A DNA stretch of 64,000 nt from Leptolyngbya sp. SIO1E4 (GTDB taxonomy: Bacteria > Cyanobacteriota > Cyanobacteriia > Phormidesmidales > Phormidesmidaceae), in assembly GCA_010672825.2 (NCBI GenBank), contig JAAHFU020000003.1, positions 372,001-436,000 of the forward strand, written 5' to 3'. A program made the position numbers and the translations under genes. The notes under the pieces are model-generated. The model was not told the DNA's origin. It saw only the letters and a list, made by a program, of their open reading frames with translations, and ran no database searches. Positions within the stretch are counted from its first letter, which is position 1. The number at the start of each line of letters is the position of its first letter. Of the stretch, positions 1-64,000 are shown one piece after another.

Positions 1-501
1 CAAGCCATCAGCCAATTCCTGAAGTTGCCTTACAATCATTCCCCAGATGCTGCCGAAGTTCCCTCCCTGGAAGACACTCGGCACTTTCTGTTAAGCCTGC
101 AACAGCAACGGCTCTCGGAGAAGCTACGGGAGCGTTTAGGATATCTAGGGATTTATTACAAACGAAATCCAGATAACTTTATTCGGAATCTTCCCCCCCA
201 TGAACGGGCTCAAGTATTTGAAAAGCTTCGGACGGATTATCGCGCCATCATCCTGGGTTATTTTGCCAAAGACAGCGCCATCAACCCCAAGATTGATGAA
301 TTTGTCAATACCGCCTTCTTTTTAGACATGTCTGTGTCACAAATCGTTGAGGTGCACATGGAGCTGATGGACAACTTCTCAAAGCAACTTAAATTAGAAG
401 GCCGCAGTGAAGAAATTTTGCTGGACTATCGCCTCACGCTAATCGATGTCATTGCCCACTTGTGTGAAATGTATCGCCGCTCAATTCCTCGTGATATTTA
501 G
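1..501 (+). CDS. kaiA: Circadian clock protein KaiA, C-terminal part (5' end outside window)
   Basis: The frame is open from the first base, so this is the 3' part of a longer gene; the TTG at 25 is not a real start. The visible 166 residues form the all-helical KaiA C-terminal domain that dimerises and binds the KaiC C-terminal tail to stimulate KaiC autophosphorylation. Recognisable segments are RERLGYLGIYYKRNP, NLPPHERAQVFEKL and FFLDMSVSQIVEVHMELMD. kaiB follows 82 bp downstream and kaiC after that, the standard cyanobacterial order. The N-terminal pseudo-receiver domain cannot be assessed here. Confidence 0.97.
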   Translation, partial: QAISQFLKLPYNHSPDAAEVPSLEDTRHFLLSLQQQRLSEKLRERLGYLGIYYKRNPDNFIRNLPPHERAQVFEKLRTDYRAIILGYFAKDSAINPKIDEFVNTAFFLDMSVSQIVEVHMELMDNFSKQLKLEGRSEEILLDYRLTLIDVIAHLCEMYRRSIPRDI

Positions 502-583
502 TCGTGACTTACATTCCTACCCAACGGCCTGCGGTAAGCTACAACATTGTTGTCTCCCGACGTCTCCCTGTGATGAGTAAGCC

Positions 584-898
584 ATGAGTGCCCTGAAGAA
601 AACCTACATTTTAAAGCTCTATGTTGCAGGCAACACGCCAAATTCAGTGCGTGCTCTGAAAACCCTCAACCAAATCTTGGAACAGGAGTTTCAAGGCGTT
701 TACGCACTCAAGGTGATTGATGTGCTCAAAAATCCCCAGCTTGCGGAGGAAGACAAAATTCTGGCAACGCCAACTTTAGCTAAAATTTTGCCGCCACCTG
801 TGCGTAAAATTATTGGGGATTTGTCTGATCGGGAGCGCGTGTTGATTGGCTTAGATTTGCTCTATGAAGAACTCCGAGAGGATGAACTCTACAGCTAA
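584..898 (+). CDS. kaiB: Circadian clock protein KaiB
   Basis: A 104-residue thioredoxin-like, fold-switching clock protein. It binds the CI ring of phosphorylated KaiC, sequesters KaiA and closes the negative limb of the oscillator. The signature start [15 protein letters not shown] and the segment [22 protein letters not shown] are clear, and the length matches the usual 102-108 residues. The acidic tail ([11 protein letters not shown]) is also typical. It lies between kaiA and kaiC, with a 140-bp gap before kaiC that could hold a separate kaiC promoter or processing site; I see no strong terminator there. Confidence 0.98.
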
Positions 899-1038
899 CT
901 TACCTGAGGAGCAAAAAACCACCCAAAGAATGCTGCAATAGGGATTATCGATTGGGACGCGATCGCGCTACCCTGGAAGGCTGAACTCGGTGACTCACGC
1001 TGCCCCAGCCTTTTTAATAAAACCGTCGTCAAACTTTT

Positions 1039-2595
1039 ATGAATCAACCCTCCCAAAACGATTCTTACTCCATCCCCCGCGCCCATGGTATTGCCAAAAT
1101 CCGCACCCTCATTGAAGGGTTCGACGATATCAGCCATGGGGGGTTACCCGTGGGGCGCACAACCCTCGTGAGTGGCACCTCAGGCACGGGTAAAACCCTG
1201 ATGGCGGTTCAGTTTCTCTATCTGGGGATGCTTCATTTTGAGGAGCCGGGGGTGTTTGTCACATTTGAGGAATCTCCGGCAGATATTGTTAAAAATGCTC
1301 TGAGTTTCGGCTGGGATTTACAGAAGTTTATCGATGAAGGCAAGCTATTTATATTAGACGCTTCCCCGGATCCAGAAGGGCAAGATGTCGTCGGGAATTT
1401 TGATCTGTCAGCCTTAATTGAGCGGATTCAATACGCAATTCGCAAATACAAGGCTCAACGAGTTTCCATTGACTCGGTGACGGCCGTCTTCCAGCAATAT
1501 GATGCAGCGTCTGTCGTACGGCGAGAAATTTTCCGACTGGCTGCTCGCCTCAAGCAGATGGGGGTCACAACCATCATGACCACAGAGCGGGTCGATGAGT
1601 ACGGTCCGGTTGCCCGCTATGGGGTAGAAGAATTCGTTTCAGACAACGTTGTCATTGTCAGAAATGTCCTCGAAGGAGAACGCCGTCGCCGCACGGTTGA
1701 AATTCTAAAATTGCGAGGGACGACTCATATGAAGGGGGAATACCCTTTCACCATTGTCGACGAAGGCATTAATATCTTCCCCTTGGGTGCGATGCGCTTA
1801 ACGCAGCGATCGTCTAGCGTGCGCGTTTCTTCTGGCGTTAAAACTTTGGATGAGATGTGTGGGGGTGGGTTCTTCCGAGATTCCATCATCCTGGCGACAG
1901 GCGCAACTGGAACCGGCAAAACCCTCCTGGTTAGCAAGTTTCTAGAAAACGGTTGTGCCAACGGCGAACGGGCCATCTTATTTGCCTATGAAGAATCGCG
2001 AGCCCAGCTCCTGCGAAATGCAACCTCATGGGGAATTGACTTCGAGGATCTTGAGCAGCGAGGCTTACTCAAGATCATGTGTGCCTACCCTGAATCTGCT
2101 GGGCTCGAAGATCATTTACAAATCATCAAGACTCAAATCTCTCAGTACAAACCGGCTCGAATTGCGATCGACTCTTTGTCTGCCCTCGACCGAGGCGTTA
2201 GCAATTCCTCGTTTCGGCAGTTTGTCATTGGGGTTACGGGCTACGCTAAGCAAGAAGAGATTACAGGTTTCTTCACTAACACAACTGAACAATTTATGGG
2301 GCTGCACTCCATCACTGAGTCCCATATTTCCACAATTACAGACACCATCTTGATGCTTCAGTATGTAGAAGTCCGCGGCGAGATGTCCCGCGCTATTAAT
2401 GTCTTCAAGATGCGGGGATCCTGGCACGACAAGGGCATTCGTGAGTACACCATTACAGATAGAGGCCCCGAGATCAAAGACTCTTTCCGAAATTTAGAGC
2501 GCATTATTAGCGGCTCCCCAACTCGAACCTCTGTGGATGAAAAAAGCGAGCTGTCTCGTATTGTGCAGGGCGTGCAGAGCGAAGACGTTCAATAA
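1039..2595 (+). CDS. kaiC: Circadian clock ATPase/autokinase KaiC
   Basis: A 518-residue double-RecA protein, the core hexamer of the clock. CI Walker A is GTSGTGKT (residues 46-53) and CII Walker A is GATGTGKT (288-295). The phosphorylation pair falls exactly at Ser431 and Thr432 in HISTITDT, so numbering is identical to the Synechococcus elongatus protein. The catalytic-glutamate region of CI (TFEESP) and the KaiA-binding C-terminal tail (RISGSPTRTS) are present. Both ATPase sites look intact. The gene is last in kaiABC and converges on a minus-strand membrane-protein gene about 70 bp downstream. Confidence 0.98.
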   Translation: MNQPSQNDSYSIPRAHGIAKIRTLIEGFDDISHGGLPVGRTTLVSGTSGTGKTLMAVQFLYLGMLHFEEPGVFVTFEESPADIVKNALSFGWDLQKFIDEGKLFILDASPDPEGQDVVGNFDLSALIERIQYAIRKYKAQRVSIDSVTAVFQQYDAASVVRREIFRLAARLKQMGVTTIMTTERVDEYGPVARYGVEEFVSDNVVIVRNVLEGERRRRTVEILKLRGTTHMKGEYPFTIVDEGINIFPLGAMRLTQRSSSVRVSSGVKTLDEMCGGGFFRDSIILATGATGTGKTLLVSKFLENGCANGERAILFAYEESRAQLLRNATSWGIDFEDLEQRGLLKIMCAYPESAGLEDHLQIIKTQISQYKPARIAIDSLSALDRGVSNSSFRQFVIGVTGYAKQEEITGFFTNTTEQFMGLHSITESHISTITDTILMLQYVEVRGEMSRAINVFKMRGSWHDKGIREYTITDRGPEIKDSFRNLERIISGSPTRTSVDEKSELSRIVQGVQSEDVQ

Positions 2596-2665
2596 TACTG
2601 CCCGTTACACCCCTGCACGCTGAGACTTGGCACTGTTCACAACGGCTTGCCAGGGGCAGCCACAC

Positions 2666-3043
2666 TTAGCCCAGAACAGGGATAATGCCAACCGCTTCCA
2701 ATATTTTGGTCAGCACGCCGTTAACGACGCTGAGCGCAAGGGCTCCAATGATTGCGCTCAAAATCCCCCATCTCAGCCGAAAGCCTTCAATGAGCCAAGC
2801 GGCTAACCCGAAAACAATCACGCTAAATAGAAAAGGAATCAGCCCTAAGCTGACAACGGCTCCAAAAGTACGCAGCACATTAGGGACTAGGTGGGAAAAC
2901 CCCGTCAGCACGCCAATAATAGCCCCCCCAAACAACGCTTTAATGGGGCTATCAATTTCTACCCCGATGGGGAGCAGTGAAATAAGCCAAAGACTGATGG
3001 AAAGAACAACAACGGTAATGAGCAAACCAACCATGGTGAACAC
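2666..3043 (-). CDS. Holin-superfamily-like small membrane protein
   Basis: A 125-residue, very hydrophobic protein with about four predicted membrane helices (near residues 5-25, 32-55, 60-85 and 90-115). The pattern fits the 'phage holin family' of four-helix proteins common in bacterial chromosomes, which are not known to lyse cells in cyanobacteria. It resembles in size and architecture the protein at 17762-18151, though direct identity is low. Monocistronic and convergent with kaiC. Function unknown; a role in envelope physiology would be a guess. Confidence 0.6.
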   Translation of the reverse strand: MFTMVGLLITVVVLSISLWLISLLPIGVEIDSPIKALFGGAIIGVLTGFSHLVPNVLRTFGAVVSLGLIPFLFSVIVFGLAAWLIEGFRLRWGILSAIIGALALSVVNGVLTKILEAVGIIPVLG

Positions 3044-3775
3044 TCCTTTGTCCTAACAGGTCTGTATATTAAACGGGGCCGACAAACTGCGACTAAATTG
3101 AATAGGCTGATTGGGGCTGGCACACTAAATCAAAGGATTATTGCTTGAAATACTCCAGATGTATCTAGATTGCCTCTAAGCCTTCTTTAGACGCTTCCTA
3201 GAATCAAATTACCAGGCTTAGGCCATTATTCCACTACTCCACGGGCATTATTTCAAATAGAGCTTAAGGCTGGATAAAGAAAATTTGCGGTCTTTATGCC
3301 GTCTTACCCTCGGATCATTGCGGGTGAAGTTGCTTCAATTCTATTTTGCAGCGACAGACAATTCAGAGATATTGCAAAAGGAAAAAGGATGTAGCTTGCT
3401 TCTGCGTAGCAATAGGCAGAAGGATGAATGAAATGTTTGATTAGAGGGCAGCTGTGTTATCTGGATTGTCCTAACACAAATGCGTACTGCTATATCAGGA
3501 ACCCTCCTCAGCTTCAATATCCGTAACAATGTGGGTACTTGAGATATCTGAGTTATCAGTGTGCTTAAACGGGGTTGTCAATCCCGGCTTGTCTTACTGG
3601 AATAGGGGTTTTATTTGATTGCGACATCTATTACTCGTTTTTATCAATCAGGTATCTCAATTGAGGTCGGGCATACAGCGATATTTCCTAACGGTTCAGT
3701 CATCGACAGCGGAGGGTTTCCGCATCCGTTTTAGGTAAGTCTTATGAGCGCTGTCTGCCCGTTTTTATACGTTAT
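3044..3775. other. 732-bp intergenic stretch, no gene seen
   Basis: AT-richer than its surroundings. The only open frame (3341-3529, minus) has no family-like features. I see no tRNA, long inverted repeat or transposase relic. It holds the upstream region of the 2666-3043 gene and the downstream region of ridA. Confidence 0.5.
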
Positions 3776-4165
3776 TTATTGGCCACAGTAAACAATTAAA
3801 TCAATCTCGACATCTCCAAACCCTGCTAAGGCCGTGACACCAACCGTTGTACGACTGGGCAAACGTTGAGGCGTAAAATAACGGCTATATACTTGATTCA
3901 CTGCTTCGTAATAGCGAAAATCTGTCACAAAAATACGGGCCATCACAACCTTGTCAAACCCTGTACCTGCATGGGTTAACACCAGTTTCAGGTTTTCCAT
4001 AACCTGTTGGGCTTGGGCTTCAATGGGATCTTTCTTCACCACGCCTGTTTGAGGATCTTCAGAAAGCTGTCCAGTGATAAATAAAAAATCGCCTGCTCGC
4101 ACAGCATGGGAATACGGGGCAACCGGCGGCAAGGTGTGATCAGGTAATGTGATGTATTCCAGCAC
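3776..4165 (-). CDS. RidA family (YjgF/YER057c/UK114) protein
   Basis: A 129-residue protein of the RidA family, trimeric enzymes that hydrolyse reactive enamine/imine intermediates released by PLP enzymes. Seen in sequence: PVAPYSHAVRAGDFLFITGQ near the N-terminus, a central region ending in KVVMARIFVTDF, and LPSRTTVGVTALAGFGDVEID, whose Arg (in PSRTT) is the carboxylate-binding residue of active RidA. The glycine-rich end and Cys-Gly-Gln terminus are family-like. Monocistronic. It is probably a true deaminase, although some subfamilies lack that activity. Confidence 0.92.
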   Translation of the reverse strand: MLEYITLPDHTLPPVAPYSHAVRAGDFLFITGQLSEDPQTGVVKKDPIEAQAQQVMENLKLVLTHAGTGFDKVVMARIFVTDFRYYEAVNQVYSRYFTPQRLPSRTTVGVTALAGFGDVEIDLIVYCGQ

Positions 4166-4328
4166 AATGATTTCCTCTTTAATGGGCGTGGAAATACTTA
4201 ATTTACCTCAAGTAGCCACCATAAAATGCCCTCAAATCCTTGCGATATTGATATCTTTCAGCGAATCAGAATTTCCCTCTGAGCGAATCCTCAAAAGATT
4301 TTACGATCGCATCTTTTCAGACTAAAGA

Positions 4329-6113
4329 CTAAAAAACAATCTCTAAATCCAATTCGCGAATATCAATGTGGTGAAGCTGTGGGGAATTCCCTTGATGGGT
4401 CGCTAGCCATAAAGAACAAGGCGGATGAAAAGAGATCGCAGTGGGCGGTGGTAAGTGATCTACTCGCCCAATGATCTGACCTTGAAAGTTCGCAATTTGT
4501 AGTTGCCCTGCCGCACTCACTCCAACCCGACCAATCACAAGTTCCCCTAACCAGTCAGCCGTAATTTCTAATCGACACCGCATCACTCGAAAAGGTTTGA
4601 GACTAATGACTAACAGATCCTTTTTGTGGGTACCGCTTTGGGCTAGGAATTGGTTCGGGTGCTGGCTACGGGCCAACAGGTGTAACGGGGCTTGTAGACT
4701 CAGGCGTCCCAGGCGTTTACCCCAGCGAGTGATCACTTGCAGGTGTGTTTCCTGACCTACCACATCAGCAATTAGAAAATGGCGATCGTCGAGATACAGG
4801 CCCCGCAAATCTCCCTGAGGCGTATCCACGGTGAATAAATGTGGGGTCGTTGGCACTGCCCCAAGAGAATCGACTAACCAGAAACGGGCGGGCGTCACGG
4901 CACTTTGCACCATGATCCAACGGTGATTGCCGGCTGCAACGCGGATGGGGTCAGTAAAGGTTGCAACCGGCAACAAAACGTGATCAGCAGCGAGGCGATA
5001 GAGGGCGTTATGGGTCACCGCAATCACCCCGTTGGGGCAATCGATCACCTGCTGTACTGGGGTCTCTAGCTGCCACTGTTGAATAGGCTGCTGCTCGGCA
5101 CAGGTACCGGCTGGAGTTAATGACCAGCCATAGACACTGTTGTCAACTGCGGTGAAGAGCATAGACGGTGCATCGCTGCCTACGGTTGAGAGACACACAG
5201 CCTGGCAAATGCCCGCTAAAGGAACGCTCATTTGCGGGTGAAAGTGGCTGACAGAACTGGTGATAATGGGCTTAGGGAAGCGCTCTCGCAGCTCTGCGGC
5301 CATCAGCGTCTGTCGCATAGACACAATGGCGGCCCTCATTTCTGAAGCGGTGTTGAAACGGCGAGCCATTAACTTTTCTAGCGCTTTGCACAACAGAGAC
5401 TGTACCCCCTGCGGCAGAGTATCTGGAATTTGGGCCGTATGGTTGAGATGAGCCACCATCAGTTGGGTATGGCTGCCAGAGAAGGGGCGATCGCCGACCA
5501 GCAACTCATACAAAATAATTCCTACGGCATAGAGATCCGAGGTTTCTGCATACTGATGATAAAACCGCTCTGGAGCCATATAAGCCGGTGAGCCCGTGGC
5601 ACCGGTATGCTCGCCCCTTAACTCTTGATTTAGGCGAGCAATTCCAAAATCAGAGACCTTCGCTTGCCACCCATTCGGAGTGAGCGAGAGCAAGATGTTT
5701 TCAGGCTTAATGTCGCAATGGACAATCCTTTGACTATGGGCATGTTCTAAGGCTGACAAGATATCTGTTACCAGCGTTAGAATCTCGGCCAGGGTGAGCT
5801 GAGTTTCCTGCTCCATAATGCTGCGGAGGGTGCCCCCTTCGCAGTAATCCAGCACTAGCTGTCGCCCTGTAGCTGACTGCTCTAAGGCATAGCAGTTAAC
5901 AATGTGAGGATGTTCAAGGCTGAGTAAAAAGCGAAGCTCTCGCAAAAAACGACGGGTGGTCAGGCGATCGCGATTGAGATGCTTCAGGGCCACTAACCGC
6001 GCCGCTTTATGATGGATAGCACAGTAGACCTGTCCAAACTGCCCTTGTCCAACCAGTCCTAATAGTCGATAGTTGGCAGATTGGAGTGGGCCTGATGAAG
6101 CAGTAGATGCCAC
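4329..6113 (-). CDS. Ser/Thr protein kinase with C-terminal propeller-like region (Pap-cluster kinase)
   Basis: A 594-residue Hanks-type kinase starting at GTG (6113). Glycine loop GQGQFG (22-27), ATP lysine in VALKH (Lys44), catalytic HCDIKPEN (Asp134, Asn139), DFG (155-157) and MAPE (179-182) are all present, so it should be active. HCD instead of HRD is a common bacterial variant. Residues from about 290 onward form a beta-rich region with repeated short blades, possibly a sensor propeller. No membrane segment is obvious. It begins 4 bp after the V4R gene at 6118-6774 and is last in the cluster, the same place as slr0152 in the Synechocystis Pap operon. Its substrate is unknown. Confidence 0.9.
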   Translation of the reverse strand: MASTASSGPLQSANYRLLGLVGQGQFGQVYCAIHHKAARLVALKHLNRDRLTTRRFLRELRFLLSLEHPHIVNCYALEQSATGRQLVLDYCEGGTLRSIMEQETQLTLAEILTLVTDILSALEHAHSQRIVHCDIKPENILLSLTPNGWQAKVSDFGIARLNQELRGEHTGATGSPAYMAPERFYHQYAETSDLYAVGIILYELLVGDRPFSGSHTQLMVAHLNHTAQIPDTLPQGVQSLLCKALEKLMARRFNTASEMRAAIVSMRQTLMAAELRERFPKPIITSSVSHFHPQMSVPLAGICQAVCLSTVGSDAPSMLFTAVDNSVYGWSLTPAGTCAEQQPIQQWQLETPVQQVIDCPNGVIAVTHNALYRLAADHVLLPVATFTDPIRVAAGNHRWIMVQSAVTPARFWLVDSLGAVPTTPHLFTVDTPQGDLRGLYLDDRHFLIADVVGQETHLQVITRWGKRLGRLSLQAPLHLLARSQHPNQFLAQSGTHKKDLLVISLKPFRVMRCRLEITADWLGELVIGRVGVSAAGQLQIANFQGQIIGRVDHLPPPTAISFHPPCSLWLATHQGNSPQLHHIDIRELDLEIVF

Positions 6114-6117
6114 AAGG

Positions 6118-6774
6118 TTATTGAGTCAGTATCTTCAGAATAGCGTCATGGGGCTTCCCTTCTTGGACCAATGCTTCAACGGACTGCAGACGGCTCTCTA
6201 GTCCCAATACAAAGCGATTACGATCAGCCCCAAGGGACTCACAGCTCGTTTGTACACAGGCCAAGTCACGCCCGGTCAATTGGCTAAAGAACACTTGCAA
6301 AACCCCAGACTCTAAGGCGCCAGAGGGCTGGTCAGGTTGAATCAGATGGGCCGTGAACGGGGAGTTCTGAACCTCAATCACGAGGAACCCCTGGTTATGA
6401 TAATCCGTATTCAAGTGCAAGTTGCCCCACCCATGAGTGCGCCAGCATTCTTGGAGCGCTTGCAAAAACTCTATCATTGAGAGGTCTGCGATCGACGTGT
6501 GGTGATATTTACTTAACTCCTCGCAGAAGCGAGCATAGAAGTTCTTCCCCCACCAGAGCCCGCAGCTCCGCAACACAAAGGGGGTAGCCTGCCCGGTTTC
6601 GTTGTTTAGCCCCAAAACAATCGCCTTCAGCAAAGCATCTGGGAGAGCTAGAAGACGACTCCCCTGACGGTTCTCTAAGATCCCTAGCTCAAGGATACCG
6701 CGTACGTACACGTCGTTCGCGAAGTAGTTACTGGGCAGGTGATCGTCGGTCAGGAGGTCAGCGATAGAAATCAT
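6118..6774 (-). CDS. V4R-like domain protein of the Pap-type cluster (slr0147-like)
   Basis: A 218-residue soluble protein. The middle (GQATPFVLRSCGLWWGKNF, WRTHGWGNLHLNTD, FLVIEVQNSPF, CVQTSCESLGADRNRFVLG) has the layout of V4R (4-vinyl reductase-like) domains, including the cysteine-containing strand before the C-terminus. It is paralogous in layout to the protein at 7695-8381. It sits 22 bp after the phycobiliprotein-like gene and 4 bp before the kinase, so co-transcription is likely. By context it corresponds to slr0147 of the photosystem II assembly operon. A ligand (tetrapyrrole or lipid) is plausible but inferred. Confidence 0.72.
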   Translation of the reverse strand: MISIADLLTDDHLPSNYFANDVYVRGILELGILENRQGSRLLALPDALLKAIVLGLNNETGQATPFVLRSCGLWWGKNFYARFCEELSKYHHTSIADLSMIEFLQALQECWRTHGWGNLHLNTDYHNQGFLVIEVQNSPFTAHLIQPDQPSGALESGVLQVFFSQLTGRDLACVQTSCESLGADRNRFVLGLESRLQSVEALVQEGKPHDAILKILTQ

Positions 6775-6796
6775 AAGTCATCCCTGCAAACACTAC

Positions 6797-7309
6797 TTAG
6801 AACAAACCCACTAAGGTCTCAGTGGTGACAGCGGCCTCCGCCTCCGCCTCCTGAAGAGATAACAAAGCCTGGGCAGTCTCTAGCCCGGGGAACAGTAAAG
6901 CTTTCTGCTTGGGGGCCAATCGGCTAGAAAGTTGCTGTTTCAGCAACTCGTACAAAGCTTCGTCAATCGGTTGGGTGCCATAGGCTTCGATGATATCTGG
7001 CAACCAGGGCTTTAATCGTTTGGTCATAAAGTCTGGGTCATCCATTAGCATCGCCATGGCGGCACAGCGGAGCACCAGAACGCCATTCTGCAAACTCCGC
7101 TCAAGATGGGCCTCAGAAGCTTGAGAAAACTGTTGCTGCAAGGTGTCTGCAACCGCTTGCATCAGGGCCAATTCATCATTGCGTAACCGGCGATAAAGGT
7201 TGATACGCTCAGGTAAAGAACTGACAAACTGACTCAGCACATTCAGCTCATCAGGTCGCAAATAGGCTTTTTCTGGCTCGTTAAAAAGCGCTTCCAGGTT
7301 CGGGTTCAT
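6797..7309 (-). CDS. Phycobiliprotein-fold protein without chromophore site (slr0146-like)
   Basis: A 170-residue, mostly helical protein with a divergent phycobilisome (globin-like) domain. The segment CAAMAMLMDDPDFMTKRLKPWLPDIIEAYG matches the helix E-F/G region of allophycocyanin-type subunits. The usual bilin cysteine context (MxxCLRD) is absent, so it probably does not carry a bilin. The C-terminus ends in TTETLVGLF, similar to the LDGFADLF end of the next protein upstream. It belongs to the Pap-type cluster, 71 bp downstream of the 105-residue gene. Probably an assembly or scaffold factor, not a light-harvesting subunit (inference). Confidence 0.75.
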   Translation of the reverse strand: MNPNLEALFNEPEKAYLRPDELNVLSQFVSSLPERINLYRRLRNDELALMQAVADTLQQQFSQASEAHLERSLQNGVLVLRCAAMAMLMDDPDFMTKRLKPWLPDIIEAYGTQPIDEALYELLKQQLSSRLAPKQKALLFPGLETAQALLSLQEAEAEAAVTTETLVGLF

Positions 7310-7380
7310 GGCGCAATCTCCACAGCGTGCTCATCTCAGGCATAGACCAGTATGCAAAGGCGCGAGGTCTCGCGTCTCCA

Positions 7381-7698
7381 CTAAAACAAATCGGCAAATC
7401 CGTCGAGGGTTAAATCATCCTCTGGCAGCGGCAAGTTAGGCTGAGCTTCTAGGGGGGCCATGGGTGCTGCAATGCTGGGTTTGCCATCCCAAGGAAATCG
7501 ATTAAAAAATTCACCGACGCTCAGCTGCATGTCAAGACCGTCAACAGAAATCACCTCTCCATCAGCAGGCTGGGTCCAAGGTTCTCGCACGGGTTCCCCG
7601 GTCCAAGCAATCGTGCTAAAAAACTCACGCACCGACAGGGTGTGCCAGGCATCTCGCTGAGGAGCATGGCCATTCGTTGCGGTCAGGGGGCTGCTCAT
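7381..7698 (-). CDS. Small protein with two SVxEFFxxxxWxGxP repeats (slr0145 position)
   Basis: A 105-residue protein, probably largely disordered. It carries two copies of a short motif: LSVREFFSTIAWTGEP around residues 21-36 and LSVGEFFNRFPWDGKP around residues 59-74. A related FxDFF stretch occurs in the V4R protein immediately upstream. The C-terminus is acidic then hydrophobic (LTLDGFADLF). Its ATG overlaps the stop of the V4R gene by 4 bp (ATGA), so the two are translationally coupled. No known domain recognised. The repeated aromatic motif looks like a protein-binding peptide (inference). Confidence 0.75.
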   Translation of the reverse strand: MSSPLTATNGHAPQRDAWHTLSVREFFSTIAWTGEPVREPWTQPADGEVISVDGLDMQLSVGEFFNRFPWDGKPSIAAPMAPLEAQPNLPLPEDDLTLDGFADLF

Positions 7699-8381
7699 GC
7701 GCCTCCCTCCCCAGCTCGCAGCCGTCGCTCAATGTCACGAGCAGTGGCGCCCTCATTCATCCAAAAGGCCGCAGCATCAATGCGCTCTTTGCCCCCTAGC
7801 AAAAACTTGCAGTAGGTTTCGCCCATGGAATAGCACTGAATTTCGATACAGCTCAGCTGCTTCCGAACCATTTCGGTGAAGAATCCTGCAAAGAGCCCCG
7901 CATAAATATGGCAAACGGGTTTACCAACATCCCCCAGGGTACGGGCCACCGCAGAATCAAACACGTTGATAAACATGAATCCCTGCTTGCGATCGCTCAT
8001 GTCCACTTCCCAACGCCCCCAACCTTGGGAGGTAAATGGCCACCACCAGGTTTCCAGGAGAAACATCAGATTAGCGTTGCGGGCGCTCATGCCAAATTCT
8101 TTCTCAAACCAGGTTTCGAAGAACAATGAGTCGTACTTGCCCCATTCCAAACCAATGGAGTACATGATGGTCGCAGAGGCTTCTCCAACCTCCTCTTCCA
8201 GGCCTTCCAGCAGGCCAATAATAAAGTCTTCGCTCGTAAATACGTTGCGACTGCCATTCCAATCAACCACGCTACCCGCATTCGGGTTGAACTGGAAAAA
8301 GTCCCGAAAACTATAGTGGTTATGCTTCTTGGGATAGCGATCGCGCAAATGATGAGAGGTGTTTACCAAAGATGTAGCCAT
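7695..8381 (-). CDS. V4R domain protein of the Pap-type cluster (slr0144-like)
   Basis: The start is ATG at 8381 (MATSLVNTSHHL), not the further-upstream frame start. It gives 228 residues and follows a GGGCGGGA purine stretch. The core GEASATIMYSIGLEWGKYDS, SQGWGRWEVDMSDRKQGFMFINVFDSAVA and the C-terminal IEIQCYSMGETYCKFLLGG match V4R domain proteins related to bacteriochlorophyll J-type and 4-vinyl reductase regulators. Cysteines in the last segment are typical of V4R. It overlaps the next gene by ATGA. In Synechocystis the equivalent gene opens an operon needed for efficient photosystem II assembly, and a similar role is likely here. Confidence 0.8.
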   Translation of the reverse strand: MATSLVNTSHHLRDRYPKKHNHYSFRDFFQFNPNAGSVVDWNGSRNVFTSEDFIIGLLEGLEEEVGEASATIMYSIGLEWGKYDSLFFETWFEKEFGMSARNANLMFLLETWWWPFTSQGWGRWEVDMSDRKQGFMFINVFDSAVARTLGDVGKPVCHIYAGLFAGFFTEMVRKQLSCIEIQCYSMGETYCKFLLGGKERIDAAAFWMNEGATARDIERRLRAGEGGA

Positions 8382-8567
8382 AAATGTCCCGCCCTGAGAG
8401 CTTGTCTTTATAATCTCAATACTTTTGAACAATTTTAGAACGCCAACGGCTCCCTGAAAGAGGGGCAGGCATCTTCTACGACAAGGCAACGAACGAGAAA
8501 TTGAGGGGAGGTTCTTTCCTCAAAAAAGATTGCCTGGGATGTCGTTAATCTGATAGATAATGTGCCC

Positions 8568-8655
8568 AACTAACCAGAAATCTCAACGAACATTCTTAGA
8601 AGTTGAGAAATTTTAATCTCGTTGTGGTTTGTCGCCCTATGTCAGGCGGCTTTTT
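8568..8655 (+). ncRNA. Candidate small RNA with two hairpins
   Basis: The plus strand shows a 7-bp perfect hairpin (8581-8608, TCTCAAC/GTTGAGA). A single-stranded linker follows, then a second hairpin (8631-8650, GTCGCC/GGCGGC with one wobble pair) followed directly by TTTTT (8651-8655), which looks like a Rho-independent terminator. A possible promoter lies upstream: TTGCCT at 8530 and GATAAT at 8556, spacing slightly long. All neighbouring genes run on the other strand, so this terminator serves no annotated gene. Sequence alone cannot prove transcription. Confidence 0.3.
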
Positions 8656-8703
8656 GCGGTGCTGATCGAGGACTCAGGCTGATATTAAAGCAGTTACTTT
8701 GAG

Positions 8704-9183
8704 CTAGTACTCAGTATTGCCTAAAATAGTTCGGCTCATTTCTAAGAACGGGCAAAACAGCTCAGCCTCTTCAGGCGTCAGCGCTTGCTTTACAACCGCT
8801 TGCATGACCTTATAGGTCTCTTGACAGCTCCGCTCAGCTTTAAACGATTTCATGATGGTTTGGAACCAGATCAGCATTCTGTCTTTAAAGACATCGGGAT
8901 CGTCGGTCAAAAGCGTGATTGCGGCGTACCGCAAAACACGAATGGTATCGCGCTGCCATTTAGCCGTCATATCGACACCACCAGCAACCAACAGGTCAGG
9001 GTGCGCCTGCTTAAGCTGCATCAATACTGCTTGAACCAGCTTGGGTTCCAATTTTTGAATCTTTTGATACAGCGAAAAGCGCAATCGTGCTGTCTTTAAA
9101 TAATCCTGGAAGAACATTAATTCAGCATCTGTGGCGTATCTTCCCTCTGTGTTTACACAGAGCTGCTCCAGTTGTTGTAGCAT
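8704..9183 (-). CDS. Phycobiliprotein-fold protein (allophycocyanin-like, no bilin cysteine)
   Basis: A 159-residue helical protein. The segment LRYAAITLLTDDPDVFKDRMLIWFQTIMKSF corresponds to the helix E-G part of phycobilisome subunits (compare the LLxDDxDxFxxRxLxW pattern). Cysteines are at unusual places and no MxxCLRD-type chromophore site is seen. It is a distant paralogue of the protein at 6797-7309. It lies upstream of the Pap-type cluster on the same strand but 322 bp away, so it may have its own promoter. Role unknown; an association with phycobilisome or photosystem II assembly is suggested by context only. Confidence 0.68.
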   Translation of the reverse strand: MLQQLEQLCVNTEGRYATDAELMFFQDYLKTARLRFSLYQKIQKLEPKLVQAVLMQLKQAHPDLLVAGGVDMTAKWQRDTIRVLRYAAITLLTDDPDVFKDRMLIWFQTIMKSFKAERSCQETYKVMQAVVKQALTPEEAELFCPFLEMSRTILGNTEY

Positions 9184-9304
9184 GTCGTCGGGCCTAAGAA
9201 GGTAGCTGCGGAATACATGACAATTGTGGGTTCAGTGTGCCCGTTGTTGAAGCTGAGTTTACATTTTTTGGCAAATGATAATCGATGGCAGGCCTTTTTC
9301 TCTT

Positions 9305-10258
9305 CTAAGCATCACCAGGGCCTCGGGTTCCTGCAGCTAATTGTAAAATCATGGGATGACCATCATCTTGGTGATATTTATCGGCCCAAGCTTGCAATAG
9401 GGAGTCTAACTCTTCTAGCGCTTCATCTTTGCGCTCCCTATCAACATCAAAAACTTCTAGCGCCCGGAACACATCGGGTTTTTCAACCACCCAGCCCTGC
9501 ATGAGCTTACAGAACCGAGAGACATCATCAATCATGGTGAAAACGCGTTCTCGCTCTCCCTTAGGGGCGTAGTGATTACGGGCCAGCGCAAAAATTGGAA
9601 TTGAAAGAAATGGAATATCAACCTGAATGACTGTGCCGGAGTGCAGGAGCCGGAACTTGATGTGTTCTGTCAGGGCTTCGCTGAGCACCATTCGCCGATT
9701 AGGGAGAGATTCCGCTTGAGATTTTGTGTGTAAAAGCTTGATCAGATCCAGAAATTCAAAAATATCGAGTAAGCGGGCAGGGGGGGTATCTGCAGGCAGC
9801 TGAGCTTCGAGACTTTCTTGCTCTTTGGGCGTTAGATTATGGCCTTGTAGACGAGGTTTGCCGGGTTCCCAGGGGTATTTCTCTTGCCACAAATAGGGAA
9901 TACCGATGAGGTAGTAGGGTTCTTGATCACTCAAGGTTGTCAGAGATCGCCCCTCTGCCAGAACCGCATCGACTTCCTTAATAATTGCCCGCACCCGCTT
10001 AGGTTCTACATGATGTAAGAAACTGGTTTTGCGGATATTTTTACCTTGTTCTAAATAAGACGAGTAGATAGCAAATTTTGCCGCTGTGGTCGCAGCATCA
10101 AGAAAGGCACCATAGCGGTGCCCACCCAACTTCATGACACTGACTGCCAGATAGATAAGAATGCGATCTGCCGAACTTACTTTGAGACTCGCAAGCATCT
10201 GGTCATTAGCAGCATCAAAGGCGTAAGGTTCCTGTGAGGATTCAGCGGGTTTCGTCAC
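9305..10258 (-). CDS. Conserved-looking hypothetical protein, 317 aa
   Basis: The frame begins with GTG at 10258 (MTKPAESS). No family recognised. The protein is soluble, with a helical N-terminal third (residues 20-110). A middle segment contains YYLIGIPYLWQEKYPWEP and a proline-rich loop. A C-terminal half includes VIQVDIPFLSIPIFALARNHYAPKG. There is no signal peptide or membrane helix. It runs in the same direction as the phycobiliprotein-like gene 121 bp downstream, so it may belong to the same transcriptional neighbourhood. Codon use and composition look like its neighbours. Confidence 0.6.
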   Translation of the reverse strand: MTKPAESSQEPYAFDAANDQMLASLKVSSADRILIYLAVSVMKLGGHRYGAFLDAATTAAKFAIYSSYLEQGKNIRKTSFLHHVEPKRVRAIIKEVDAVLAEGRSLTTLSDQEPYYLIGIPYLWQEKYPWEPGKPRLQGHNLTPKEQESLEAQLPADTPPARLLDIFEFLDLIKLLHTKSQAESLPNRRMVLSEALTEHIKFRLLHSGTVIQVDIPFLSIPIFALARNHYAPKGERERVFTMIDDVSRFCKLMQGWVVEKPDVFRALEVFDVDRERKDEALEELDSLLQAWADKYHQDDGHPMILQLAAGTRGPGDA

Positions 10259-10535
10259 ACGCCTGTACTCGATTCATGACTCCTTGGGGCTAGCATCAGC
10301 GAGAAAGTATGGACGCGTAGCAATACTCACTTAGTGAGTATGCAGCCACTGACTCAGCTGTGCATTCTAGGCATTGTAGTGTGTAATGGCAATATCGTTT
10401 CAGTAACTTATGTCATGACTATCCTTACAAAAGGATAAGTTCCCTAAATGTGCCAGAGTGGTCAGGCACAAATCTAGATCTGTGGAGATCAAGGTTCGCA
10501 TTAAATGCGGACAGAGACAAATCCCGATAGGGCAA

Positions 10536-12968
10536 TTATGGAGACTCCTCTGGGGTTTTGACGTACTGATCAAGCCAATGGGTCATTTCCCACAACACAT
10601 GCCCGATCGCTTCTCTAGATTCGTATAGATGCCCCTCCAGGGGGAGTTCAACCCACCGAACGGTGCCTCCCAACCCCTTCATTGCCCCATACAAGCGCTC
10701 ACTTTGCAGGGGAAACGTGCCTGTATTTTCATCATTACCGCCGTGAATCAGCAGCAGAGGTTCATTAATTTGAGCGGCATGGGTAAATGGCGACATCTGT
10801 AGGTAGGTCTCTTGACCTTCCCAAAAGGTTCGCTGTTCTCCCTGAAAGCCAAAGGGGGTGAGTGTCCGATTATAGGCTCCGCTGTTAGCGATCCCGGCGC
10901 TGAACAGGTCAGTATGAGCCAGGAGATTGCCCACGGTAAAGGCTCCGTAGGAATGCCCGGAGATCGCGATTTGCCCACGCTGGCTAACCCCCCGTGTGAC
11001 CAGATAGTCCACCACGGCTTCGGCGCTTTGGGTCAGCTGCTGAACATAAGTATCGTTGGGTTCTTTATCCCCTTCGCCAATGATGGGCATGGTTGGCCCC
11101 ATCACCACGACATAGCCCTGGGTCAGCAAAAACAAGGGGGTATAGGCGTAGGGACGACGAAAGGCATTTTCGGCGGTGGTCACTTGACCAGCCGCCTCTC
11201 GGCTTTTATATTCCCGTGGATAGGCCCACAGCACGGTTGGCAGTGGCCCTTCTGCAGCGGGATCATAGCCCGGTGGCAGATATAAGGTGGCAGAAAGGGT
11301 AACGCCATCAGCCCGCTGATAGCGGATGACCTCTGGCTGCACGTCCTGATACCAAGGGCGCGGATCGGCAAAATCAGTTAAGGCTGTGGCCTGATCTGTG
11401 GTTAAATCCCGCAGCCAGTAATTGGGCGTTTCTTGGGGCGATTCACGGCGGGTAATCAGACGCATCCCCTGGTTATCCAGTAGGCGAGTGACAGATTCGT
11501 AGTAGGGATCCGCTGCTTGCCACAGCCGTGTTTTCTCTTGAGTGGTTAGATCCCAGCGATCCAAAAAGGGATACACGCCTTCGGGGGAAGCCCCCTGGCC
11601 CCTGAGATACAGGCTGGTGCCATCGGGGGAGAACATCAACACCTGCCGATGATAGGGGCCTGGCATAGTGACGGGTTGCCCCGGGTCATTGTACCGGTCT
11701 TGGAAGTCGCGATCCTCCAGCAGCACAGGGGCAACACTGGGATCAGCTGGGTTTAACTGCCATACCCGAACACGACGGCTGTCGTACCAGTTTTCTACCC
11801 CCAGGGCGAGGGTATCGTGGCCCCACAAAATTTGGCCATAGCGGAGTTCAGTTGTCCAAAGGGGCTCGGGATCTTCCGTGAAGGGAGCAGCTAGCTGGGA
11901 GACAGCATCTCGGGAAGCGGTTTCTTGGCTGGCATCTCCCTCATCGAGCGCTTCAACCCAGTAAAGGGTAGCTGGGCGATCGCTGCGCCACTGCACAATG
12001 CGGCGACCTGTCCTCACCGAATCAAAGGTGACCGGAATATCATCCGCCAGGGGCAGATCGTCTACCCGATAAACTTCTTGTCCGCGCTGATCGAGGACTG
12101 AAACTTGCTTGGGAAACAGCCGCGCCGGTACCTGGTAGGAGAAAGGACGCTGGAGGGTCGTCAGCAAAGTCCATTCGCCATCGGGAGAAGGGACGGCTGA
12201 GGCGATCAGTTGTGGCTCGCTCAGGGGGGTGCGATCGCCCGCCAAATTGACCTGCACCAGCACCGAAGTCAGATAATACTCAAATAACGCTTCATCGTCT
12301 GGACTGGCCAACAGGTTAGTGTACGTTCTGACAGGGGCGGTTCGGCCCAGGTTTTGCTCTACCCGAGGCCCCTGGGGCACAGAGGCGAGTGGGGGCGGCT
12401 CCGCCTGCTCAGGCGGCACCTGCTTACACAGCAGCCCTGCGGTTTCAGAAATCCAGCGGCAGGGGGCTCCGTAGGTGTTATTCAGCACCGGGGCGGTGAG
12501 GCGCCGTGCTGTTCCCTCCGCCATATCTATCACCCAAAGCTCAATGCCGTTGGGCTGATTGAGGGTAAAGGCTAAATAATTGCCCTCAGGTGACCACTGA
12601 AAGTTCCGAATACCGTCGTGGTCTGGCAGTTCAACGGGTCGACGTTCCCCGCTTTCAATTTGCTGCACCTCGATGCCCTTAAAGGCATAGGCCATAGCCG
12701 GGCTGCGGGTTGCCGGATCGAGCTGTAGGCCCGCTAGCTGCAGCCGTGGCCGCGCCAGTTCTGCCAAAGGGGGTAGGGTCGGGCGCTCTAGCCGCACCAA
12801 CCATTGGTGATTGGGGGAGATTCTGACGGCGGGATACCAAGGCGTATCCAGCATAGAGGCAATGGGTTCAGGGGGCTCTTGCCAGGTCTCTTGAGCCAGG
12901 GCTGTCATAGGGATGAGGCTAACGATACTAATAGCGACTCCCACAAAATAATGCAAAGCGGCTTTCAT
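10536..12968 (-). CDS. Secreted S9 family (prolyl oligopeptidase-like) serine peptidase
   Basis: The start chosen is the ATG at 12968 because it gives a clean signal peptide (MKAALHYFVGVAISIVS, cleavage after TALAQ); an upstream frame start would add 11 basic residues. About 810 residues. The N-terminal half is a beta-propeller with repeated SPEGNYLAF and SPDGEWTLL-type blades. The C-terminal third is an alpha/beta hydrolase with nucleophile elbow GHSYGA (Ser at codon 10950-10952), Asp in GGNDENTG and His in EGHLYES, a complete triad. It resembles the plant plastid glutamyl endopeptidase/S9D group. Predicted periplasmic peptidase. Monocistronic. Confidence 0.9.
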   Translation of the reverse strand: MKAALHYFVGVAISIVSLIPMTALAQETWQEPPEPIASMLDTPWYPAVRISPNHQWLVRLERPTLPPLAELARPRLQLAGLQLDPATRSPAMAYAFKGIEVQQIESGERRPVELPDHDGIRNFQWSPEGNYLAFTLNQPNGIELWVIDMAEGTARRLTAPVLNNTYGAPCRWISETAGLLCKQVPPEQAEPPPLASVPQGPRVEQNLGRTAPVRTYTNLLASPDDEALFEYYLTSVLVQVNLAGDRTPLSEPQLIASAVPSPDGEWTLLTTLQRPFSYQVPARLFPKQVSVLDQRGQEVYRVDDLPLADDIPVTFDSVRTGRRIVQWRSDRPATLYWVEALDEGDASQETASRDAVSQLAAPFTEDPEPLWTTELRYGQILWGHDTLALGVENWYDSRRVRVWQLNPADPSVAPVLLEDRDFQDRYNDPGQPVTMPGPYHRQVLMFSPDGTSLYLRGQGASPEGVYPFLDRWDLTTQEKTRLWQAADPYYESVTRLLDNQGMRLITRRESPQETPNYWLRDLTTDQATALTDFADPRPWYQDVQPEVIRYQRADGVTLSATLYLPPGYDPAAEGPLPTVLWAYPREYKSREAAGQVTTAENAFRRPYAYTPLFLLTQGYVVVMGPTMPIIGEGDKEPNDTYVQQLTQSAEAVVDYLVTRGVSQRGQIAISGHSYGAFTVGNLLAHTDLFSAGIANSGAYNRTLTPFGFQGEQRTFWEGQETYLQMSPFTHAAQINEPLLLIHGGNDENTGTFPLQSERLYGAMKGLGGTVRWVELPLEGHLYESREAIGHVLWEMTHWLDQYVKTPEESP

Positions 12969-13151
12969 GGCTGCTCGATAGTGGATTTTTCGCACAACCA
13001 TCGTGCCACGGTTTTCCCAAAAGCAGCGATGGGGGAGTGCAGATAACTAACTTGGCTGGGGGTAGAAACTAAACACCATCGACTTTGCTTTGCATTTGCA
13101 GCTCAGATCAATCAAGCGAGGGTACGATCACACCAGCATGGAGGGGATGGG

Positions 13152-13472
13152 GTGACTAAGGACTTCTTCGTCAGCTACACCAGTGCCGATCGCAACTGGG
13201 CAACGAGAAAGCAGCTGTTAGGAAAGGAGCATCCCGATTTGGCAAATACTCTATTCGACATGGGAGCACTGCAGTACAAGCAGGGGCAATTAGAATCGGC
13301 ACAGTCCCTACTTCTAGAGGCATTGCCCATTTACGAAGCCAAATTAGGCTCCGATCATCCCGAGACTCAAAACCTATGGAGTTGGTTTGATAGGGTGCAG
13401 ACTGCGTTGGATGGTACTGCCAAAGTCGTCATGGTGCAGACTGCGTTGGATAATGCAGCTGAAGGAGCCTGA
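13152..13472 (+). pseudogene. TIR-TPR protein remnant (internal deletion)
   Basis: The 106-residue frame (GTG start) opens with a TIR-domain beginning, DFFVSYTSADRNWA. It switches after residue 17 to a kinesin-light-chain-type TPR: LGKEHPDLANTLFDMGALQYK, then YEAKLGSDHPET. A normal TIR domain needs about 130 residues, so almost all of it and any central NB-ARC region are gone. The tail contains an 18-bp direct duplication (GTGCAGACTGCGTTGGAT, twice between 13396 and 13452). Best read as a fused relic of a signalling or defence-type TIR-TPR protein. A short expressed product cannot be excluded. Confidence 0.65.
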
Positions 13473-13527
13473 ATTAAGGGGAGCATGGGGTTTGAGAAGT
13501 GCCTTAGCCTCAGCCTCGTAGGAAACA

Positions 13528-13563
13528 TAAAAAAATGCTCCCATCCTAAAAGCGGGAGCATTT
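13528..13563 (-). terminator. Rho-independent terminator of psbA
   Basis: A 10-bp perfect stem AAATGCTCCC/GGGAGCATTT (13533-13542 with 13554-13563) with an 11-nt loop. On the minus strand it is followed by a run of six T. It lies 59 bp after the psbA stop, in the right orientation. Confidence 0.85.
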
Positions 13564-13621
13564 AATGAAGCAATCACTACACTGACGACGACTACAGCAT
13601 CAACCCGAGCTAAACCGGAAT

Positions 13622-14719
13622 TTAACTCACGGATGTTGGTGCAGCTATGGTTGAGGGAACGATTTCACCCGCTGCCAGATCAAGCGGGAAGTTGTGAGCA
13701 TTACGCTCATGCATCACTTCCATGCCTAGGTTGGCGCGGTTGATCACGTCAGCCCAGGTGGCAATCACACGACCCTGGGCATCTAGAACGGACTGGTTAA
13801 AGTTGAATCCGTTCAGGTTGAACGCCATGGTGCTGATGCCCAGAGCAGTGAACCAGATGCCGATCACCGGCCACGCGGCCAACAAGAAGTGGAGAGACCG
13901 ACTGTTGGCTTGGGTGCCCAGCACCACCTCATTCATGCGCCCGATCAAACGACCAAAGTAACCGTGGGCGGCCACGATGTTGTAGGTCTCTTCTTCTTGG
14001 CCGAACTTGTAACCATAGTTCTGAGACTCGTTCTCGGTGGTCTCACGCACCAGGGTAGAAGTCACCAAAGAGCCATGCATGGCACTAAATAGCGCCCCAC
14101 CAAACACCCCGGCAACCCCCAGCATATGAAAGGGGTGCATCAGAATGTTGTGCTCTGCCTGGAACACCAACATGAAGTTGAAGGTGCCGGAGATGCCCAG
14201 CGGCATGCCGTCAGAGAAGGAACCCTGACCCAAGGGATAGATCAAGAACACAGCAGAAGCTGCTGCCACGGGGGCGGAGTATGCGACACAGATCCAAGGA
14301 CGCATGCCGAGACGGTAGGAAAGCTCCCACTCACGACCCATGTAGCAGAAGACGCCAACCAGGAAGTGGAAGATCACGAACTGGTAGGGACCACCGTTGT
14401 ACAACCACTCATCGAGGGAAGCGGCTTCCCAGATGGGGTAGAAGTGCAGACCAATGGCGTTGGAGGAAGGCACAACGGCACCGGAGATGATGTTGTTGCC
14501 GTACATCAAGGAGCCTGCAACGGGCTCACGGATGCCGTCGATGTCGACGGGGGGAGCTGCTACGAAAGCAATCACGTAGCAAGCAGTGGCTGCCAGCAGG
14601 GTGGGGATCATCAGCACGCCGAACCAGCCGATGTAGAGGCGGTTTTCGGTGCTGGTCACCCACTGACAAAACTGCTCCCACAGGGTGGCGCTTTCGCGCA
14701 TCTGTAGAGTTGTGGTCAT
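13622..14719 (-). CDS. psbA: Photosystem II D1 protein variant with replaced QB-pocket segment
   Basis: 365 residues against the usual 360. All Mn-cluster ligands are kept (Asp170, Glu189, and His, Glu, His, Asp and the mature C-terminal Ala in [15 protein letters not shown]). Tyr161, His190, His198 and His215 are kept, as is the iron ligand His272 (here His277). Position 130 is Glu, as in high-light D1 forms. After Ile259 the near-invariant FQYASFNN (260-267) is replaced by [13 protein letters not shown] (13904-13942), then SRSLHF resumes. Ser264, Phe265 and Tyr262 are therefore lost and five residues gained, in frame. A 16-residue processed tail is present. The gene is divergent from a TetR gene, with palindromic operators in its promoter region. 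Not a rogue D1 or chlorophyll f synthase, since the Mn ligands are intact. Confidence 0.95.
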
Positions 14720-14761
14720 ATGTCTGAATAAAGAAAAGAGACAAAATAGGGCTGTTTAACT

Positions 14762-14794
14762 AACTAACTTGTTAATTAAACTAACTTGTTAGTT
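14762..14794. promoter_or_regulatory. Paired palindromic operators in the psbA-tetR intergenic region
   Basis: Two 16-bp inverted repeats lie 17 bp apart, start to start. The right one (14779-14794) is AACTAAC-TT-GTTAGTT with perfect 7-bp arms. The left (14762-14777) is AACTAAC-TT-GTTAATT with one mismatch. An extra overlapping half-site (GTTAGTTAGTT) lies at 14838-14848. The pair is about 45-60 bp upstream of the psbA start codon and would overlap its promoter. The arrangement suits cooperative binding of two TetR dimers and probably controls both divergent genes. Confidence 0.7.
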
Positions 14795-14891
14795 AACCTA
14801 GAACATGGCCTTGGGTTTGTCAACAACTTTTTAACCAGTTAGTTAGTTTGCGAAGATCGGCTATCATTGGCCGAACAAGGCGCGCCGTATC

Positions 14892-15584
14892 ATGGATATG
14901 GAGAAGCCTTGTATGGAACCCGTAGTGAAGTCATCCGCCAAATCAAAGCGATCGCCATCCACCCGATCAAGCCGCGACCCAGAAGCCACCAAAGCGCAAA
15001 TTCTAGATGCGGCAGAAGAGGAGTTTGCCCGATACGGGTTAGCCGGTGCCCGCACAGAGCCGATCGCGGCCAAGACAGGGGTGACGAAAGCGATGATTCA
15101 CTACTATTTCGGCACGAAGGAGGAACTATACCAGGCGGTTCTGAAGCGTTATTCTGCCTCTTTTCTGACGGCAGTTGAGACGCTGGATGTCAAAAATTTA
15201 TCTTCCGAAGAAGCCTTAAAAACGTTTCTGAGAGCGGCGGTTGCCCACGAAATCACCCATCCTTATCAGGGAAAGGTTCTGCTCCATGAAGCAATGAACA
15301 ACGAGGGAAAATATTTCAAGCTCACAGGGTGGGAAGGGCCTATTAACCTAGGAATGGAAGCTCTGCAAAGGGGCATTGATGAGGGATGTTTCCGTCCGTT
15401 AGATCCCTGGTTGACGATGATCCACATCATGGGCGTGATTACCTTCTACTTCAACGCAGAAAATAACCTCAAACACGTTGTCCCCACCCACGAGTTTCGC
15501 AGCCCCGAGTCAATTGAAGCCTATACAGAATCTGCGATCGCCTTCGTGTTAGCAGGTGTCTTGAAGCATACAACACCTTGCTAA
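14892..15584 (+). CDS. TetR/AcrR family regulator, divergent from psbA
   Basis: A 230-residue protein. A basic N-terminal extension (residues 1-30) precedes the TetR DNA-binding domain: AQILDAAEEEFARYG, GARTEPIAAKTGVTKAMIHYYFGTKEELY (about residues 37-80). The rest is a helical ligand-binding and dimer domain with a hydrophobic end (MIHIMGVITFYFN). It is divergent from psbA across 172 bp holding palindromic operators. Autoregulation and control of psbA are likely by arrangement. The ligand is unknown. Short half-sites recur right at its stop codon, ahead of the LysE-type gene. Confidence 0.92.
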   Translation: MDMEKPCMEPVVKSSAKSKRSPSTRSSRDPEATKAQILDAAEEEFARYGLAGARTEPIAAKTGVTKAMIHYYFGTKEELYQAVLKRYSASFLTAVETLDVKNLSSEEALKTFLRAAVAHEITHPYQGKVLLHEAMNNEGKYFKLTGWEGPINLGMEALQRGIDEGCFRPLDPWLTMIHIMGVITFYFNAENNLKHVVPTHEFRSPESIEAYTESAIAFVLAGVLKHTTPC

Positions 15585-15600
15585 CTAACGTCCTAACTAA
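15581..15600. promoter_or_regulatory. Operator-like half-sites after the TetR gene
   Basis: Two direct CTAACTAA copies (15581-15588 and 15593-15600) match the half-site of the psbA-tetR operators. There is no inverted partner, so binding is uncertain. Their position, about 150 bp before the LysE-type exporter, could extend the regulon. Confidence 0.3.
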
Positions 15601-15751
15601 AATGCTCGTGTCGGAGCAGTGGCTGGAATATCTTCCGTCTACAGGGTGTCGGAGTCTATTCACAAAGCGACTGCGATCGCTCAAGGATGTTTAAGCTGGT
15701 TAAAATCAGGGCTATGCTTAGCACTTATCTACAAATTTAATCGGTTGCAGA

Positions 15752-16390
15752 ATGCCTGATTTTTCAGTGATTGTCCTTTTTCTAACTGCGACAGGCGCAC
15801 TATTGCTAATACCAGGGCCGGTGGTCATGTACACCGTTGCTCGCAGCTTACATCAAGGCAGACAGGCCGGGTTTGTCTCAACATTAGCCGTTGGGCTTGG
15901 AGATTTCTCCCATGTGTTGGCCGCAGCGCTGGGGCTCTCAGCACTCTTAGCGTCTTCTGCCCTTGCATTTACTGTGGTGAAGTATGCAGGTGCTGCCTAT
16001 CTTATCTATCTTGGGATTCGCACATGGTTATCGCCAGATGAAGCTCCCAGTCTGACGCCCAAAAATTCAACCAGGCTGAGTCGTGTTTTCTTTCAAGGTC
16101 TTTGGGTCAGTATTTTGAACCCTAAAACAGCCTTATTTTTTCTGGCGTTCTTTCCCCAATTTGTCACCCCTGATAAAGGAGCTGTCTCTGTACAAATCAT
16201 CTTTTTAGGCTGCCTCTTTGTGGGGATGGGGTTCTGCACAAATACGGCCTACGTCCTTGCGGCAAGTGGGCTGGGGCAGTTTCTCAGAAGCAATCTGCGG
16301 TTTCTCCGAGCCCAACGGTACTTCACAGGAGGGGTCTATGTATCGCTGGGGCTCACTACAGCGCTAACAGGTTCAAACAATAGCGAATAG
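15752..16390 (+). CDS. LysE/RhtB family exporter
   Basis: A 212-residue inner-membrane protein with about six hydrophobic segments. Family marks: LLIPGPVVMYTVARSLHQGRQAGFVSTLAVGLGD near the N-terminus, AAYLIYLGIRTW in the middle, and GLWVSILNPKTALFFLAFFPQFV, the conserved 'NPK' motif. Members export amino acids, homoserine lactones or other small metabolites; the substrate cannot be told from sequence. It lies 167 bp downstream of the psbA-linked TetR gene in the same direction, so a functional link is possible but unproven. Confidence 0.92.
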   Translation: MPDFSVIVLFLTATGALLLIPGPVVMYTVARSLHQGRQAGFVSTLAVGLGDFSHVLAAALGLSALLASSALAFTVVKYAGAAYLIYLGIRTWLSPDEAPSLTPKNSTRLSRVFFQGLWVSILNPKTALFFLAFFPQFVTPDKGAVSVQIIFLGCLFVGMGFCTNTAYVLAASGLGQFLRSNLRFLRAQRYFTGGVYVSLGLTTALTGSNNSE

Positions 16391-16454
16391 GAGATAACGG
16401 TGTCAGTGAGCTGTTATCGATAGTGATGCAAGTCGGTTTATTTAATCATGCACG

Positions 16455-16685
16455 ATGAATCACTCTAAAGAAAATGCCTATGATGGCAAAGGCACAATGG
16501 CTGGCAATCCTCATCAAGATTCAGAGCAAATTACGGTAGATGAATTATCAGCTCAAGCAGGGTTAAACTTACCCACAGGTGAAACCGTAGCAACTCAATC
16601 AAGGCTACATAAGCGAGATGAAGATCGGTGGGAGCTCAATCCTGAGTCTGCTGAAACAGAGCTACAGCATTTCCTTTCTAGGTGA
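16455..16685 (+). CDS. Small hydrophilic protein, DUF6335-like end
   Basis: A 76-residue, strongly hydrophilic and acidic protein. Its C-terminal part LHKRDEDRWELNPESAE resembles the KRDxxRWELxPxSAE motif of a family of small cyanobacterial proteins (I associate it with DUF6335, from memory). The family's N-terminal half is not obvious here, and the start ATG is taken as given. No function is known for the family. It lies 65 bp after the LysE-type gene on the same strand. Confidence 0.55.
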   Translation: MNHSKENAYDGKGTMAGNPHQDSEQITVDELSAQAGLNLPTGETVATQSRLHKRDEDRWELNPESAETELQHFLSR

Positions 16686-17136
16686 GGTACAGCTTATTTC
16701 CTAAAAATCAAGAGTTCTAGGTATATCTGTGTGCCTCACTGGATTCAGAAACGCTGTATATTGGTTTCGAAAACACATTGCCTCAGTGCATTTTCTATCA
16801 CTTGAAAACCTCAAACTAAAAACTTCAAAGTTCACATAGAATGAATCATTGAGAGTTTGAGTTTTTTTGAAGACTGCTGTAAAAACAGTGATCTTATACA
16901 GCGATCGTGCTGTGTAGCCGTCCCCCTTCAACTTTGTTTAGGAGGCAGTTACACAGCACAGAAAAATTATCCTTGCAAACTGAGCTATCCCCTTAAGATG
17001 ATTCCGAATACGCATACAAACGCTAAAGCACCTGTCAAAACACCATAGCAGCAGGCAAACAGTTTTGAATCAGAATCACGCTTTCGCGTTCTCCAAAGGA
17101 TAGACGTCAACGTATCGGTCAGAAGCACAGGGAAAT
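16686..17136. other. 451-bp intergenic stretch
   Basis: No convincing gene. The short frames at 16701-16931 and 16857-17048 have no family-like features. The stretch lies between the small 76-residue protein gene and the 3' end of the minus-strand psb35-like gene. Confidence 0.45.
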
Positions 17137-17316
17137 TTACTTTTCCACCTCAGGGACAATATCCGGACGCTCTTTATCTTCCCAGCCTGCAGGGCGCTTA
17201 GAGTTATACCAAGCAATTGAACCAATCGTAACTGCAGCAATAAAGCCAACCCCGACTAAGACTGTTAATGCAGAAGCATAGGGCGTATTCTCAACTACTT
17301 GAATTAATAGGCTCAT
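17137..17316 (-). CDS. psb35: Probable photosystem II protein Psb35, 59 aa
   Basis: A short gene below the usual ORF length limit. ATG at 17316, stop at 17137-17139, with a GAGG purine stretch about 10 bp upstream of the start. The protein has a short N-terminus (MSLLIQVVENTPYAS), one membrane helix (ALTVLVGVGFIAAVTIGSIAWY) and a conserved-looking soluble end (NSKRPAGWEDKERPDIVPEVE). This matches my recollection of Psb35/Ssl2148, a single-helix protein tied to CP47 and high-light-inducible proteins. The single helix plus the SKRPAGWED motif is the main support; name from memory, not from a search. Confidence 0.65.
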   Translation of the reverse strand: MSLLIQVVENTPYASALTVLVGVGFIAAVTIGSIAWYNSKRPAGWEDKERPDIVPEVEK

Positions 17317-17761
17317 ATCAAAACCTCGTCATCGAACTAACATGACAGTACGTAGATATTGACGATTAAACATCTATCCTTATATAGAGATTGAATATAT
17401 GCCCATCGCTAACCCTGGCCAATTGATGATTATGTCTCTAGGTAGATGATGGGAGCTAATACTTCCAGATAATCAAGGTATCTTTAATCAATTTTTGCTT
17501 TATCTTGCAGTGCACTTTTATGGTGTTTTTCTTGGTTTATTCGAATGCGTGTTAAATGCATATCAAGGAAGAGATTATTTGGAAGGATGCAGCTAATTAG
17601 TCTATGATGCCTGGCCAAACTACCTGGCCAAACTGCTTAACCAAGGCTAGGGCAAATTCTGTTTCAAATCTATCTTTGAGTAGAGGTGCACGAAAAAACT
17701 AAGACGTACTATTACCGTAAGCAGAAAAATTTTTGAAATAAGTTAAGTCTAAGGAGACACA
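17317..17761. other. 445-bp intergenic stretch between divergent genes
   Basis: AT-rich region between psb35 (minus) and the holin-like gene (plus); it must hold both promoters. A direct repeat of a 9-bp CCTGGCCAA unit occurs near 17610-17630. No gene, tRNA or long inverted repeat seen. The start of the plus gene is preceded by AAGGAG (17750-17755). Confidence 0.45.
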
Positions 17762-18151
17762 ATGTTATCCATTTTATTGTCTGGGTTAGTAACCGCCCTA
17801 AGTCTGTTGGTCGTTGATCTGATTGTTCCAGGCGTCAAGTTAGATACCGTGACGGCTACTGCCCTTGCCGCGGCCTCCATCGGCGTGGCAAATGCCTTTA
17901 TCAAACCTATTCTGAGCACGCTATCTGTTCCCGCAAGTTTGCTCACATTTGGCCTGTTTTCTTTGATTGTGAACGGCCTGTGCTTTTGGCTCTCGTCTCT
18001 GTTTGTTCCCGGATTCTATGTTCAAGGGGTGTTGGGCTTTCTATTAGGACCGGTTGTGTTGTCTTTTGTGGGAACTTTCTTAGGTAAGTACATGGCTGAC
18101 AAGTATCCTCAGCTCATGGACAGCTCTGCATTGACCACAACAGACAGCTAA
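17762..18151 (+). CDS. Phage holin family (superfamily IV-like) membrane protein
   Basis: A 129-residue protein with four membrane helices. The segments SLLVVDLIVPGVKLDTVTA, GVANAFIKPILSTLSVPASLLTFGLFSLIVNGL and LSSLFVPGFYVQG match the widespread 'mycobacterial four-TMS holin' family (YvlD-like) found in many non-phage chromosomes. The start ATG follows AAGGAG. A strong terminator follows at 18183-18219, so it is likely a single-gene unit. The role is probably membrane stress-related, not lysis. A second, less typical member of the same broad group is at 2666-3043. Confidence 0.85.
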   Translation: MLSILLSGLVTALSLLVVDLIVPGVKLDTVTATALAAASIGVANAFIKPILSTLSVPASLLTFGLFSLIVNGLCFWLSSLFVPGFYVQGVLGFLLGPVVLSFVGTFLGKYMADKYPQLMDSSALTTTDS

Positions 18152-18182
18152 GAATTTGCCCTGATATTGCTTTGCCAATGAC

Positions 18183-18219
18183 AGCTGCGAGTAGACATTT
18201 CAGCTACTCGCAGCTTTTT
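18183..18219 (+). terminator. Rho-independent terminator
   Basis: A 12-bp perfect stem AGCTGCGAGTAG/CTACTCGCAGCT (18183-18194 with 18204-18215), 9-nt loop, then TTTTT overlapping the end of the stem. It is 32 bp after the holin-like gene and overlaps the 3' end of the minus-strand pyroglutamyl-peptidase-like frame. Confidence 0.88.
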
Positions 18220-18691
18220 GATGAAGAAAGTGATAAAAAATCTGATTACATAAATGAGTTCCACAGTCATTGGAAACTCTAGCTGGAGGAATATTGCGGC
18301 TCTCTAGCAATGAAACTAGACTATCTTGCTCTAGCAAAGAATTCCGGTAAGCTACAGGGGCATTTGGGATAACTTCCTCACCTTTTGGTGCATTACCTGC
18401 TTTATCCAATGTCACAAAATATCTTAAATTCTTCGCCATTCGTTCAAGAGTTATCCGGTTATAGCCTCGTGCTTGACCAATCCCAATGCAAATATCAGGC
18501 GAGACAGCTTTGAGGGTTTCATCGACTACCTGTCCAAGAACGTTGGTATTACCAGGCATAATCTTGAAATCAATGTAATGAACGTGCTGACTAAGCTCTT
18601 GAGTGGGATTATCACGCAGCGAAACCACAACTAACTCTGACGCATTCATCCCATCATCATTTGGCTCAAAGCCTGTGATTAATACTTTCAT
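18200..18691 (-). pseudogene. Pyroglutamyl-peptidase I family protein, C-terminally truncated
   Basis: Starts at ATG 18691 (MKVLITGFEPNDDGMNASE). The 163 residues show the C15 peptidase fold: GIGQARGYNRITLERMAKN with the catalytic Glu, and VSNDCGTHLCNQIFY with the catalytic Cys in LCN. The family is normally 200-215 residues. The C-terminal strand and helix with the catalytic His (FIHVP-type segment) are missing because the frame stops inside the terminator hairpin of the neighbouring gene. The triad is therefore incomplete and activity doubtful. The second motif is unusual too (GTHLCN for GTYVCN). Could be a degraded gene or a repurposed fold. Confidence 0.75.
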
Positions 18692-18808
18692 CTCGTAGCA
18701 CCATCTGAGCAATTAAACACTCACAGATAGCTTTTAAGCCACCGTCACCGCCGAGATCTAGCGGCCTAACGCCATGTTGAGCGGCTACAGTATACGGTTC
18801 TCATAGGC

Positions 18809-19171
18809 CTAGGCTTCGTGACACACGACTTCAATGTTATGACCATCTGGTCCAATAACGAAAGCGGCGTAATACGTTCCACTATATTCCGGGCGTATGC
18901 CCGGCGCACCATTGTCTTTTGCTCCGGCTTCGAGCGATGCACGATAAAAGTCATCAACCTGCTCGCGATTTTGCGCAACGAATGCCAGATGAAGGTGTGC
19001 GGGTGTTTCCTCGACTCGACGGATAAACAGTGACGACTTGCCATCAGAGCTAAGCTCAATCCCGAGCGGCCCCTCTGAAACGACTTCTATGCCGATTGGT
19101 TTCAAGGCTTTGAGAAAGAACGTTTTGCTAGCCTCATAGTCGCTGGTGCCAAAGACTATGTGATCAAACAC
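18809..19171 (-). CDS. VOC (glyoxalase/dioxygenase superfamily) protein
   Basis: Start set at GTG 19171 because AGGAG lies 5 bp upstream; the longer open frame to 19321 has no comparable ribosome site. 120 residues in two beta-alpha-beta modules: FDHIVFGTSDYEASKTFF at the start, HLHLAFVAQNREQVDDFY in the middle, and FVIGPDGHNIEVVCHE at the end. The typical metal ligands (first-strand His, end-strand Glu) are in place. Such proteins include glyoxalase-like and resistance enzymes. The substrate is unknown. Monocistronic. Confidence 0.88.
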   Translation of the reverse strand: MFDHIVFGTSDYEASKTFFLKALKPIGIEVVSEGPLGIELSSDGKSSLFIRRVEETPAHLHLAFVAQNREQVDDFYRASLEAGAKDNGAPGIRPEYSGTYYAAFVIGPDGHNIEVVCHEA

Positions 19172-19551
19172 TTTTACTCCTAGAACGTCCGATCTTTGCG
19201 TGTTTCTACACCTGATCCACGCATTTACTATAACTAGGTTCCTCTCCGATGACTCTCGGCAAACGTGGTTAAGCCGCCTAATGGCAAAACGCAGCGGCAG
19301 CAGATACCTTAAATTGAGCACAAGGGGCTTTCAACCGTCCGCTGCCTTGACGTGTTACCCACCATTTTCTTCTTAAGGCTTACCGTCGGAGATTATTCTC
19401 TCTGGGTAGTTGTGTCCGACGATGTGGCGCTAATAGAGACAGGTAGGTCATCTGAATTATTGGTGAATCGAACTAGAAATGCTACACCCTGTCCGAGAAT
19501 CATTTGGTGTGGCAAGAAATCAAGCATCAAAATCAAGGAATTCAAACAAAA
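19172..19551. other. 380-bp intergenic stretch
   Basis: Between the VOC gene and the 3' end of the SDR gene, both minus strand. Only short frames without family features. It must contain the VOC promoter. No repeat or RNA gene seen. Confidence 0.4.
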
Positions 19552-20514
19552 CTAGAGGGTGGCATATTGATATGAACCCGTTCGCAACTCCTGGAGTAAG
19601 GAAGGACTTGAGGGCCTCCAGTCAAGTGCTTCCAGTGCCAAAGCCCCTGAAATACGCATGTTGCGAGCTAGATATGGCCCCATGTCACCAAAATCGGCTA
19701 CAGCCTCTTGGGGAGAGAGCTGGTCAAATTGCTCATCGACGCCTGCAGCCACTGCCGCTGCTGCCGTAAAGTCTTTGGCAGAGACAATTTGACTAACAGC
19801 TAAAACAAGTGATGGGGCATCGGGCTGTTGTAGCAAGCGTACATAAAGCTCGGCCAAATCATCCACATGGACAAACGATAACTGGACACCTTCATTGACA
19901 AATGCTGCCCGACCTCGGGATTGGAGACTCTGAATGACCGATAGAATGCCACTGCCACCAGCACGTCCGTAAACCATAGAATTGCGCACTATGTGAACGT
20001 GTGGCGTTTCAATCAACTGGGTTTCGATGTCGGTCAGAGGCTGTAAGAAAGGTGGAACTTGTGTGGGAGAAGATTCGTTGACGAGATTCTCCCCTGTATC
20101 CCCGTAGAGTGATGCACCACTGGTTGAAATTAAGCGGATACCGTGCTTTGCTGTTAGCGATCGCAGCAATTCTAAAGTCTTAACAGCTGCTGCAACAGCT
20201 TGCTCAAAACTCTGGCCTGGCTCAGGCCCCCCCAGCGCTGCTGTGTGAATAACAGCAGCGACCCCATCCATGGCCTTGGTGATCGATTCAGCATCAGATA
20301 AATTACCCAACCAGGGTTCAACACCTCGTCTCGCCGCTTTTTGCGCCGATTTTGCTGAGCGCACCAATCCGCGTACCTGATATCCATCAGCTAGTAAACG
20401 CTCTGCCACAACAGAGCCAATGTAGCCTGTAGCCCCTGTCAAGAGGATGATGTCCTTATGAGTACTCGGAGTCGTGGACGCAAGTTGAGAAGAAATTGAC
20501 GAAGCAACTGACAT
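19552..20514 (-). CDS. NAD(P)-dependent epimerase/dehydratase-like (atypical SDR)
   Basis: A 320-residue Rossmann protein. The dinucleotide loop GATGYIGSVVAERLL is at about residues 27-41, followed by RGLVRS. Asp in LGNLSDAESI and the strand GVAAVIHTAALGG follow the extended SDR pattern. The catalytic YxxxK is not found at the usual place after TSGASLYGD, so this may be an atypical SDR such as a NAD-binding reductase or regulator (NmrA-like). The peroxiredoxin gene is 47 bp upstream on the same strand, and a divergent TetR gene lies beyond it. The three probably form one oxidant or electrophile-responsive unit. Confidence 0.85.
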   Translation of the reverse strand: MSVASSISSQLASTTPSTHKDIILLTGATGYIGSVVAERLLADGYQVRGLVRSAKSAQKAARRGVEPWLGNLSDAESITKAMDGVAAVIHTAALGGPEPGQSFEQAVAAAVKTLELLRSLTAKHGIRLISTSGASLYGDTGENLVNESSPTQVPPFLQPLTDIETQLIETPHVHIVRNSMVYGRAGGSGILSVIQSLQSRGRAAFVNEGVQLSFVHVDDLAELYVRLLQQPDAPSLVLAVSQIVSAKDFTAAAAVAAGVDEQFDQLSPQEAVADFGDMGPYLARNMRISGALALEALDWRPSSPSLLQELRTGSYQYATL

Positions 20515-20561
20515 GGCGATTAGCCTCCTAAAATTGAGTTTTTGATAAGTACGACAAAGGG

Positions 20562-21095
20562 TTATTGATAGGTGCCGCGAACCGGATAATTGTTTGCCGG
20601 ATCGCGAAGAAATTTCAGCCCCATGATCACAGTCTTGAGATCGGGCCGAGTAAAGGGGGCATTGGAAATGTCAACAATTTGAACAGCACCCTCTGAGTTG
20701 ATCACAAACAGCCCAGGTTCTGCAAAGGGGCGATCGTGCTCTTCTGGAGAGCGGGGATAGGAGATATAAAGCCCGAGTGCTTGCATCTGCTCCACGGACA
20801 GATCGTAGCCAACATCAAATTTTGGATTGACCTTAGTCAGCTGAATCGTTGCTTTTTCTTCAGGGTCAGCAGACACGGCCACCACATCCACATTCAGAGC
20901 CTCCAGCTCCGGAAACAGCTGATTCAGTTCCATCAGATAGTCCGTACATAGGGGACAATGCTTGCCTCGGTAGGCCACAACAAGTTGCCAGGAATCAGGG
21001 CCAGAAGACTTACCGAGAACAACTTTACCGCCGCCAAATCTCGCCAAGGTTATTTGAGGAAATGGCTTAGCTGGCGAGAGTTTCAGAGATGACAT
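20562..21095 (-). CDS. Peroxiredoxin-like (AhpC/TSA) protein
   Basis: Start at ATG 21095 (MSSLKLSPAKPFP). 177 residues with a thioredoxin fold: VVAYRGKHCPLCTDYL carries the active-site CPLC, followed by LNVDVVAVSADPEEKA and the cis-proline region FAEPGLFVINSEG. This matches peroxiredoxin-like proteins of the AhpC/TSA redoxin superfamily. A CxxC instead of the usual TxxC suggests disulfide exchange or atypical peroxidase activity. It is transcribed with the SDR gene, divergent from a TetR regulator with an inverted repeat in the gap. Confidence 0.88.
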   Translation of the reverse strand: MSSLKLSPAKPFPQITLARFGGGKVVLGKSSGPDSWQLVVAYRGKHCPLCTDYLMELNQLFPELEALNVDVVAVSADPEEKATIQLTKVNPKFDVGYDLSVEQMQALGLYISYPRSPEEHDRPFAEPGLFVINSEGAVQIVDISNAPFTRPDLKTVIMGLKFLRDPANNYPVRGTYQ

Positions 21096-21134
21096 AAGCT
21101 TGCTATCCGAGTTTTGTAACAATCGCTAAAAAAC

Positions 21135-21156
21135 TTTTGTAGTAAACACTATAAAA
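21135..21156. promoter_or_regulatory. Candidate TetR operator between peroxiredoxin and TetR genes
   Basis: An imperfect inverted repeat TTTTGTAGT-AAAC-ACTATAAAA: 9-bp arms with one mismatch and a 4-nt spacer. It lies 40 bp upstream of the peroxiredoxin start and 32 bp upstream of the TetR start, so it could block both promoters. Confidence 0.6.
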
Positions 21157-21187
21157 TTGAAAAATAGAAACGTCAAGAGGTTTTGTA

Positions 21188-21793
21188 ATGAACATTACGA
21201 AAAAGACAGGACGACCTCGAGGATTCGAACACGATGAAGCTCTGATGGCCGCAGTTCAGGTTTTCTGGGTAAAGGGATACAAAGGTGCATCGATCAAGGA
21301 TCTGACCGACGCCATGGGAATTAAAGCGCCGAGCCTATATGCGACCTTCGGCGATAAGCTAAATCTTTACAGGCAGGCAATTGAGCGTTATGCCGCCAAC
21401 GAATCCTGTGCGCCATTGGTTGCCTTCGAGAGTGAACCCGACATTTATCAAGCTGTCCGCGCCTTCATTGAAGCTGTAATTGATTATGCAACTCAGCATG
21501 AGAGTGGTGTGCGGGGTTGCTTTTTGAGTTCCTGTGTTGCCACCAGTGCTGGCGAAGTGGAAGGTGTCGATGAATTTCTAAGAACAGCTATCCAAGAAAC
21601 CGATGCTCGCATAGCGAAACGCTTTGACCGGGCAAAGGAAACCGGTGCACTACCCCATGATTTTCCGTCTTTGGAACGTGCCCGTCTCCTTTTAGACTTA
21701 CGGCAGGGGTATGTTTTCCGCGCCCGTGCAGGGCTCGAGGGTGACGCAATGAAAACAGACCTGGATCATCGCATTCGTATGGTGTTAGGTTAG
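21188..21793 (+). CDS. TetR/AcrR family regulator (GRPRGFD-type)
   Basis: A 201-residue protein. The N-terminal domain KTGRPRGFEHDEALMAAVQVFWVKGYKGASIKDLTDAMGIKAPSLYATFGDKLNLY is typical of the YxaF/LmrA-like TetR branch. The remainder is helical with two cysteines close together (GCFLSSCV), which might make it redox-sensitive (inference). Divergent from the peroxiredoxin-SDR pair over a 92-bp gap with an inverted repeat, so probable repressor of that pair and of itself. Confidence 0.92.
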   Translation: MNITKKTGRPRGFEHDEALMAAVQVFWVKGYKGASIKDLTDAMGIKAPSLYATFGDKLNLYRQAIERYAANESCAPLVAFESEPDIYQAVRAFIEAVIDYATQHESGVRGCFLSSCVATSAGEVEGVDEFLRTAIQETDARIAKRFDRAKETGALPHDFPSLERARLLLDLRQGYVFRARAGLEGDAMKTDLDHRIRMVLG

Positions 21794-21802
21794 GCGAAAA
21801 TT

Positions 21803-22189
21803 TCAGTCTGATTTAAGGAATTGCTCTGCTGTTGGTGAATAACAAATTTTCTGGGAGCGGCTACAAGATTTCAAATTACTATGGAAGCCAACATCGGTAA
21901 GTTCCAGACACAGCAGATACTTCCAATCAATTCGGCTACGCACAGAGTCGGCGGTCTGGCGATCCGTTAAACCTTCGAGGCACTTTGAAACAGTCACCAA
22001 GGCTAGTTGCCAGGGAGACTCTGCCGGTTGCCCGCGAGTCGGAAAGATAGCGTTGAAATCCTGATCACTCAGAAACTCGCTCAGAGTTTCGGCCATCGTA
22101 ATACAAAGACTGCCCTTGGGATAAATTGCATGGACGACTTTGGCCGTCTCCACTGGTACAGCGTATTGAACCTTGGGATTCAGGGTCAT
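21803..22189 (-). pseudogene. IS1182-family transposase, N-terminal fragment
   Basis: The frame MTLNPKVQYAVPVETAKVV...IFPTRGQPAESPWQLALVTV...LTDRQTADSVRSRIDWKYLLCLELTDVGFH is the N-terminal (DUF772) domain of IS1182 transposases. Similarity breaks after the GFH segment and the frame ends near residue 128, where a full transposase needs more than 450 residues. It abuts the TetR gene by 9 bp. No terminal inverted repeats found, so the element is inactive. Confidence 0.85.
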
Positions 22190-22706
22190 CGGATAAAGCC
22201 CCTGATAGAATTGACTGCTGACCATCCCATGGAAGCCGGGAGCAAACCGATTTATTTGTTAACCAATATTTCGCCACTAGTATCACTTTTAACAGTTAAG
22301 TGTAGGAAATTGGGATCTTAATCCAGCACTTTTGCCTTATCCGACCTCCCTGTGAGGGAGTCATACAGCATTTGCCATGGCATCATCCAAGCCGCCACGC
22401 TTGCCCGATCGCATCAAGTAAAGTTGCTCGACTCAGGCACTTTAGCCTTTCAACCGAAAAATCTTATCGGCTAGCCAATACGGTTGAACTCACCGACCGC
22501 TTCCTGTAGGTTATGTCCCACGGGGAATGATTCTAGGCGGGGAAGAGAGAGGTGGCCGCCTCTCAAAACCCCTGATCATCCCAACTTAACCCGGTAAGTC
22601 GAGATGACTGGAATCCATTGTAATTCCCGCTATCTTGCCCTTACTTCTCAAAATAGGGATCTGGATAGTTCCCCGTTTTCCTTAACCCGAAAACGGAGAT
22701 ACCCGT
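22190..22706. other. 517-bp stretch after an IS remnant, no gene seen
   Basis: Likely contains further decayed mobile-element sequence, but no frame can be identified. A palindromic AGAGGTGGCCGCCTCT lies near 22548-22563. No tRNA seen. Confidence 0.35.
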
Positions 22707-22940
22707 ATGTTTCAATCATCCGGCGGAGGGGCCAACGTCCCTTCCAGCTTCAACTTGCCATCCTTCAATCAGGAAGCCGTTCGCCATATTCTCCTCGGCG
22801 ACTACAGCGCCCTGATTGAGGCCATCAACCGCATGGCGGTGCTGGGCTATTGCGAGCGCATTGCCTGGAGCGACCCGTTGCCCACGGGTAGAAACGGCGA
22901 GTTCATTAGCGTCATGACCCGAAAGCGCACCCTGCCGTAA
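22707..22940 (+). CDS. Small hypothetical protein, 77 aa
   Basis: A 77-residue soluble protein: MFQSSGGGANVPSSFNLPS, then QEAVRHILLGDYSALIEAINRMAVLGYCERIAWSDPLPTGRNGEFISV. The start ATG is preceded by AACGGAG (22690s), a reasonable ribosome site. The pattern (short, with the ALIEAINRMAVLGYCE core and the WSDPLPTGRNGEFISV end) is what I would expect of a conserved cyanobacterial small protein, but I cannot name a family. Upstream of the secreted 681-residue protein on the same strand. Confidence 0.55.
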   Translation: MFQSSGGGANVPSSFNLPSFNQEAVRHILLGDYSALIEAINRMAVLGYCERIAWSDPLPTGRNGEFISVMTRKRTLP

Positions 22941-23113
22941 CGCGATCGCCCCAGGTAATTTCAGACAAAGAAAATACCCATCCCCCTAGGGCAGGTCGAG
23001 CCAGAATTCAAAGCTTATGATCGATAAGTACTTGCAAAACCTGCCCTTACCGGTATTGCGTTCGCAAGAAATTTCCTACGCCAAGGGTTGTGTTCACTTA
23101 TCCTGGGGGATGC

Positions 23114-25159
23114 ATGTTTCAACGCAGGGGTTTCGGCAAATTTCGCTGGCTCATCATGGCGGTGCTCACGGCATTCATCGTGGTGCAGCTGTCTCCCTAT
23201 GGGGCAGCGGCGACGGTATTCTCCCAGCCTGCGATCGCCCCTGATGCCTCCAAAGCAGCCCTGTCAACATCCCCTTCGCTGCAGCCCTCCCCCAACCCCC
23301 TGCTGGCCGAACTGCAAGACTTGCCCAACGGCGCTGCCGCGCTTCCCAACTTTGACCCTGGGGTAAATGGATTTCAATTTTCTAACCAAGAGCTAATTCA
23401 GGCGATCGACCTGGAGCGCAACGCGATCGCCTGGGAAGAGGTCTTAACCGAACAGCTGCAGCGGCTCTTTGGCACCCAGGTTTGCATTGGGCAAGAAGGG
23501 GGTGTCTGTTTACTGACCTCAGCCGCTAAAGACTGGCTAAACACCCAGCTAGAGCGCATGAACCAGGGCCTGTCTGAAGGGATGACGGCAGCCGTGCTTT
23601 CGCTTTGGCAACCAGAACAGCCGCCGCGCATTCCCTGGTGGCAACGGCTGATTAATTTCCTCGTTGGGCGGGTCGTATTTGGGTTGGCCCGCACCCTATT
23701 CGATCTGCAAACCTTTATTGCCAATCTGTTTTTGACCCAGGGGGTGGCTGAGGTTTTCCAACAAACCCAGGCGATTCGTGACACCCTCACCCCTACCCAA
23801 ATTTTGCTGTCAGTTGTAGATATCTTCCTTTCAGGCTCTTCAGACCCCTTCACTATGGGCATCTATCAGGTGATTGAAGGCGTGTTGACAGGGGGGCATT
23901 CCCTGACACCCTATCAGATAGAAGAACAGGATGACGGTAAATACTGGGTCTATGTATATGACAGTAACTATCCTGCAGGGCGAGCCGCCAGCCCCACCGA
24001 TTTGCATGTTGAGTTCGACACCGTAGCAGATACCTGGAGCTATCAGCCAACCCCTGACGCCCCCGTTTTTAAAGGCAATGCCCAAAGTAAAAACCTTGAT
24101 CTAACCCAGCTCTCCTGGCGGCAGCCAGAGACTCCGGAAGACCCTGCTTTCCGAGGCCCCTTCACCTGCCCTTTTTGTAATATTGACCCGGCGGCTGAAG
24201 CGCCCGTGGAGCCGACGATCGACGTCACCCTAATTGGGGAAGGGAAGTTGACGGTGACTCCCTACGGGGCAGATGCGCCGACCTCACAACTGGCCGAGGC
24301 GCAAGTGGCCTTGGTTCCCTTTAAGGGGGGGCTTAACCGCGAAGTGCCTGCCAGCTATCGGCTCCCGGCTGACAGTCTGGATAAACCCCTGAAGATAACC
24401 TTAGAAGGCACGCCCACCGCCCAGCTCAGACCCTATACCTTACAGCTCACCGGGCCAGGGTACACCGCTGATTTTGAGGGCACCCCCCTGACCCCCGACG
24501 AAATTTTGACGATGTATGTGGTGCCCCACACCACCGGGCCAGAGCTGACGTTTGTCAGCAACCAGGCTGTGGAAATTCCCCAGTTGTCGATTCACCTCAC
24601 CGACGACACCACTGCCTATCCCTTCGACTCGTCTACCCCAGAAGGGTTTTCGCTGACTGAGCGGCAAGTGTCAAAAAGTTCTGGGTTTGAACTCAGCGGC
24701 CTAAAGCTGCCTGCAGGTAAACGCGTGGCCCTGTCAGCTCGGGAAGATTTGAAACGCCTCTATTTTGCCGATGACGATCTGGCCAACAGTCAGTATGGCC
24801 TTAAGGTCAGAAACCGCATTGTGATTAAAGACCGGGTTCAGATTGGGGAACGCCAGCCCGATTTCCTCAACTACACGGTCACCTACGAAGAAGAAATGCA
24901 GGCCAGCAATGTGCAGGTCGATGGCCAAACCCAGGCTTTTTTCAATTACGACCCTGCATTTGTAACCCCGGCAGAAAAATCTCGTCAGGAATTGCTAGAA
25001 ACCCTAGAGCAGCGTGATTTTCCGATCACAATTGCCTACGAACCCCTCTCGATTAGCACTGGAGAAACCCCTGGCCCAATGGGACTGGCTCCCTCTGAGG
25101 GGGTGCCAATGGCCGAGCGCGTCTTTCAAGGATCTTTACGGAAATCGGCCAATAAATAA
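23114..25159 (+). CDS. Large secreted or membrane-anchored protein of unknown function
   Basis: Start at ATG 23114 (MFQRRGFGKFRWLIMAVLTA), giving 681 residues with a basic N-terminus and a signal anchor (LIMAVLTAFIVVQLS). No family recognised. Parts seen: a proline-rich linker; a helical region with cysteine pair (QVCIGQEGGVCLL); a hydrophobic stretch about residues 175-230; a region with CPFCNID; and a C-terminal half rich in short beta-strands and threonine (ITLEGTPTAQL, LQLTGPGYTADF) that looks like Ig/adhesin-type modules. Probably periplasmic or surface-exposed. Monocistronic. Confidence 0.7.
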   Translation: MFQRRGFGKFRWLIMAVLTAFIVVQLSPYGAAATVFSQPAIAPDASKAALSTSPSLQPSPNPLLAELQDLPNGAAALPNFDPGVNGFQFSNQELIQAIDLERNAIAWEEVLTEQLQRLFGTQVCIGQEGGVCLLTSAAKDWLNTQLERMNQGLSEGMTAAVLSLWQPEQPPRIPWWQRLINFLVGRVVFGLARTLFDLQTFIANLFLTQGVAEVFQQTQAIRDTLTPTQILLSVVDIFLSGSSDPFTMGIYQVIEGVLTGGHSLTPYQIEEQDDGKYWVYVYDSNYPAGRAASPTDLHVEFDTVADTWSYQPTPDAPVFKGNAQSKNLDLTQLSWRQPETPEDPAFRGPFTCPFCNIDPAAEAPVEPTIDVTLIGEGKLTVTPYGADAPTSQLAEAQVALVPFKGGLNREVPASYRLPADSLDKPLKITLEGTPTAQLRPYTLQLTGPGYTADFEGTPLTPDEILTMYVVPHTTGPELTFVSNQAVEIPQLSIHLTDDTTAYPFDSSTPEGFSLTERQVSKSSGFELSGLKLPAGKRVALSAREDLKRLYFADDDLANSQYGLKVRNRIVIKDRVQIGERQPDFLNYTVTYEEEMQASNVQVDGQTQAFFNYDPAFVTPAEKSRQELLETLEQRDFPITIAYEPLSISTGETPGPMGLAPSEGVPMAERVFQGSLRKSANK

Positions 25160-25323
25160 GGAGAGCAAAAGCTCTGAAGAGGGTTTGCCTGCAGATATCG
25201 CCATGTAATTTGGGGATATCGCATCTGTCTGTTTTGCCTGATTTTAGGGTTTCCTTAATATTTGCAAGCACCTTGAAATACAGGCTCCAGTTTTGCCGTC
25301 TACTTGTATGGCGCTGTTCGGAT

Positions 25324-25383
25324 GAGTCGAGTACATCTCGGGCAAGGTAGGGGCTAGGGTTTGGGGGCTAGGGGTGTACTTTA
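25324..25383 (-). repeat. Dispersed repeat family B, degenerate copy
   Basis: Reverse sense of the unit found at 29361-29456 and 51345-51440: AGTACACCCCTAGCCCCCAA on the minus strand, with the CCCTAG runs and AGATGTACT end. Lies 22 bp from a family-A copy. Confidence 0.6.
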
Positions 25384-25405
25384 TCCAAATATAAATCGCT
25401 ATTAG

Positions 25406-25507
25406 CGCATTTGAAGTGCTGGTTAGGACAGTCGAATTTCCTGGAATCCTTATGCAGCAAGGTTTTGATTTCTGCCTTCTACCTTCTGATTTCTGCCTTT
25501 CGCTATA
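25406..25507 (+). repeat. Dispersed repeat family A, copy 1
   Basis: About 100 bp with the shared core GAAGTGCTGGTTAGGACAGT, then a segment ending AAGGTTTTGATTTCTGCC and repeated TTCTGCCTTCTGA units. Also at 28174-28276 and 29512-29608. Confidence 0.85.
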
Positions 25508-26071
25508 TCAATACCCTTTGCAGTCGCCAGTCCGATTAGGACAAGACTGCAAGCCGTTTGAGTGCATCCCACTTTCGCAAATTCGGGATACTCCCTATGG
25601 CCAGCGCTAGATTACTCGACCCTTAAAAAGGCTCATTGACGGCCAACAGAAAGAGTATCGGGCTCTACTTGAATTCCAGAAAAATGCTCTTCGCACAAGA
25701 TATTTTTCCATTAAGCTTTCATCACTAGATGGGGACATACAAGGTCTCCATCTAGCCCCAATCAATTAATATAGCAGTCTCAGAAAGCAGCTCTTGGAAG
25801 CGAAAATACGGCTTTCTCACCTGAAGGTCGTAGAACTTCTATGTTTTATAAAAGCCAACTTTGCCCATATAGTGCTGGACATGAGCTAAGCATTTGAGTT
25901 TAACATTTCAATTCATTTGCATTAGTTTTAGTCAGATAATTTTCATTGGTTTTGGTCAGACAAAATCTCCCTATCTCTGACTGGAGATTCTGCCTAAAGT
26001 CAGATGGGTTTACACACATATCAACTTTAAATTTCAGTATCTTGCCCATAAAAAATAGGAGACTTTTAATC

Positions 26072-27187
26072 ATGCAAATAGCTCAGATTGCACCTCTTTG
26101 GGAGCGGGTTCCGCCTCCAGCCTATGGGGGGATTGAATTGGTGGTGAGTTTATTGACGGATGAGTTAGTACGCCGTGGACATGATGTCACCTTATTTGCC
26201 ACCGGCGACTCAAAGACGCTAGCCCATCTAGAGCCAGGCTGTGAGAAAGCCCTACGCTGCCAGGGAAGGTTGCAACCCAGAAATGTGATGTTGCCACCCG
26301 ATCATATTGTTTACCAGCAGATGCAGCTGAGTAAGGTGTTTCATCAGGCCGATACGTTTGACATCATCCACTCCCATATGGATTATGCTGCCTTACCCTA
26401 TGCCGCTTTGAGCAAAACGCCGGTGGTTCATACGCTGCACTACACATTTGCACCGCTGATGGGGCAGATATTTGCCCAGCATCGCCAGCAAAACTTTGTC
26501 AGTATTTCTCATTCACAGCGATGTCCTGAACTCGATCTGAATTATGTGGCGACGGTTTATAACGCGATCGCACCCGACACCTTTACCGTCTACCCAACAC
26601 CAGATGAGCCGCCCTACCTTGCTTTTTTAGGGCGGTTATCGGCAGAAAAAGGGCCGCATCTGGCCATTGAAATTGCTCGGCGCAGTGGTTTGCCCCTCAA
26701 AATCGCAGGCAAGGTTGATTTTGAGAATCAGGAATTTTTTGAGCGTGAGATTGCCCCGTTGATTGACCATCCGCAGATCGAGTTTGTCGGCGAAGCCGAT
26801 CACCCAACCAAAAATGAATTAATGGGTCGCGCGATCGCCACCCTCTTCCCCATTACCTGGCGCGAACCCTTTGGGCTGGTCATGGTTGAATCAATGGCCT
26901 GTGGAACCCCGGTAATCGCGCTAAATCAGGGGGCTGCTTCAGAAGTGATTGCCGATGGTAAGACCGGCTTTCTTTGCGACAGCGTAGAGGCGTGTGTTGC
27001 AGCGGTTCCCAAAGTCTCAGCCCTGAGTCGCCAACGGTGTCGCAACCATGTCGAAGCCAACTTTAGCGTGGGGCGCATGGTAGACGGCTATGAAGCGGTT
27101 TATCGCCAACTCCTGAGCGATCGCTCGTCCCCTGCTGGGCGCATCCGACGGCAAAGGGTGGCTGCTCGCCACAGGAGGATAGCCTGA
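26072..27187 (+). CDS. Glycosyltransferase family 4 (GT-B)
   Basis: Start at ATG 26072 (MQIAQIAPLWERVPP), preceded by ATAGGAG at a good distance; the longer open frame upstream lacks a ribosome site. 371 residues. GT-B N-domain start IAPLWERVPPPAYGGIELVV, then DVTLFATGD. The C-domain has FLGRLSAEKGPHLAIEIA and TWREPFGLVMVESMACGTPVIAL, with the EX7E-type donor motif (EPFGLVMVE). Cytoplasmic transferase, probably for exopolysaccharide or a glycolipid. The next gene overlaps its stop by one base. Confidence 0.92.
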   Translation: MQIAQIAPLWERVPPPAYGGIELVVSLLTDELVRRGHDVTLFATGDSKTLAHLEPGCEKALRCQGRLQPRNVMLPPDHIVYQQMQLSKVFHQADTFDIIHSHMDYAALPYAALSKTPVVHTLHYTFAPLMGQIFAQHRQQNFVSISHSQRCPELDLNYVATVYNAIAPDTFTVYPTPDEPPYLAFLGRLSAEKGPHLAIEIARRSGLPLKIAGKVDFENQEFFEREIAPLIDHPQIEFVGEADHPTKNELMGRAIATLFPITWREPFGLVMVESMACGTPVIALNQGAASEVIADGKTGFLCDSVEACVAAVPKVSALSRQRCRNHVEANFSVGRMVDGYEAVYRQLLSDRSSPAGRIRRQRVAARHRRIA

Positions 27188-27963
27188 TGAAGCCTCCGAC
27201 GAACAGACCCTCAATTGCGCTCCTTTCTTTGAGCCACGATCCTAGTCAGCCGCTGCCGTTGCCCTTACCCTTTTCGTCTGAAGGCATCTCCTTGGCTCCG
27301 GAGACGGGGGTGAGATCGCTGGCCCAGGCATTAGCCCACGTTGGCTGGCAGGTGAATGTCTTTACTCACCAGTCGCCAGAGTTATCTTCGACGATTTGGA
27401 TGGCCGCCCACTGCCGAGTCATTCGGTTACCAGTGACGACCACCGCCGAGCCGGTGGCTCAGTTTGCTCAGACCCTCCGGACCTTTCAGCTCAAGACAGG
27501 GCTAATCTGGCCCTTGTTTCATACCTTAGATGAGGCCTCAGCCCCCGTGGGCGCATACCTGAAACGTGAGGAGGGCTGGCGATGGATTCATACCCCGGGG
27601 TTCCAAGCCACAGGGTTCCAAGTCACAGGGTTGCAAAATAACCCTAAGAGCTCCTCGGTTGATCAACTTGTTCTTTTACGGCTGCCGAGCATTCCTGTTG
27701 CGAGCCGACCGACCGATGTTCTGGGTTCTGGGGGCGATCGCCTCCAGTATCAGGCCCTACACCCGTTAGATCCAACAGCTTGGGATGCGATCGCAAAGCG
27801 TCTTAGTGACCTCTACCGCCAGCATTTGGCAGTCTATGTGGGGGCGATCGACCTGAAGATTCCTCAAGTGTGTGAGTTGCCGCTGCCGCTGACGATGGCA
27901 GACACCCCTAAAGCCCTAGGGCTGATTCATGCAACAGAGAAAAATACCCTCAATATCTGCTGA
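27187..27963 (+). CDS. Glycosyltransferase N-domain-like protein (half GT-B)
   Basis: A 258-residue protein starting in the TGATGA overlap with the previous gene, so translationally coupled. SIALLSLSHDP, GVRSLAQALAHVGWQVNVFT and HCRVIRLPV follow the N-terminal domain of sucrose-phosphate-synthase-like GT4 enzymes, but the usual glycine-rich GGQNVYV is degraded. There is no C-terminal donor-binding domain and no EX7E motif. A tandem 15-bp repeat codes FQATGFQVTGLQ. Probably a partner subunit or a decaying paralogue, not a stand-alone enzyme. Confidence 0.6.
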   Translation: MKPPTNRPSIALLSLSHDPSQPLPLPLPFSSEGISLAPETGVRSLAQALAHVGWQVNVFTHQSPELSSTIWMAAHCRVIRLPVTTTAEPVAQFAQTLRTFQLKTGLIWPLFHTLDEASAPVGAYLKREEGWRWIHTPGFQATGFQVTGLQNNPKSSSVDQLVLLRLPSIPVASRPTDVLGSGGDRLQYQALHPLDPTAWDAIAKRLSDLYRQHLAVYVGAIDLKIPQVCELPLPLTMADTPKALGLIHATEKNTLNIC

Positions 27964-28456
27964 GATGACTAACCTCTGCCAAACTTTCCATGACTCAACC
28001 AATCATCAGCTAGAACCAACCGTTCCATCCACCTCACGGCCTCCTTCTTTCCGCGAGGTCCAGGACGGCGAACCTGGTTGACGGGGTCTGGGGGTAGCGA
28101 AATACCCCCAGTCAACCTCACAACGCGCCACCAGAATCGCCGTCTTAGCGTTTGGAGGCTAGCCTCTACTTTATTGCACCTGAAGTGCTGGTTAGGACAG
28201 TCAAATCTCCTGAAATCCTGATGCAGTAAGGTTTTGATTTCTGCCTTCTGCCTTCTGATTTCTGCCTTTTGCGATATCTGCTTAGGGGCAAACTGTTCGT
28301 CAGGGAACGTTATGTAAAGCCAATCGCTTCTCCAGGCAACAAATTCGCTACACTCGCTGCGGTCAGCTTCTTGGAAAAAATCTTATAGAAAGCAGACAGA
28401 CCCCCAGCTCAATGATTACGATGAACCAGCGATTGTCGCTTTAGGAGAAGCTATTT
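27964..28456. other. 493-bp intergenic stretch with hairpin and repeat
   Basis: Contains a bulged hairpin at 28076-28117 (GGTTGAC and TGGGGGTA pairing with TACCCCCA and GTCAACC around a GCGAAA loop, 6-nt bulge on the 5' arm), and a family-A repeat. The AGGAG before the downstream YbjQ gene marks its start. Confidence 0.5.
28174..28276 (+). repeat. Dispersed repeat family A, copy 2
   Basis: Begins TTGCACCTGAAGTGCTGGTT and ends in three TTCTGCC units (GATTTCTGCCTTCTGCCTTC...). Near-identical to the copy at 29512-29608 over the first 60 bp. Confidence 0.85.
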
Positions 28457-28807
28457 ATGACCGCTAGACCTGCCCTTTCTCGTTCCTCCAAGATGATTTT
28501 GACCACCCTGGAAGGGGTACCGGGCCACAAAGTTGTGAAACACCTAGGGCTAGTGCAAGGCAGTACCGTGCGGGCTAAAAATGTCGGTCGAGATATTGCG
28601 GCAGGTTTCAAAAACTTAGTGGGTGGAGAGTTAAAAGGCTATACCGAGTTACTGCAGGAAGCTCGCCATGAAGCCACCCAGCGCATGATGCAGGAAGCCT
28701 CCAAACTGGGGGCTAACGCAGTTGTCAATATTCGCTATGCCACCTCATCTCTGACCCAAGGTGCGGCAGAACTCTTTGTTTACGGTACGGCTGTCCAGAT
28801 AGATTAA
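28457..28807 (+). CDS. YbjQ/UPF0145 family protein
   Basis: A 116-residue protein of the YbjQ family (putative heavy-metal-binding fold, pentameric in solved members; true role unknown). Marks: ILTTLEGVPGHKVVKHLGLVQGSTVRAKNVGRDI, the alpha-helix EARHEATQRMMQEASKLGANAVVNIRYAT and the end VYGTAVQI. The start has AGGAG 9 bp upstream. It sits 4 bp before a second YbjQ gene and must be co-transcribed with it. Confidence 0.9.
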   Translation: MTARPALSRSSKMILTTLEGVPGHKVVKHLGLVQGSTVRAKNVGRDIAAGFKNLVGGELKGYTELLQEARHEATQRMMQEASKLGANAVVNIRYATSSLTQGAAELFVYGTAVQID

Positions 28808-28811
28808 CGCC

Positions 28812-29252
28812 ATGGAAACCATTGGAACTTTTCTTGTCTTAATTGCCCTGGGCTTTTTCGCTGGCAGCTACATTGAGAAAAAGCACCTCGATGATTTACA
28901 CGATCGCGAATACCGGACTCGCCAGCTCAAGGTCATCAACATTGGTGCTAAAACTCGCATCCCTGAAGCCGATCGCGCCAAACTTTTTGTGGGGAGCGTG
29001 GTCATCTCGTCGGACTATTTCAAAACCTTTGTGGCCTTTTGGATTAACTTTTTTGGGGGCCGCATTACAGTCTACGAAACACTACTAGAACGGGGTCGCC
29101 GAGAAGCCACGCTCAGAATGAAAGAAGATGCCATCAAGTGGGGCGCCCGGCAGCTCGTAAACGTGCGGTTAGAAACCGCAGAAATGGGGGGGCGCAACGG
29201 GAATGGCATCGTCGCCCTAGAAATTGTGGCCTACGGCACAGGGGTGCAGTGA
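28812..29252 (+). CDS. YbjQ-like protein with N-terminal membrane anchor
   Basis: A 146-residue protein with a signal-anchor helix (METIGTFLVLIALGFFAGSY) followed by the YbjQ fold: KVINIGAKTRI, LFVGSVVISSDYFKTFVAFWINFFGGR, TLLERGRREATLRMKEDAIKWGARQLVNVRLET and the IVAYGTG end. The pair encodes one soluble and one membrane-tethered form, which suggests a mixed assembly at the membrane (inference). Metal binding is not established. Confidence 0.85.
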   Translation: METIGTFLVLIALGFFAGSYIEKKHLDDLHDREYRTRQLKVINIGAKTRIPEADRAKLFVGSVVISSDYFKTFVAFWINFFGGRITVYETLLERGRREATLRMKEDAIKWGARQLVNVRLETAEMGGRNGNGIVALEIVAYGTGVQ

Positions 29253-29360
29253 GCGCAGTTCTCCCTGACTTTCACCCTTTTCTGCTGCTGCATCGTCAGC
29301 CCCTTGGGTCATTGCGATAGGGCGATGGGGGGCAATTGACCGTAGGCGGGGGTGCCGTAG

Positions 29361-29456
29361 TATAGCGGTATGCAGGCTAATCAAGCACACCCTAGACCCC
29401 AAACCCTAGACCCTGCCTTGACCCGGATGTACGGGACTCACCTGAACAAGGCTATA
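29361..29456 (+). repeat. Dispersed repeat family B, copy
   Basis: Unit starts AGCGGTATGCAGGCTAATCA, runs through two CCCTAGACCC repeats, and ends CTGAACAAGGCTATA. About 90% identical over 96 bp to 51345-51440. Confidence 0.85.
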
Positions 29457-29511
29457 GGTGCTGTTGAATCGGGGAAGCACTCGGTTACAGTCGCGTTGCT
29501 GAGCAGCCGCT

Positions 29512-29608
29512 ATTGCACCTGAAGTGCTGGTTAGGACAGTCGGATTTCCTGAAATCCTTATGCAGAAAGGTTTTGACTTCTGCCTTCTGATTTCTGCCTT
29601 TTGCTATA
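29512..29608 (+). repeat. Dispersed repeat family A, copy 3
   Basis: ATTGCACCTGAAGTGCTGGT followed by the shared core; ends in two TTCTGCC units and TTGCTATAAC. Directly upstream of the Uma2 gene. Confidence 0.85.
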
Positions 29609-29723
29609 ACATCGGTATATTTGCCTTGGAAGGGGCTGGATTTCACGCTTCAATCCAGCCTATGAGGCGAGCAAGCACACCCCAAGCTATGATCGGGGCA
29701 AGATTTGGCTGGGAAGTGGTCGT

Positions 29724-30290
29724 ATGCTAGCCACCGCAAAGTGGACCATTGAGGACTATCATCGCATCGTTGACTCCGGGGTCTTGAATGCCAGAAAGGT
29801 TGAACTGATCAATGGAGACATTGTAGAGATGGCCCCGGAAGGTGAGCCCCACGCCTACAGCAGTGATGAGGCCGGGGAGTATTTGATGTATTTGTTGGGA
29901 GACCGGGCCAAGGTGCGGCAGGCAAAGCCCATTTCATTCCCTCAGAGCAATTCTGAGCCCGAACCTGACATTGCGGTAGTTCACCGATTGGGTGCAGAGT
30001 ATCGTCAACACCACCCTTATCCAGAAAACATCTTTTGGCTGATTGAATATGCTGATTCCAGCCTGAAGAAGGATCTGGAGGTCAAAACGCAGGTTTATGC
30101 AGCAGCAGGAATTCCAGAATACTGGGTAATTAATTTGAAAACGATGGAGCTGATTGTGTGGCGATCGCCGACTTCGAACGGCTACCAATCACAAGCATCC
30201 TTGAAACAAGGCAGACTCTGCCCACTGGCCTTTCCCGATATTGAAATTGCGGTGGAACGATTGCTAAATGATGAGTACCTGATTGGATAA
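29724..30290 (+). CDS. Uma2 family restriction endonuclease-like protein
   Basis: A 188-residue PD-(D/E)XK protein (DUF820/Uma2). Seen: WTIEDYHRIVDSGVLNARKVELINGDIVEMAPEG, then PEPDIAVVHR (catalytic Asp), FWLIEYADSSLKKDLEVKTQVYAAAGIPEYWVIN with the E-x-K-type motif. The family is hugely expanded in cyanobacteria, usually as lone genes; true targets are unknown. It shows no link to a methyltransferase here. Confidence 0.9.
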   Translation: MLATAKWTIEDYHRIVDSGVLNARKVELINGDIVEMAPEGEPHAYSSDEAGEYLMYLLGDRAKVRQAKPISFPQSNSEPEPDIAVVHRLGAEYRQHHPYPENIFWLIEYADSSLKKDLEVKTQVYAAAGIPEYWVINLKTMELIVWRSPTSNGYQSQASLKQGRLCPLAFPDIEIAVERLLNDEYLIG

Positions 30291-30312
30291 TTGCTGCGAT
30301 CGCATCTCTTCC

Positions 30313-32304
30313 TTACCGTTTAGCCGCTACTGCCGAAGCCTGTTGCCCGCGAAAGTCCGCTTCGTTCATGGGGCGATTGAGCTTGCGAAATTCGGTGCGG
30401 GCTGCCGCCAGCACCAAGGGCATGGTTACCGAGGTGCCAGCAGTGGCGGCTAAAAATGCTGCCTTTAGCGCAATGTTGTGGATGTTACCCCCTGTCAGGT
30501 TGAGGCGGGCCAGGCGAGCATAGTCCAGAGAGTCTACCGGGGTTTTGGCAGGAAAGGCTTTTTGCCACATTTCCAGTCGCTGTGGGGTGGCCGGAAAGGG
30601 GAAGGTGATGACAAAGCGCAGGCGGTGCATAAGGGCAGAGTCTAGCGTGCTTTTCAGGTTGGTTGCGAGAATGGCTAACCCCCGATAGGCTTCGATGCAC
30701 TGTAGCAGATATTCAATCGTGGCGGAGCGATCGTGGCTGTCTTCGACTTCACTGCGCTGGCCAAACAGGGCGTCGGCTTCATCAAAAAACAGGATGGCTC
30801 CGCCGTCTTCGGCTGCATCAAACAGTCGCCGCAGGGTTTTCTGGGTTTCGCCAATGTCCTGGCTCACCACCGAGGACAAATCAATGCGATAAAGGTTCAG
30901 TGCCAAGGCGTTGGCAATCACTTCTGCTGCCATGGTTTTGCCGGTGCCGCTGTCTCCTACAAATAAAGCACTGATGCCAAAGCCCCGGTTCATCCGTTGC
31001 TGAAAGCCCCAGTCTTGATAAACTCTGCTGCGCTGCTGCACCTGCTCTGTAATCTGATGTAAGCGATCACGATCTTCCTCAGGCAGAACAATGTCATCCC
31101 AGGTGGCTTTGGGGTCTAGGCGCTGGGCCAGCGGATCGAGTTGCGGGCGGGTTTGGCGCAGGCAAGCCTGCCATAGCTGGGTGGGCACTTCTTTAGGGTC
31201 AGGCCCTTTGGCCAGAACCCTCTGGGTAATCTGCTGAATTGCAGCAGTATTCAAATTAAACTGCCCCGCCAACAGGGCTGCACTCTCTGAGCAGCCTGAA
31301 TACTCGTACCAAAGAGCCTCTTGCTCAGCGGCAGTGGGCCGATCAATCTCTACCACGATCGCGGACTGGGTCAACTGCGGGCTAACATCCCGGGTACTTA
31401 AGAAAAGCAGGGCCTGGCTGCGGGTTAAAAACTGCTCTAGCAGAGCAGTATTCTGAGGGGCTTCGTGGGCATCAAGATACAGCGTAAAGGGAAGCAGCAG
31501 GCTTTCTCGCTGCCACAGTCTGACCAAGTCTTCTAATTCGCTAATGGGGGTGGGTAGCAAGCTAATGGGCAGGCGATAGAGGGCCAACCCCAATTCCTTC
31601 GCTAGATGCTGCGCCATCATTTGTTTGCTCTGAGGGTCAGGGCCAACCAGCTGCAGCACGGGTGGTTGCGAGTAGGCAGCTGCCTGCAGCTGCTCCAGAA
31701 CAGAATGAAGGGTATGTAAATGGGAAGGGACCAAAGAACCGCTGGGAACCGTCTCCAGGGGAATCAGCAGGGCAGATAGGAGATCGTCGATGTAGTTCAG
31801 CCCTTTGATGTAGTGAACGATGCGTTCATCAACCCGCAGGGGGCTAGTGGTCAGGGGGTGGGCACCGAGCGGGGTGATTTCGAGCAGCCGCCAATAGCGC
31901 AGGGGGCGTTCGGGAGAGAGCACATTCCAAGTGGGGGCAGCAAAGAGAGCAAAGGCCAGGGCAAAGGTCGGGTAAGGAGCATTCAGGTTGTCCTGAACCT
32001 GGGCACAGAGGCGGGCAATGCGGGTATCTAGCTCCATAGCCACGCAGAGAAACAGAACTTCTTGCTCAAAGCGGGAGAGGCCAAATCGCTGACTCAACAG
32101 CGTCAGTGCTGGGGGAGGAAGGTCAGCGTCATCCTGACACTCTGGCCAGCGGGGCAGCCGGTTAGCGGGGACAGCTGGCGCGATCGCATCTGGCTCCGCC
32201 GCTGAGGCACTGTTGATGTGATCGCTCAGCCGCTGATGCAGCCAGGCCAATGCCTGCGCCAGGTACGCCTCGTTTTGCTGTTGCCAGCGGGTCGGATTGT
32301 TCAT
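30313..32304 (-). CDS. AAA+ ATPase of an eCIS-type locus
   Basis: A 663-residue protein. The N-terminal helical domain PPALTLLSQRFGLSRFEQEVLFLCVAMELD is typical of eCIS (extracellular contractile injection system) ATPases of the Afp15/CDC48-like group. The AAA+ core at the C-terminal end has Walker A GDSGTGKT, Walker B AILFFDEADALFG, sensor ILATN and arginine finger in HRLRF. Complete and apparently functional, but its usual partners survive only as fragments upstream (32316-32977). It may be a relic under drift or have been retained for another job. Confidence 0.88.
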   Translation of the reverse strand: MNNPTRWQQQNEAYLAQALAWLHQRLSDHINSASAAEPDAIAPAVPANRLPRWPECQDDADLPPPALTLLSQRFGLSRFEQEVLFLCVAMELDTRIARLCAQVQDNLNAPYPTFALAFALFAAPTWNVLSPERPLRYWRLLEITPLGAHPLTTSPLRVDERIVHYIKGLNYIDDLLSALLIPLETVPSGSLVPSHLHTLHSVLEQLQAAAYSQPPVLQLVGPDPQSKQMMAQHLAKELGLALYRLPISLLPTPISELEDLVRLWQRESLLLPFTLYLDAHEAPQNTALLEQFLTRSQALLFLSTRDVSPQLTQSAIVVEIDRPTAAEQEALWYEYSGCSESAALLAGQFNLNTAAIQQITQRVLAKGPDPKEVPTQLWQACLRQTRPQLDPLAQRLDPKATWDDIVLPEEDRDRLHQITEQVQQRSRVYQDWGFQQRMNRGFGISALFVGDSGTGKTMAAEVIANALALNLYRIDLSSVVSQDIGETQKTLRRLFDAAEDGGAILFFDEADALFGQRSEVEDSHDRSATIEYLLQCIEAYRGLAILATNLKSTLDSALMHRLRFVITFPFPATPQRLEMWQKAFPAKTPVDSLDYARLARLNLTGGNIHNIALKAAFLAATAGTSVTMPLVLAAARTEFRKLNRPMNEADFRGQQASAVAAKR

Positions 32305-32315
32305 GGCAGCGTTAC

Positions 32316-32670
32316 CTACTGAGTTGGGTCAAATTGGGGCGCTCTGGCTGCGGAGTTCTGCACTAGCAAGCTGTCAACACCGTCAACGCGGAGGCGAATG
32401 TCGTAGCCTGAGTGCACCCCCCTGGCCTGAAGCACAAGGGTATGGGGGCGCTCAGTTCGCGATTGAGCCAGCAGTTCGCGATCGCCCACCAGCAGCGACA
32501 CCCGCTGGGCAGGCAGTACGCTGGGCAGGCTTTGCAGGGTAATCGTGACGGCCCCTGGGAGGGCATCTGGCGCAATATCCGGCGCAATGTCAATAGGCAG
32601 GTCAGTGATCGCCTGGGGCGCTGAGGCCACGGCGTTGGCACCGGCATCCAGTTCAGGTAATGTCTGGTAC
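32316..32670 (-). pseudogene. DUF4255/Pvc16-like eCIS protein, C-terminal fragment
   Basis: The last part of the frame that ends at 32316 carries VTITLQSLPSVLPAQRVSLLVGD, PHTLVLQARGVHSGYDIRLRVDGVDSLLV and APQFDPTQ. This matches the Ig-like C-terminal tail of eCIS DUF4255 (Pvc16-type cap) proteins, which usually ends with a 'YLVRLRVDGVDSPLV...FDPT'-type sequence. The DUF4255 domain itself (about 180 residues) is missing. The frame continues upstream through the sheath remnant without a start. It lies 11 bp before the AAA+ gene. Confidence 0.65.
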
Positions 32671-32719
32671 TCAGAGACCCAGCAGCAATACACCCTCACC
32701 GCGCAAATACTGGCCCCAA

Positions 32720-32977
32720 CTACCTTCATCAATAGCCCGGCTGCCACTATTGAGAGAAAAGTCACGGATGGCGTACCCCAGGGTACTATTTCTCCAGAGA
32801 CGGCCAAAAATTCGTTCAAAATCACCCAAGCTGTTAATCGTGACGGGTTCGTTTGTGGGGCCACGGCGGACACGACCGCATAAAAGCAGTCATCGAAGCA
32901 GCAACCCCAGTAATTGTGCGCACGCCACTGGGTACCTTTTCGATATAAACGCCCGGATCGGTAGGCATAATGGGCAT
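32720..32977 (-). pseudogene. eCIS/phage tail sheath protein, frameshifted N-terminal fragment
   Basis: ATG at 32977 with an excellent ribosome site (AAGGAG, 7 bp) starts MPIMPTDPGVYIEKVPSGVRTITGVAASMTAF, the classic tail-sheath N-terminus. At about 32878-32882 one extra base shifts the frame (it should read AFIGRVRRGPTNEPV). The other frame then continues TINSLGDFERIFGRLW, NSTLGYAIRDFSLNSGSRAID. Similarity ends by about 32720, where a deletion must join the DUF4255 tail. Sheath proteins are normally 450-650 residues. Clear remnant. Confidence 0.85.
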
Positions 32978-33278
32978 GGGTTTTCTCCTTCAAATGCTCA
33001 TTGAGTACTCGCTGAGAATTCGGCCCAGCGTTTAACAAACGCTGTCTTGAGTGCTTGTAGTGAACGACCCATTAGTCGCATACACCCTAGAAACGGCTGA
33101 TTGAAAACAGGAGAGGAATCGGTCTTCATGGTGCTCCGGCCCCGGCAACCTCAACCCCCTATCTAGAACGAACGCCTGATAACAGCCATAGATTTCTCAC
33201 TTATTGCTGAATAAAACTGCCCTCGTTTTCCGTGAAAGTCTCCTTTGTTAATGCCTTAGACAGCAAGTTAGTCACAGT

Positions 33279-34844
33279 ATGAACAAGCACTTTCCAGATG
33301 GCTATTACCCAAGCGGGTACCTTTTGAAGTCTGCCTCTTATAGGAGCTGGCTGACCGGATTAGGAGTCCTCGCCAGCCTTGGGGGCCTCCTGGCAGCCGC
33401 GTTGCAGTCACCCTCATCTGACTTGCCTTTGGAGTTGACCAGTCTAGATACGGCTGATCGATCGGTCTCGGTGCATCTGTTTGAGTGGACGTGGAGCGAC
33501 ATTGCCCAAGAGTGCGAAGCGTTCCTGGGGCCTCAGGGGTTTGAAGCGGTACAAATTTCCCCGCCCCAGGAGCATGTGGTGGTGCCAGAGTCGGGATTTC
33601 CCTGGTGGCAGCGCTACCAGCCAGTCAGCTATCAGCTCGTTAGCCGCAGCGGCGATCGCGCCCAGCTAAAAGATATGGTGCAGCGCTGCCGTCAAGCAGG
33701 GGTAGCCGTGTATGCTGACGCGGTGATTAACCATATGGCGGCGATCGACACCGCCGCTGGTTCTGCCGGTACCCAGTTTCGCCGCTACCACTATCCGGGC
33801 CTCTACAACCCTGAAGACTTTAACGCCTGCCGCTCATCCGCGATTGATTACCAAGATGCAGAGCAGGTAACGCAATGTGAGCTGGTCAGCCTGCCGGATT
33901 TAAATACGGCCTCTACCCAGGTACAAACGACCCTGGTAGGGTATCTGGCAGACCTGGCAGACCTCGGAATTGAAGGGTTTCGCATTGATGCTGCCAAGCA
34001 TATTCGCAGCCATGAGTTGGGGGCCATTCTCAACCAGGTGCGCGATCGCATTGAGCCGGATCCTTACATCTATCAAGAGGTGATTGACCCAGGAACTGAA
34101 GCGATTAAAAAGCACGACTATTACTCGCTAGGCGATGTGGTGGAGTTTGAATATGGACGACACCTGGGGGAAGCGTTTTTAAACGTGGGCGATCGCACGT
34201 TAGCCAATTTGCAAACATTAGACGCAGACGGCGGGTTAACGCCCAGCGATCAGGCGGTCATTTTCATCGACAACCACGACAAGCAGCGAGGTCACGGGGG
34301 CGGCGGCAATTATTTGACCTATAAAGATGGCCCCCTGCACACCCTGGCCAAGGTGTTTATGCTGGCTCATCCCTACGGTAAGCCTCGGATTATGTCTAGC
34401 TACAGGTTTACCCACTCTGACCAGGGGCCACCCGCCGATGTCAGCGGACGCACGCAGACGGTCTACGCCCCTGATTTTTTAGGCTGTCAAGGGGCTTGGG
34501 TGTGTGAGCATCGTCAGCCTGAGGTGGCGGCAATGGTGCGGTTTCGGGCTGCCACTCAGTCGGTACCCAGGGTGACGGACTGGTGGAGCAATGGCAGTAA
34601 TCAGATTGCCTTTGGTCGGGGCGATCTCGGCTTTGTGGTGATTAACCGCGAGGAAACGCCATTATCCCATACTTTCCAAACACAACTGCCGCCAGGGCGC
34701 TATTGCGAGGTTTTGCACGCAAGCACAAATCCCGCCCACTGCGATGCACTGATTACGGTAGATGAGCAAGGGCAGTTTCAAGCAACGGTAGGGGCAATGG
34801 ATGCGATCGCAATTCATCAAGGCGATCGGGGACATCGCAACTAG
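33279..34844 (+). CDS. Secreted alpha-amylase (GH13)
   Basis: A 521-residue protein with an N-terminal hydrophobic segment (WLTGLGVLASLGGLLAAAL) as signal or anchor. The TIM barrel has GH13 motifs: region I ADAVINHMA (DxxxNH), region II GFRIDAAKHI (nucleophile Asp237), region III YQEVID (acid Glu267) and region IV FIDNHDKQ (Asp334). Four or more cysteines suggest disulfides. Substrate preference is not deducible; the layout (FDNHDKQRGHG) resembles calcium-chloride-dependent animal/Streptomyces amylases. Monocistronic, about 80 bp before the export operon. Confidence 0.93.
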   Translation: MNKHFPDGYYPSGYLLKSASYRSWLTGLGVLASLGGLLAAALQSPSSDLPLELTSLDTADRSVSVHLFEWTWSDIAQECEAFLGPQGFEAVQISPPQEHVVVPESGFPWWQRYQPVSYQLVSRSGDRAQLKDMVQRCRQAGVAVYADAVINHMAAIDTAAGSAGTQFRRYHYPGLYNPEDFNACRSSAIDYQDAEQVTQCELVSLPDLNTASTQVQTTLVGYLADLADLGIEGFRIDAAKHIRSHELGAILNQVRDRIEPDPYIYQEVIDPGTEAIKKHDYYSLGDVVEFEYGRHLGEAFLNVGDRTLANLQTLDADGGLTPSDQAVIFIDNHDKQRGHGGGGNYLTYKDGPLHTLAKVFMLAHPYGKPRIMSSYRFTHSDQGPPADVSGRTQTVYAPDFLGCQGAWVCEHRQPEVAAMVRFRAATQSVPRVTDWWSNGSNQIAFGRGDLGFVVINREETPLSHTFQTQLPPGRYCEVLHASTNPAHCDALITVDEQGQFQATVGAMDAIAIHQGDRGHRN

Positions 34845-34926
34845 GCGTTATTAGCATCTGTCTAAGTTCATGACGGCACCTCGGGTCTTGTAAAGCTAAG
34901 ATCGAGCTGCAATGTAGAGGGTTGTG

Positions 34927-35694
34927 ATGACAGTTTCTGCGAGCACCCATTCCCTCCCCCCTAGAGGCTCTTCCCCATCACAGCGGCCTATCGTTCAGTT
35001 CGATAAGGTTTCGCGAGTCTACGGTACTGGAGAAGCAGCCGTTCGGGCCTGTGACACCGTTACCCTGTCCATTCAACGGGGGGAATATTGCGCCATCATG
35101 GGCCAATCAGGCTCCGGCAAAACCACCCTGATGAACATCATCGGCTGCCTCGATCGCCCCACAGATGGACGCTACTACCTAGACGGAATAGACATCTCAC
35201 GCATTGGCAAAAACCGCTTAGCCCGCATTCGCAATCGAAAAATTGGCTTCGTCTTCCAGCGGTATGAACTCCTCAGCAATCTGACAGCCCTCGAGAACGT
35301 CATGCTGCCGATGATGTATGCAGGCATTACCGGACGAGAGCGGCGACAGCGGGCAACAACAGCACTGACTCGCATGGGATTGGGCAATCGCTTAGATAAA
35401 CGACCGTCCCAACTGTCAGGGGGGCAACAGCAGCGGGTGGCGATCGCCCGAGCGATCGTCAATCGTCCTTTATTGCTCCTGGCGGATGAGCCTACAGGGG
35501 CCCTCGATACCCACTCTGCCCAGGAAGTGATCACCATTTTTGATGAGCTGCACGCCAGCGGCATCACTGTCGTGGTGGTCACCCATGCCCATGAAGTTGC
35601 CTGTTACAGCAAACGCATCATTCACGTCAGCGACGGACACATTATGAATGATCACTTAACGCCCCAAGACTTGCGGCCTCAAGCTTCGTTATGA
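34927..35694 (+). CDS. MacB-type ABC exporter ATPase
   Basis: Start at ATG 34927; the GTG one codon upstream is possible too. About 255 residues. Walker [10 protein letters not shown]-loop FVFQRYELL, signature [14 protein letters not shown], Walker [13 protein letters not shown] and H-loop VVVTHAHE are all present. MacB/LolD-like (MacB-group D-loop LDTHSAQEV). First gene of a four-gene export operon: ATPase, adaptor, permease, outer-membrane channel. Gaps are 148, 3 and 6 bp. Confidence 0.93.
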
Positions 35695-35842
35695 CCCGCA
35701 AGACCCCACACCCAACCCCAGCGGCTTTCCTTTTGCAACCATACGGGTGAGGTTTCAAAATTTTGCCATAGGCTACAATGCTTCCTGCAGCATAGATAGA
35801 CCCCTGGGCTCTAAAGCGTAAACGATCTCTCAATGAGGGCAG

Positions 35843-37246
35843 TTGACCGATGAAACGTTGCTTTTTACCAGTGCGGTAGCGATGAACGTTGATCAGGGCA
35901 AATCTGTAGATTCACCCCCCCCGGAGGATCTCCAGGCAACCTCTCCTTCCCTAATTCCTCCTGAAGATACCGACTTCTTGGACGAACCCGCTCAGCGCCA
36001 ACGCATAGGGCTGCGCTGGATGCTGGGGTCGGGGTTGGTGATTTTAGTCGGGGTGGCTGGCTGGGTCGGCTATCAAGCTGTTTCACGCCAACCCGCTCCC
36101 TCGGTTGAGGTCGTCACGGCCCCAGTGACCCGCGATGACTTAGAGGTCACCATTACCGAGGCAGGCTCGGTAGAACTGGGCGGGCAGCAGACCTTTAAGG
36201 CCCCCAGCGATGTCACGGTGCAGGCGGTGCTGGTAGAAGAGCGGCAACGGGTGAGTCAGGGTCAGGTCTTGCTAGAGCTGCGCGATCGCACCTTGCAGCA
36301 AACCCTCGACGATCAGCTGGTTCAAAACCGCATCAACCAGCTCACCTGGCAGCGAAATCAGGAGATTTTAGCAGAGCGGCGATCGCGCCTAGCCGATGCC
36401 GAAGCACGCTTACAAGATTCAGCCGAGCTGTTAGATCAGGGCTACATTTCTGAAGACGATTTTCGCCGCGATAAACAAGCCGCTGAAGATGCCCAGTCAG
36501 AAGTGCGAAATGCTGAAGTGGAACTCACCAAAGCAGAGCTGCAAGTCCAGCAAGATCAGGTCAAAACAGAAAATATTCGCCTGCAGCTAGAAGACAACCA
36601 GATTGCGGCCCCCATCGATGCCATCGTTCTGAATGTTGACGTGAAGCCAGGAGATGGTGTGCAGCGAGAAGGTCGTTTGCTGAGCATTGGTGACCCCAAT
36701 CAAGAGACCATTCGCCTACAAATGACCACCTTGAACGCCAGCCAGGTTGCGGTCAATATGCCAGTGCGAGTGAGCATCATTGGCCCCGACCCCGACATTT
36801 TTGAGGGCCGCATTTTGCGCGTATCTCCCCAAGCAGTCAGCGAGGGTGACAATGCTGAACAATCCTCCGTCGAGGCCGAGGCCCGCTTGGCTGAGCCCAG
36901 TGGAGCCTTGATTCCAGGCAGTGCGGTCAGCGTAGAAATCGTACTTGAGCAACGCCAGAATGCCCTTGTGGTTCCCGTAACAGCGCTCCAGCGGGATGCG
37001 GCCACGCCCTATGTATGGGTGAAAACTGCTGATAACACGGCTCAGCAGCAGGAAGTAGAGATTGGTCTAGAAACTTTAGAGTCTGTAGAAATTCTCTCTG
37101 GCCTCCAAGCCGGAGATGAAATTGTCGTCTTTTTGCCTCCTGATGTTGTCTTGACCCCAGGGCAACCCTTAACTGTGCCGCAGCTAGAGGGCGCTCCGGA
37201 GGCCGGGGGTGGCCCCGTTGAAATCCCTGTTGAGGGGGCAGAATAA
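35843..37246 (+). CDS. Periplasmic adaptor (HlyD/MacA family) of the ABC exporter
   Basis: A 467-residue protein. The frame starts with TTG at 35843 behind GAGGG; the ATG at 35882 is the alternative. An N-terminal transmembrane segment (GSGLVILVGVAGWVGYQAV) is followed by a barrel-sandwich half (VTITEAGSVELGGQQTF), a long coiled coil (residues about 150-245, rich in Gln/Arg/Ala), then APIDAIVLNVDVKPGDGV and a beta-barrel domain. Acidic proline-rich C-terminus. Bridges the permease and the TolC-like channel. Confidence 0.9.
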   Translation: MTDETLLFTSAVAMNVDQGKSVDSPPPEDLQATSPSLIPPEDTDFLDEPAQRQRIGLRWMLGSGLVILVGVAGWVGYQAVSRQPAPSVEVVTAPVTRDDLEVTITEAGSVELGGQQTFKAPSDVTVQAVLVEERQRVSQGQVLLELRDRTLQQTLDDQLVQNRINQLTWQRNQEILAERRSRLADAEARLQDSAELLDQGYISEDDFRRDKQAAEDAQSEVRNAEVELTKAELQVQQDQVKTENIRLQLEDNQIAAPIDAIVLNVDVKPGDGVQREGRLLSIGDPNQETIRLQMTTLNASQVAVNMPVRVSIIGPDPDIFEGRILRVSPQAVSEGDNAEQSSVEAEARLAEPSGALIPGSAVSVEIVLEQRQNALVVPVTALQRDAATPYVWVKTADNTAQQQEVEIGLETLESVEILSGLQAGDEIVVFLPPDVVLTPGQPLTVPQLEGAPEAGGGPVEIPVEGAE

Positions 37247-37249
37247 GCC

Positions 37250-38446
37250 ATGGCACTATCTCCCAAAGACTTGATGGTCACTACCTTTCGGGATCTGGGA
37301 GGGAACTGGGTGCGATCGGGCCTCACCGCCCTGGGCATTTTCATGGGGGTTGCGGCTGTGAATGCCACCCTCAATATTGATGCCATCACCACAGCTCAGT
37401 TAGAAGAAAAGCTCGCCCAGCGCGATCATCCCTTTGTCAGTTTCTGGATGTACGACCCGACATGGACCAAGCCAACACCAGAATTGGAAGAAGAAGATTA
37501 TGGTGCCCTGCAGCAAGAAGTTGCAGGGGTGATGGGGATTAGTCAGCTGACGCAAGTGGGCCGGTTTAGCCAGGTGCGCTATCAGGCACAAGTGGTTGAC
37601 CAAGTAGACGTGGGGGGGGTGTCTCTCAACTTTCAAGAAACCACAGGGCGTCAAATCCTCTCGGGGCGTTTCTTTCAGCAGAGCGACTTTGATCGATACT
37701 ACCCGGTTGCCGTCATTAACACGGTCTTGGCCGATCAGCTCTTTCAAGGGGAACCTCCCCTGAACCAAGGGATCTTTTTAGGGACGGTGCGGCTCACGGT
37801 CGTTGGGGTGACGGAGACAAAACAGTTCCGTACCGATAGCGATCCTCGGGGAGAAGTCTTGCTGACCCAAAATTTTGCCAATGCCATGGCCGGTAACTTT
37901 AGCTGGGGCCGGGCTCAAATTGCCATTCAGGAACTTGAGAATTATCAGATGGTAGAAGCCGGGGTCGAAACCTTCTTAACCCAGCGCTATCCCGGTTTTG
38001 AAGTGGGGGTATTTGGCAATGCTGAAGACCTCTACAGGGAGGATCAACAACAGCGCACGAGCACCCGCATCTTGAAAATCGTGGGGCTCTTAGCCTTGGT
38101 TATTGGCGGTGTGGGCATTGCCAACATTACCGTGGCCTCAGTGATGGAGCGAACGCGGGAAATTGGTCTGCGGCGAGCTATTGGGGCCACCGACTTGGAA
38201 GTGATGATGCAGTTCATTACCGAAGCGGCCTTGCTGAGCCTGATTGGCGGCACCGCCGCGATCGCCACTATCCATGGCCTCACGAAAGTCGCGACGACAC
38301 AAGTCTTTGAAGCCCCTTACACTTTTCGCGCCCAAGATGCAGCCATTTCTATGGGAGCCGCCTTTGTCGTCGGGGTTGGGGCCAGTTTTTTCCCAGCTTT
38401 GCGCGTGACGCAAATCGATGTGGTGCAGGCTTTACGAGGGGAATAG
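37250..38446 (+). CDS. MacB/FtsX-type ABC exporter permease
   Basis: A 398-residue protein. N-terminal membrane helix at about residues 18-40 (SGLTALGIFMGVAAV), a long periplasmic MacB_PCD domain, then three helices near the end (VGLLALVIGGVGIANIT; MMQFITEAALLSLIGG; SMGAAFVVGVGASFFPAL). The VMERTREIGLRRAIGATD loop is the family's cytoplasmic coupling sequence. The permease is not fused to the ATPase, as usual for the split cyanobacterial type. It starts 3 bp after the adaptor. Confidence 0.92.
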   Translation: MALSPKDLMVTTFRDLGGNWVRSGLTALGIFMGVAAVNATLNIDAITTAQLEEKLAQRDHPFVSFWMYDPTWTKPTPELEEEDYGALQQEVAGVMGISQLTQVGRFSQVRYQAQVVDQVDVGGVSLNFQETTGRQILSGRFFQQSDFDRYYPVAVINTVLADQLFQGEPPLNQGIFLGTVRLTVVGVTETKQFRTDSDPRGEVLLTQNFANAMAGNFSWGRAQIAIQELENYQMVEAGVETFLTQRYPGFEVGVFGNAEDLYREDQQQRTSTRILKIVGLLALVIGGVGIANITVASVMERTREIGLRRAIGATDLEVMMQFITEAALLSLIGGTAAIATIHGLTKVATTQVFEAPYTFRAQDAAISMGAAFVVGVGASFFPALRVTQIDVVQALRGE

Positions 38447-38452
38447 AGGAAG

Positions 38453-40090
38453 ATGGCACAGCAATTGAACCGACTGTTTAGTCAACCCTCACAAAACCGA
38501 TGGCCGTCTGCGCCGTTTGCCCTACTGCTGGCGCTGCCCCTGACCCAGGCAACACCAGCGCTGTCTGCCGAACCCCCGGAGTTTAGCCCCTTACCCACTG
38601 AACCCGAAGCATTGACCCCCGCTGGGCGATCGCAAGTGGCCCTCTCGTTACCGGAGCTGATTGATCTGGTGGTCACGGGCAACCGAGATTTGCGCGACCA
38701 GCAGCTACAGCGCTTAGTGCAGCGGCAAGAACTCCAAGCGGCAGAAGAAACCTTTGATCCGCGTTTGACACCTGCGGTGGGGGTGGGCGTTAGTCAGAGC
38801 TTTCACGACAACTCGCCGTCAGGGGGGAATCTCCCCGGCAGCATTGGCGGCACCTCCAATGATTTGGGCGATCGCACCACCCTGACCCAAAGCGCCGGGC
38901 TGTTAGGAGAAGTCACCACCCGTCAAGGCACCGAATTTAGCCTCACCCTGGATACCCTGGGCGATGTTCCGATTGGGCTGCAATTTACCCAGCCCTTGCT
39001 ACGCGGGGCTGGAACCGCCGTGAATGAAGCCCCAGTGGATGTGGCCCGCTTAGTTGAAGCTCAAAATTTTCTGGAGCTGCGGCAGACGCTCATCAACACC
39101 GTCAGCACCACCGTCACCCAATATACCGGCCTGATTCAGGCCCAGCAAGCGGTGGTCATTCAAGCCCAAGCCCTGGAGAGACGTCGCCAACGGCTGGAAA
39201 TTCTTACCGCCTTGGTTGAAGCCGGTCGCAATGCTCGAGTGGATTTAGCTGATGCTCGCCGGTCGGTGGCCGATGCCGAGCGAGACCTGCTGCTAGCCCA
39301 AAACCAGCTAGAGGAAGCCAATACCGCCCTGCTCGATCAGGTCGGTACGGAGCAGCCTATTTTGTTTGTAGCCTCAGCAGATACCATTGCTGAACTGTTT
39401 GCCGTTGCTGAAGCCCGGGTAGAGACCCTGAATCTAGAAGATTTGGTGGCGATCGCCTATCGAGGCCGCCCCGATTATCTACAGACAGAACTAGACCAGC
39501 AGGTGGCACAACTGAATCAGCTACTGGCCGAAGATGATTTGCGATGGCAGCTGAATGTAGAAGGCAATGCCAATCTGGGAGAATTCTCCGAAACCACCCT
39601 GGGCCTGGTGGCACGACGCACCTTTGATGACCCCGCGTTAGAAACCGAACTGACCCGCAGTCAAGTGGGTATCTTGCAAAGTGAAAACCGTCTGGCTCAG
39701 TTGCAAACGGCTATTCGCAACGAAATCACCAACCAGCTCAACACCGTGCAAGCCAACCTGGCTCGGGTAGAGGCAGCCCAACGCGCTACCGAGAATGCCC
39801 GCCTGCAGTTAGAAGTGACCCAAGAACTGTTCAATCGGGGGCGCTCCGGGGCCGATATTTTTCAGATCATCACCCAAGAAGAAAACCTCGTGCAAGCTCA
39901 AGATGCACAGCTGCGGGCCGAAATAGAATTTCTCAATAGCATCGTAAATCTCGATCAGGCAGTCGGGCTCACCCTCGACACCTGGAGCCGTGAAGTTGAT
40001 TTCTTGCCCGCATTGCTAACCCCCGACTCCGTCGATGCCTTCGAGACAGAGACTCCGGCGTTTGTGATTCCTGAAACCGAAGACCCTTAA
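38453..40090 (+). CDS. TolC family outer-membrane channel
   Basis: A 545-residue protein with a signal peptide (ALLLALPLTQATPALSA). Two TolC/OEP repeats: LSLPELIDLVVTGNRDLRDQQLQRLV and the long alpha-barrel coils (Gln/Ala/Arg rich), plus the second repeat near residue 390 to the end (LQTAIRNEITNQLNTVQANLARVEAAQRATENARL). Likely the exit duct for the ABC exporter upstream, 6 bp away. Ends with an acidic tail. Confidence 0.92.
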   Translation: MAQQLNRLFSQPSQNRWPSAPFALLLALPLTQATPALSAEPPEFSPLPTEPEALTPAGRSQVALSLPELIDLVVTGNRDLRDQQLQRLVQRQELQAAEETFDPRLTPAVGVGVSQSFHDNSPSGGNLPGSIGGTSNDLGDRTTLTQSAGLLGEVTTRQGTEFSLTLDTLGDVPIGLQFTQPLLRGAGTAVNEAPVDVARLVEAQNFLELRQTLINTVSTTVTQYTGLIQAQQAVVIQAQALERRRQRLEILTALVEAGRNARVDLADARRSVADAERDLLLAQNQLEEANTALLDQVGTEQPILFVASADTIAELFAVAEARVETLNLEDLVAIAYRGRPDYLQTELDQQVAQLNQLLAEDDLRWQLNVEGNANLGEFSETTLGLVARRTFDDPALETELTRSQVGILQSENRLAQLQTAIRNEITNQLNTVQANLARVEAAQRATENARLQLEVTQELFNRGRSGADIFQIITQEENLVQAQDAQLRAEIEFLNSIVNLDQAVGLTLDTWSREVDFLPALLTPDSVDAFETETPAFVIPETEDP

Positions 40091-40169
40091 CCCAATGAGG
40101 AAAGTATCGAGAACCCCACCTAAGCAAACCCGAGCCTCGCCTAGCTCACCAGCAGCCTTCTCCCTGTTC

Positions 40170-41198
40170 TCAAGGCGGTGACACGGTTACCGTTTTCCCC
40201 GTCTGGGCTGACTGCTCCGCCGCCGCCGCCACCTGCAAAGCATATAGACTTTCCTGGGGCGTAACATAGAGCGGCGTACCGTCGTACAACGCATCCAGGA
40301 CAGCGGTCGTATCTTTAGCAAAGAGGCCTTTTCGAGAACCGACTTCCAGGGAACGGCTACCGGCTGCCGAGATAAAGGTTCCTCCGTTCCCCTCAAATAG
40401 AAGTGCCCCCCGATCGCCTTCTACCTCCATCCAGCGCTGCGATCGCCAGGTTTGCTCCCCCTTGGCATAGAGCACTTCTGCCATCGTCCCATTCCGAAAT
40501 TGCAGTTGGGCAATGCAGCGGCAGTTCTTGAAATATCCAGTCGGGACAGCCTGCGAAACCCCATCATATTGCAGAGAGCAAGAGACTTGATGCACCGCTC
40601 CAAACAGATTGGTTAAACGGTGTATGCGAGATAATGCCCCAGCTAAAGGGAACCCGAATAAGGCAGCATCGTAGGTCCATTTTTGCGGTGCTGGATGCTG
40701 AGCAACCGTTGTGCAATAGCGCACATAGGCAGGCGTTCCGACATAGGGTAACTGAGCCTGCATGGCCTGATGCAGACCCCCTAATAGCTCAATATGCTCT
40801 ACGTGTAGCAGAGATCGCTGCTGCTGCGCGAGCGCAATTAGGTCAGCCGCCGCCGCCGCTGACAGAGAGAGCGGGTACTCCACCACCACTGATTTGCCCG
40901 CTAGCAGCGCTGATCGCACCACTGCACCATGCTCCTGGTTGACATGGCACACCACCACCAAATCAATCTCCGCCTGTTCAATTAGCGTTTGCCAGGTTTG
41001 GCTAACCGCGATTTCTTGAGTTTGGCCATGAGTTTGGGCAAATGCTTGAGTTTTCTCTGGGCTGTTGCCCACAACGGCCACTAACTGAGCCCTAGGATCT
41101 GCCTGCAATGCCTCAGCCCGCATTTTGGCTACATATCCTGTCCCGACAATGCCTACGCGAAGAGGTTGCTTTATGAATGCATCGTACTCTATAGCCAC
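40170..41198 (-). CDS. bvdR: Biliverdin reductase (Gfo/Idh/MocA family)
   Basis: Start chosen at GTG 41198 (VAIEYDAF) because the family begins just before the Rossmann loop; the longer frame has no such context. 342 residues against about 330 for the Synechocystis enzyme. NAD(P) loop VGIVGTGYVAKM; VVVEYPLSLSAAA; the strongly conserved LLHVEHIELLGGLHQAM; APQKWTYDA; FGFPLAGALSRIHR; and GSRKGLF. These are BvdR traits rather than generic dehydrogenase ones. Reduces biliverdin to bilirubin; in cyanobacteria it affects phycobilisome assembly. Monocistronic, transcribed towards the export operon. Confidence 0.88.
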   Translation of the reverse strand: MAIEYDAFIKQPLRVGIVGTGYVAKMRAEALQADPRAQLVAVVGNSPEKTQAFAQTHGQTQEIAVSQTWQTLIEQAEIDLVVVCHVNQEHGAVVRSALLAGKSVVVEYPLSLSAAAAADLIALAQQQRSLLHVEHIELLGGLHQAMQAQLPYVGTPAYVRYCTTVAQHPAPQKWTYDAALFGFPLAGALSRIHRLTNLFGAVHQVSCSLQYDGVSQAVPTGYFKNCRCIAQLQFRNGTMAEVLYAKGEQTWRSQRWMEVEGDRGALLFEGNGGTFISAAGSRSLEVGSRKGLFAKDTTAVLDALYDGTPLYVTPQESLYALQVAAAAEQSAQTGKTVTVSPP

Positions 41199-41678
41199 AC
41201 CGCTTATCCAATTCAAATCTTGTTTTAGACAGGTCTGTTTTAGACATATTACCGAAGCGTCTAAGACAGTAATAACACCTCTCTGGAATCTCAGAAGATC
41301 CTTGTGGTTACTAACACCATAGATATGCACAATCAAAATATAAGCAATTTTTATGATAAGGATAATTTTTGATAAAAAAACTCCAGATATTCTTTCTTAG
41401 AACTGCAGCCTATATGTTCAAGAAAGCTCTGAAATCCTTGTGGGCATAGGGTTTTCTGCGATGTCTGGGAGAATACTTATAAGAAAAAAGCAAAAAAACA
41501 GGGTCTCTGATTACGAATCCCATTCAATCATTAGAGAGATTTTTCCCACACCTTTCAAGTTTTCCCGTAGTATCGAGAGTGGAGTGAAACCACAGCGTTA
41601 ATGTTCGACCTGATTGCGTGATACTGTGTCTGTGGTTTTTGCATAACAACGGTTTTCATTCGTTGAGAGGATTACAGT
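41199..41678. other. 480-bp upstream region of petF
   Basis: AT-rich, with runs of A and T near 41340-41380. No gene. The petF start has GAGAGG 10 bp upstream. Confidence 0.45.
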
Positions 41679-41978
41679 ATGGCTAGTTATAAAGTCACCC
41701 TGGTAAACGAAGCCGAAGGGCTGAATACCACCATCGAGGTTGCTGACGACGAGTATATTCTTGATGCTGCTGAAGAGCAGGGTATTGATCTGCCTTACTC
41801 TTGTCGTGCAGGTGCTTGTTCTACCTGTGCAGGCAAGATTACCGCTGGCGGCGTTGATCAGTCTGACCAATCTTTCCTAGATGATGATCAAATCGAAGCT
41901 GGGTTTGTCCTCACCTGTGTGGCTTACCCCACTTCTGATTGCACCATCGAAACCCATAAAGAAGAAGACCTGTACTAA
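41679..41978 (+). CDS. petF: Plant-type [2Fe-2S] ferredoxin
   Basis: A 99-residue ferredoxin: [41 protein letters not shown] followed by the cluster ligands [12 protein letters not shown] (C-x4-C-x2-C) and a fourth Cys in [12 protein letters not shown]. The highly acidic tail (HKEEDLY) is normal. It is the main photosynthetic ferredoxin, carrying electrons from photosystem I to FNR and other acceptors. Monocistronic, with a very strong terminator shared with the convergent gvpJ. Confidence 0.97.
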
Positions 41979-42007
41979 GGCGCTTCTGTGGGCATAAATT
42001 GCTAGAG

Positions 42008-42053
42008 CTAAAGCATAAAGCGGAGAGCAGTTGCTCTCCGCTTTATGCTTTAG
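42008..42053. terminator. Strong bidirectional terminator between petF and gvpJ
   Basis: A perfect 22-bp stem CTAAAGCATAAAGCGGAGAGCA/TGCTCTCCGCTTTATGCTTTAG with a 2-nt nominal loop. The gvpJ stop (42043) lies inside it. There is no long U run, so it may also protect the transcript ends. Confidence 0.75.
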
Positions 42054-42426
42054 GGGGAGACGTTGCTGGGGGCGTCTCTGTCTGAGTCGCGGCTTTTAGC
42101 GCCCGTAACTCACTCTCTAACCCTGCAATGCGGTCTTGCAGTTGCCGATTCGTTTCTATTAGCTCCTGCGATCGCCCATTTAGGTGGGGGTCACTCTCCC
42201 ACCAGTTAATCCCAATTTCACGGGCCTTATCTACAGAGGCGACTAAGAGCCGAATCCGAATGCTCAGCAGCTCTGTAGAGCCAACGGAGACTGAGATATC
42301 GCCAGCAATGACGATACCCTTATCGAGGACACGCTCCAGCACATCTACCAGCGTTGCCCCTTGGGTAGCAGTGGTAATGGTTTGGTTACTGGAGGTGGCA
42401 GAACGCGAGCGAGATTGTCCGGTCAC
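42043..42426 (-). CDS. gvpJ: Gas vesicle protein GvpJ
   Basis: A 127-residue GvpA-like protein. TLVDVLERVLDKGIVIAGDISVSVGSTELLSIRIRLLVASVDKAREIGINWW matches GvpA/J (GvpA residues 8-60). The tail (QELIETNRQLQDRIAGLESEL) is a coiled coil, followed by a Thr/Pro end. Minor shell or nucleation component, required for assembly. 75 bp after gvpN. The usual downstream genes gvpK, F, G, V and W are not in the window. Confidence 0.9.
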   Translation of the reverse strand: MTGQSRSRSATSSNQTITTATQGATLVDVLERVLDKGIVIAGDISVSVGSTELLSIRIRLLVASVDKAREIGINWWESDPHLNGRSQELIETNRQLQDRIAGLESELRALKAATQTETPPATSPPKA

Positions 42427-42500
42427 AGGTTACCCCTTTATCAAGCAGTCAGAAGTGGGGAATATCAGCTGCACTGGCAGCTTTTCTTAGGAAGCGATAG

Positions 42501-43709
42501 CTATTCTACACGGAGGCGATAGAGTGCAGGTTTACCTGCCCCATGTTGCTTTTCTAAATGCCCCTCTGCCACCAGCGATCGCAGCACGTCCACCGCGTTC
42601 AGGCGGGTTAGTGAAAGCGCTGCCTCAATGTCCGATAAGCGAGCGGCTCCATTTTCTGTGAGGTATGCCAGCACTTGGGCCACGATGTCTTCAGTTGGGA
42701 GGGCAGGCTGCACCTCCTCGGCACAAACCCCAGTCTGAACCTTAGTATGCACCTCAGTATGCGCCTCAGCCGCCATATCGCTAGGCGTTGGGATAACCGC
42801 CACGGGTGCTGCGGTGGTCGCCTCAGCGGCAATCAGTTCGTTGAAGAGATCCCACAGGGCACGGGTTGCAGAGGCCAAGTTACGGGAAACTCGCGACATT
42901 AAGATGTCACTACAGACATCTCGAAAGTCAGCATTTTCAGCCATGACCACAATGCCATGCTCATGGCAAATCTTGGCAATCATCAAGCAGGGGCGCAAAC
43001 TCGTAGCCCCATTCAGATCAACCTGAGCCTGAAACGCTTTTACCAACCGCACGATGAATAGGGCGGCCTCAGGTGCAATGCCCACCTTTTGCACCAGAAC
43101 TTGCTGCTGAGTCAGTTCATCTGGTTCCGGCATATGGATGGTAATCAGACGATCTAACAAAGCATCTTGGGTGCCATGGACACCGGCATACTCCTCAGGG
43201 TTCGAGGTGAAAATTGCTCGAAAGTGAGGATGCACGCGGAGATATTCAGGGCGGTGCCCACTGGGCGGCAACACTAACAGTTTTTCTTCGAGGGCTGAGA
43301 GTAAGACGTTGTTCACTTCTGGGCGCGATCGATTGAATTCGTCGTAAACCAGGGTGAACCCCTCACGGCAAGCCAGAGTAAGACGCGAATCTACCCAGTT
43401 GTGTCGTAACTCATCCTCAACTTTGACGACGCTGTGGATAAAGTTATCCACGACTTTTTTGCGCGTATAGCCTGACTGGTTACCGATGAGGTCAGAGGTT
43501 TTAAACTCATCATCCCCAAACAGCAGCATAATAGGCCGACTTAACAGGTCAGCAAGGTGTAATGCCAATGTGGTTTTGCCGGTACCTGCTGGCCCACGGA
43601 GATGAACAGAATAGCCCGATTGCAAATAGCATAGGGCTCGACGGGCAACCCGTTCGATGGCGGGGGTACTGACAAAATTTCGGGGACGGGCTTGGAGAAC
43701 CGTGTTCAC
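42501..43709 (-). CDS. gvpN: Gas vesicle protein GvpN with C-terminal winged-helix-like domain
   Basis: A 402-residue protein (GTG start) overlapping the gvpC stop by 4 bp. Residues 1-300 are a MoxR-type AAA+ GvpN: Walker A GPAGTGKT (39-46), Walker [15 protein letters not shown], sensor [12 protein letters not shown]. After a linker rich in Ala/Thr/Val (300-345) there is a ~60-residue winged-helix-like end ([20 protein letters not shown], then [17 protein letters not shown]) absent from typical GvpN as I know it. The same domain ends GvpC next door. AAA activity should be intact. Confidence 0.92.
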
Positions 43710-44683
43710 AGAACAGCTTCCTCTTGAATGTGATAAATCCTACCTTTTTGAACGATGAGTTCTTTTTGAATCAGGGATCGGAGGGCATCGACGGCTTCAA
43801 ATCGATTAATGCCTAAACTCGATTCAATTTCCGTCAGGCGCGCCCCTCCACTATGGGTTTGTAAGTAGTTGTATACGACGGCTTCAGCAGGCACATCTAG
43901 CCTGACAGGAGGCGCTGCTGCTTGAGGACTTGGGACTACAGGGGGTGGCGTGGGGGGTGGCGTCACGGGTTGGGCAGGTACCGCAACATTTGGGCCGTCA
44001 ACTGAATCATCAGCCGCAACGGGTGCACTCCCTGGGGCTGCATCCCCCCAGACTGACTGCCTCAAGTTCTTGCGAAACGCTTGCATTTGCTGCCGGTACA
44101 CGGCGTAGTCGTCGCGCAGGGCTTGGACATTCTGGGTAAGTTCATCGCGATCGCGTCGTCGTTGGGCCCGATCTTGCACGGCGGCTGTCTGACGTTTCTC
44201 AGAGACTTCACCCAGATATTCCGATACAGAAGTTTCTAGCTCATCTACATATTTGGCTAACTTCTGTTCTTGATGATTGCGCATCACGGTGCGATCGCGC
44301 TGGTGCTCTGTCAGCTCCTGGTGGGTAGCCGCTTGCAACTCAATGACGTACTTTTGCACGTGTTTCATCTGCTGCTGATTCTGATGCCGCAGTTCTGCCA
44401 CGGTTTCTTTCAGTTCAGCATCAAATTCTTTCAGCTTGGCAGCTGTACGGCGCGCCTGGGCCTGCCGTTGCTGCTTAACTTGAGCCAGATACAGGTTCGT
44501 TTCTGCCTGCACCGCCTCGGAGTAATCGGCGAGGGTTTGTCGCTGTTCAACCGCAGTTTGTTGGCGAACCTGTTGACAATGATTTAAATCTGCTTGAACT
44601 GCCTTTCGGCGTTGTGCCACCGCTTGCTGACGCGCTTGGCGATCGGCTTGCCATTGATCTCGGAGTGCTGCCACAGCCGTCAT
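43706..44683 (-). CDS. gvpC: Gas vesicle protein GvpC with C-terminal winged-helix-like domain
   Basis: A 325-residue protein. Residues 1-215 are Gln/Arg-rich helices with roughly 33-residue periodicity ([58 protein letters not shown]-like units), typical of GvpC that girdles and stiffens the vesicle. A proline-rich linker follows ([15 protein letters not shown]). The last 60 residues are a winged-helix-like domain: [42 protein letters not shown]. It is homologous to the tail of GvpN. Translation-coupled to gvpN. Confidence 0.88.
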
Positions 44684-44851
44684 CTCCTTATTTAGACTCC
44701 CTGGTTTTAGAAAACTTACCCGCTTGTTTCCCTTGATTCAAGATATCGGACATCTGAGAACACTTTGCAATGGGGAGAAAAGCTAAAGTTCTCTAGAAAT
44801 TAGGAACCGATGCAGTGAAAAAAGCAGCCATGAAATTAGGAAGGGAAAACT

Positions 44852-44897
44852 GTCAGGAGGTGCCAACTCTATTGCTACGGCTAGCCTAACTCCTGAC
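44852..44897 (-). terminator. Attenuator-like hairpin between gvpA and gvpC
   Basis: 8-bp perfect arms GTCAGGAG/CTCCTGAC (44852-44859 and 44890-44897) around a 30-nt loop; on the minus strand AGTTTTCCC follows. It lies 17 bp after gvpA and could reduce gvpC-N-J relative to gvpA. Confidence 0.5.
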
Positions 44898-44913
44898 GAC
44901 CGTTCAACTGACG

Positions 44914-45132
44914 TTATGCAGTTGGAACCGCAGCTTGAGATGTCAAGCCCACAGCCTCTGCGTACTTTAAGTAAGTTTCGACAGAAGCAATTACAATCCT
45001 GGCTTCTACAGCCAACAGCTCGATTCCTACCAGAGAAACCCGAACCCAAGCGTCAATTACGATTCCCTTATCTAGGATGCGATCTACGACTTCAGCCAAA
45101 CTGGATGAAGAGTTCACTTTTTCAACAGCCAT
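44914..45132 (-). CDS. gvpA: Gas vesicle major shell protein GvpA
   Basis: A 72-residue protein, almost identical in layout to known cyanobacterial Gvp[65 protein letters not shown]. Forms the ribbed, water-excluding vesicle wall that gives buoyancy. Single copy here (many strains have several). First gene of gvpA-C-N-J. Confidence 0.97.
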
Positions 45133-45541
45133 CGTGCTTAGACCTCAAAATCTGTACAGTTCATCAAGTCTGAGACATACTGCCCAACAAGGTGTACTTG
45201 TTACGCCACGTTGTGATATCAGTACACCTCAACATTTGCACAGGTTTAGCTTGCCCATTAGTTCCCGACATGAAACATGTCTTAATTATCAACATTCGTT
45301 GAGCAATTCAAACTTTTTCAAGTTTTGGGTCTAGGTCAAAGAAAGGGGCAACGTTGGCGGGTGAGGTTTTTGTCTAGAGCGATCGGTATCGTAAAAAGCA
45401 GAAGTATGGAGCCAGCAGGATATATGAAAGAGTTCATTAGGAACAGTTGAGTTATCAGCCCTGTCTACACATCAATGCGGACTGCGTAAAAAACCGGACT
45501 TGACCTAACGTTAAACCTGTAAAAATACGGGTTGATGAGGC
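45133..45541. other. 409-bp region upstream of gvpA
   Basis: Should hold the gvp promoter. No further gene; no tRNA or terminator recognised. FKBP, on the same strand as gvpA, starts beyond it and ends at its edge. Confidence 0.45.
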
Positions 45542-45880
45542 TTATAGTGAGGCAGCAGGTTGAATGTCAAGCACTTCAATTGTATAGGTGAGCACAGCAT
45601 TAGGCGGAATGTGATCTTTGATGCCAGCTGCTTTATATGCCAGATGAGGGCTAATGGTGACTGTGCGAATACCGCCTTGTTTCATGCCTAAAAGGCTCTG
45701 CTCAATGCCTGGAATAACCACACGACGACCCACAACAATCTGGCCAATAAAGTCTTTTTGAATAGGCTCGCCTTGGCTGAGCCACCCATTTAATCGCACC
45801 GTGACCTGATCGCCTTTTTTGATAGACTGGCCGCTGCCGACGGATTCTGAAATCAGCTTGATGCCGGACTTGATTTTCAT
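45542..45880 (-). CDS. FKBP-type peptidyl-prolyl isomerase-like protein
   Basis: A 112-residue single-domain FKBP: GDQVTVRLNGWLSQGEPIQKDFIGQ, VVGRRVVIPGIEQSLLGMKQGGIRTVTISPHLAYKAAGI, IPPNAVLTYTIEVLDI. The usual Trp of the active site (VIxGW) is replaced by Ile (VIPGIE), and the Tyr/Asp of the pocket is altered (HYxG is NGWL), so isomerase activity may be reduced. No signal peptide. Cytoplasmic folding helper or binding protein. Confidence 0.85.
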   Translation of the reverse strand: MKIKSGIKLISESVGSGQSIKKGDQVTVRLNGWLSQGEPIQKDFIGQIVVGRRVVIPGIEQSLLGMKQGGIRTVTISPHLAYKAAGIKDHIPPNAVLTYTIEVLDIQPAASL

Positions 45881-45938
45881 GGTGGTTGGCGCTCAAGGTT
45901 GCCTCAGACACGTCAGTATGATGGCGGTAAATCAGTCC

Positions 45939-46514
45939 CTACGCGGGGGCTTCTGACAACCTCTGCAATAGAGTTGAGGTATCAATTACGGTGGCATATT
46001 CTCCCTGCATGTTAGCTAAAGAAAGGGCGTGAACAACCTCCGCAGGATGCAGGTTCTGATCGAGATCTGCCTTATCAAAGGTAGCTGTGGCATCTGAGAC
46101 AACGTATGTGTCAAACCCAAGATTACCTGCAACCCTGACCGTTGCTTCAACAGAGTTGTTAGTGATGACCCCTGTCACTACTAAAGTTTGATACCCATAG
46201 GTTCTTAACCACGATTCCAAATCGGTGCCAATAAAGGCACAGTTCACGTGTTTATCAACAATGCGCTCATTAGCCTGAGGAAGCACTGCTTCCTTAAAGT
46301 CACAGCCTTCTTGCCCAGGGCGATAGGTTGACGCTGGCTCAGTAGACAGATGACGGACATGCACAATGGGACGCTGGGTTTTACGCCAAGCAGTCAGGAG
46401 TTGCCCAATATTGGCTTCAGCCTGTGCATTGTTGCGCCGTCCCCAACTGGGATGGTCAATAGCTTTCTGCACATCAATGATGACGAGAACTGCATCTGAC
46501 GGTAAGCATTTCAT
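45939..46514 (-). CDS. Isochorismatase-fold cysteine hydrolase-like protein, catalytic Cys replaced by Ser
   Basis: Start at ATG 46514 (MKCLPSDAVLVIIDVQKAID), with GGAGG 6 bp upstream; the longer frame upstream only shadows the GST gene. 191 residues. Asp of VIIDVQ and Lys of RIVDKHVNCAF are in place. The third residue of the triad, normally Cys in TNxCVExTVR, is Ser here (VITNNSVEATVR). Such Ser-bearing relatives occur, with unclear activity. Lies 38 bp after GST on the same strand, in the TetR regulon described next. Confidence 0.85.
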   Translation of the reverse strand: MKCLPSDAVLVIIDVQKAIDHPSWGRRNNAQAEANIGQLLTAWRKTQRPIVHVRHLSTEPASTYRPGQEGCDFKEAVLPQANERIVDKHVNCAFIGTDLESWLRTYGYQTLVVTGVITNNSVEATVRVAGNLGFDTYVVSDATATFDKADLDQNLHPAEVVHALSLANMQGEYATVIDTSTLLQRLSEAPA

Positions 46515-46552
46515 CTCAACCTCCACGGATAGCAATTGTTTGTCAGCAGTCA

Positions 46553-47263
46553 TCACCTTGGGCGACGCTGCCGCTGGGATAAGAGCGTTATGCGCCGCTG
46601 CCGACGACGGCCCAAAAGCTTTGGCATGACGCGTATCCGCCGTTTGAAATGGCTCCATTCTTCAGAAGTCAGCTCAATTTGTTGCCAACAGGGTCGTGAC
46701 AACAATCTTTTGGACCAGGTATCGAGATTAGGATAGTCAGCTAAGGAAATGCCGAGATCAGGCATTCTACACACCAACGTCCCAGCGACAATTTCGGCCA
46801 GTGTTAACTGTTGACCCGCAAAGTAAACAGAGTCACCCAACAGGTGCTCCAGAAAATTCAGGGTGTTGATAGCCCGCAGCCGAGCATACTCTAACTCTGT
46901 TGATTGCTGGCTTGTTTTACCGTCATGAACCATAAGCTTGAATATCGCTGGGAGTAATTCGTTGAATGTCACCAGTTGCACCATGCGCACCCTTGCCAGC
47001 GGGACTGCACCTGAGGGTAGAAGAGATGGCTTGGGATACTGGGCTTCCAGGTAGTCCAGAATTGCCAGGGATTCAATGACACGAAAATCACCCTCGACTA
47101 AAACCGGTACATGACTAAAAGGATTAACCGCGACAAATTCGGGGCTAAATTGCTCACCGTTGAGATCAACTGGAATTAATTCAAACGGTAATTGTTTCTC
47201 TAGCAAGGCTAACCAAACCGGACGAGCATAAATAGAAGGACGGGCATAGTACAGTTTCAACAT
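46553..47263 (-). CDS. Glutathione S-transferase
   Basis: A 236-residue protein. N-terminal thioredoxin domain MLKLYYARPSIYARPVWLALLEKQLPFELIPVDL, then NPFSHVPVLVEGDFRVIESLAILDYL, with the cis-Pro (VPVL) and the Glu-Ser pair that bind glutathione. A helical C-domain follows (LTLAEIVAGTLVCRMPDLG). An Arg-rich tail is unusual. Detoxifies electrophiles or peroxides. Probably transcribed with the hydrolase downstream under the TetR gene upstream. Confidence 0.92.
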   Translation of the reverse strand: MLKLYYARPSIYARPVWLALLEKQLPFELIPVDLNGEQFSPEFVAVNPFSHVPVLVEGDFRVIESLAILDYLEAQYPKPSLLPSGAVPLARVRMVQLVTFNELLPAIFKLMVHDGKTSQQSTELEYARLRAINTLNFLEHLLGDSVYFAGQQLTLAEIVAGTLVCRMPDLGISLADYPNLDTWSKRLLSRPCWQQIELTSEEWSHFKRRIRVMPKLLGRRRQRRITLLSQRQRRPR

Positions 47264-47291
47264 GGATGCGCGCTCTTAATGGGATAACAGG

Positions 47292-47309
47292 AAAGACCGA
47301 TCGGTCTTT
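47292..47309. promoter_or_regulatory. 18-bp palindromic operator upstream of GST
   Basis: AAAGACCGATCGGTCTTT is a perfect palindrome. It lies 29 bp before the GST start and is identical to the site at 47931-47948. Typical TetR operator. Confidence 0.85.
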
Positions 47310-47324
47310 TTTAGGTCAAAAAAA

Positions 47325-47924
47325 TTAGCCGGGCTTCGATAGCTGTTGCTGAATATAGGCTTTGAGATGACTTAACGCCCGCTCCAAATACGAGGCATCG
47401 CCGTACAGTTTACTGAGCATCACGGCCCCCTCGATGGTGGCAATCAAAATCGTCGTCGTCGTCTCAGCATCTACCGTTGAACGCAATTCGCCTCGCATAA
47501 TCCCTTGATTGATAATGCGTCGGATCAGATTGCGCCATTCGTCCATTGCCCGTTGCGCTCGCGCCCGCAAAGCCGGATGCGTGTCATCGCTTTCCACAGC
47601 TGTATTGAGAATCGGACATCCTCCCTGAATGGGAGAGTCGCTGGCCATTCCTTCGTAAACGCTCAAGAGGGCAATCAGGCGATCGCTAGCGTGGCGTTTG
47701 CCTTTCAAAGCCCCTATGAATGCCTGCTGGATGCGGCCCACTGCAAAATCAAAGGCTTCTAGAGCAAGGTCATCTTTGCTCCGAAAATGATTATAAATGC
47801 CGCCTTTTTGTAAACCTGTCACACGCATGAGATCAGACAGGGAAGCACCTGCATACCCCCGCTGGTTAAACAGGGTCGCTGCTTGCTCAATAATCCGAGC
47901 TTTGGTGTCTTGGGCTTTTGACAT
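47325..47924 (-). CDS. TetR/AcrR family regulator of the GST-hydrolase unit
   Basis: Start at ATG 47924 (MSKAQDTKARIIEQAATLFNQRGYAGASLSDLMRVTGLQKGGIYNHFRSKDDLALEAF), 199 residues. The N-terminal HTH is clear. Two identical perfect 18-bp palindromes flank the gene: one just upstream of its own start, one between it and GST. It therefore most likely represses both itself and GST-hydrolase. The single Cys context (GGCPILN) might sense thiols (inference). Confidence 0.93.
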   Translation of the reverse strand: MSKAQDTKARIIEQAATLFNQRGYAGASLSDLMRVTGLQKGGIYNHFRSKDDLALEAFDFAVGRIQQAFIGALKGKRHASDRLIALLSVYEGMASDSPIQGGCPILNTAVESDDTHPALRARAQRAMDEWRNLIRRIINQGIMRGELRSTVDAETTTTILIATIEGAVMLSKLYGDASYLERALSHLKAYIQQQLSKPG

Positions 47925-47930
47925 TTCAAT

Positions 47931-47948
47931 AAAGACCGATCGGTCTTT
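47931..47948. promoter_or_regulatory. 18-bp palindromic operator upstream of TetR gene
   Basis: AAAGACCGATCGGTCTTT, exact second copy of the site at 47292-47309; 7 bp upstream of the TetR ATG. Strong evidence for autoregulation. Confidence 0.85.
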
Positions 47949-48181
47949 TTGAGGGTAACGAAGCATCCTTGAAAAAACAAGGCGTTGGGTACCGCTTCGA
48001 TGGAAGAAATTCGCAGGATTGCGGCCCTTACGACACCCGACTGATTCAATCAGAGCCTAAGGCTCACAATCGCCTCCGATGCCCCTACCGTACAAACCTG
48101 TACAGAACTTGTAAAAAGATGGGAGATTCAGTACACATGAACTACACTAAAGGAAGCGGGTAGTTAGCTTGTCAAACAGCC

Positions 48182-48565
48182 ATGTCCAGTCTTATCACAA
48201 CCGTTTCTGAGGTATCCTTCGCATCCCCAGTGTGGGAGACCGTACGCTTCCGCCGGGCCAAGGAAAAGAAAGGATGGGCCTTGCTAGGGGTTCCTCAGCA
48301 ATTGTATCCGCTCGTGGCGTTGAGGTTGTTTGAGCTGCGAGCAAAGTTAATTAGCCGTCACGAAGCAGAGGGGTTTACCAGCCTTCTGTTTGAGGCGCCC
48401 CCAACTGTAGCCGCCAAATTGGCTTGTGTTTTCCCCGCCCCGCCTGGATGCGAGGGGCTGAAAGTTTCGGAATCGGGCGATCGCATCTTGTCAGGTAAGG
48501 CAGCCCGATCGGCAAAAGCGATCGCACAACGACCTGATCCTTCAGAATTAGCAGAAGCGGCCTAA
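48182..48565 (+). CDS. Hypothetical protein, 127 aa
   Basis: A 127-residue soluble protein beginning MSSLITTVSEVSFASPVWETVRFRRAKEKKGWALLGVPQQ. It is basic in the first half and has no membrane segment. The end (RSAKAIAQRPDPSELAEAA) looks disordered. No family recognised. Convergent with the AbrB gene (54 bp apart). Translation is plausible but not proven. Confidence 0.45.
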   Translation: MSSLITTVSEVSFASPVWETVRFRRAKEKKGWALLGVPQQLYPLVALRLFELRAKLISRHEAEGFTSLLFEAPPTVAAKLACVFPAPPGCEGLKVSESGDRILSGKAARSAKAIAQRPDPSELAEAA

Positions 48566-48619
48566 CGATAGAAGCCGTCAACAAAAAATGTGGCTCCGCC
48601 AACTTAAGGGCGGTATACA

Positions 48620-49015
48620 TTACCCTTCTGCCCCTTCTTCTTCGTCGCCAAGTTGCTTTAGATGAATATGCTTGCGGCCTAAGGAAATCTCAAATTCATC
48701 CCCAGGTTTGAGACCCATTTGCTGTGTGTAAGTTGAACCGATAAGTAAATTGCCGTTGGACTGCACGGTAATGCGGTAACTAGCACTTCGCCCACCACGG
48801 CCATTGGTGCTTTGCTCACTATCGAGTTGAATACCCTCCGCATCTAAGAGTGCATTCATAAACTTCATCATATTGACCCGCTTCACACCACTTTTTGTAA
48901 TGGTGTAGTACCCACAGGCCTTTGCCTTTTCTTCTTTACTGACGTCATCAAGCTCCTTCACTTTCTGGAGTAGGGCTTGTCCAGTGAGCATTCCAACCTT
49001 TTGCTCTTCGGCCAT
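48620..49015 (-). CDS. cyAbrB family transcriptional regulator (cyAbrB1-like)
   Basis: A 131-residue regulator of the cyanobacterial AbrB family. LTGQALLQKVKELDDVSKEEKAKACGYYTITKSGVKRVNMMKFMNALLDAEGI is the N-terminal part; SYRITVQSNGNLLIGSTYTQQMGLKPGDEFEISLGRKHIHLKQL is the AbrB DNA-binding end. Two paralogues usually exist; the LTGQALLQ and MAEEQKV start points to cyAbrB1 (Sll0359 type). These global proteins influence carbon-nitrogen balance. Paralogue assignment from memory. Confidence 0.88.
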   Translation of the reverse strand: MAEEQKVGMLTGQALLQKVKELDDVSKEEKAKACGYYTITKSGVKRVNMMKFMNALLDAEGIQLDSEQSTNGRGGRSASYRITVQSNGNLLIGSTYTQQMGLKPGDEFEISLGRKHIHLKQLGDEEEGAEG

Positions 49016-49900
49016 TGCTTATAATCTCGCGATTGACAACAGATTAGGATTTTCCAATTAGTCGGTCAAAGCCTATCGACGTTAACTTTAATCCTAATTG
49101 CGGAAATCAGATCTACTCAATTGTGTTTCTTTGCATTAAATTTGATTGTGAAAAAAATAGTCTGCTTGTTTCCACGCTCATGAAAGCGCCCCAGTTGTCT
49201 CGAAAAGCCGCACCCCATGCTGTGAAAAATGAATAGGCAATCTATCCACAGCTTGGGTAGATTTCGGGTGACCTAGAGAGTAGATGCTGCGAAACGATTG
49301 ACCCTGTCTCTAATCTCGGCAAGATGTCGGGTTGGCAAAATGCTGGGTTATCGTGTCTTTCTTTGGCACGATAACCCAGGAGAGTGGTGGCAAACTCAAA
49401 ATTCTTTGGGTCTCTCTGCTTTGCCAGAAGGGTGAATATCACTTTCAAGATGTTGCCTTCAGCGGGCTTCTCGACCCCTTAGAGGCATTAGGCATGGGGC
49501 CTCATTCCACTACTTTGGACGGGGCATCTGTGCTGAAGATTCTGCCCCAAGGCCGACAATCCCTCTGAGGAAAGTGAGTCGTCGGCTATGCTCAGTCTTG
49601 AGGGGATGAAGCCTGAAGTTCACGGACTTGTTGTTCGGTGACTCCGTTAAGTTGAAGGTTATAAAGTGGCTGAATGCTTTTGATTGAGGCAGTCTTTCAA
49701 AGACCAAACCGATGGCTCTGAAGGGGGTGTTTGTCCGCAGTGGGGATGAATCGGCAACACAATACGATCAGCATTTAGGCGCGACGAAGCCAGCGCCAGA
49801 AAAGGGAAGAGCGCAGGATCCAGAAGGCAAAATGGTTACCTCATGATGGCTGGATTCTGACCTCGGGGATTTGCAGAAAACAGAGGGCGGCCAATCAAGG
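49016..49900. other. 885-bp intergenic stretch with a strong inverted repeat
   Basis: Contains a perfect 13-bp inverted repeat CTGGGTTATCGTG/CACGATAACCCAG (49343-49379) with an 11-nt loop and no T tract. Short frames in the area (49242-49448, 49332-49568) have no family match. No tRNA seen. Confidence 0.45.
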
Positions 49901-50344
49901 ATGAAATTGACAAAACGTGGACATTACAGCGTAAAAGCACTCTTAGATTTGAGTCTACAAGCGTCGGGGAGTTTGGCCTCTGTCAATGCGATCGCCCAAC
50001 GCCAGAATTTGCCTGCCCCTTACCTCGAAAAACTACTCATTGAGCTGCGCCGTGCCAATCTCGTAGTTTCGGTGCGGGGAGCCCAGGGTGGCTATCGTTT
50101 AGCAAAATCCCCGGCAGACATCTCGTTAGGAGAAATTTTAGAGGCTGTTGGGGAAACGATTGATCCTCTGCCTCGATATCGTCCGGATTTGGAACAGGCA
50201 GAGGATTGGGTGACGTTCAGCATTTGGAATCGCTTACACGAGAAATTGAAGTCGGCCCTCTACAGTATTTCCTTAGAAGATTTGTATTACGATGCCCGCA
50301 GTTGGCAGGCAGCCCAGGGGGAAAATGCCAGTTTTGTGGTGTAG
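49901..50344 (+). CDS. Rrf2 family transcriptional regulator
   Basis: Start at ATG 49901 (MKLTKRGHYSVKALLDLSLQ). 147 residues: wHTH of the Rrf2 type (SVNAIAQRQNLPAPYLEKLLIELRRANLVVSVRGAQGGYRLAKSPADISLGEILEAV). The three Cys that bind an Fe-S cluster in IscR/NsrR are absent, so it is a cluster-free or other-signal member. Its 3' end overlaps the start of cbiB, so they may be co-transcribed. Confidence 0.9.
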   Translation: MKLTKRGHYSVKALLDLSLQASGSLASVNAIAQRQNLPAPYLEKLLIELRRANLVVSVRGAQGGYRLAKSPADISLGEILEAVGETIDPLPRYRPDLEQAEDWVTFSIWNRLHEKLKSALYSISLEDLYYDARSWQAAQGENASFVV

Positions 50345-51320
50345 TCTGCCAGTTGTAGTGCCCCTGCTGGCGGCGATCGCAGACTTTATCATCGGGGATC
50401 CCTGGCATTGGATTCACCCAGTACAGGTGATGGGTTGGGGCATCCAAGCCTATCAAACGCTGATTTTTAAGTATTTTCAGTCCCCCCGAATGCAGCGTCT
50501 GGCCGGGGTCATGCTGGGGTTAGGGTTACCCGTCTTGAGTGGGGCGATTGCAGGTGGGGTGGTGTCACTGGCAGCACGCTTCTCCCCGCTGCTGGGTGCG
50601 GGCGTTGCGGTTGTAACCCTGGCAAGTTGCTTCGCCGGTCGCAGCCTCCGTCGGGCAGCTGAAGACGTGCTTGCCCCCCTTAGCCAGGGAGACTTACCAG
50701 AGGCTAGAGGGCGCTTAAGCCTTTATGTGGGGCGAGATACCGAAACGCTATCGGAGCCGGAGATCCTGCGAGCGGTCATGGAAACCATCAGCGAGAATGC
50801 CACGGATGGGGTACTTGCGCCGTTGTTTTATGCCTTGCTAGGAACCGCCATCGCCCCTGAGGTTGGGGTTGCCTTTGCGATCGCCTATAAAGCGCTCAGC
50901 ACCCTCGATTCCATGGTGGGCTATCGATCAGCCCCTTATACCTATCTGGGCTGGTTTAGCGCCCGCGCTGAAGACCTTGCCACCTGGATACCTTGCCGTT
51001 TAACCGTGCTGACCATAGCGCTGCTGTCTGGACGACCAGGCTATGTATGGCACACTTGCCAGCAAGATGCGCCTGCCGACCCGAGCCCAAATGCAGGGTG
51101 GAGCGAATGTGCTTACGCGGCTTCGTTGGGGGTGCAGTTAGGGGGGATGAATACCTATCGAGGACAAATCCGCAAGAAGCCTCTGCTGGGTTCTCCTCAC
51201 CGACCAATTGATTGTCCCGTCATTCGTCAAAGCCTGCGGCTGACTCGCTGGGCCTGCGTGATCTGGCTAACGCTAGGGCTAATGGGGCTGGGTTTCCGTT
51301 ATGGCCTAAACTGTGGATAA
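50325..51320 (+). CDS. cbiB: Adenosylcobinamide-phosphate synthase CbiB
   Basis: Start at ATG 50325 (MPVLWCSLPVVVPLLAA), inside the Rrf2 gene's end; an earlier in-frame ATG (50292) is less likely. 331 residues with several membrane helices. ADFIIGDPWHWIHPVQVMG is the hallmark N-terminal segment, then SENATDGVLAPLFYALLG and NTYRGQI. Joins aminopropanol phosphate to cobyric acid in cobalamin synthesis. No cobalamin riboswitch seen upstream. Confidence 0.92.
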   Translation: MPVLWCSLPVVVPLLAAIADFIIGDPWHWIHPVQVMGWGIQAYQTLIFKYFQSPRMQRLAGVMLGLGLPVLSGAIAGGVVSLAARFSPLLGAGVAVVTLASCFAGRSLRRAAEDVLAPLSQGDLPEARGRLSLYVGRDTETLSEPEILRAVMETISENATDGVLAPLFYALLGTAIAPEVGVAFAIAYKALSTLDSMVGYRSAPYTYLGWFSARAEDLATWIPCRLTVLTIALLSGRPGYVWHTCQQDAPADPSPNAGWSECAYAASLGVQLGGMNTYRGQIRKKPLLGSPHRPIDCPVIRQSLRLTRWACVIWLTLGLMGLGFRYGLNCG

Positions 51321-51344
51321 TCCTAATGCGACACAATCGACCTA

Positions 51345-51440
51345 GATAGCGGTATGCAGGCTAATCAAGCACACCCTAGACCCCAAACCCTAGACCCTGT
51401 CTTGACCCAGATGTACTGGACTCAACTGAACAAGGCTATA
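51345..51440 (+). repeat. Dispersed repeat family B, copy
   Basis: Same unit as 29361-29456: AGCGGTATGCAGGCTAATCA start, CCCTAGACCC pair, CTGAACAAGGCTATA end; about 90% identical. Lies between cbiB and pyrR. Confidence 0.85.
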
Positions 51441-51571
51441 CTTCAAGCCATCTGAGGATCTCCTGCCCCCTTTCCAAAAGGGACAGCGATCGCGGGGGAT
51501 CATCAATCTGTAGCTCTACTATTGAGCATGGGTATAACTTCGCTGCAGCGGTGTTCTCTGCTTTAAAAGTC

Positions 51572-52117
51572 ATGGCTAGCTTTGTTGAAATCTTGTCGTC
51601 AGAAGATCTCCGGCGCACGGTTAATCGTCTCGCTTCAGAAATTATCGAACGAGCCAGTGCCTTAGAAAACTTAGTGCTTTTAGGGATTTACACCCGTGGG
51701 GTACCCTTAGCCCATTTACTGGCAGAACAAATTGAGCGCTTAGAAAACTACCCAGTGCCACTAGGAGCCTTGGACATCACCTTCTATCGAGACGATCTCG
51801 ACAGCATTGGCATCCGTACCCCTGCACGCACCGATATCCCCTTCGACTTGTCGGGTAAAACCCTCGTGCTGGTAGATGATGTCATTTATAGCGGGCGCAC
51901 GATTCGCGCAGCATTAAACGCCGTTAACGACTATGGCCGACCTGAAACCATCCGGCTAGCGGTTCTCATCGATCGTGGCCATCGCCAGCTCCCCATTCAT
52001 CCTGACTTTGTGGGCAAAATGCTGCCCACCTCCCGCGAAGAAGCGGTCAAAGTCTTTTTGCAAGACACAGACAGCCAAGACGCGGTGCATCTTCTTCGCA
52101 GCGGGCTGAATGATTGA
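51572..52117 (+). CDS. pyrR: Bifunctional pyr operon regulator/uracil phosphoribosyltransferase PyrR
   Basis: Start at ATG 51572 ([15 protein letters not shown]). 181 residues, the usual PyrR length. Type I PRTase motif [18 protein letters not shown], plus [24 protein letters not shown] and [19 protein letters not shown]. PyrR can act as RNA-binding attenuator protein or as a UPRTase; there are no pyr genes next to it, so the second or a trans role is more likely. Confidence 0.93.
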
Positions 52118-52144
52118 GCGTAACGGGTATTTATTTTGCAGGGG

Positions 52145-52339
52145 CTAGTCAGCTAAGGTCTTCCAAAAGTTTAGATTTGCGATCGGAATTTGATCAGGAT
52201 AAATCTGATGGCGCTGTAACTGTGACTCGACAATAAAGATACTGGCTAATGCGGTCATCAGAACCGCAAGCAGGATACCCAAACGAGCCAAGGTTAGGGT
52301 TTGCGCAGACGGAGTGTAGATAGGAGCGTGAGATGACAT
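52145..52339 (-). CDS. Small single-helix membrane protein, 64 aa
   Basis: Start at ATG 52339 (MSSHAPIYTPSAQTLTL) with GGAGGG 6 bp upstream. One helix (LARLGILLAVLMTALASIFIV) then a soluble tail (ESQLQRHQIYPDQIP). Reminiscent of small photosystem subunits or assembly factors in size, but it matches none that I know. Convergent with pyrR. Confidence 0.5.
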   Translation of the reverse strand: MSSHAPIYTPSAQTLTLARLGILLAVLMTALASIFIVESQLQRHQIYPDQIPIANLNFWKTLAD

Positions 52340-52560
52340 GACAATCCCTCCAATCAAAATATCAAACCGCTGCAGAGAAGCCTTGGTTTATAAACGATTC
52401 AATCCATGCCCCGAACGTGCTGTTCACACTCCGGGAAGTTTGCCCGGTTCAGCTCTGTCAGCAGGGAGAACTTACCTAAAACTCTACGGGAAGTTTCTAT
52501 CAGGAACGCATCGTTGCAACAGCCAGGAACAATATTTCACAAAGTGAAACCTAGGTGGCC

Positions 52561-53910
52561 CTAACCAATCAGCAAGTCTTCTTCTGGGTAGCGCACCATA
52601 CTAGGGCTATGGTCACCGACTAGCGCTGCCATAAATAACAGCACGCCAACCCGCCCAACGTACATCGTGCCGATAATCATCAGCTGCGAGGGAATCGATA
52701 AATCAGCCGTAATTCCGGTTGATAAACCCACCGTGGCAAAGGCAGAAACCGCTTCGAAAAATAGGCGCAGAAAGCTAAACTCGGGGTTAAATAACGCCAG
52801 CGAAATCGTCACGCCAATGACAGTGGCACCCGAGCCAACAACGACGCTAATCGCTTTTAGAATGCGCGCCGAAGGGATTTCTCGTCGATAGGCCAGCACT
52901 TCTTCATATCCCCTCAGCACTGTGCGGGTACAGGTGATGAGAATACGGATGGTGGTTGTTTTAATCCCCCCACCGGTGCTGCCGGGGCTTGCCCCAATAA
53001 ACATCAACGCCACCATGAGAAAGAGTGAGGCGTCGTGCATGCTGTTGATATCAATGGAGTTAAAGCCTGCTGTTCGGGCAATTACAGACTGAAACCAGGC
53101 GGCGGTGAGTTTATCGTCCAGGGTCAAGTAGCCTAACGTGGCTGGATTTTGGTATTCCAGATAGAAGAGGGCAATCGTCCCAATCAACAGTAAGGCAATG
53201 GTGGTCGTGGTGACGATTTTGAAATGTAGGGAAAAGCACCCGCGCTCCTGACGTCCTCTCAGGCGATCGCGCACCCACATAAAACTCTCCATAATCACCT
53301 GATAGCCAATGCCCCCGAAGATTACGAGTCCGGTAATCACCAGATTGACCCCGGTAGAGCGGGCATATTGCACCATACTGTCTGGAAAAAGGCTGAACCC
53401 GGCATTATTGAACGCACTAATGCTGTGAAAAATTGAGAGCCACAATCCAAAACCAGTGCCATAGTCCTGCTGCAGCACGGGCATGAGCAAAAATGCCCCT
53501 GTGATCTCAAAAATCAGCGTCATGCTGATGACCGAAATAATCAGCGCCTTCGTCCCAGAGAGTTCTTGAATATCCATAGACTGCTGAATCGCCAGCCGGT
53601 CTTTAAGCCCCAAACGCCGCTTCAAAATCAGCAGCAGTAAGGTTGTGGCCGTCATGTACCCCAACCCACCCACCTGAATCAGCAGCAAGATGATGAATTG
53701 CCCAACGGGTGAAAAGTAGCTGCCCGTGTCCACCACAATCAGCCCAGTGACGCAAACCGCAGAGGTTGCTGTAAAGAGCGCCACGATAGGGTCATTCCAT
53801 TGACCCGAAGTCGTTGCAAAGGGCAACAGCAGCAGGATTGTCCCCACTACAATCAACATTAAAAAACCGGCACAGATCGTGCGCGGCACCGTCATTTCGA
53901 AAAGACCCAT
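52561..53910 (-). CDS. ktrB: TrkH/KtrB family K+ transporter subunit
   Basis: A 449-residue, about 8-10 helix membrane protein. The filter-type repeats: FTATSAVCVTGLIVVDTG (first P-loop), HSISAFNNAGFSLFPDS, FMFIGASPGSTGGGIKTTT and SAFATVGLSTGITADLS carry the Gly filter residues. The VGTILLLLP N-terminus and conserved Gly-rich loop point to KtrB/NtpJ (Na+-dependent K+ uptake). The KtrA partner is not in the window. Confidence 0.9.
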   Translation of the reverse strand: MGLFEMTVPRTICAGFLMLIVVGTILLLLPFATTSGQWNDPIVALFTATSAVCVTGLIVVDTGSYFSPVGQFIILLLIQVGGLGYMTATTLLLLILKRRLGLKDRLAIQQSMDIQELSGTKALIISVISMTLIFEITGAFLLMPVLQQDYGTGFGLWLSIFHSISAFNNAGFSLFPDSMVQYARSTGVNLVITGLVIFGGIGYQVIMESFMWVRDRLRGRQERGCFSLHFKIVTTTTIALLLIGTIALFYLEYQNPATLGYLTLDDKLTAAWFQSVIARTAGFNSIDINSMHDASLFLMVALMFIGASPGSTGGGIKTTTIRILITCTRTVLRGYEEVLAYRREIPSARILKAISVVVGSGATVIGVTISLALFNPEFSFLRLFFEAVSAFATVGLSTGITADLSIPSQLMIIGTMYVGRVGVLLFMAALVGDHSPSMVRYPEEDLLIG

Positions 53911-54051
53911 AGACGCTCACATCAAGGAATACGATCAGGCAGACACTCGCAAACTAACGTGTCTGGTGCTGCCCAGCATAAATATTGCTCCTTATCTTTC
54001 CATGAGTTGCTCCCGACGACTACACTGCCGAAGGAGTCGGGAAACAGTGCC

Positions 54052-54900
54052 ATGAGTTCAGAGCTATATCAGAAAATCCAGACATTCTACGATCAGTCCT
54101 CCGGGCTTTGGGAATCTGTCTGGGGTGAACATATGCACCATGGGTTTTATGGACCAACTGGAACCCATCAGAAAGTTCAGTACCAGGCTCAAATTGACCT
54201 TATCGAAGCTCTATTAAGCTGGGCCGAGGTTGATCAGGCGCAGTCTATTTTAGATGCAGGCTGTGGGATTGGGGGCAGCGCCCTATACCTGTGCGATCGC
54301 TTTGCAGCTTCAGTGCAGGGCATTACCCTCAGCCCTCAGCAGGCTGCCCGAGCCACTGAACGGGCCACCACCGCAGGGCTGGCCGAAAAAGTTAGCTTTC
54401 AAGTGGCAGATGTTCTGCATACTCCCTTCGCCGATCAGCAATTTGACCTGATCTGGTCCCTAGAGAGCGGTGAGCACTACCCTGACAAAGCCCAATTTTT
54501 TCAGGAAAGCTATCGTCTGTTGCCTCCGGGAGGGCAGCTACTGATGGCAACTTGGTGCCACCGCCCCCTAGACTCCCTGGCTGGCGAGCTTACCCCATCA
54601 GAAACATGGCATCTAGAAGCGCTCTATCAGGCTTACCACCTGCCCTATGTGCTGTCACTACCGGCCTATGCTGATCTAGCCCAGCAGTCGGGGTTTACCC
54701 ATGTTCGAACGGCAGACTGGTCAGATGCCGTGGCCCCCTTTTGGGATGCGGTGATCGTCTCGGCGGTGCAAGGGCGGGCAATCGCCGGTGTCTTACAAGC
54801 GGGCTGGCCTACTGTTCAGGGGGCCTTGGCCCTAGGGCTCATGCGCTGGGGCTTTCAGCGGGGGCTGGTGCGCTATGGCATTTTAGTGGCAACCAAATAA
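54052..54900 (+). CDS. gamma-Tocopherol methyltransferase-like SAM methyltransferase
   Basis: Start at ATG 54052 (MSSELYQKIQTFYDQSSGLWESVWGEHMHHGFY), 282 residues. The SAM motif is ILDAGCGIGGSALYL; WSLESGEHYPDK and HLGA-like acceptor residues follow, all as in VTE4/SlrO089-type tocopherol methyltransferases. The final step of alpha-tocopherol synthesis is the best guess; other gamma-TMT-like enzymes act on phenolics. The GMGCGD-like extension at the end (LMRWGFQRGLVRYG) is a probable membrane-contact segment. Confidence 0.85.
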   Translation: MSSELYQKIQTFYDQSSGLWESVWGEHMHHGFYGPTGTHQKVQYQAQIDLIEALLSWAEVDQAQSILDAGCGIGGSALYLCDRFAASVQGITLSPQQAARATERATTAGLAEKVSFQVADVLHTPFADQQFDLIWSLESGEHYPDKAQFFQESYRLLPPGGQLLMATWCHRPLDSLAGELTPSETWHLEALYQAYHLPYVLSLPAYADLAQQSGFTHVRTADWSDAVAPFWDAVIVSAVQGRAIAGVLQAGWPTVQGALALGLMRWGFQRGLVRYGILVATK

Positions 54901-54901
54901 A

Positions 54902-54927
54902 ATCCCCTGGGCGATCGCCCAGGGGAT
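54902..54927. terminator. 26-bp palindrome centred on HIP1 (possible terminator)
   Basis: ATCCCCTGGGCG-ATCGCCCAGGGGAT is a perfect palindrome around GCGATCGC, starting 2 bp after the methyltransferase stop. It lacks a T run, so termination is uncertain. Confidence 0.45.
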
Positions 54928-55102
54928 AGCAGTAAAGGGGGTGACCCAAAGTCCCATCGGTCCCCCCTTTTAGAAAGCGCTAACCCACTTAACTCGTTTG
55001 GAGAGATGCCTGAGTGCAGCCCTATCCAGAAGGCTGCAATTTGACGTCTCTACCCAACGAATTCAGGATCGGCGAGACTGAAGTCGAGAGTAAAGCCACG
55101 CT

Positions 55103-56338
55103 CTACTGAGGAGTTGTGCCGCAATCAAACAGGCGCTCAATGGCCGCTGCCGTATAGTTTCGCAGGGCCTCAGAGTTAGGCTGGAAAGCATTCCCCTGTT
55201 CGTTGTATGCGGTGGCAACGCCGCAGTAGCCGGACATGGTGGTAATGACCGTTTGGGCCCAGTGCCCGCTGGTGTCAGAGAACGCAAAGGTCTCTTGCGT
55301 CGGTTCTAGATCAGCTGACAGCCCGACCTCGGTGCGGAAGGCGATCGCCGTTTTGCGGAGCATCGCCATTAACTCTGCCCGCGTAATGGTAGCCGTCGGG
55401 CGATAGCTACCGTCAGGATCACCCGTGATAATCTCATAATCCTTGAGCAAGGTAATCTTCTGAGCACTCCAGCGATCGGCAGGGACATCTGGGAAAGGGG
55501 CACCCGTAACGGCAACATTAGGCAGTTCCTCCCCAGCTGGGAGAAAGGCCTGCAGCGCTTCTACAACCATAGAGGCGGCTTCTTCGCGGGTAACCGGCTG
55601 AGTTGGCTTAAAGGTGCCATCCTGGAAGCCAGCTACAAAGCCAATTTCCACGGCTCGGGCAATCTCCGCTGCGTAGATATCACCCCGCACATCTGGAAAT
55701 GGCACAGGGTCTTCCGTGGGGGTAGTTGGCCCCGGGGTAGTCGGGGGCGTAATGGCCACATCCCCTTCTTCGGCTAGTTCAGCCAGGGTTGCGTCATTGG
55801 TGTAGTAGAAGTGACCCAAGGCGCGGCCTTCAAATACCCGCTGGGTAATACGCCATCCCGGCTGCAGCTTGATCTCAGTAAAGCCATTGCTACTGATCCC
55901 ACCGGTGCGACCAATCAACAGAGAAGGGCTCCCCGAAGAAACCCCTAACAAAACCAGTTCCCCTTCGCTTTCTTTAATCTGTAAGCGATACTGGCCCCCC
56001 AGGTCTTCACCATTGACTCGGATAGAGTAGCCATTACTGTCTGAGGATCGTCCGCAAACGTTGCCCTGGGTAAAGTCAAAGGTTGTCCAGAGGGGGTTGA
56101 CCTCACCCGGATCTGACCCGTTGACCTCGTAGCATGACCGGGCATCACTCCGTTGCTCGATGAGATAAAGGCTGTGGGGAACAAAGACCGAACCCGGTGC
56201 AGATACAGACAGGAAGCGGCTTTGGTCGACCTCTCGGCTAGAAAATTGGGCTTGCGCCCAGGCAGTGGCTGTACTGCCAAAGACTCCAATGGTAGCTGCA
56301 GCGAATGCCACAAACTTGACTGCTGTCGTCGATTTCAT
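55103..56338 (-). CDS. Secreted DUF3747 protein with SLH domains
   Basis: A 411-residue protein. Signal peptide (KFVAFAAATIGVFGSTATAWA), then a DUF3747 domain (FSSREVDQSRFLSVSAPGS, VCGRSSDSNGYSIRVNGEDLG, GHFYYTNDATLAEL). After a Thr/Pro linker come three SLH-type repeats: FPDVRGDIYAAEIARAVE, FPDVPADRWSAQKITLLK and FSDTSGHWAQTVI. SLH domains attach to peptidoglycan or envelope polymers. Probably an outer-envelope protein. Confidence 0.9.
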   Translation of the reverse strand: MKSTTAVKFVAFAAATIGVFGSTATAWAQAQFSSREVDQSRFLSVSAPGSVFVPHSLYLIEQRSDARSCYEVNGSDPGEVNPLWTTFDFTQGNVCGRSSDSNGYSIRVNGEDLGGQYRLQIKESEGELVLLGVSSGSPSLLIGRTGGISSNGFTEIKLQPGWRITQRVFEGRALGHFYYTNDATLAELAEEGDVAITPPTTPGPTTPTEDPVPFPDVRGDIYAAEIARAVEIGFVAGFQDGTFKPTQPVTREEAASMVVEALQAFLPAGEELPNVAVTGAPFPDVPADRWSAQKITLLKDYEIITGDPDGSYRPTATITRAELMAMLRKTAIAFRTEVGLSADLEPTQETFAFSDTSGHWAQTVITTMSGYCGVATAYNEQGNAFQPNSEALRNYTAAAIERLFDCGTTPQ

Positions 56339-56850
56339 AGTTCACCCGTTATTTTCTCTCACATTGCAGAGACTATGTTCTCTGGCGTTAGGTGTCTCAA
56401 CAAAAAAAAATCCCGTAATTCCATACGGTGTCATATCAACGTTAATTAACTGGGGAGGTTAACGGCTGAATTTGTCATGATTTGTTCCGAAATCAGAAGA
56501 TGTTCGGAGTGGAACACCGGAAAACACGTTAATTATTAGCGGATGCAGTCACTCAGCGTTGATTTTTTCGAAAAATTACAGATAAAAATCTTTGATCAGT
56601 GTTTTTGATCAGAGTTCAAACTGCTGAGAACAGAATGGGCATCTCAAACGTCTGTTACACCGGAGCAACAAACGAGTCATCAAGGGTTGCAGCCGTTTCC
56701 CTAGATTGGAAGCGGTGGTTGATCTCAGAGGATTGGGTGGAATCTTCGGAAATCTCGTAGAATTTCGGAGAATAATGGCTCGTTGTGTTGCCAGGTGAAG
56801 AATGCTTTTGCCAGTATTGATGTAGCAATGCACACAGGTTATGAGGGGTT
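56339..56850. other. 512-bp intergenic stretch between divergent genes
   Basis: AT-rich; separates the SLH gene and the pentapeptide gene. Short frames have no family match. Must contain both promoters. Confidence 0.45.
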
Positions 56851-57423
56851 ATGACAACACATTCTGATCGCACGCCCAAACAACGTCTGCTGCCAGCTTT
56901 AGGGCTGGCTATCACCGGCTGCCTGATGCTGTCTTCTGCAGCCCATGCCTTTGATGAAGAGGCCGTTACCCGCCTCTTGAATACGGGGGCTTGTCCAGGC
57001 TGCGATCTCTCTCATGCAGACCTCAGACGATATGACCTGAGTGGTGTCAATCTATCAGGGGCCAACTTAGACAACGCCAACTTCTATTTGGCCAATTTAA
57101 GCGACGCCGACCTGAGCGGCGCCAATTTAACCGATGCTTACCTGTTCAAAGTGACCGCGATCGGCATTAACTTGAACGGGGCCCAGCTCAACCAAGCCAC
57201 TGTGTACGATTCAGACTTTACGGGGGCTTCCTTCGAAGGGACCTTGTTTGGCCAGGCCTATGTAGAAGACAGCCTGTTCCAAAATGCAGTGTTGGAGTTG
57301 GCAGACTTAAGCAACGCGATCCTGGTGGACAGTAACTTCAATGGGGCCGTTCTCTGCGGGGCTGAGCTAGCCTATGGCGACTACCGCACTAACTGCCCAG
57401 TCAGCAGTGATTTGTTGGAGTAG
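56851..57423 (+). CDS. Secreted pentapeptide-repeat protein
   Basis: A 190-residue protein with a signal peptide (LLPALGLAITGCLMLSSAAHA). Pentapeptide repeats of the A(D/N)LXX kind run from about residue 50 (CDLSHADLRRYDLSGVNLSGANLDNANFYLANLSDADLSGANLTDA...) forming a right-handed beta-helix, preceded by a CPGC pair (TGACPGCDL). Predicted lumenal or periplasmic. Cyanobacteria have many; their role is mostly unknown. The stop overlaps the end of the minus-strand gene by 23 bp. Confidence 0.9.
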   Translation: MTTHSDRTPKQRLLPALGLAITGCLMLSSAAHAFDEEAVTRLLNTGACPGCDLSHADLRRYDLSGVNLSGANLDNANFYLANLSDADLSGANLTDAYLFKVTAIGINLNGAQLNQATVYDSDFTGASFEGTLFGQAYVEDSLFQNAVLELADLSNAILVDSNFNGAVLCGAELAYGDYRTNCPVSSDLLE

Positions 57424-57817
57424 CGGCCCTCTCTGCTGGCTCCGCCATTGGAGGAACTCGCTTGGTGTACCACCAGTTTTGCTCCTCAGTAGAGAGCCGT
57501 ACCGTATAAAGGGTGGTGACAAACGGCTCTCCTCGGTAGCCCTGTCCAACAATCTCAACGGTGTATGACGGAAATTTGCGGGTGGCGATGTCGGGGACAA
57601 AGCGCTTCCCAATTCGCCGCCAGCTAGGTTCTTTGCTGCGCCATTGCAGTCGACAACAGGGCCAGGGAAGCTGCTCGCGATCGTATAGACGACAGCAAGG
57701 GCCAATCACCCGATAGGTGAGATGTGCGCCTGGACTTTGAAACACATATCCAGAGGGCCACGGGTGCACGGCGTTCTCGGGCAAAGGCGGTATCATCGAA
57801 GGAGAAATTGTGTCCAT
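57401..57817 (-). CDS. Conserved-looking hypothetical protein, 138 aa
   Basis: Start at ATG 57817 (MDTISPSMIPPLPENAVHP), giving 138 residues. No family named, but HLTYRVIGPCCRLYDREQLPWPCCRLQW and TVEIVGQGYRGEPFVTTLYTVRLSTEEQNWWYTKRVPP look like a real folded domain with two CC pairs. The upstream extension of the frame is only the antisense of the DUF2470 gene. Divergent from DUF2470 over 27 bp. Confidence 0.6.
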   Translation of the reverse strand: MDTISPSMIPPLPENAVHPWPSGYVFQSPGAHLTYRVIGPCCRLYDREQLPWPCCRLQWRSKEPSWRRIGKRFVPDIATRKFPSYTVEIVGQGYRGEPFVTTLYTVRLSTEEQNWWYTKRVPPMAEPAERAATPTNHC

Positions 57818-57844
57818 TCGTAAACGTCCTCTACGAGATTTACT

Positions 57845-58129
57845 ATGCCAGAGTCGATTACTAGTGCAGTGAGCGATCGCATCTGCAAACACATGAATGA
57901 TGACCACGCTGATGCGGTGTTGACCTACGCTCAGATTTTCGGCAACACCAAGGCAGCGACGGCTGCCACCATGAACTCCATTGACCCTAACGGGATGAAC
58001 TTGACTGCTCAAGTGGATGGCACTACGGTACCGGTTCGGGTGGCCTTTGATCATCCCCTTGAAAGTGCAAAAGAAGCCCACCATGTGCTGGTGGAAATGC
58101 TGAAGCAGGCCCATAGCAAGGGTCAGTAA
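57845..58129 (+). CDS. DUF2470 domain protein
   Basis: A 94-residue protein: ITSAVSDRICKHMNDDHADAVLTYAQIFG, then NGMNLTAQVDG and PLESAKEAHHVLVEMLK, which is the DUF2470 fold seen at the end of HugZ-like haem-binding proteins and alone in cyanobacteria. The HMNDDH motif contains likely haem-binding or metal His residues. 20 bp before a small ferredoxin gene, so a redox link is possible. Confidence 0.88.
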   Translation: MPESITSAVSDRICKHMNDDHADAVLTYAQIFGNTKAATAATMNSIDPNGMNLTAQVDGTTVPVRVAFDHPLESAKEAHHVLVEMLKQAHSKGQ

Positions 58130-58149
58130 ACCAGGAGGTAACCTACGGA

Positions 58150-58392
58150 ATGCCTATTACCATTCGGTTTATTCCTGATGATGTCACTGTTACAGCCGAA
58201 GTTGGGGAACCGCTATTACAAGTTGCTGAGCGAGCCGGTGTAACCATTCCGACAGGATGTCTGATGGGATCGTGTCATGCCTGTGAGGTTGAGATTGACG
58301 GTCTAGAGGAACCGATTTGTTCTTGTATTAATGCAGTCCCCCCTGGAAAGCCAGAGCTAACGATTAATCTCTACGTAGATCCCACCTGGTAG
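58150..58392 (+). CDS. Small [2Fe-2S] ferredoxin-like protein
   Basis: An 80-residue ferredoxin: a beta-grasp start (ITIRFIPDDVTVTAEVGEPLLQVAERAGVTIPTG), then CLMGSCHACEVEID (C-x4-C-x2-C) and a last Cys pair in PICSCINAVPPG. Short compared with PetF (99) and with a different loop (CLMGSC). A GAGG lies 11 bp upstream. Probably co-transcribed with DUF2470. The electron partner is unknown. Confidence 0.88.
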   Translation: MPITIRFIPDDVTVTAEVGEPLLQVAERAGVTIPTGCLMGSCHACEVEIDGLEEPICSCINAVPPGKPELTINLYVDPTW

Positions 58393-58638
58393 TGTTGCGT
58401 CTATGTCATGGCTTCGGGCTGTTGTTTGTCCCTGTTATGAGATAGCAACCGTGGGAACGCTAAATGCAGGAAGCCCCATTTTTCTAACGATGGGGCATTA
58501 ACTGTACCAAATTGGGTTCGGTTCTACCTACCCAAGGAGCGGTACTTCCCTTGTTAGAGTGTTGTCAATTGATACGAATAACTCAGTTGCGCTCTACGCA
58601 TCTCAACATAGACAATCTGTCGCTAGCCGAGCGAGGTC

Positions 58639-58986
58639 ATGAACGTGAACAACCTATCAAGCAACACGCCAGATTTTTTTGACGATCAGCGGGATCAGGT
58701 TAATGACCTGCTTCAGTATGTGAAATCAATGAGTCCTGACACCATTGCCCAGCTGTCCCGTCCTGTTTCTCCAGAAGTGATGCAGGTTATGGAGCATAAC
58801 ATTATCGGGCTGTTAGGTGGGCTCCCATCCCAACACTTCGATATCACCGTTACCACTAACCGCGAACATTTAGGGCGACTGCTGGCTTCGGCGATGATGA
58901 GCGGGTATTTTCTCCGGGGGGCAGAACAACGCCTCTCTTTCGAAGAGTCTTTTATGGCTACTGACTTAGCAGCCGAATCAGAGTAG
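58639..58986 (+). CDS. DUF760 family protein
   Basis: A 115-residue protein: LLQYVKSMSPDTIAQLSRPVSPEVMQVMEHNIIGLLGGLPSQHFDITVTTNREHLGRLLASAMMSGYFLRGAEQRL is the full DUF760 core, found in cyanobacteria and plastids. In plants some members are linked to plastid proteostasis, but the function is unclear. Start ATG follows GAGG. Monocistronic. Confidence 0.88.
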   Translation: MNVNNLSSNTPDFFDDQRDQVNDLLQYVKSMSPDTIAQLSRPVSPEVMQVMEHNIIGLLGGLPSQHFDITVTTNREHLGRLLASAMMSGYFLRGAEQRLSFEESFMATDLAAESE

Positions 58987-59023
58987 GCTAATATCTGTGC
59001 TTGGCATACACAGATGAGTCTGC

Positions 59024-60151
59024 GTGGCTAGAAACAAGAATTCAATGTGCGATCGCTCGGCAGAGGAATTACCCCCTCTGCCGAGCTTTGTTATAACCGA
59101 GTTGCAGCAGGGGCTATTGGCCTGGTATCAGCAGCAGGGGCGGGATTTGCCCTGGCGGCACACCCGCGATCCTTATGCCATTTGGGTTTCAGAAATTATG
59201 CTGCAACAAACCCAGGTCAAAACGGTGATTCCTTATTATCAACGCTGGCTACAGCAGTTCCCCACCGTGGTGGATTTGGCCACTGCCGACCAGCAAACGG
59301 TGCTCAAAGCTTGGGAAGGCTTGGGGTATTATGCCCGTGCCCGCAATCTGCATCGGGCCGCTCAAGTGATTGCAGAGCAGTACGAGGGAAAATTTCCCCA
59401 GACTTTTGAGGCCGTGGTTGCCCTGCCCGGCATTGGACGCACCACAGCGGGAGGCATTTTGAGTGCGGCTTTTAACCAGCCGGTGCCTATTTTAGATGGC
59501 AATGTCAAACGCATTCTGGCCCGTCTTATCGCCTTGAGACAGCTCCCCAACAAAGCCTTGGGGCAACTGTGGCGGCTCTCAGAAGCTTTATTACCGCAAG
59601 AGAATCCCCGTGACTTTAACCAAGCCCTGATGGATTTGGGTGCCACCCTTTGCACCCGGCATCGACCAGCCTGCCTACTCTGCCCCTGGCAACAGACCTG
59701 TCAGGCTTACAATCAAAACGTGCAGTTGGAGATTCCTATGACAGAAACGCGTGCCCCGCTTCCCCACAAACACATTGGTGTCGGTGTGGTGTGGAATGAT
59801 CAAGGACAGATTTTAATCGATCGTCGTCTTCAAGAGGGATTGCTAGGGGGCTTATGGGAGTTTCCGGGGGGCAAAATTGAGCCTGGAGAAACCATTGCAG
59901 ACTGCATTCGCCGAGAGTTACAGGAAGAACTGGCGATCGAAGTAGAAGTCGGCGATCATCTCATCACCATTAGCCATACCTATACCCACTTCAAAGTTAC
60001 GCTCAACGTATTTCAATGCCGCCATCTGAGTGGGGAGCCTCAGCCCATTGAGTGTGATGAGGTTCGCTGGGTCGAAGTCTTGGAGCTGGAGCAGTTTCCC
60101 TTTCCTAAAGCCAACACGCAAATCATTGATGCGTTAAAAGCGTTGCAGTAA
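59024..60151 (+). CDS. mutY: A/G-specific adenine glycosylase MutY
   Basis: 375 residues; frame starts with GTG 59024 (ATG at 59045 is the alternative). HhH-GPD domain: GRDLPWRHTRDPYAIWVSEIMLQQTQVKTV with catalytic Glu in SEIMLQQTQ, LPGIGRTTAGGILSAAF and catalytic Asp in ILDGNVKR. The [4Fe-4S] loop C-x6-C-x2-C-x5-C is present (CTRHRPACLLCPWQQTC). The C-terminal NUDIX-like domain has GLWEFPGGKIEPGE and RELQEEL, which recognises 8-oxoG. Excises adenine opposite 8-oxoguanine. Confidence 0.95.
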   Translation: MARNKNSMCDRSAEELPPLPSFVITELQQGLLAWYQQQGRDLPWRHTRDPYAIWVSEIMLQQTQVKTVIPYYQRWLQQFPTVVDLATADQQTVLKAWEGLGYYARARNLHRAAQVIAEQYEGKFPQTFEAVVALPGIGRTTAGGILSAAFNQPVPILDGNVKRILARLIALRQLPNKALGQLWRLSEALLPQENPRDFNQALMDLGATLCTRHRPACLLCPWQQTCQAYNQNVQLEIPMTETRAPLPHKHIGVGVVWNDQGQILIDRRLQEGLLGGLWEFPGGKIEPGETIADCIRRELQEELAIEVEVGDHLITISHTYTHFKVTLNVFQCRHLSGEPQPIECDEVRWVEVLELEQFPFPKANTQIIDALKALQ

Positions 60152-60170
60152 AACATCTAGGGGCGCGTTG

Positions 60171-60560
60171 CTATAGAGCATCCGTCCTGGGCAAGGGCTG
60201 TGCTTGTGTCTGTAGATGAGCTTCCAGCAAGTCTAGATTGCGGATATTTGACTTGTAAAACACATCAAAAACGTCTCCTAGTAAGGGGACGGTGCCTACG
60301 ATCGCTTCTAGCACAATATTGAGAACCATTTGCCCAAGCACCCGTTTGGGCAAGCGAAATCGAGTGGCCAAAAAGATAATGTAGACAGAAATCACCGCTG
60401 TCACTAAATCACCCCCCCCTGGGATAAGACCAATGATGGGATCCAAACCCACTTTGAGCTTGAGGCCAGGGATTTTAAAGGCCGTGTCCATCAGACGACT
60501 AAGGCGGCGAATGCGGTTGAGAGTCTTTAAACGAGAGGAATCGTGAGCGGGATGATTCAT
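60171..60560 (-). CDS. DUF4112 membrane protein
   Basis: Start at ATG 60560 (MNHPAHDSSRL), 129 residues. LSRLMDTAFKIPGLKLKVGLDPIIGLIPGGGDLVTAVISVYIIFLATRFRLPKRVLGQMVLNIVLEAIVGTVPLLGDVFDVFYKSNIRN is the DUF4112 pattern with two helices. Function unknown. Convergent with mutY (20 bp). Confidence 0.9.
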   Translation of the reverse strand: MNHPAHDSSRLKTLNRIRRLSRLMDTAFKIPGLKLKVGLDPIIGLIPGGGDLVTAVISVYIIFLATRFRLPKRVLGQMVLNIVLEAIVGTVPLLGDVFDVFYKSNIRNLDLLEAHLQTQAQPLPRTDAL

Positions 60561-60972
60561 ACGGAGCACGGGTGATTATAGCAACCTGGGGATGAGACAG
60601 CCCTGTATCTTAACCAAGATATTTTTTGCGGTTCTTTCTATAAGACTGAGCTTTGCACCATTTTGATATCTGACGAAAGGCATAACTTTTGAGCAGAACA
60701 CAGGAACTGAGGCGAATAATTGACCCGTCCCAAAAGGGCGTGGATTAATTCCGACTACTGGTGTGGTGGATAGCTGTGGTGGATGGCTATAGATTTCTGC
60801 CGTCAGATAGAGTCGCGCTCAGGCCATCAACCCGTAGGCTTGCACAATACCAAGATCTTCAAAATCTTACCGTGCGATCGCCTGGGCTTAACCATTCTGA
60901 TGGGCCTTTATCAAGCATTGGCGATTGGCGGCAATTCAGCATGGCTCGATTCAGTAGGGAGAAGCAATCACG
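60561..60972. other. 412-bp intergenic stretch
   Basis: Between divergent DUF4112 and YihY genes. Overlapping short frames at 60761-60983 have no family match. Confidence 0.4.
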
Positions 60973-61863
60973 ATGAGTCCTAAACAGGTTTGGCGGTTAA
61001 TTAAAGAAGCTTTTCAAGCGTGGAGCCAAGATAACGCATCGCGGTTAGCCGCAGCGCTCGCCTATTACACAATTTTTTCGATCGCGCCGCTGTTGATTTT
61101 GGTCATTGCGATCGCTGGTTTATTTTTCGACAGCGCTGCCGTCCGTGATCAGCTGATGGAACAGGTGCAGTCCCTAGTTGGAGGCAGCGGGGCTGACTTT
61201 GTACAAACCGTGCTAGATAATGCCAATCGTCCAGGCGAAAATTCAGGTTGGTTAGCGTCAGCTATTAGCATCGGGCTGTTACTGGTGGGGGCAACGGGTG
61301 TGCTGACTCAGTTACAGACCTCCTTAAACGCTGTTTGGAATGTCGAAACGCGCTCTGATCTGGGTCTTATTGGCCTTGTGCGTAAGCGCTTGTTGTCTCT
61401 GGGCATGATTTTAGGCATTGGATTTTTGTTGTTGGTTTCGCTGGTGATCAGTTCGGTAATTGTGGGGTTTTCTAACTATTTTCATGGTTTGATGCCAGGG
61501 CTAGATTCTTTGGCACAGCTGTTGAATTTTGTCGTGTTCTTTGGCATTACCACCCTACTGTTCGCCATGATTTTCAAATTCATGCCTGATGTACGCATCA
61601 CCTGGGGCGATGTCTGGTTTGGCGCTGCCACCACGGCGATTCTGTTTTCCTTGGGCAAATTTGTGATTGGCCTGTATTTGGGCAACAGCGGCTTTGGGTC
61701 TACCTATGGCGCAGCTGGATCTGTCATTGTTTTGTTGCTGTGGGTGTTTTACTCGGCTCAGATTCTATTCTTCGGCGCAGAATTGACCCAAGTCTATGCC
61801 CGTCGCTATGGCTCCCAAATCGTCCTCAACCGGTTTGCGATTAGGCGTGAATCCAGTTCCTAA
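60973..61863 (+). CDS. YihY/virulence factor BrkB family membrane protein
   Basis: A 296-residue protein with about six helices: ASRLAAALAYYTIFSIAPLLILVIAIAGLFF is the family signature; GLLLVGATGVLTQLQTSLNAVWNV; PDVRITWGDVWFGAATTAILFSLGKFVIGLYLGN; VIVLLLWVFYSAQILFFGAELTQVYARRYG. Formerly mis-named RNase BN. Probable transport or envelope role. A terminator lies downstream at 62061. Confidence 0.9.
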   Translation: MSPKQVWRLIKEAFQAWSQDNASRLAAALAYYTIFSIAPLLILVIAIAGLFFDSAAVRDQLMEQVQSLVGGSGADFVQTVLDNANRPGENSGWLASAISIGLLLVGATGVLTQLQTSLNAVWNVETRSDLGLIGLVRKRLLSLGMILGIGFLLLVSLVISSVIVGFSNYFHGLMPGLDSLAQLLNFVVFFGITTLLFAMIFKFMPDVRITWGDVWFGAATTAILFSLGKFVIGLYLGNSGFGSTYGAAGSVIVLLLWVFYSAQILFFGAELTQVYARRYGSQIVLNRFAIRRESSS

Positions 61864-62195
61864 TATTTCTGAACTTTCTGAGGCATGATTAAAGCACGTC
61901 CTAGCCCTGATCTTAATCGAAAGGTACTGAACCCAACTGAACAAAGTGATATTTTGATAAGCGATCGCCCAGACAGTTCGGCTCTAATTCTATAAAAAAA
62001 GTCCCCTACTGCTGCTGGCCCTTATTGATGCCTGCCATGGATGTAAGCATCCATCCCAATAGCCTCCTAAATCCTTCAGATTTAGGAGGCTTTTACGAAT
62101 AGATTCGACAATTGATTAGACAGCCAGAATCCCTAAAAAAATAGGCAGCGATCGCTGCCCAAAATCTTAAGAGTTGACTCAAAGCTTTTGCAAAC
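61864..62195. other. 332-bp stretch ending in two hairpins
   Basis: Holds a 7-bp hairpin (62037-62054, ATGGATG/CATCCAT) and then the terminator at 62061-62094. A degraded family-B end (ACTGAACCCAACTGAACAA) lies at 61926-61944. The hairpins could end the YihY transcript or mark a small RNA. Confidence 0.4.
62061..62094 (+). terminator. Rho-independent terminator
   Basis: A 12-bp perfect stem GCCTCCTAAATC/GATTTAGGAGGC, 5-nt loop (CTTCA), followed by TTTT. Plus strand; the nearest upstream gene is YihY, about 200 bp before. Confidence 0.85.
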
Positions 62196-62378
62196 CTAGT
62201 CAAGCCTCTTGTCGATTTCGTCTTTAAGATTTTCCTTTGCTTGCATGGCTCGAGCTTTTGCTTGCTTTGCTTTCCCTTCAATCTGATCTTTTGGATCTCC
62301 CGTGATTTCACCCATCGCTTCTTGGGCTTTGCCTTCTAAATTTTTAAGGGTTGCGTCTACTCTATCTTTGATAGACAT
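62196..62378 (-). CDS. CsbD family stress protein
   Basis: Start at ATG 62378 (MSIKDRVDATLKNLEGK), 60 residues. ATLKNLEGKAQEAMGEITGDPKDQIEGKAKQAKARAMQ is the CsbD fold (general stress protein family). AGAGG lies about 13 bp upstream. Small, very hydrophilic; role in stress tolerance is by family only. Confidence 0.88.
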   Translation of the reverse strand: MSIKDRVDATLKNLEGKAQEAMGEITGDPKDQIEGKAKQAKARAMQAKENLKDEIDKRLD

Positions 62379-62976
62379 GATGCTGAATACCTCTTTTAAG
62401 TCGTTAATTACAGCGTATTTCTTTGGCATCAGGATTCCATCCATCTAAGGTTAGATGTTATGGCAAAAGACAGAAAGCAGAAGGCAGAAATAATACGAGT
62501 TCTCGTTTCTAACGCAACAGATCAAATCCCTCCCAACTTCCCCTTGCCAAGGCTGCCGCTTATACACATCTCAAATGGATGAATCTCAATGCTACATCAC
62601 CTCCTTTAATCTCTCCTTCTCAAGGAGGAAAATCCCGTTCTCCCCTTTAGTTAAGAGAAATTATATGAGATCTTCAGCACGCTCCTGGATCAGACCAGGA
62701 TTGATGTATAAGCAGTAGCTTAGCAAGGGGAGATCTGCAGTTAGTGGAGTGGCGACAATAGCTAAATTTTGTTTTTCAAGGGAGCACTGAAATGGCGAGG
62801 GTGGGATTCTCCTAACAAAATTAAAGAGCTGATCAAGAACTGAAAAATCTGACTCTATTTAAAATTAGCCTTAAGAGTAATTGTGATAACATACGGAGTA
62901 ACTGATGAGTGGAGAAAGTTCACAAGAAAGCAGTGCATTCCTAATGGGTGGATAAAGCCACACGTACGTCTTGATT
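62379..62976. other. 598-bp intergenic stretch with repeat fragment
   Basis: A reversed fragment of repeat family A (GCAAAAGACAGAAAGCAGAA, 62463-62482, i.e. TTCTGCC units on the minus strand) lies near its start. No gene recognised; the frame at 62883-63158 only shadows the HEAT-like gene. Confidence 0.4.
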
Positions 62977-63984
62977 ATGACAAATCAGCAGGAGAGCGAG
63001 GATCGGGTTTTGAAGGCAGTGCGAAATCTTGTACGCACCGCTCATGTACATCGCAAATTAGCTCCAGCGGTATCGGAAGCGATATCAGAATATTTAAGGG
63101 CAACCTCGCTCTTGTCTGTTTCCAAACTAGAGTATTGGGAAAAAACCTTCCGTCATGAAATTTGTTTAGGAGCGTACGCTAGGCCCAAGTTGTTCTCGCT
63201 TCGTAGCCGTCGTTTGCTGATTCCTTGGTTAGATTATTGCAACGAAGATGGGTATCGACGTGAAAGGGCGTTGCGATCTTCACATGAAGGGGTGCCGAAT
63301 GGGTTCCTTTTTGCCCTTGTGCTTCGGCGGTTAAACGATTGGGTTCCGCAGGTGCGGGCTGCAGCTCGCGAACATCTCCCGAAGATGGCAGCTAATACCA
63401 AGCCTGAGCACATACTAGAGGCTCTCTGGGTGATCTTGCCGCACTTACACTCCTGGGGACGCCTACAGGTCGAGGATCTTGAAGTGCTGATGAATCTTCT
63501 TTCCGTCGATGGCGTACCATCACAGCTAGAGTCGAAGCTCATTGAAGTGACAGCCGGTCCGGCGGCTTTAATCCTTGGACAAGCAGGCCGGAAGCCGGTT
63601 CTCGATAAATTCTTACCGACTATCTCTGAGAAAGCGGTTCAACCAGCAGTCCGTGCGAAGGCTTATCGTAGCCAGTTAGAGGAGCGCATCGTATGGTTCG
63701 AGGGTCGAAAGTGGGTATGGACAGATATACGTTGGTGCCAAGGACGGTACGAGCCAGTTCTAGGTGAGAGGAAGATTCGGGTATATCGGGCGTTCTTTGA
63801 AACGCTAGAAAAAGCAGCTAGAGATGATTCTCCGGTAGTTCGAAGGGTAGCCGGTAATGCACTCATGGCCAAGCTAAATAGTGTTGGAGCAGATGCTTTA
63901 CCGATCGCTGAGCTACTGTCGAGGGACCCCTATCCATCGGTTGCGGAGCGGGGAAAATTCGCGCTGGAACGGCTCAAAGCTTGA
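62977..63984 (+). CDS. HEAT-repeat-like protein, 335 aa
   Basis: Start at ATG 62977 (MTNQQESEDRVLKAVRN). Helical throughout. HEAT-like units: LRRLNDWVPQVRAAAREHLPKM around residues 115-137, and AARDDSPVVRRVAGNALMAKLNS plus LSRDPYPSVAERGKFALERLK at the end. The middle holds EERIVWFEGRKWVWTDIRWCQGRYE, not a HEAT unit. Base and codon use are a little different (more CG-start Arg codons). No family name; possibly acquired. Confidence 0.6.
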   Translation: MTNQQESEDRVLKAVRNLVRTAHVHRKLAPAVSEAISEYLRATSLLSVSKLEYWEKTFRHEICLGAYARPKLFSLRSRRLLIPWLDYCNEDGYRRERALRSSHEGVPNGFLFALVLRRLNDWVPQVRAAAREHLPKMAANTKPEHILEALWVILPHLHSWGRLQVEDLEVLMNLLSVDGVPSQLESKLIEVTAGPAALILGQAGRKPVLDKFLPTISEKAVQPAVRAKAYRSQLEERIVWFEGRKWVWTDIRWCQGRYEPVLGERKIRVYRAFFETLEKAARDDSPVVRRVAGNALMAKLNSVGADALPIAELLSRDPYPSVAERGKFALERLKA

Positions 63985-64000
63985 ATGGTAGCCGTTCGAG

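Follow-up and report, generated by a model that had tools for sequence, protein, structure and literature searches.

A TetR-linked psbA gene with a replaced QB loop in Leptolyngbya sp. SIO1E4: a candidate switch to an altered photosystem II

D1 is a core protein of photosystem II (PSII), and the loop with which it grips its quinone is the target of many herbicides. Few photosynthesis genes are as well studied or as highly conserved as psbA, the gene for D1, and its known control is by light, redox, oxygen and far-red light. In the 64,000-nucleotide stretch of Leptolyngbya sp. SIO1E4 DNA analyzed here (the window), a psbA gene encoding a D1 variant of 365 residues (13622–14719, minus strand) lies back to back with a gene for a TetR-type repressor of 230 residues (14892–15584, plus strand; an alternative in-frame ATG is possible at 14913). 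The divergent arrangement of the two genes across a gap of 172 bp (14720–14891) had been described in a first-pass annotation made from the sequence alone, and both the coordinates and the profile matches agree with that description.

The D1 variant and its replaced QB loop

The window D1 scores 759 bits with TIGR01151, for which the curated cutoff is 596, and also matches PF00124; by this measure it is a standard D1. However, alignment to the canonical D1 copies of the same genome, the closest of which are 95% identical to it, and to a solved D1 shows that a loop of 12 residues (codons at 13907–13942, minus strand) takes the place of the segment FQYASFN (F260–N266), which contains S264 and F265; the exchange makes the protein five residues longer, and the new loop is conserved in relatives. 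The altered QB pocket noticed in the first-pass annotation is thus an exchanged and lengthened loop. In the D1 alignment, where residue numbering shifts by +5 after the loop, the Mn4CaO5 ligands D170, E189, H332, E333, H337, D342 and A344 are invariant, as are the iron ligands H215 and H272 and the chlorophyll ligands. The AlphaFold2 model of loop-D1 gave a pLDDT of 36 and no usable fold. S264 and F265 supply two hydrogen bonds to QB (PMC12096807). In Chlamydomonas, the S264K mutation confers triazine resistance and lowers oxygen evolution to about 40% (PMC6170454), which indicates that tolerance comes at a cost.

The window genome contains eight D1-like genes, some of which are just 56–78% identical to the window D1. 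Judged by identity only, the divergent copies among the loci L004–L008 are probably far-red-, rogue- or ChlF-like, so that the strain may be capable of far-red acclimation. Standard D1 copies were also kept in all nine loop-D1 genomes checked, as expected for a conditional isoform. In a tree calculated without the loop columns, the window D1 joins the standard psbA copies of its own genome (99/98), apart from the other loop-D1 proteins, and in this tree, which was built without a reference G0–G3 set, its body does not group outside standard D1, as would be expected of the atypical D1 groups (G0–G3, far-red, INT). The nucleotide identity to the resident standard psbA, determined in windows of 30 codons, is 97–100% over codons 1–180 (89–93% in the first window) and only 73–90% beyond codon 180. 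Together with the tree, this change in identity shows that gene conversion by a resident psbA overwrote the first half of the variant gene, at its 5′ end (540 nt; 14180–14719, minus strand), and that the tract ended before the loop.

The loop, GRTNE[IV][ILV]LGxxAN, is present in 24 genes from 23 cyanobacterial species. Its amino acids are conserved across these 23 species while its codons vary freely, with many synonymous changes; the G, R, N and E positions were preset by the search pattern in one of the two conservation comparisons and free in the other. These observations bear on the reading of the loop as a degenerate relic in a non-functional D1. The residues replaced are invariant among standard D1 copies, as would be seen if function had been lost, but conservation of the loop under so much synonymous change, retention of the cofactor ligands and survival of the loop through gene conversion make a relic barely credible.

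Operators in the psbA promoter

Phylogenetic footprinting revealed the palindrome AACTAACNNGTTAGTT at fixed promoter positions in the TetR-linked loci. In the window, the operator O1 (14779–14794) is the perfect palindrome AACTAACTTGTTAGTT, located directly 3′ of the psbA −10 element and over the expected start site. An extra operator, O1b (14762–14777), reads AACTAACTTGTTAATT with one mismatch and lies 17 bp downstream of O1, start to start; the same spacing is found in the clade of closest relatives (L012–L017). These are the two 16-bp palindromes 17 bp apart of the first-pass annotation. The half-site reported with them, at 14829–14848, is a real element, although it is better described as a degenerate second operator, O2 (14829–14844; 11 of 14 positions matching), which is perfect in many, indeed most, relatives, degenerate in some, and without a recognizable counterpart at one locus (G093). 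O2 is located just upstream of the −35 element and 50 bp, or about five helical turns, upstream of O1, a distance kept in nearly all TetR-linked loci.

The −35 element TTGACA (14818–14823, minus strand) is present in all 19 TetR-linked psbA promoters compared, where it is followed by a 17-nt spacer (18 nt in two), a −10 element that is mostly TAAATT or TAAGCT, and then at once by O1. The −10 element of the window gene, TAGGTT (14795–14800, minus strand), also abuts O1 and is weak in itself, which is why a generic promoter scan gave no psbA promoter in the window; the promoter was assigned by footprinting. The promoter of the predicted target is thus overlapped by conserved palindromic operators, as expected for a TetR repressor.

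The palindrome is rare. With up to two mismatches it was matched twice in the 64-kb window, where 0.08 matches are expected by chance, and the perfect form occurs once in the 8.2-Mb genome, in the psbA–tetR gap. The sole one-mismatch copy elsewhere in the genome (C3:456547–456562, locus L045) lies between tandem genes for secreted-looking proteins. Within the family of the window genome, 11 of 65 genomes contain the perfect operator, every site being inside a gap between tetR and a loop-type psbA, and none of the 51 family genomes without loop-D1 contains it; this strong association is given as raw genome counts, in which kinship is ignored. No operator was found at standard psbA copies. The confinement of perfect sites to these gaps indicates that TetR is a putative single-target regulator.

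The position of the operators also bears on the possibility that the adjacency is fortuitous, with psbA under its usual light control and the palindromes merely autoregulating tetR. TetR proteins are often autorepressors; the iron-related PfsR of Synechocystis, for example, is autoregulated and, among the promoters tested, bound only its own (PMC4092027). However, O1 abuts the psbA −10 element in register across the compared loci, the gene pair is retained though the remaining gene neighborhoods differ among loop-D1 loci, and the standard psbA copies have no operator, so that a fortuitous pairing is very improbable indeed.

Distribution and candidate regulators of loop-D1

A candidate regulator gene lies divergently beside each of the 24 loop-D1 genes, a set merged from the TetR-side and loop-side searches: a TetR gene at 19 and a gene for a STAND ATPase (NB-ARC–WD40) at five. 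At one of the TetR-linked loci (L017), psbA is truncated by the contig end, and this locus was included on the basis of its TetR and the remaining part of psbA. The co-occurrence of TetR with this D1 in other genomes, on which the first-pass annotation had staked its proposal, thus holds for 19 of the 24 genes and fails in five distant species, which have the STAND-type gene instead. In the family of the window genome, TetR adjoins every one of the 16 loop-D1 genes. The TetR orthologs are 52–79% identical within this family and 44% identical in another family, and each is divergent from psbA. The TetR-side search made no selection for the loop, and wherever the adjoining psbA is complete, it carries GRTNE[IV][IL]LGxxANSR. 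The sole exception is a stop-interrupted tetR with no psbA beside it (L034, in G048), which is probably a decaying duplicate. When 84,980 species were scanned with a codon pattern, the loop was detected in 18 cyanobacterial species, plus two chance matches (L056 and L070), and in 14 of the 65 genomes of the window's family; a narrower pattern, R-M-N-E, matched the window genome alone. The carriers include Leptolyngbya PCC 7375, PCC 6406 and Nodosilinea. Neither the loop nor this TetR is present in the viral contigs searched, and phage psbA genes match at only 60–90%.

Apart from the regulator, no neighboring gene is conserved across the loop-D1 loci compared, and these contexts showed no gene for biosynthesis, efflux or degradation that consistently accompanies the pair. 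A gene for a LysE/RhtB-type exporter lies directly 3′ of tetR on the same strand (15752–16390) in the window genome only; it was rejected as a component of the system since the other loci have no LysE gene, and it could have been added to the TetR regulon locally. Elsewhere in the window (4329–10258, minus strand), genes for a Ser/Thr kinase-like protein, two V4R-domain proteins, a phycobilisome-domain protein and a HetR-like protein (Peptidase_S48/HetR_C) are clustered.

Antibiotic producers are known to carry inducible resistant copies of a drug target, such as the novobiocin-resistant GyrB. By this strategy, the host or an ancestor would produce a compound that inhibits PSII, and loop-D1 together with TetR would be a self-resistance gene that has become detached. 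The absence of conserved biosynthetic genes beside the pair speaks against this origin, which we regard as very unlikely.

The five STAND-linked genes are from Leptolyngbya FACHB-8, Coleofasciculus S288, a Chroococcidiopsidaceae MAG, Pleurocapsales LEGE 06147 and Phormidium tenue FACHB-886. The divergent protein at these loci (L053, L062, L063, L064 and L069) has about 1210 residues and consists of an NB-ARC/NACHT ATPase and WD40 repeats. Before the WD40 part, the five proteins are 52–66% identical among themselves, while paralogs from five other genomes do not exceed 55%. A WD40 reading frame at a further locus (L055) was rejected as a STAND gene because it encodes a WD40 protein only. TTGACA and the TetR operator are absent from the five STAND-linked psbA promoters, which contain TAACTTTT-like direct repeats, several of them spaced about 10–11 bp. 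The N-terminus of the STAND proteins gave no family match in profile searches, and for this reason a DNA-binding role is only inferred, as is their regulatory role. The STAND protein is possibly a second, independent sensor for loop-D1.

The TetR protein of the window contains a TetR_N helix-turn-helix domain (PF00440, E = 2.4e-13) and a TetR C-terminal domain (PF14514, E = 1.7e-7), and its AlphaFold2 model (pLDDT 86) has the TetR fold. Foldseek gave generic TetR matches only, RutR, FrrA and PhlH among them, and the top ones are 21–24% identical. The best relatives that are not linked to D1 (37–48% identical), with annotated examples on Acaryochloris and Nostoc plasmids, are mostly divergent from genes for FAD monooxygenases, Rieske oxygenases or UGT/EryCIII-type glycosyltransferases (L026, L028, L030, L031 and L035–L041). 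From these neighbors, the cyanobacterial TetR subfamily appears to control enzymes that modify or detoxify small, probably aromatic, molecules, pointing to a chemical-sensing family.

The main alternative is that the switch is real but physiological: TetR would sense an endogenous metabolite, such as a quinone precursor, a fatty acid or a redox-active phenolic, and loop-D1 would retune or slow QB reduction in a particular state. Cyanobacteria deploy D1 isoforms for particular conditions, for example low oxygen and far-red light (PMC12096807), the host already has other specialized D1-like copies, and the compared loci include no linked detoxification gene. However, the donor side of loop-D1 is untouched and the change is essentially confined to the inhibitor/QB loop, whereas the nearest specialized D1 copy (L005) retains QYASF. 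In addition, the oxygenases and glycosyltransferases beside the TetR paralogs are of the kinds that typically act on aromatic compounds of foreign or secondary origin. A physiological switch, in which an endogenous signal retunes QB, is thus considered unlikely, while carrying appreciable weight.

The proposed switch and known systems

In the switch that we propose, a TetR dimer would bind, when the ligand is absent, to O1, over the start site and the edge of the −10 element, and to O2, beside the −35 element, and the variant psbA would be off. Binding to O2 would probably also cover the tetR promoter, and O2 may serve tetR autorepression. Loop-D1 would be kept off under these circumstances because slower electron transfer is the expected price of its altered QB loop. 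A small molecule would free TetR, RNA polymerase would transcribe the loop-D1 gene, and loop-D1, with the water-oxidizing and pigment-binding apparatus whole and the QB/herbicide loop rebuilt without S264 and F265, would take over from standard D1 in normal D1 turnover. The resulting PSII would tolerate this molecule, or a similar one, that inhibits standard D1 at its QB site. In the distant species, the STAND-type ATPase lies beside loop-D1 in place of TetR.

The individual steps differ in strength. The architecture of the locus, as read from the DNA, strongly suggests that TetR represses the loop-variant psbA, and this regulatory half of the first-pass annotation has strong comparative support from the divergent regulator at every loop-D1 gene and the conserved, essentially single-target operators. 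Induction by a small molecule is suggested with moderate confidence. More tentatively, the inducing molecule may be one that blocks the standard QB site and is tolerated by loop-D1. The functional half of the first-pass annotation, an inducible, inhibitor-tolerant D1 triggered by a PSII inhibitor, a herbicide or a quinone, would fit the replacement of S264 and F265, the kept water-oxidation ligands and the detoxification-type neighbors of the TetR paralogs. A two-gene, single-target inducible switch to a QB-altered D1, probably for tolerance of a natural PSII inhibitor, is therefore a reading to which we give slightly better than even chances.

No description of this D1 loop class or of TetR control of psbA was found in the openly accessible literature, and a survey of the structural diversity of D1 from 2025, in its treatment of DE-loop variation, does not describe the loop-D1 class (PMC12096807). 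The loop is apparently undescribed, and its regulator is unusual among regulated D1 isoforms. If the proposal is true, natural QB-site inhibitors select strongly enough to maintain a spare reaction-centre core, and the pair offers a ready PSII-inhibitor biosensor and a natural form of inhibitor-tolerant PSII. Loop-D1 would also probe how much change in the QB loop is compatible with working electron transfer. The widest reading, in which an undescribed D1 class forms a chemically induced, tolerant PSII and has recruited a dedicated sensor at least twice (TetR and STAND) in a setting of chemical warfare and defence at the QB site, has in our judgment a little less than an even chance.

Compared with standard (G4) D1, the window D1 likewise exceeds the TIGR01151 cutoff, is about 90–95% identical to the standard copies of its own genome, and has the ligands of the Mn cluster, non-haem iron and chlorophylls, Y161 and the C-terminal processing region. 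Standard D1 has F260–N266, whereas the window D1 has the conserved 12-residue loop together with a dedicated TetR and operators. Loss of S264 is common to loop-D1 and herbicide-resistant D1 mutants such as S264K, and loss of triazine binding at a cost in QB kinetics is expected; these mutants carry point changes, whereas loop-D1 is a natural variant with a conserved loop, encoded by a gene apart that has a regulator to itself. The low-oxygen D1′ (G3), far-red D1, D1-INT, rogue (G2) and ChlF (G1) proteins are, like loop-D1, extra psbA paralogs for special conditions. However, these isoforms are set apart by overall phylogeny, whereas loop-D1 combines a standard body with a new acceptor-side loop, and the D1-like copies L005–L008 in the same genome are genes separate from it. 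The repressors of the RutR, TtgR and AcrR type share with the window TetR the TetR_N domain, an all-helical ligand domain, a divergent target and palindromic operators, whereas the predicted target here is a photosystem core gene. Finally, resistant copies of the GyrB type follow a common logic with loop-D1, that of a repressible spare copy of a drug target that is resistant; the target and the regulator are different, and for loop-D1 the drug and the induction are those proposed above.
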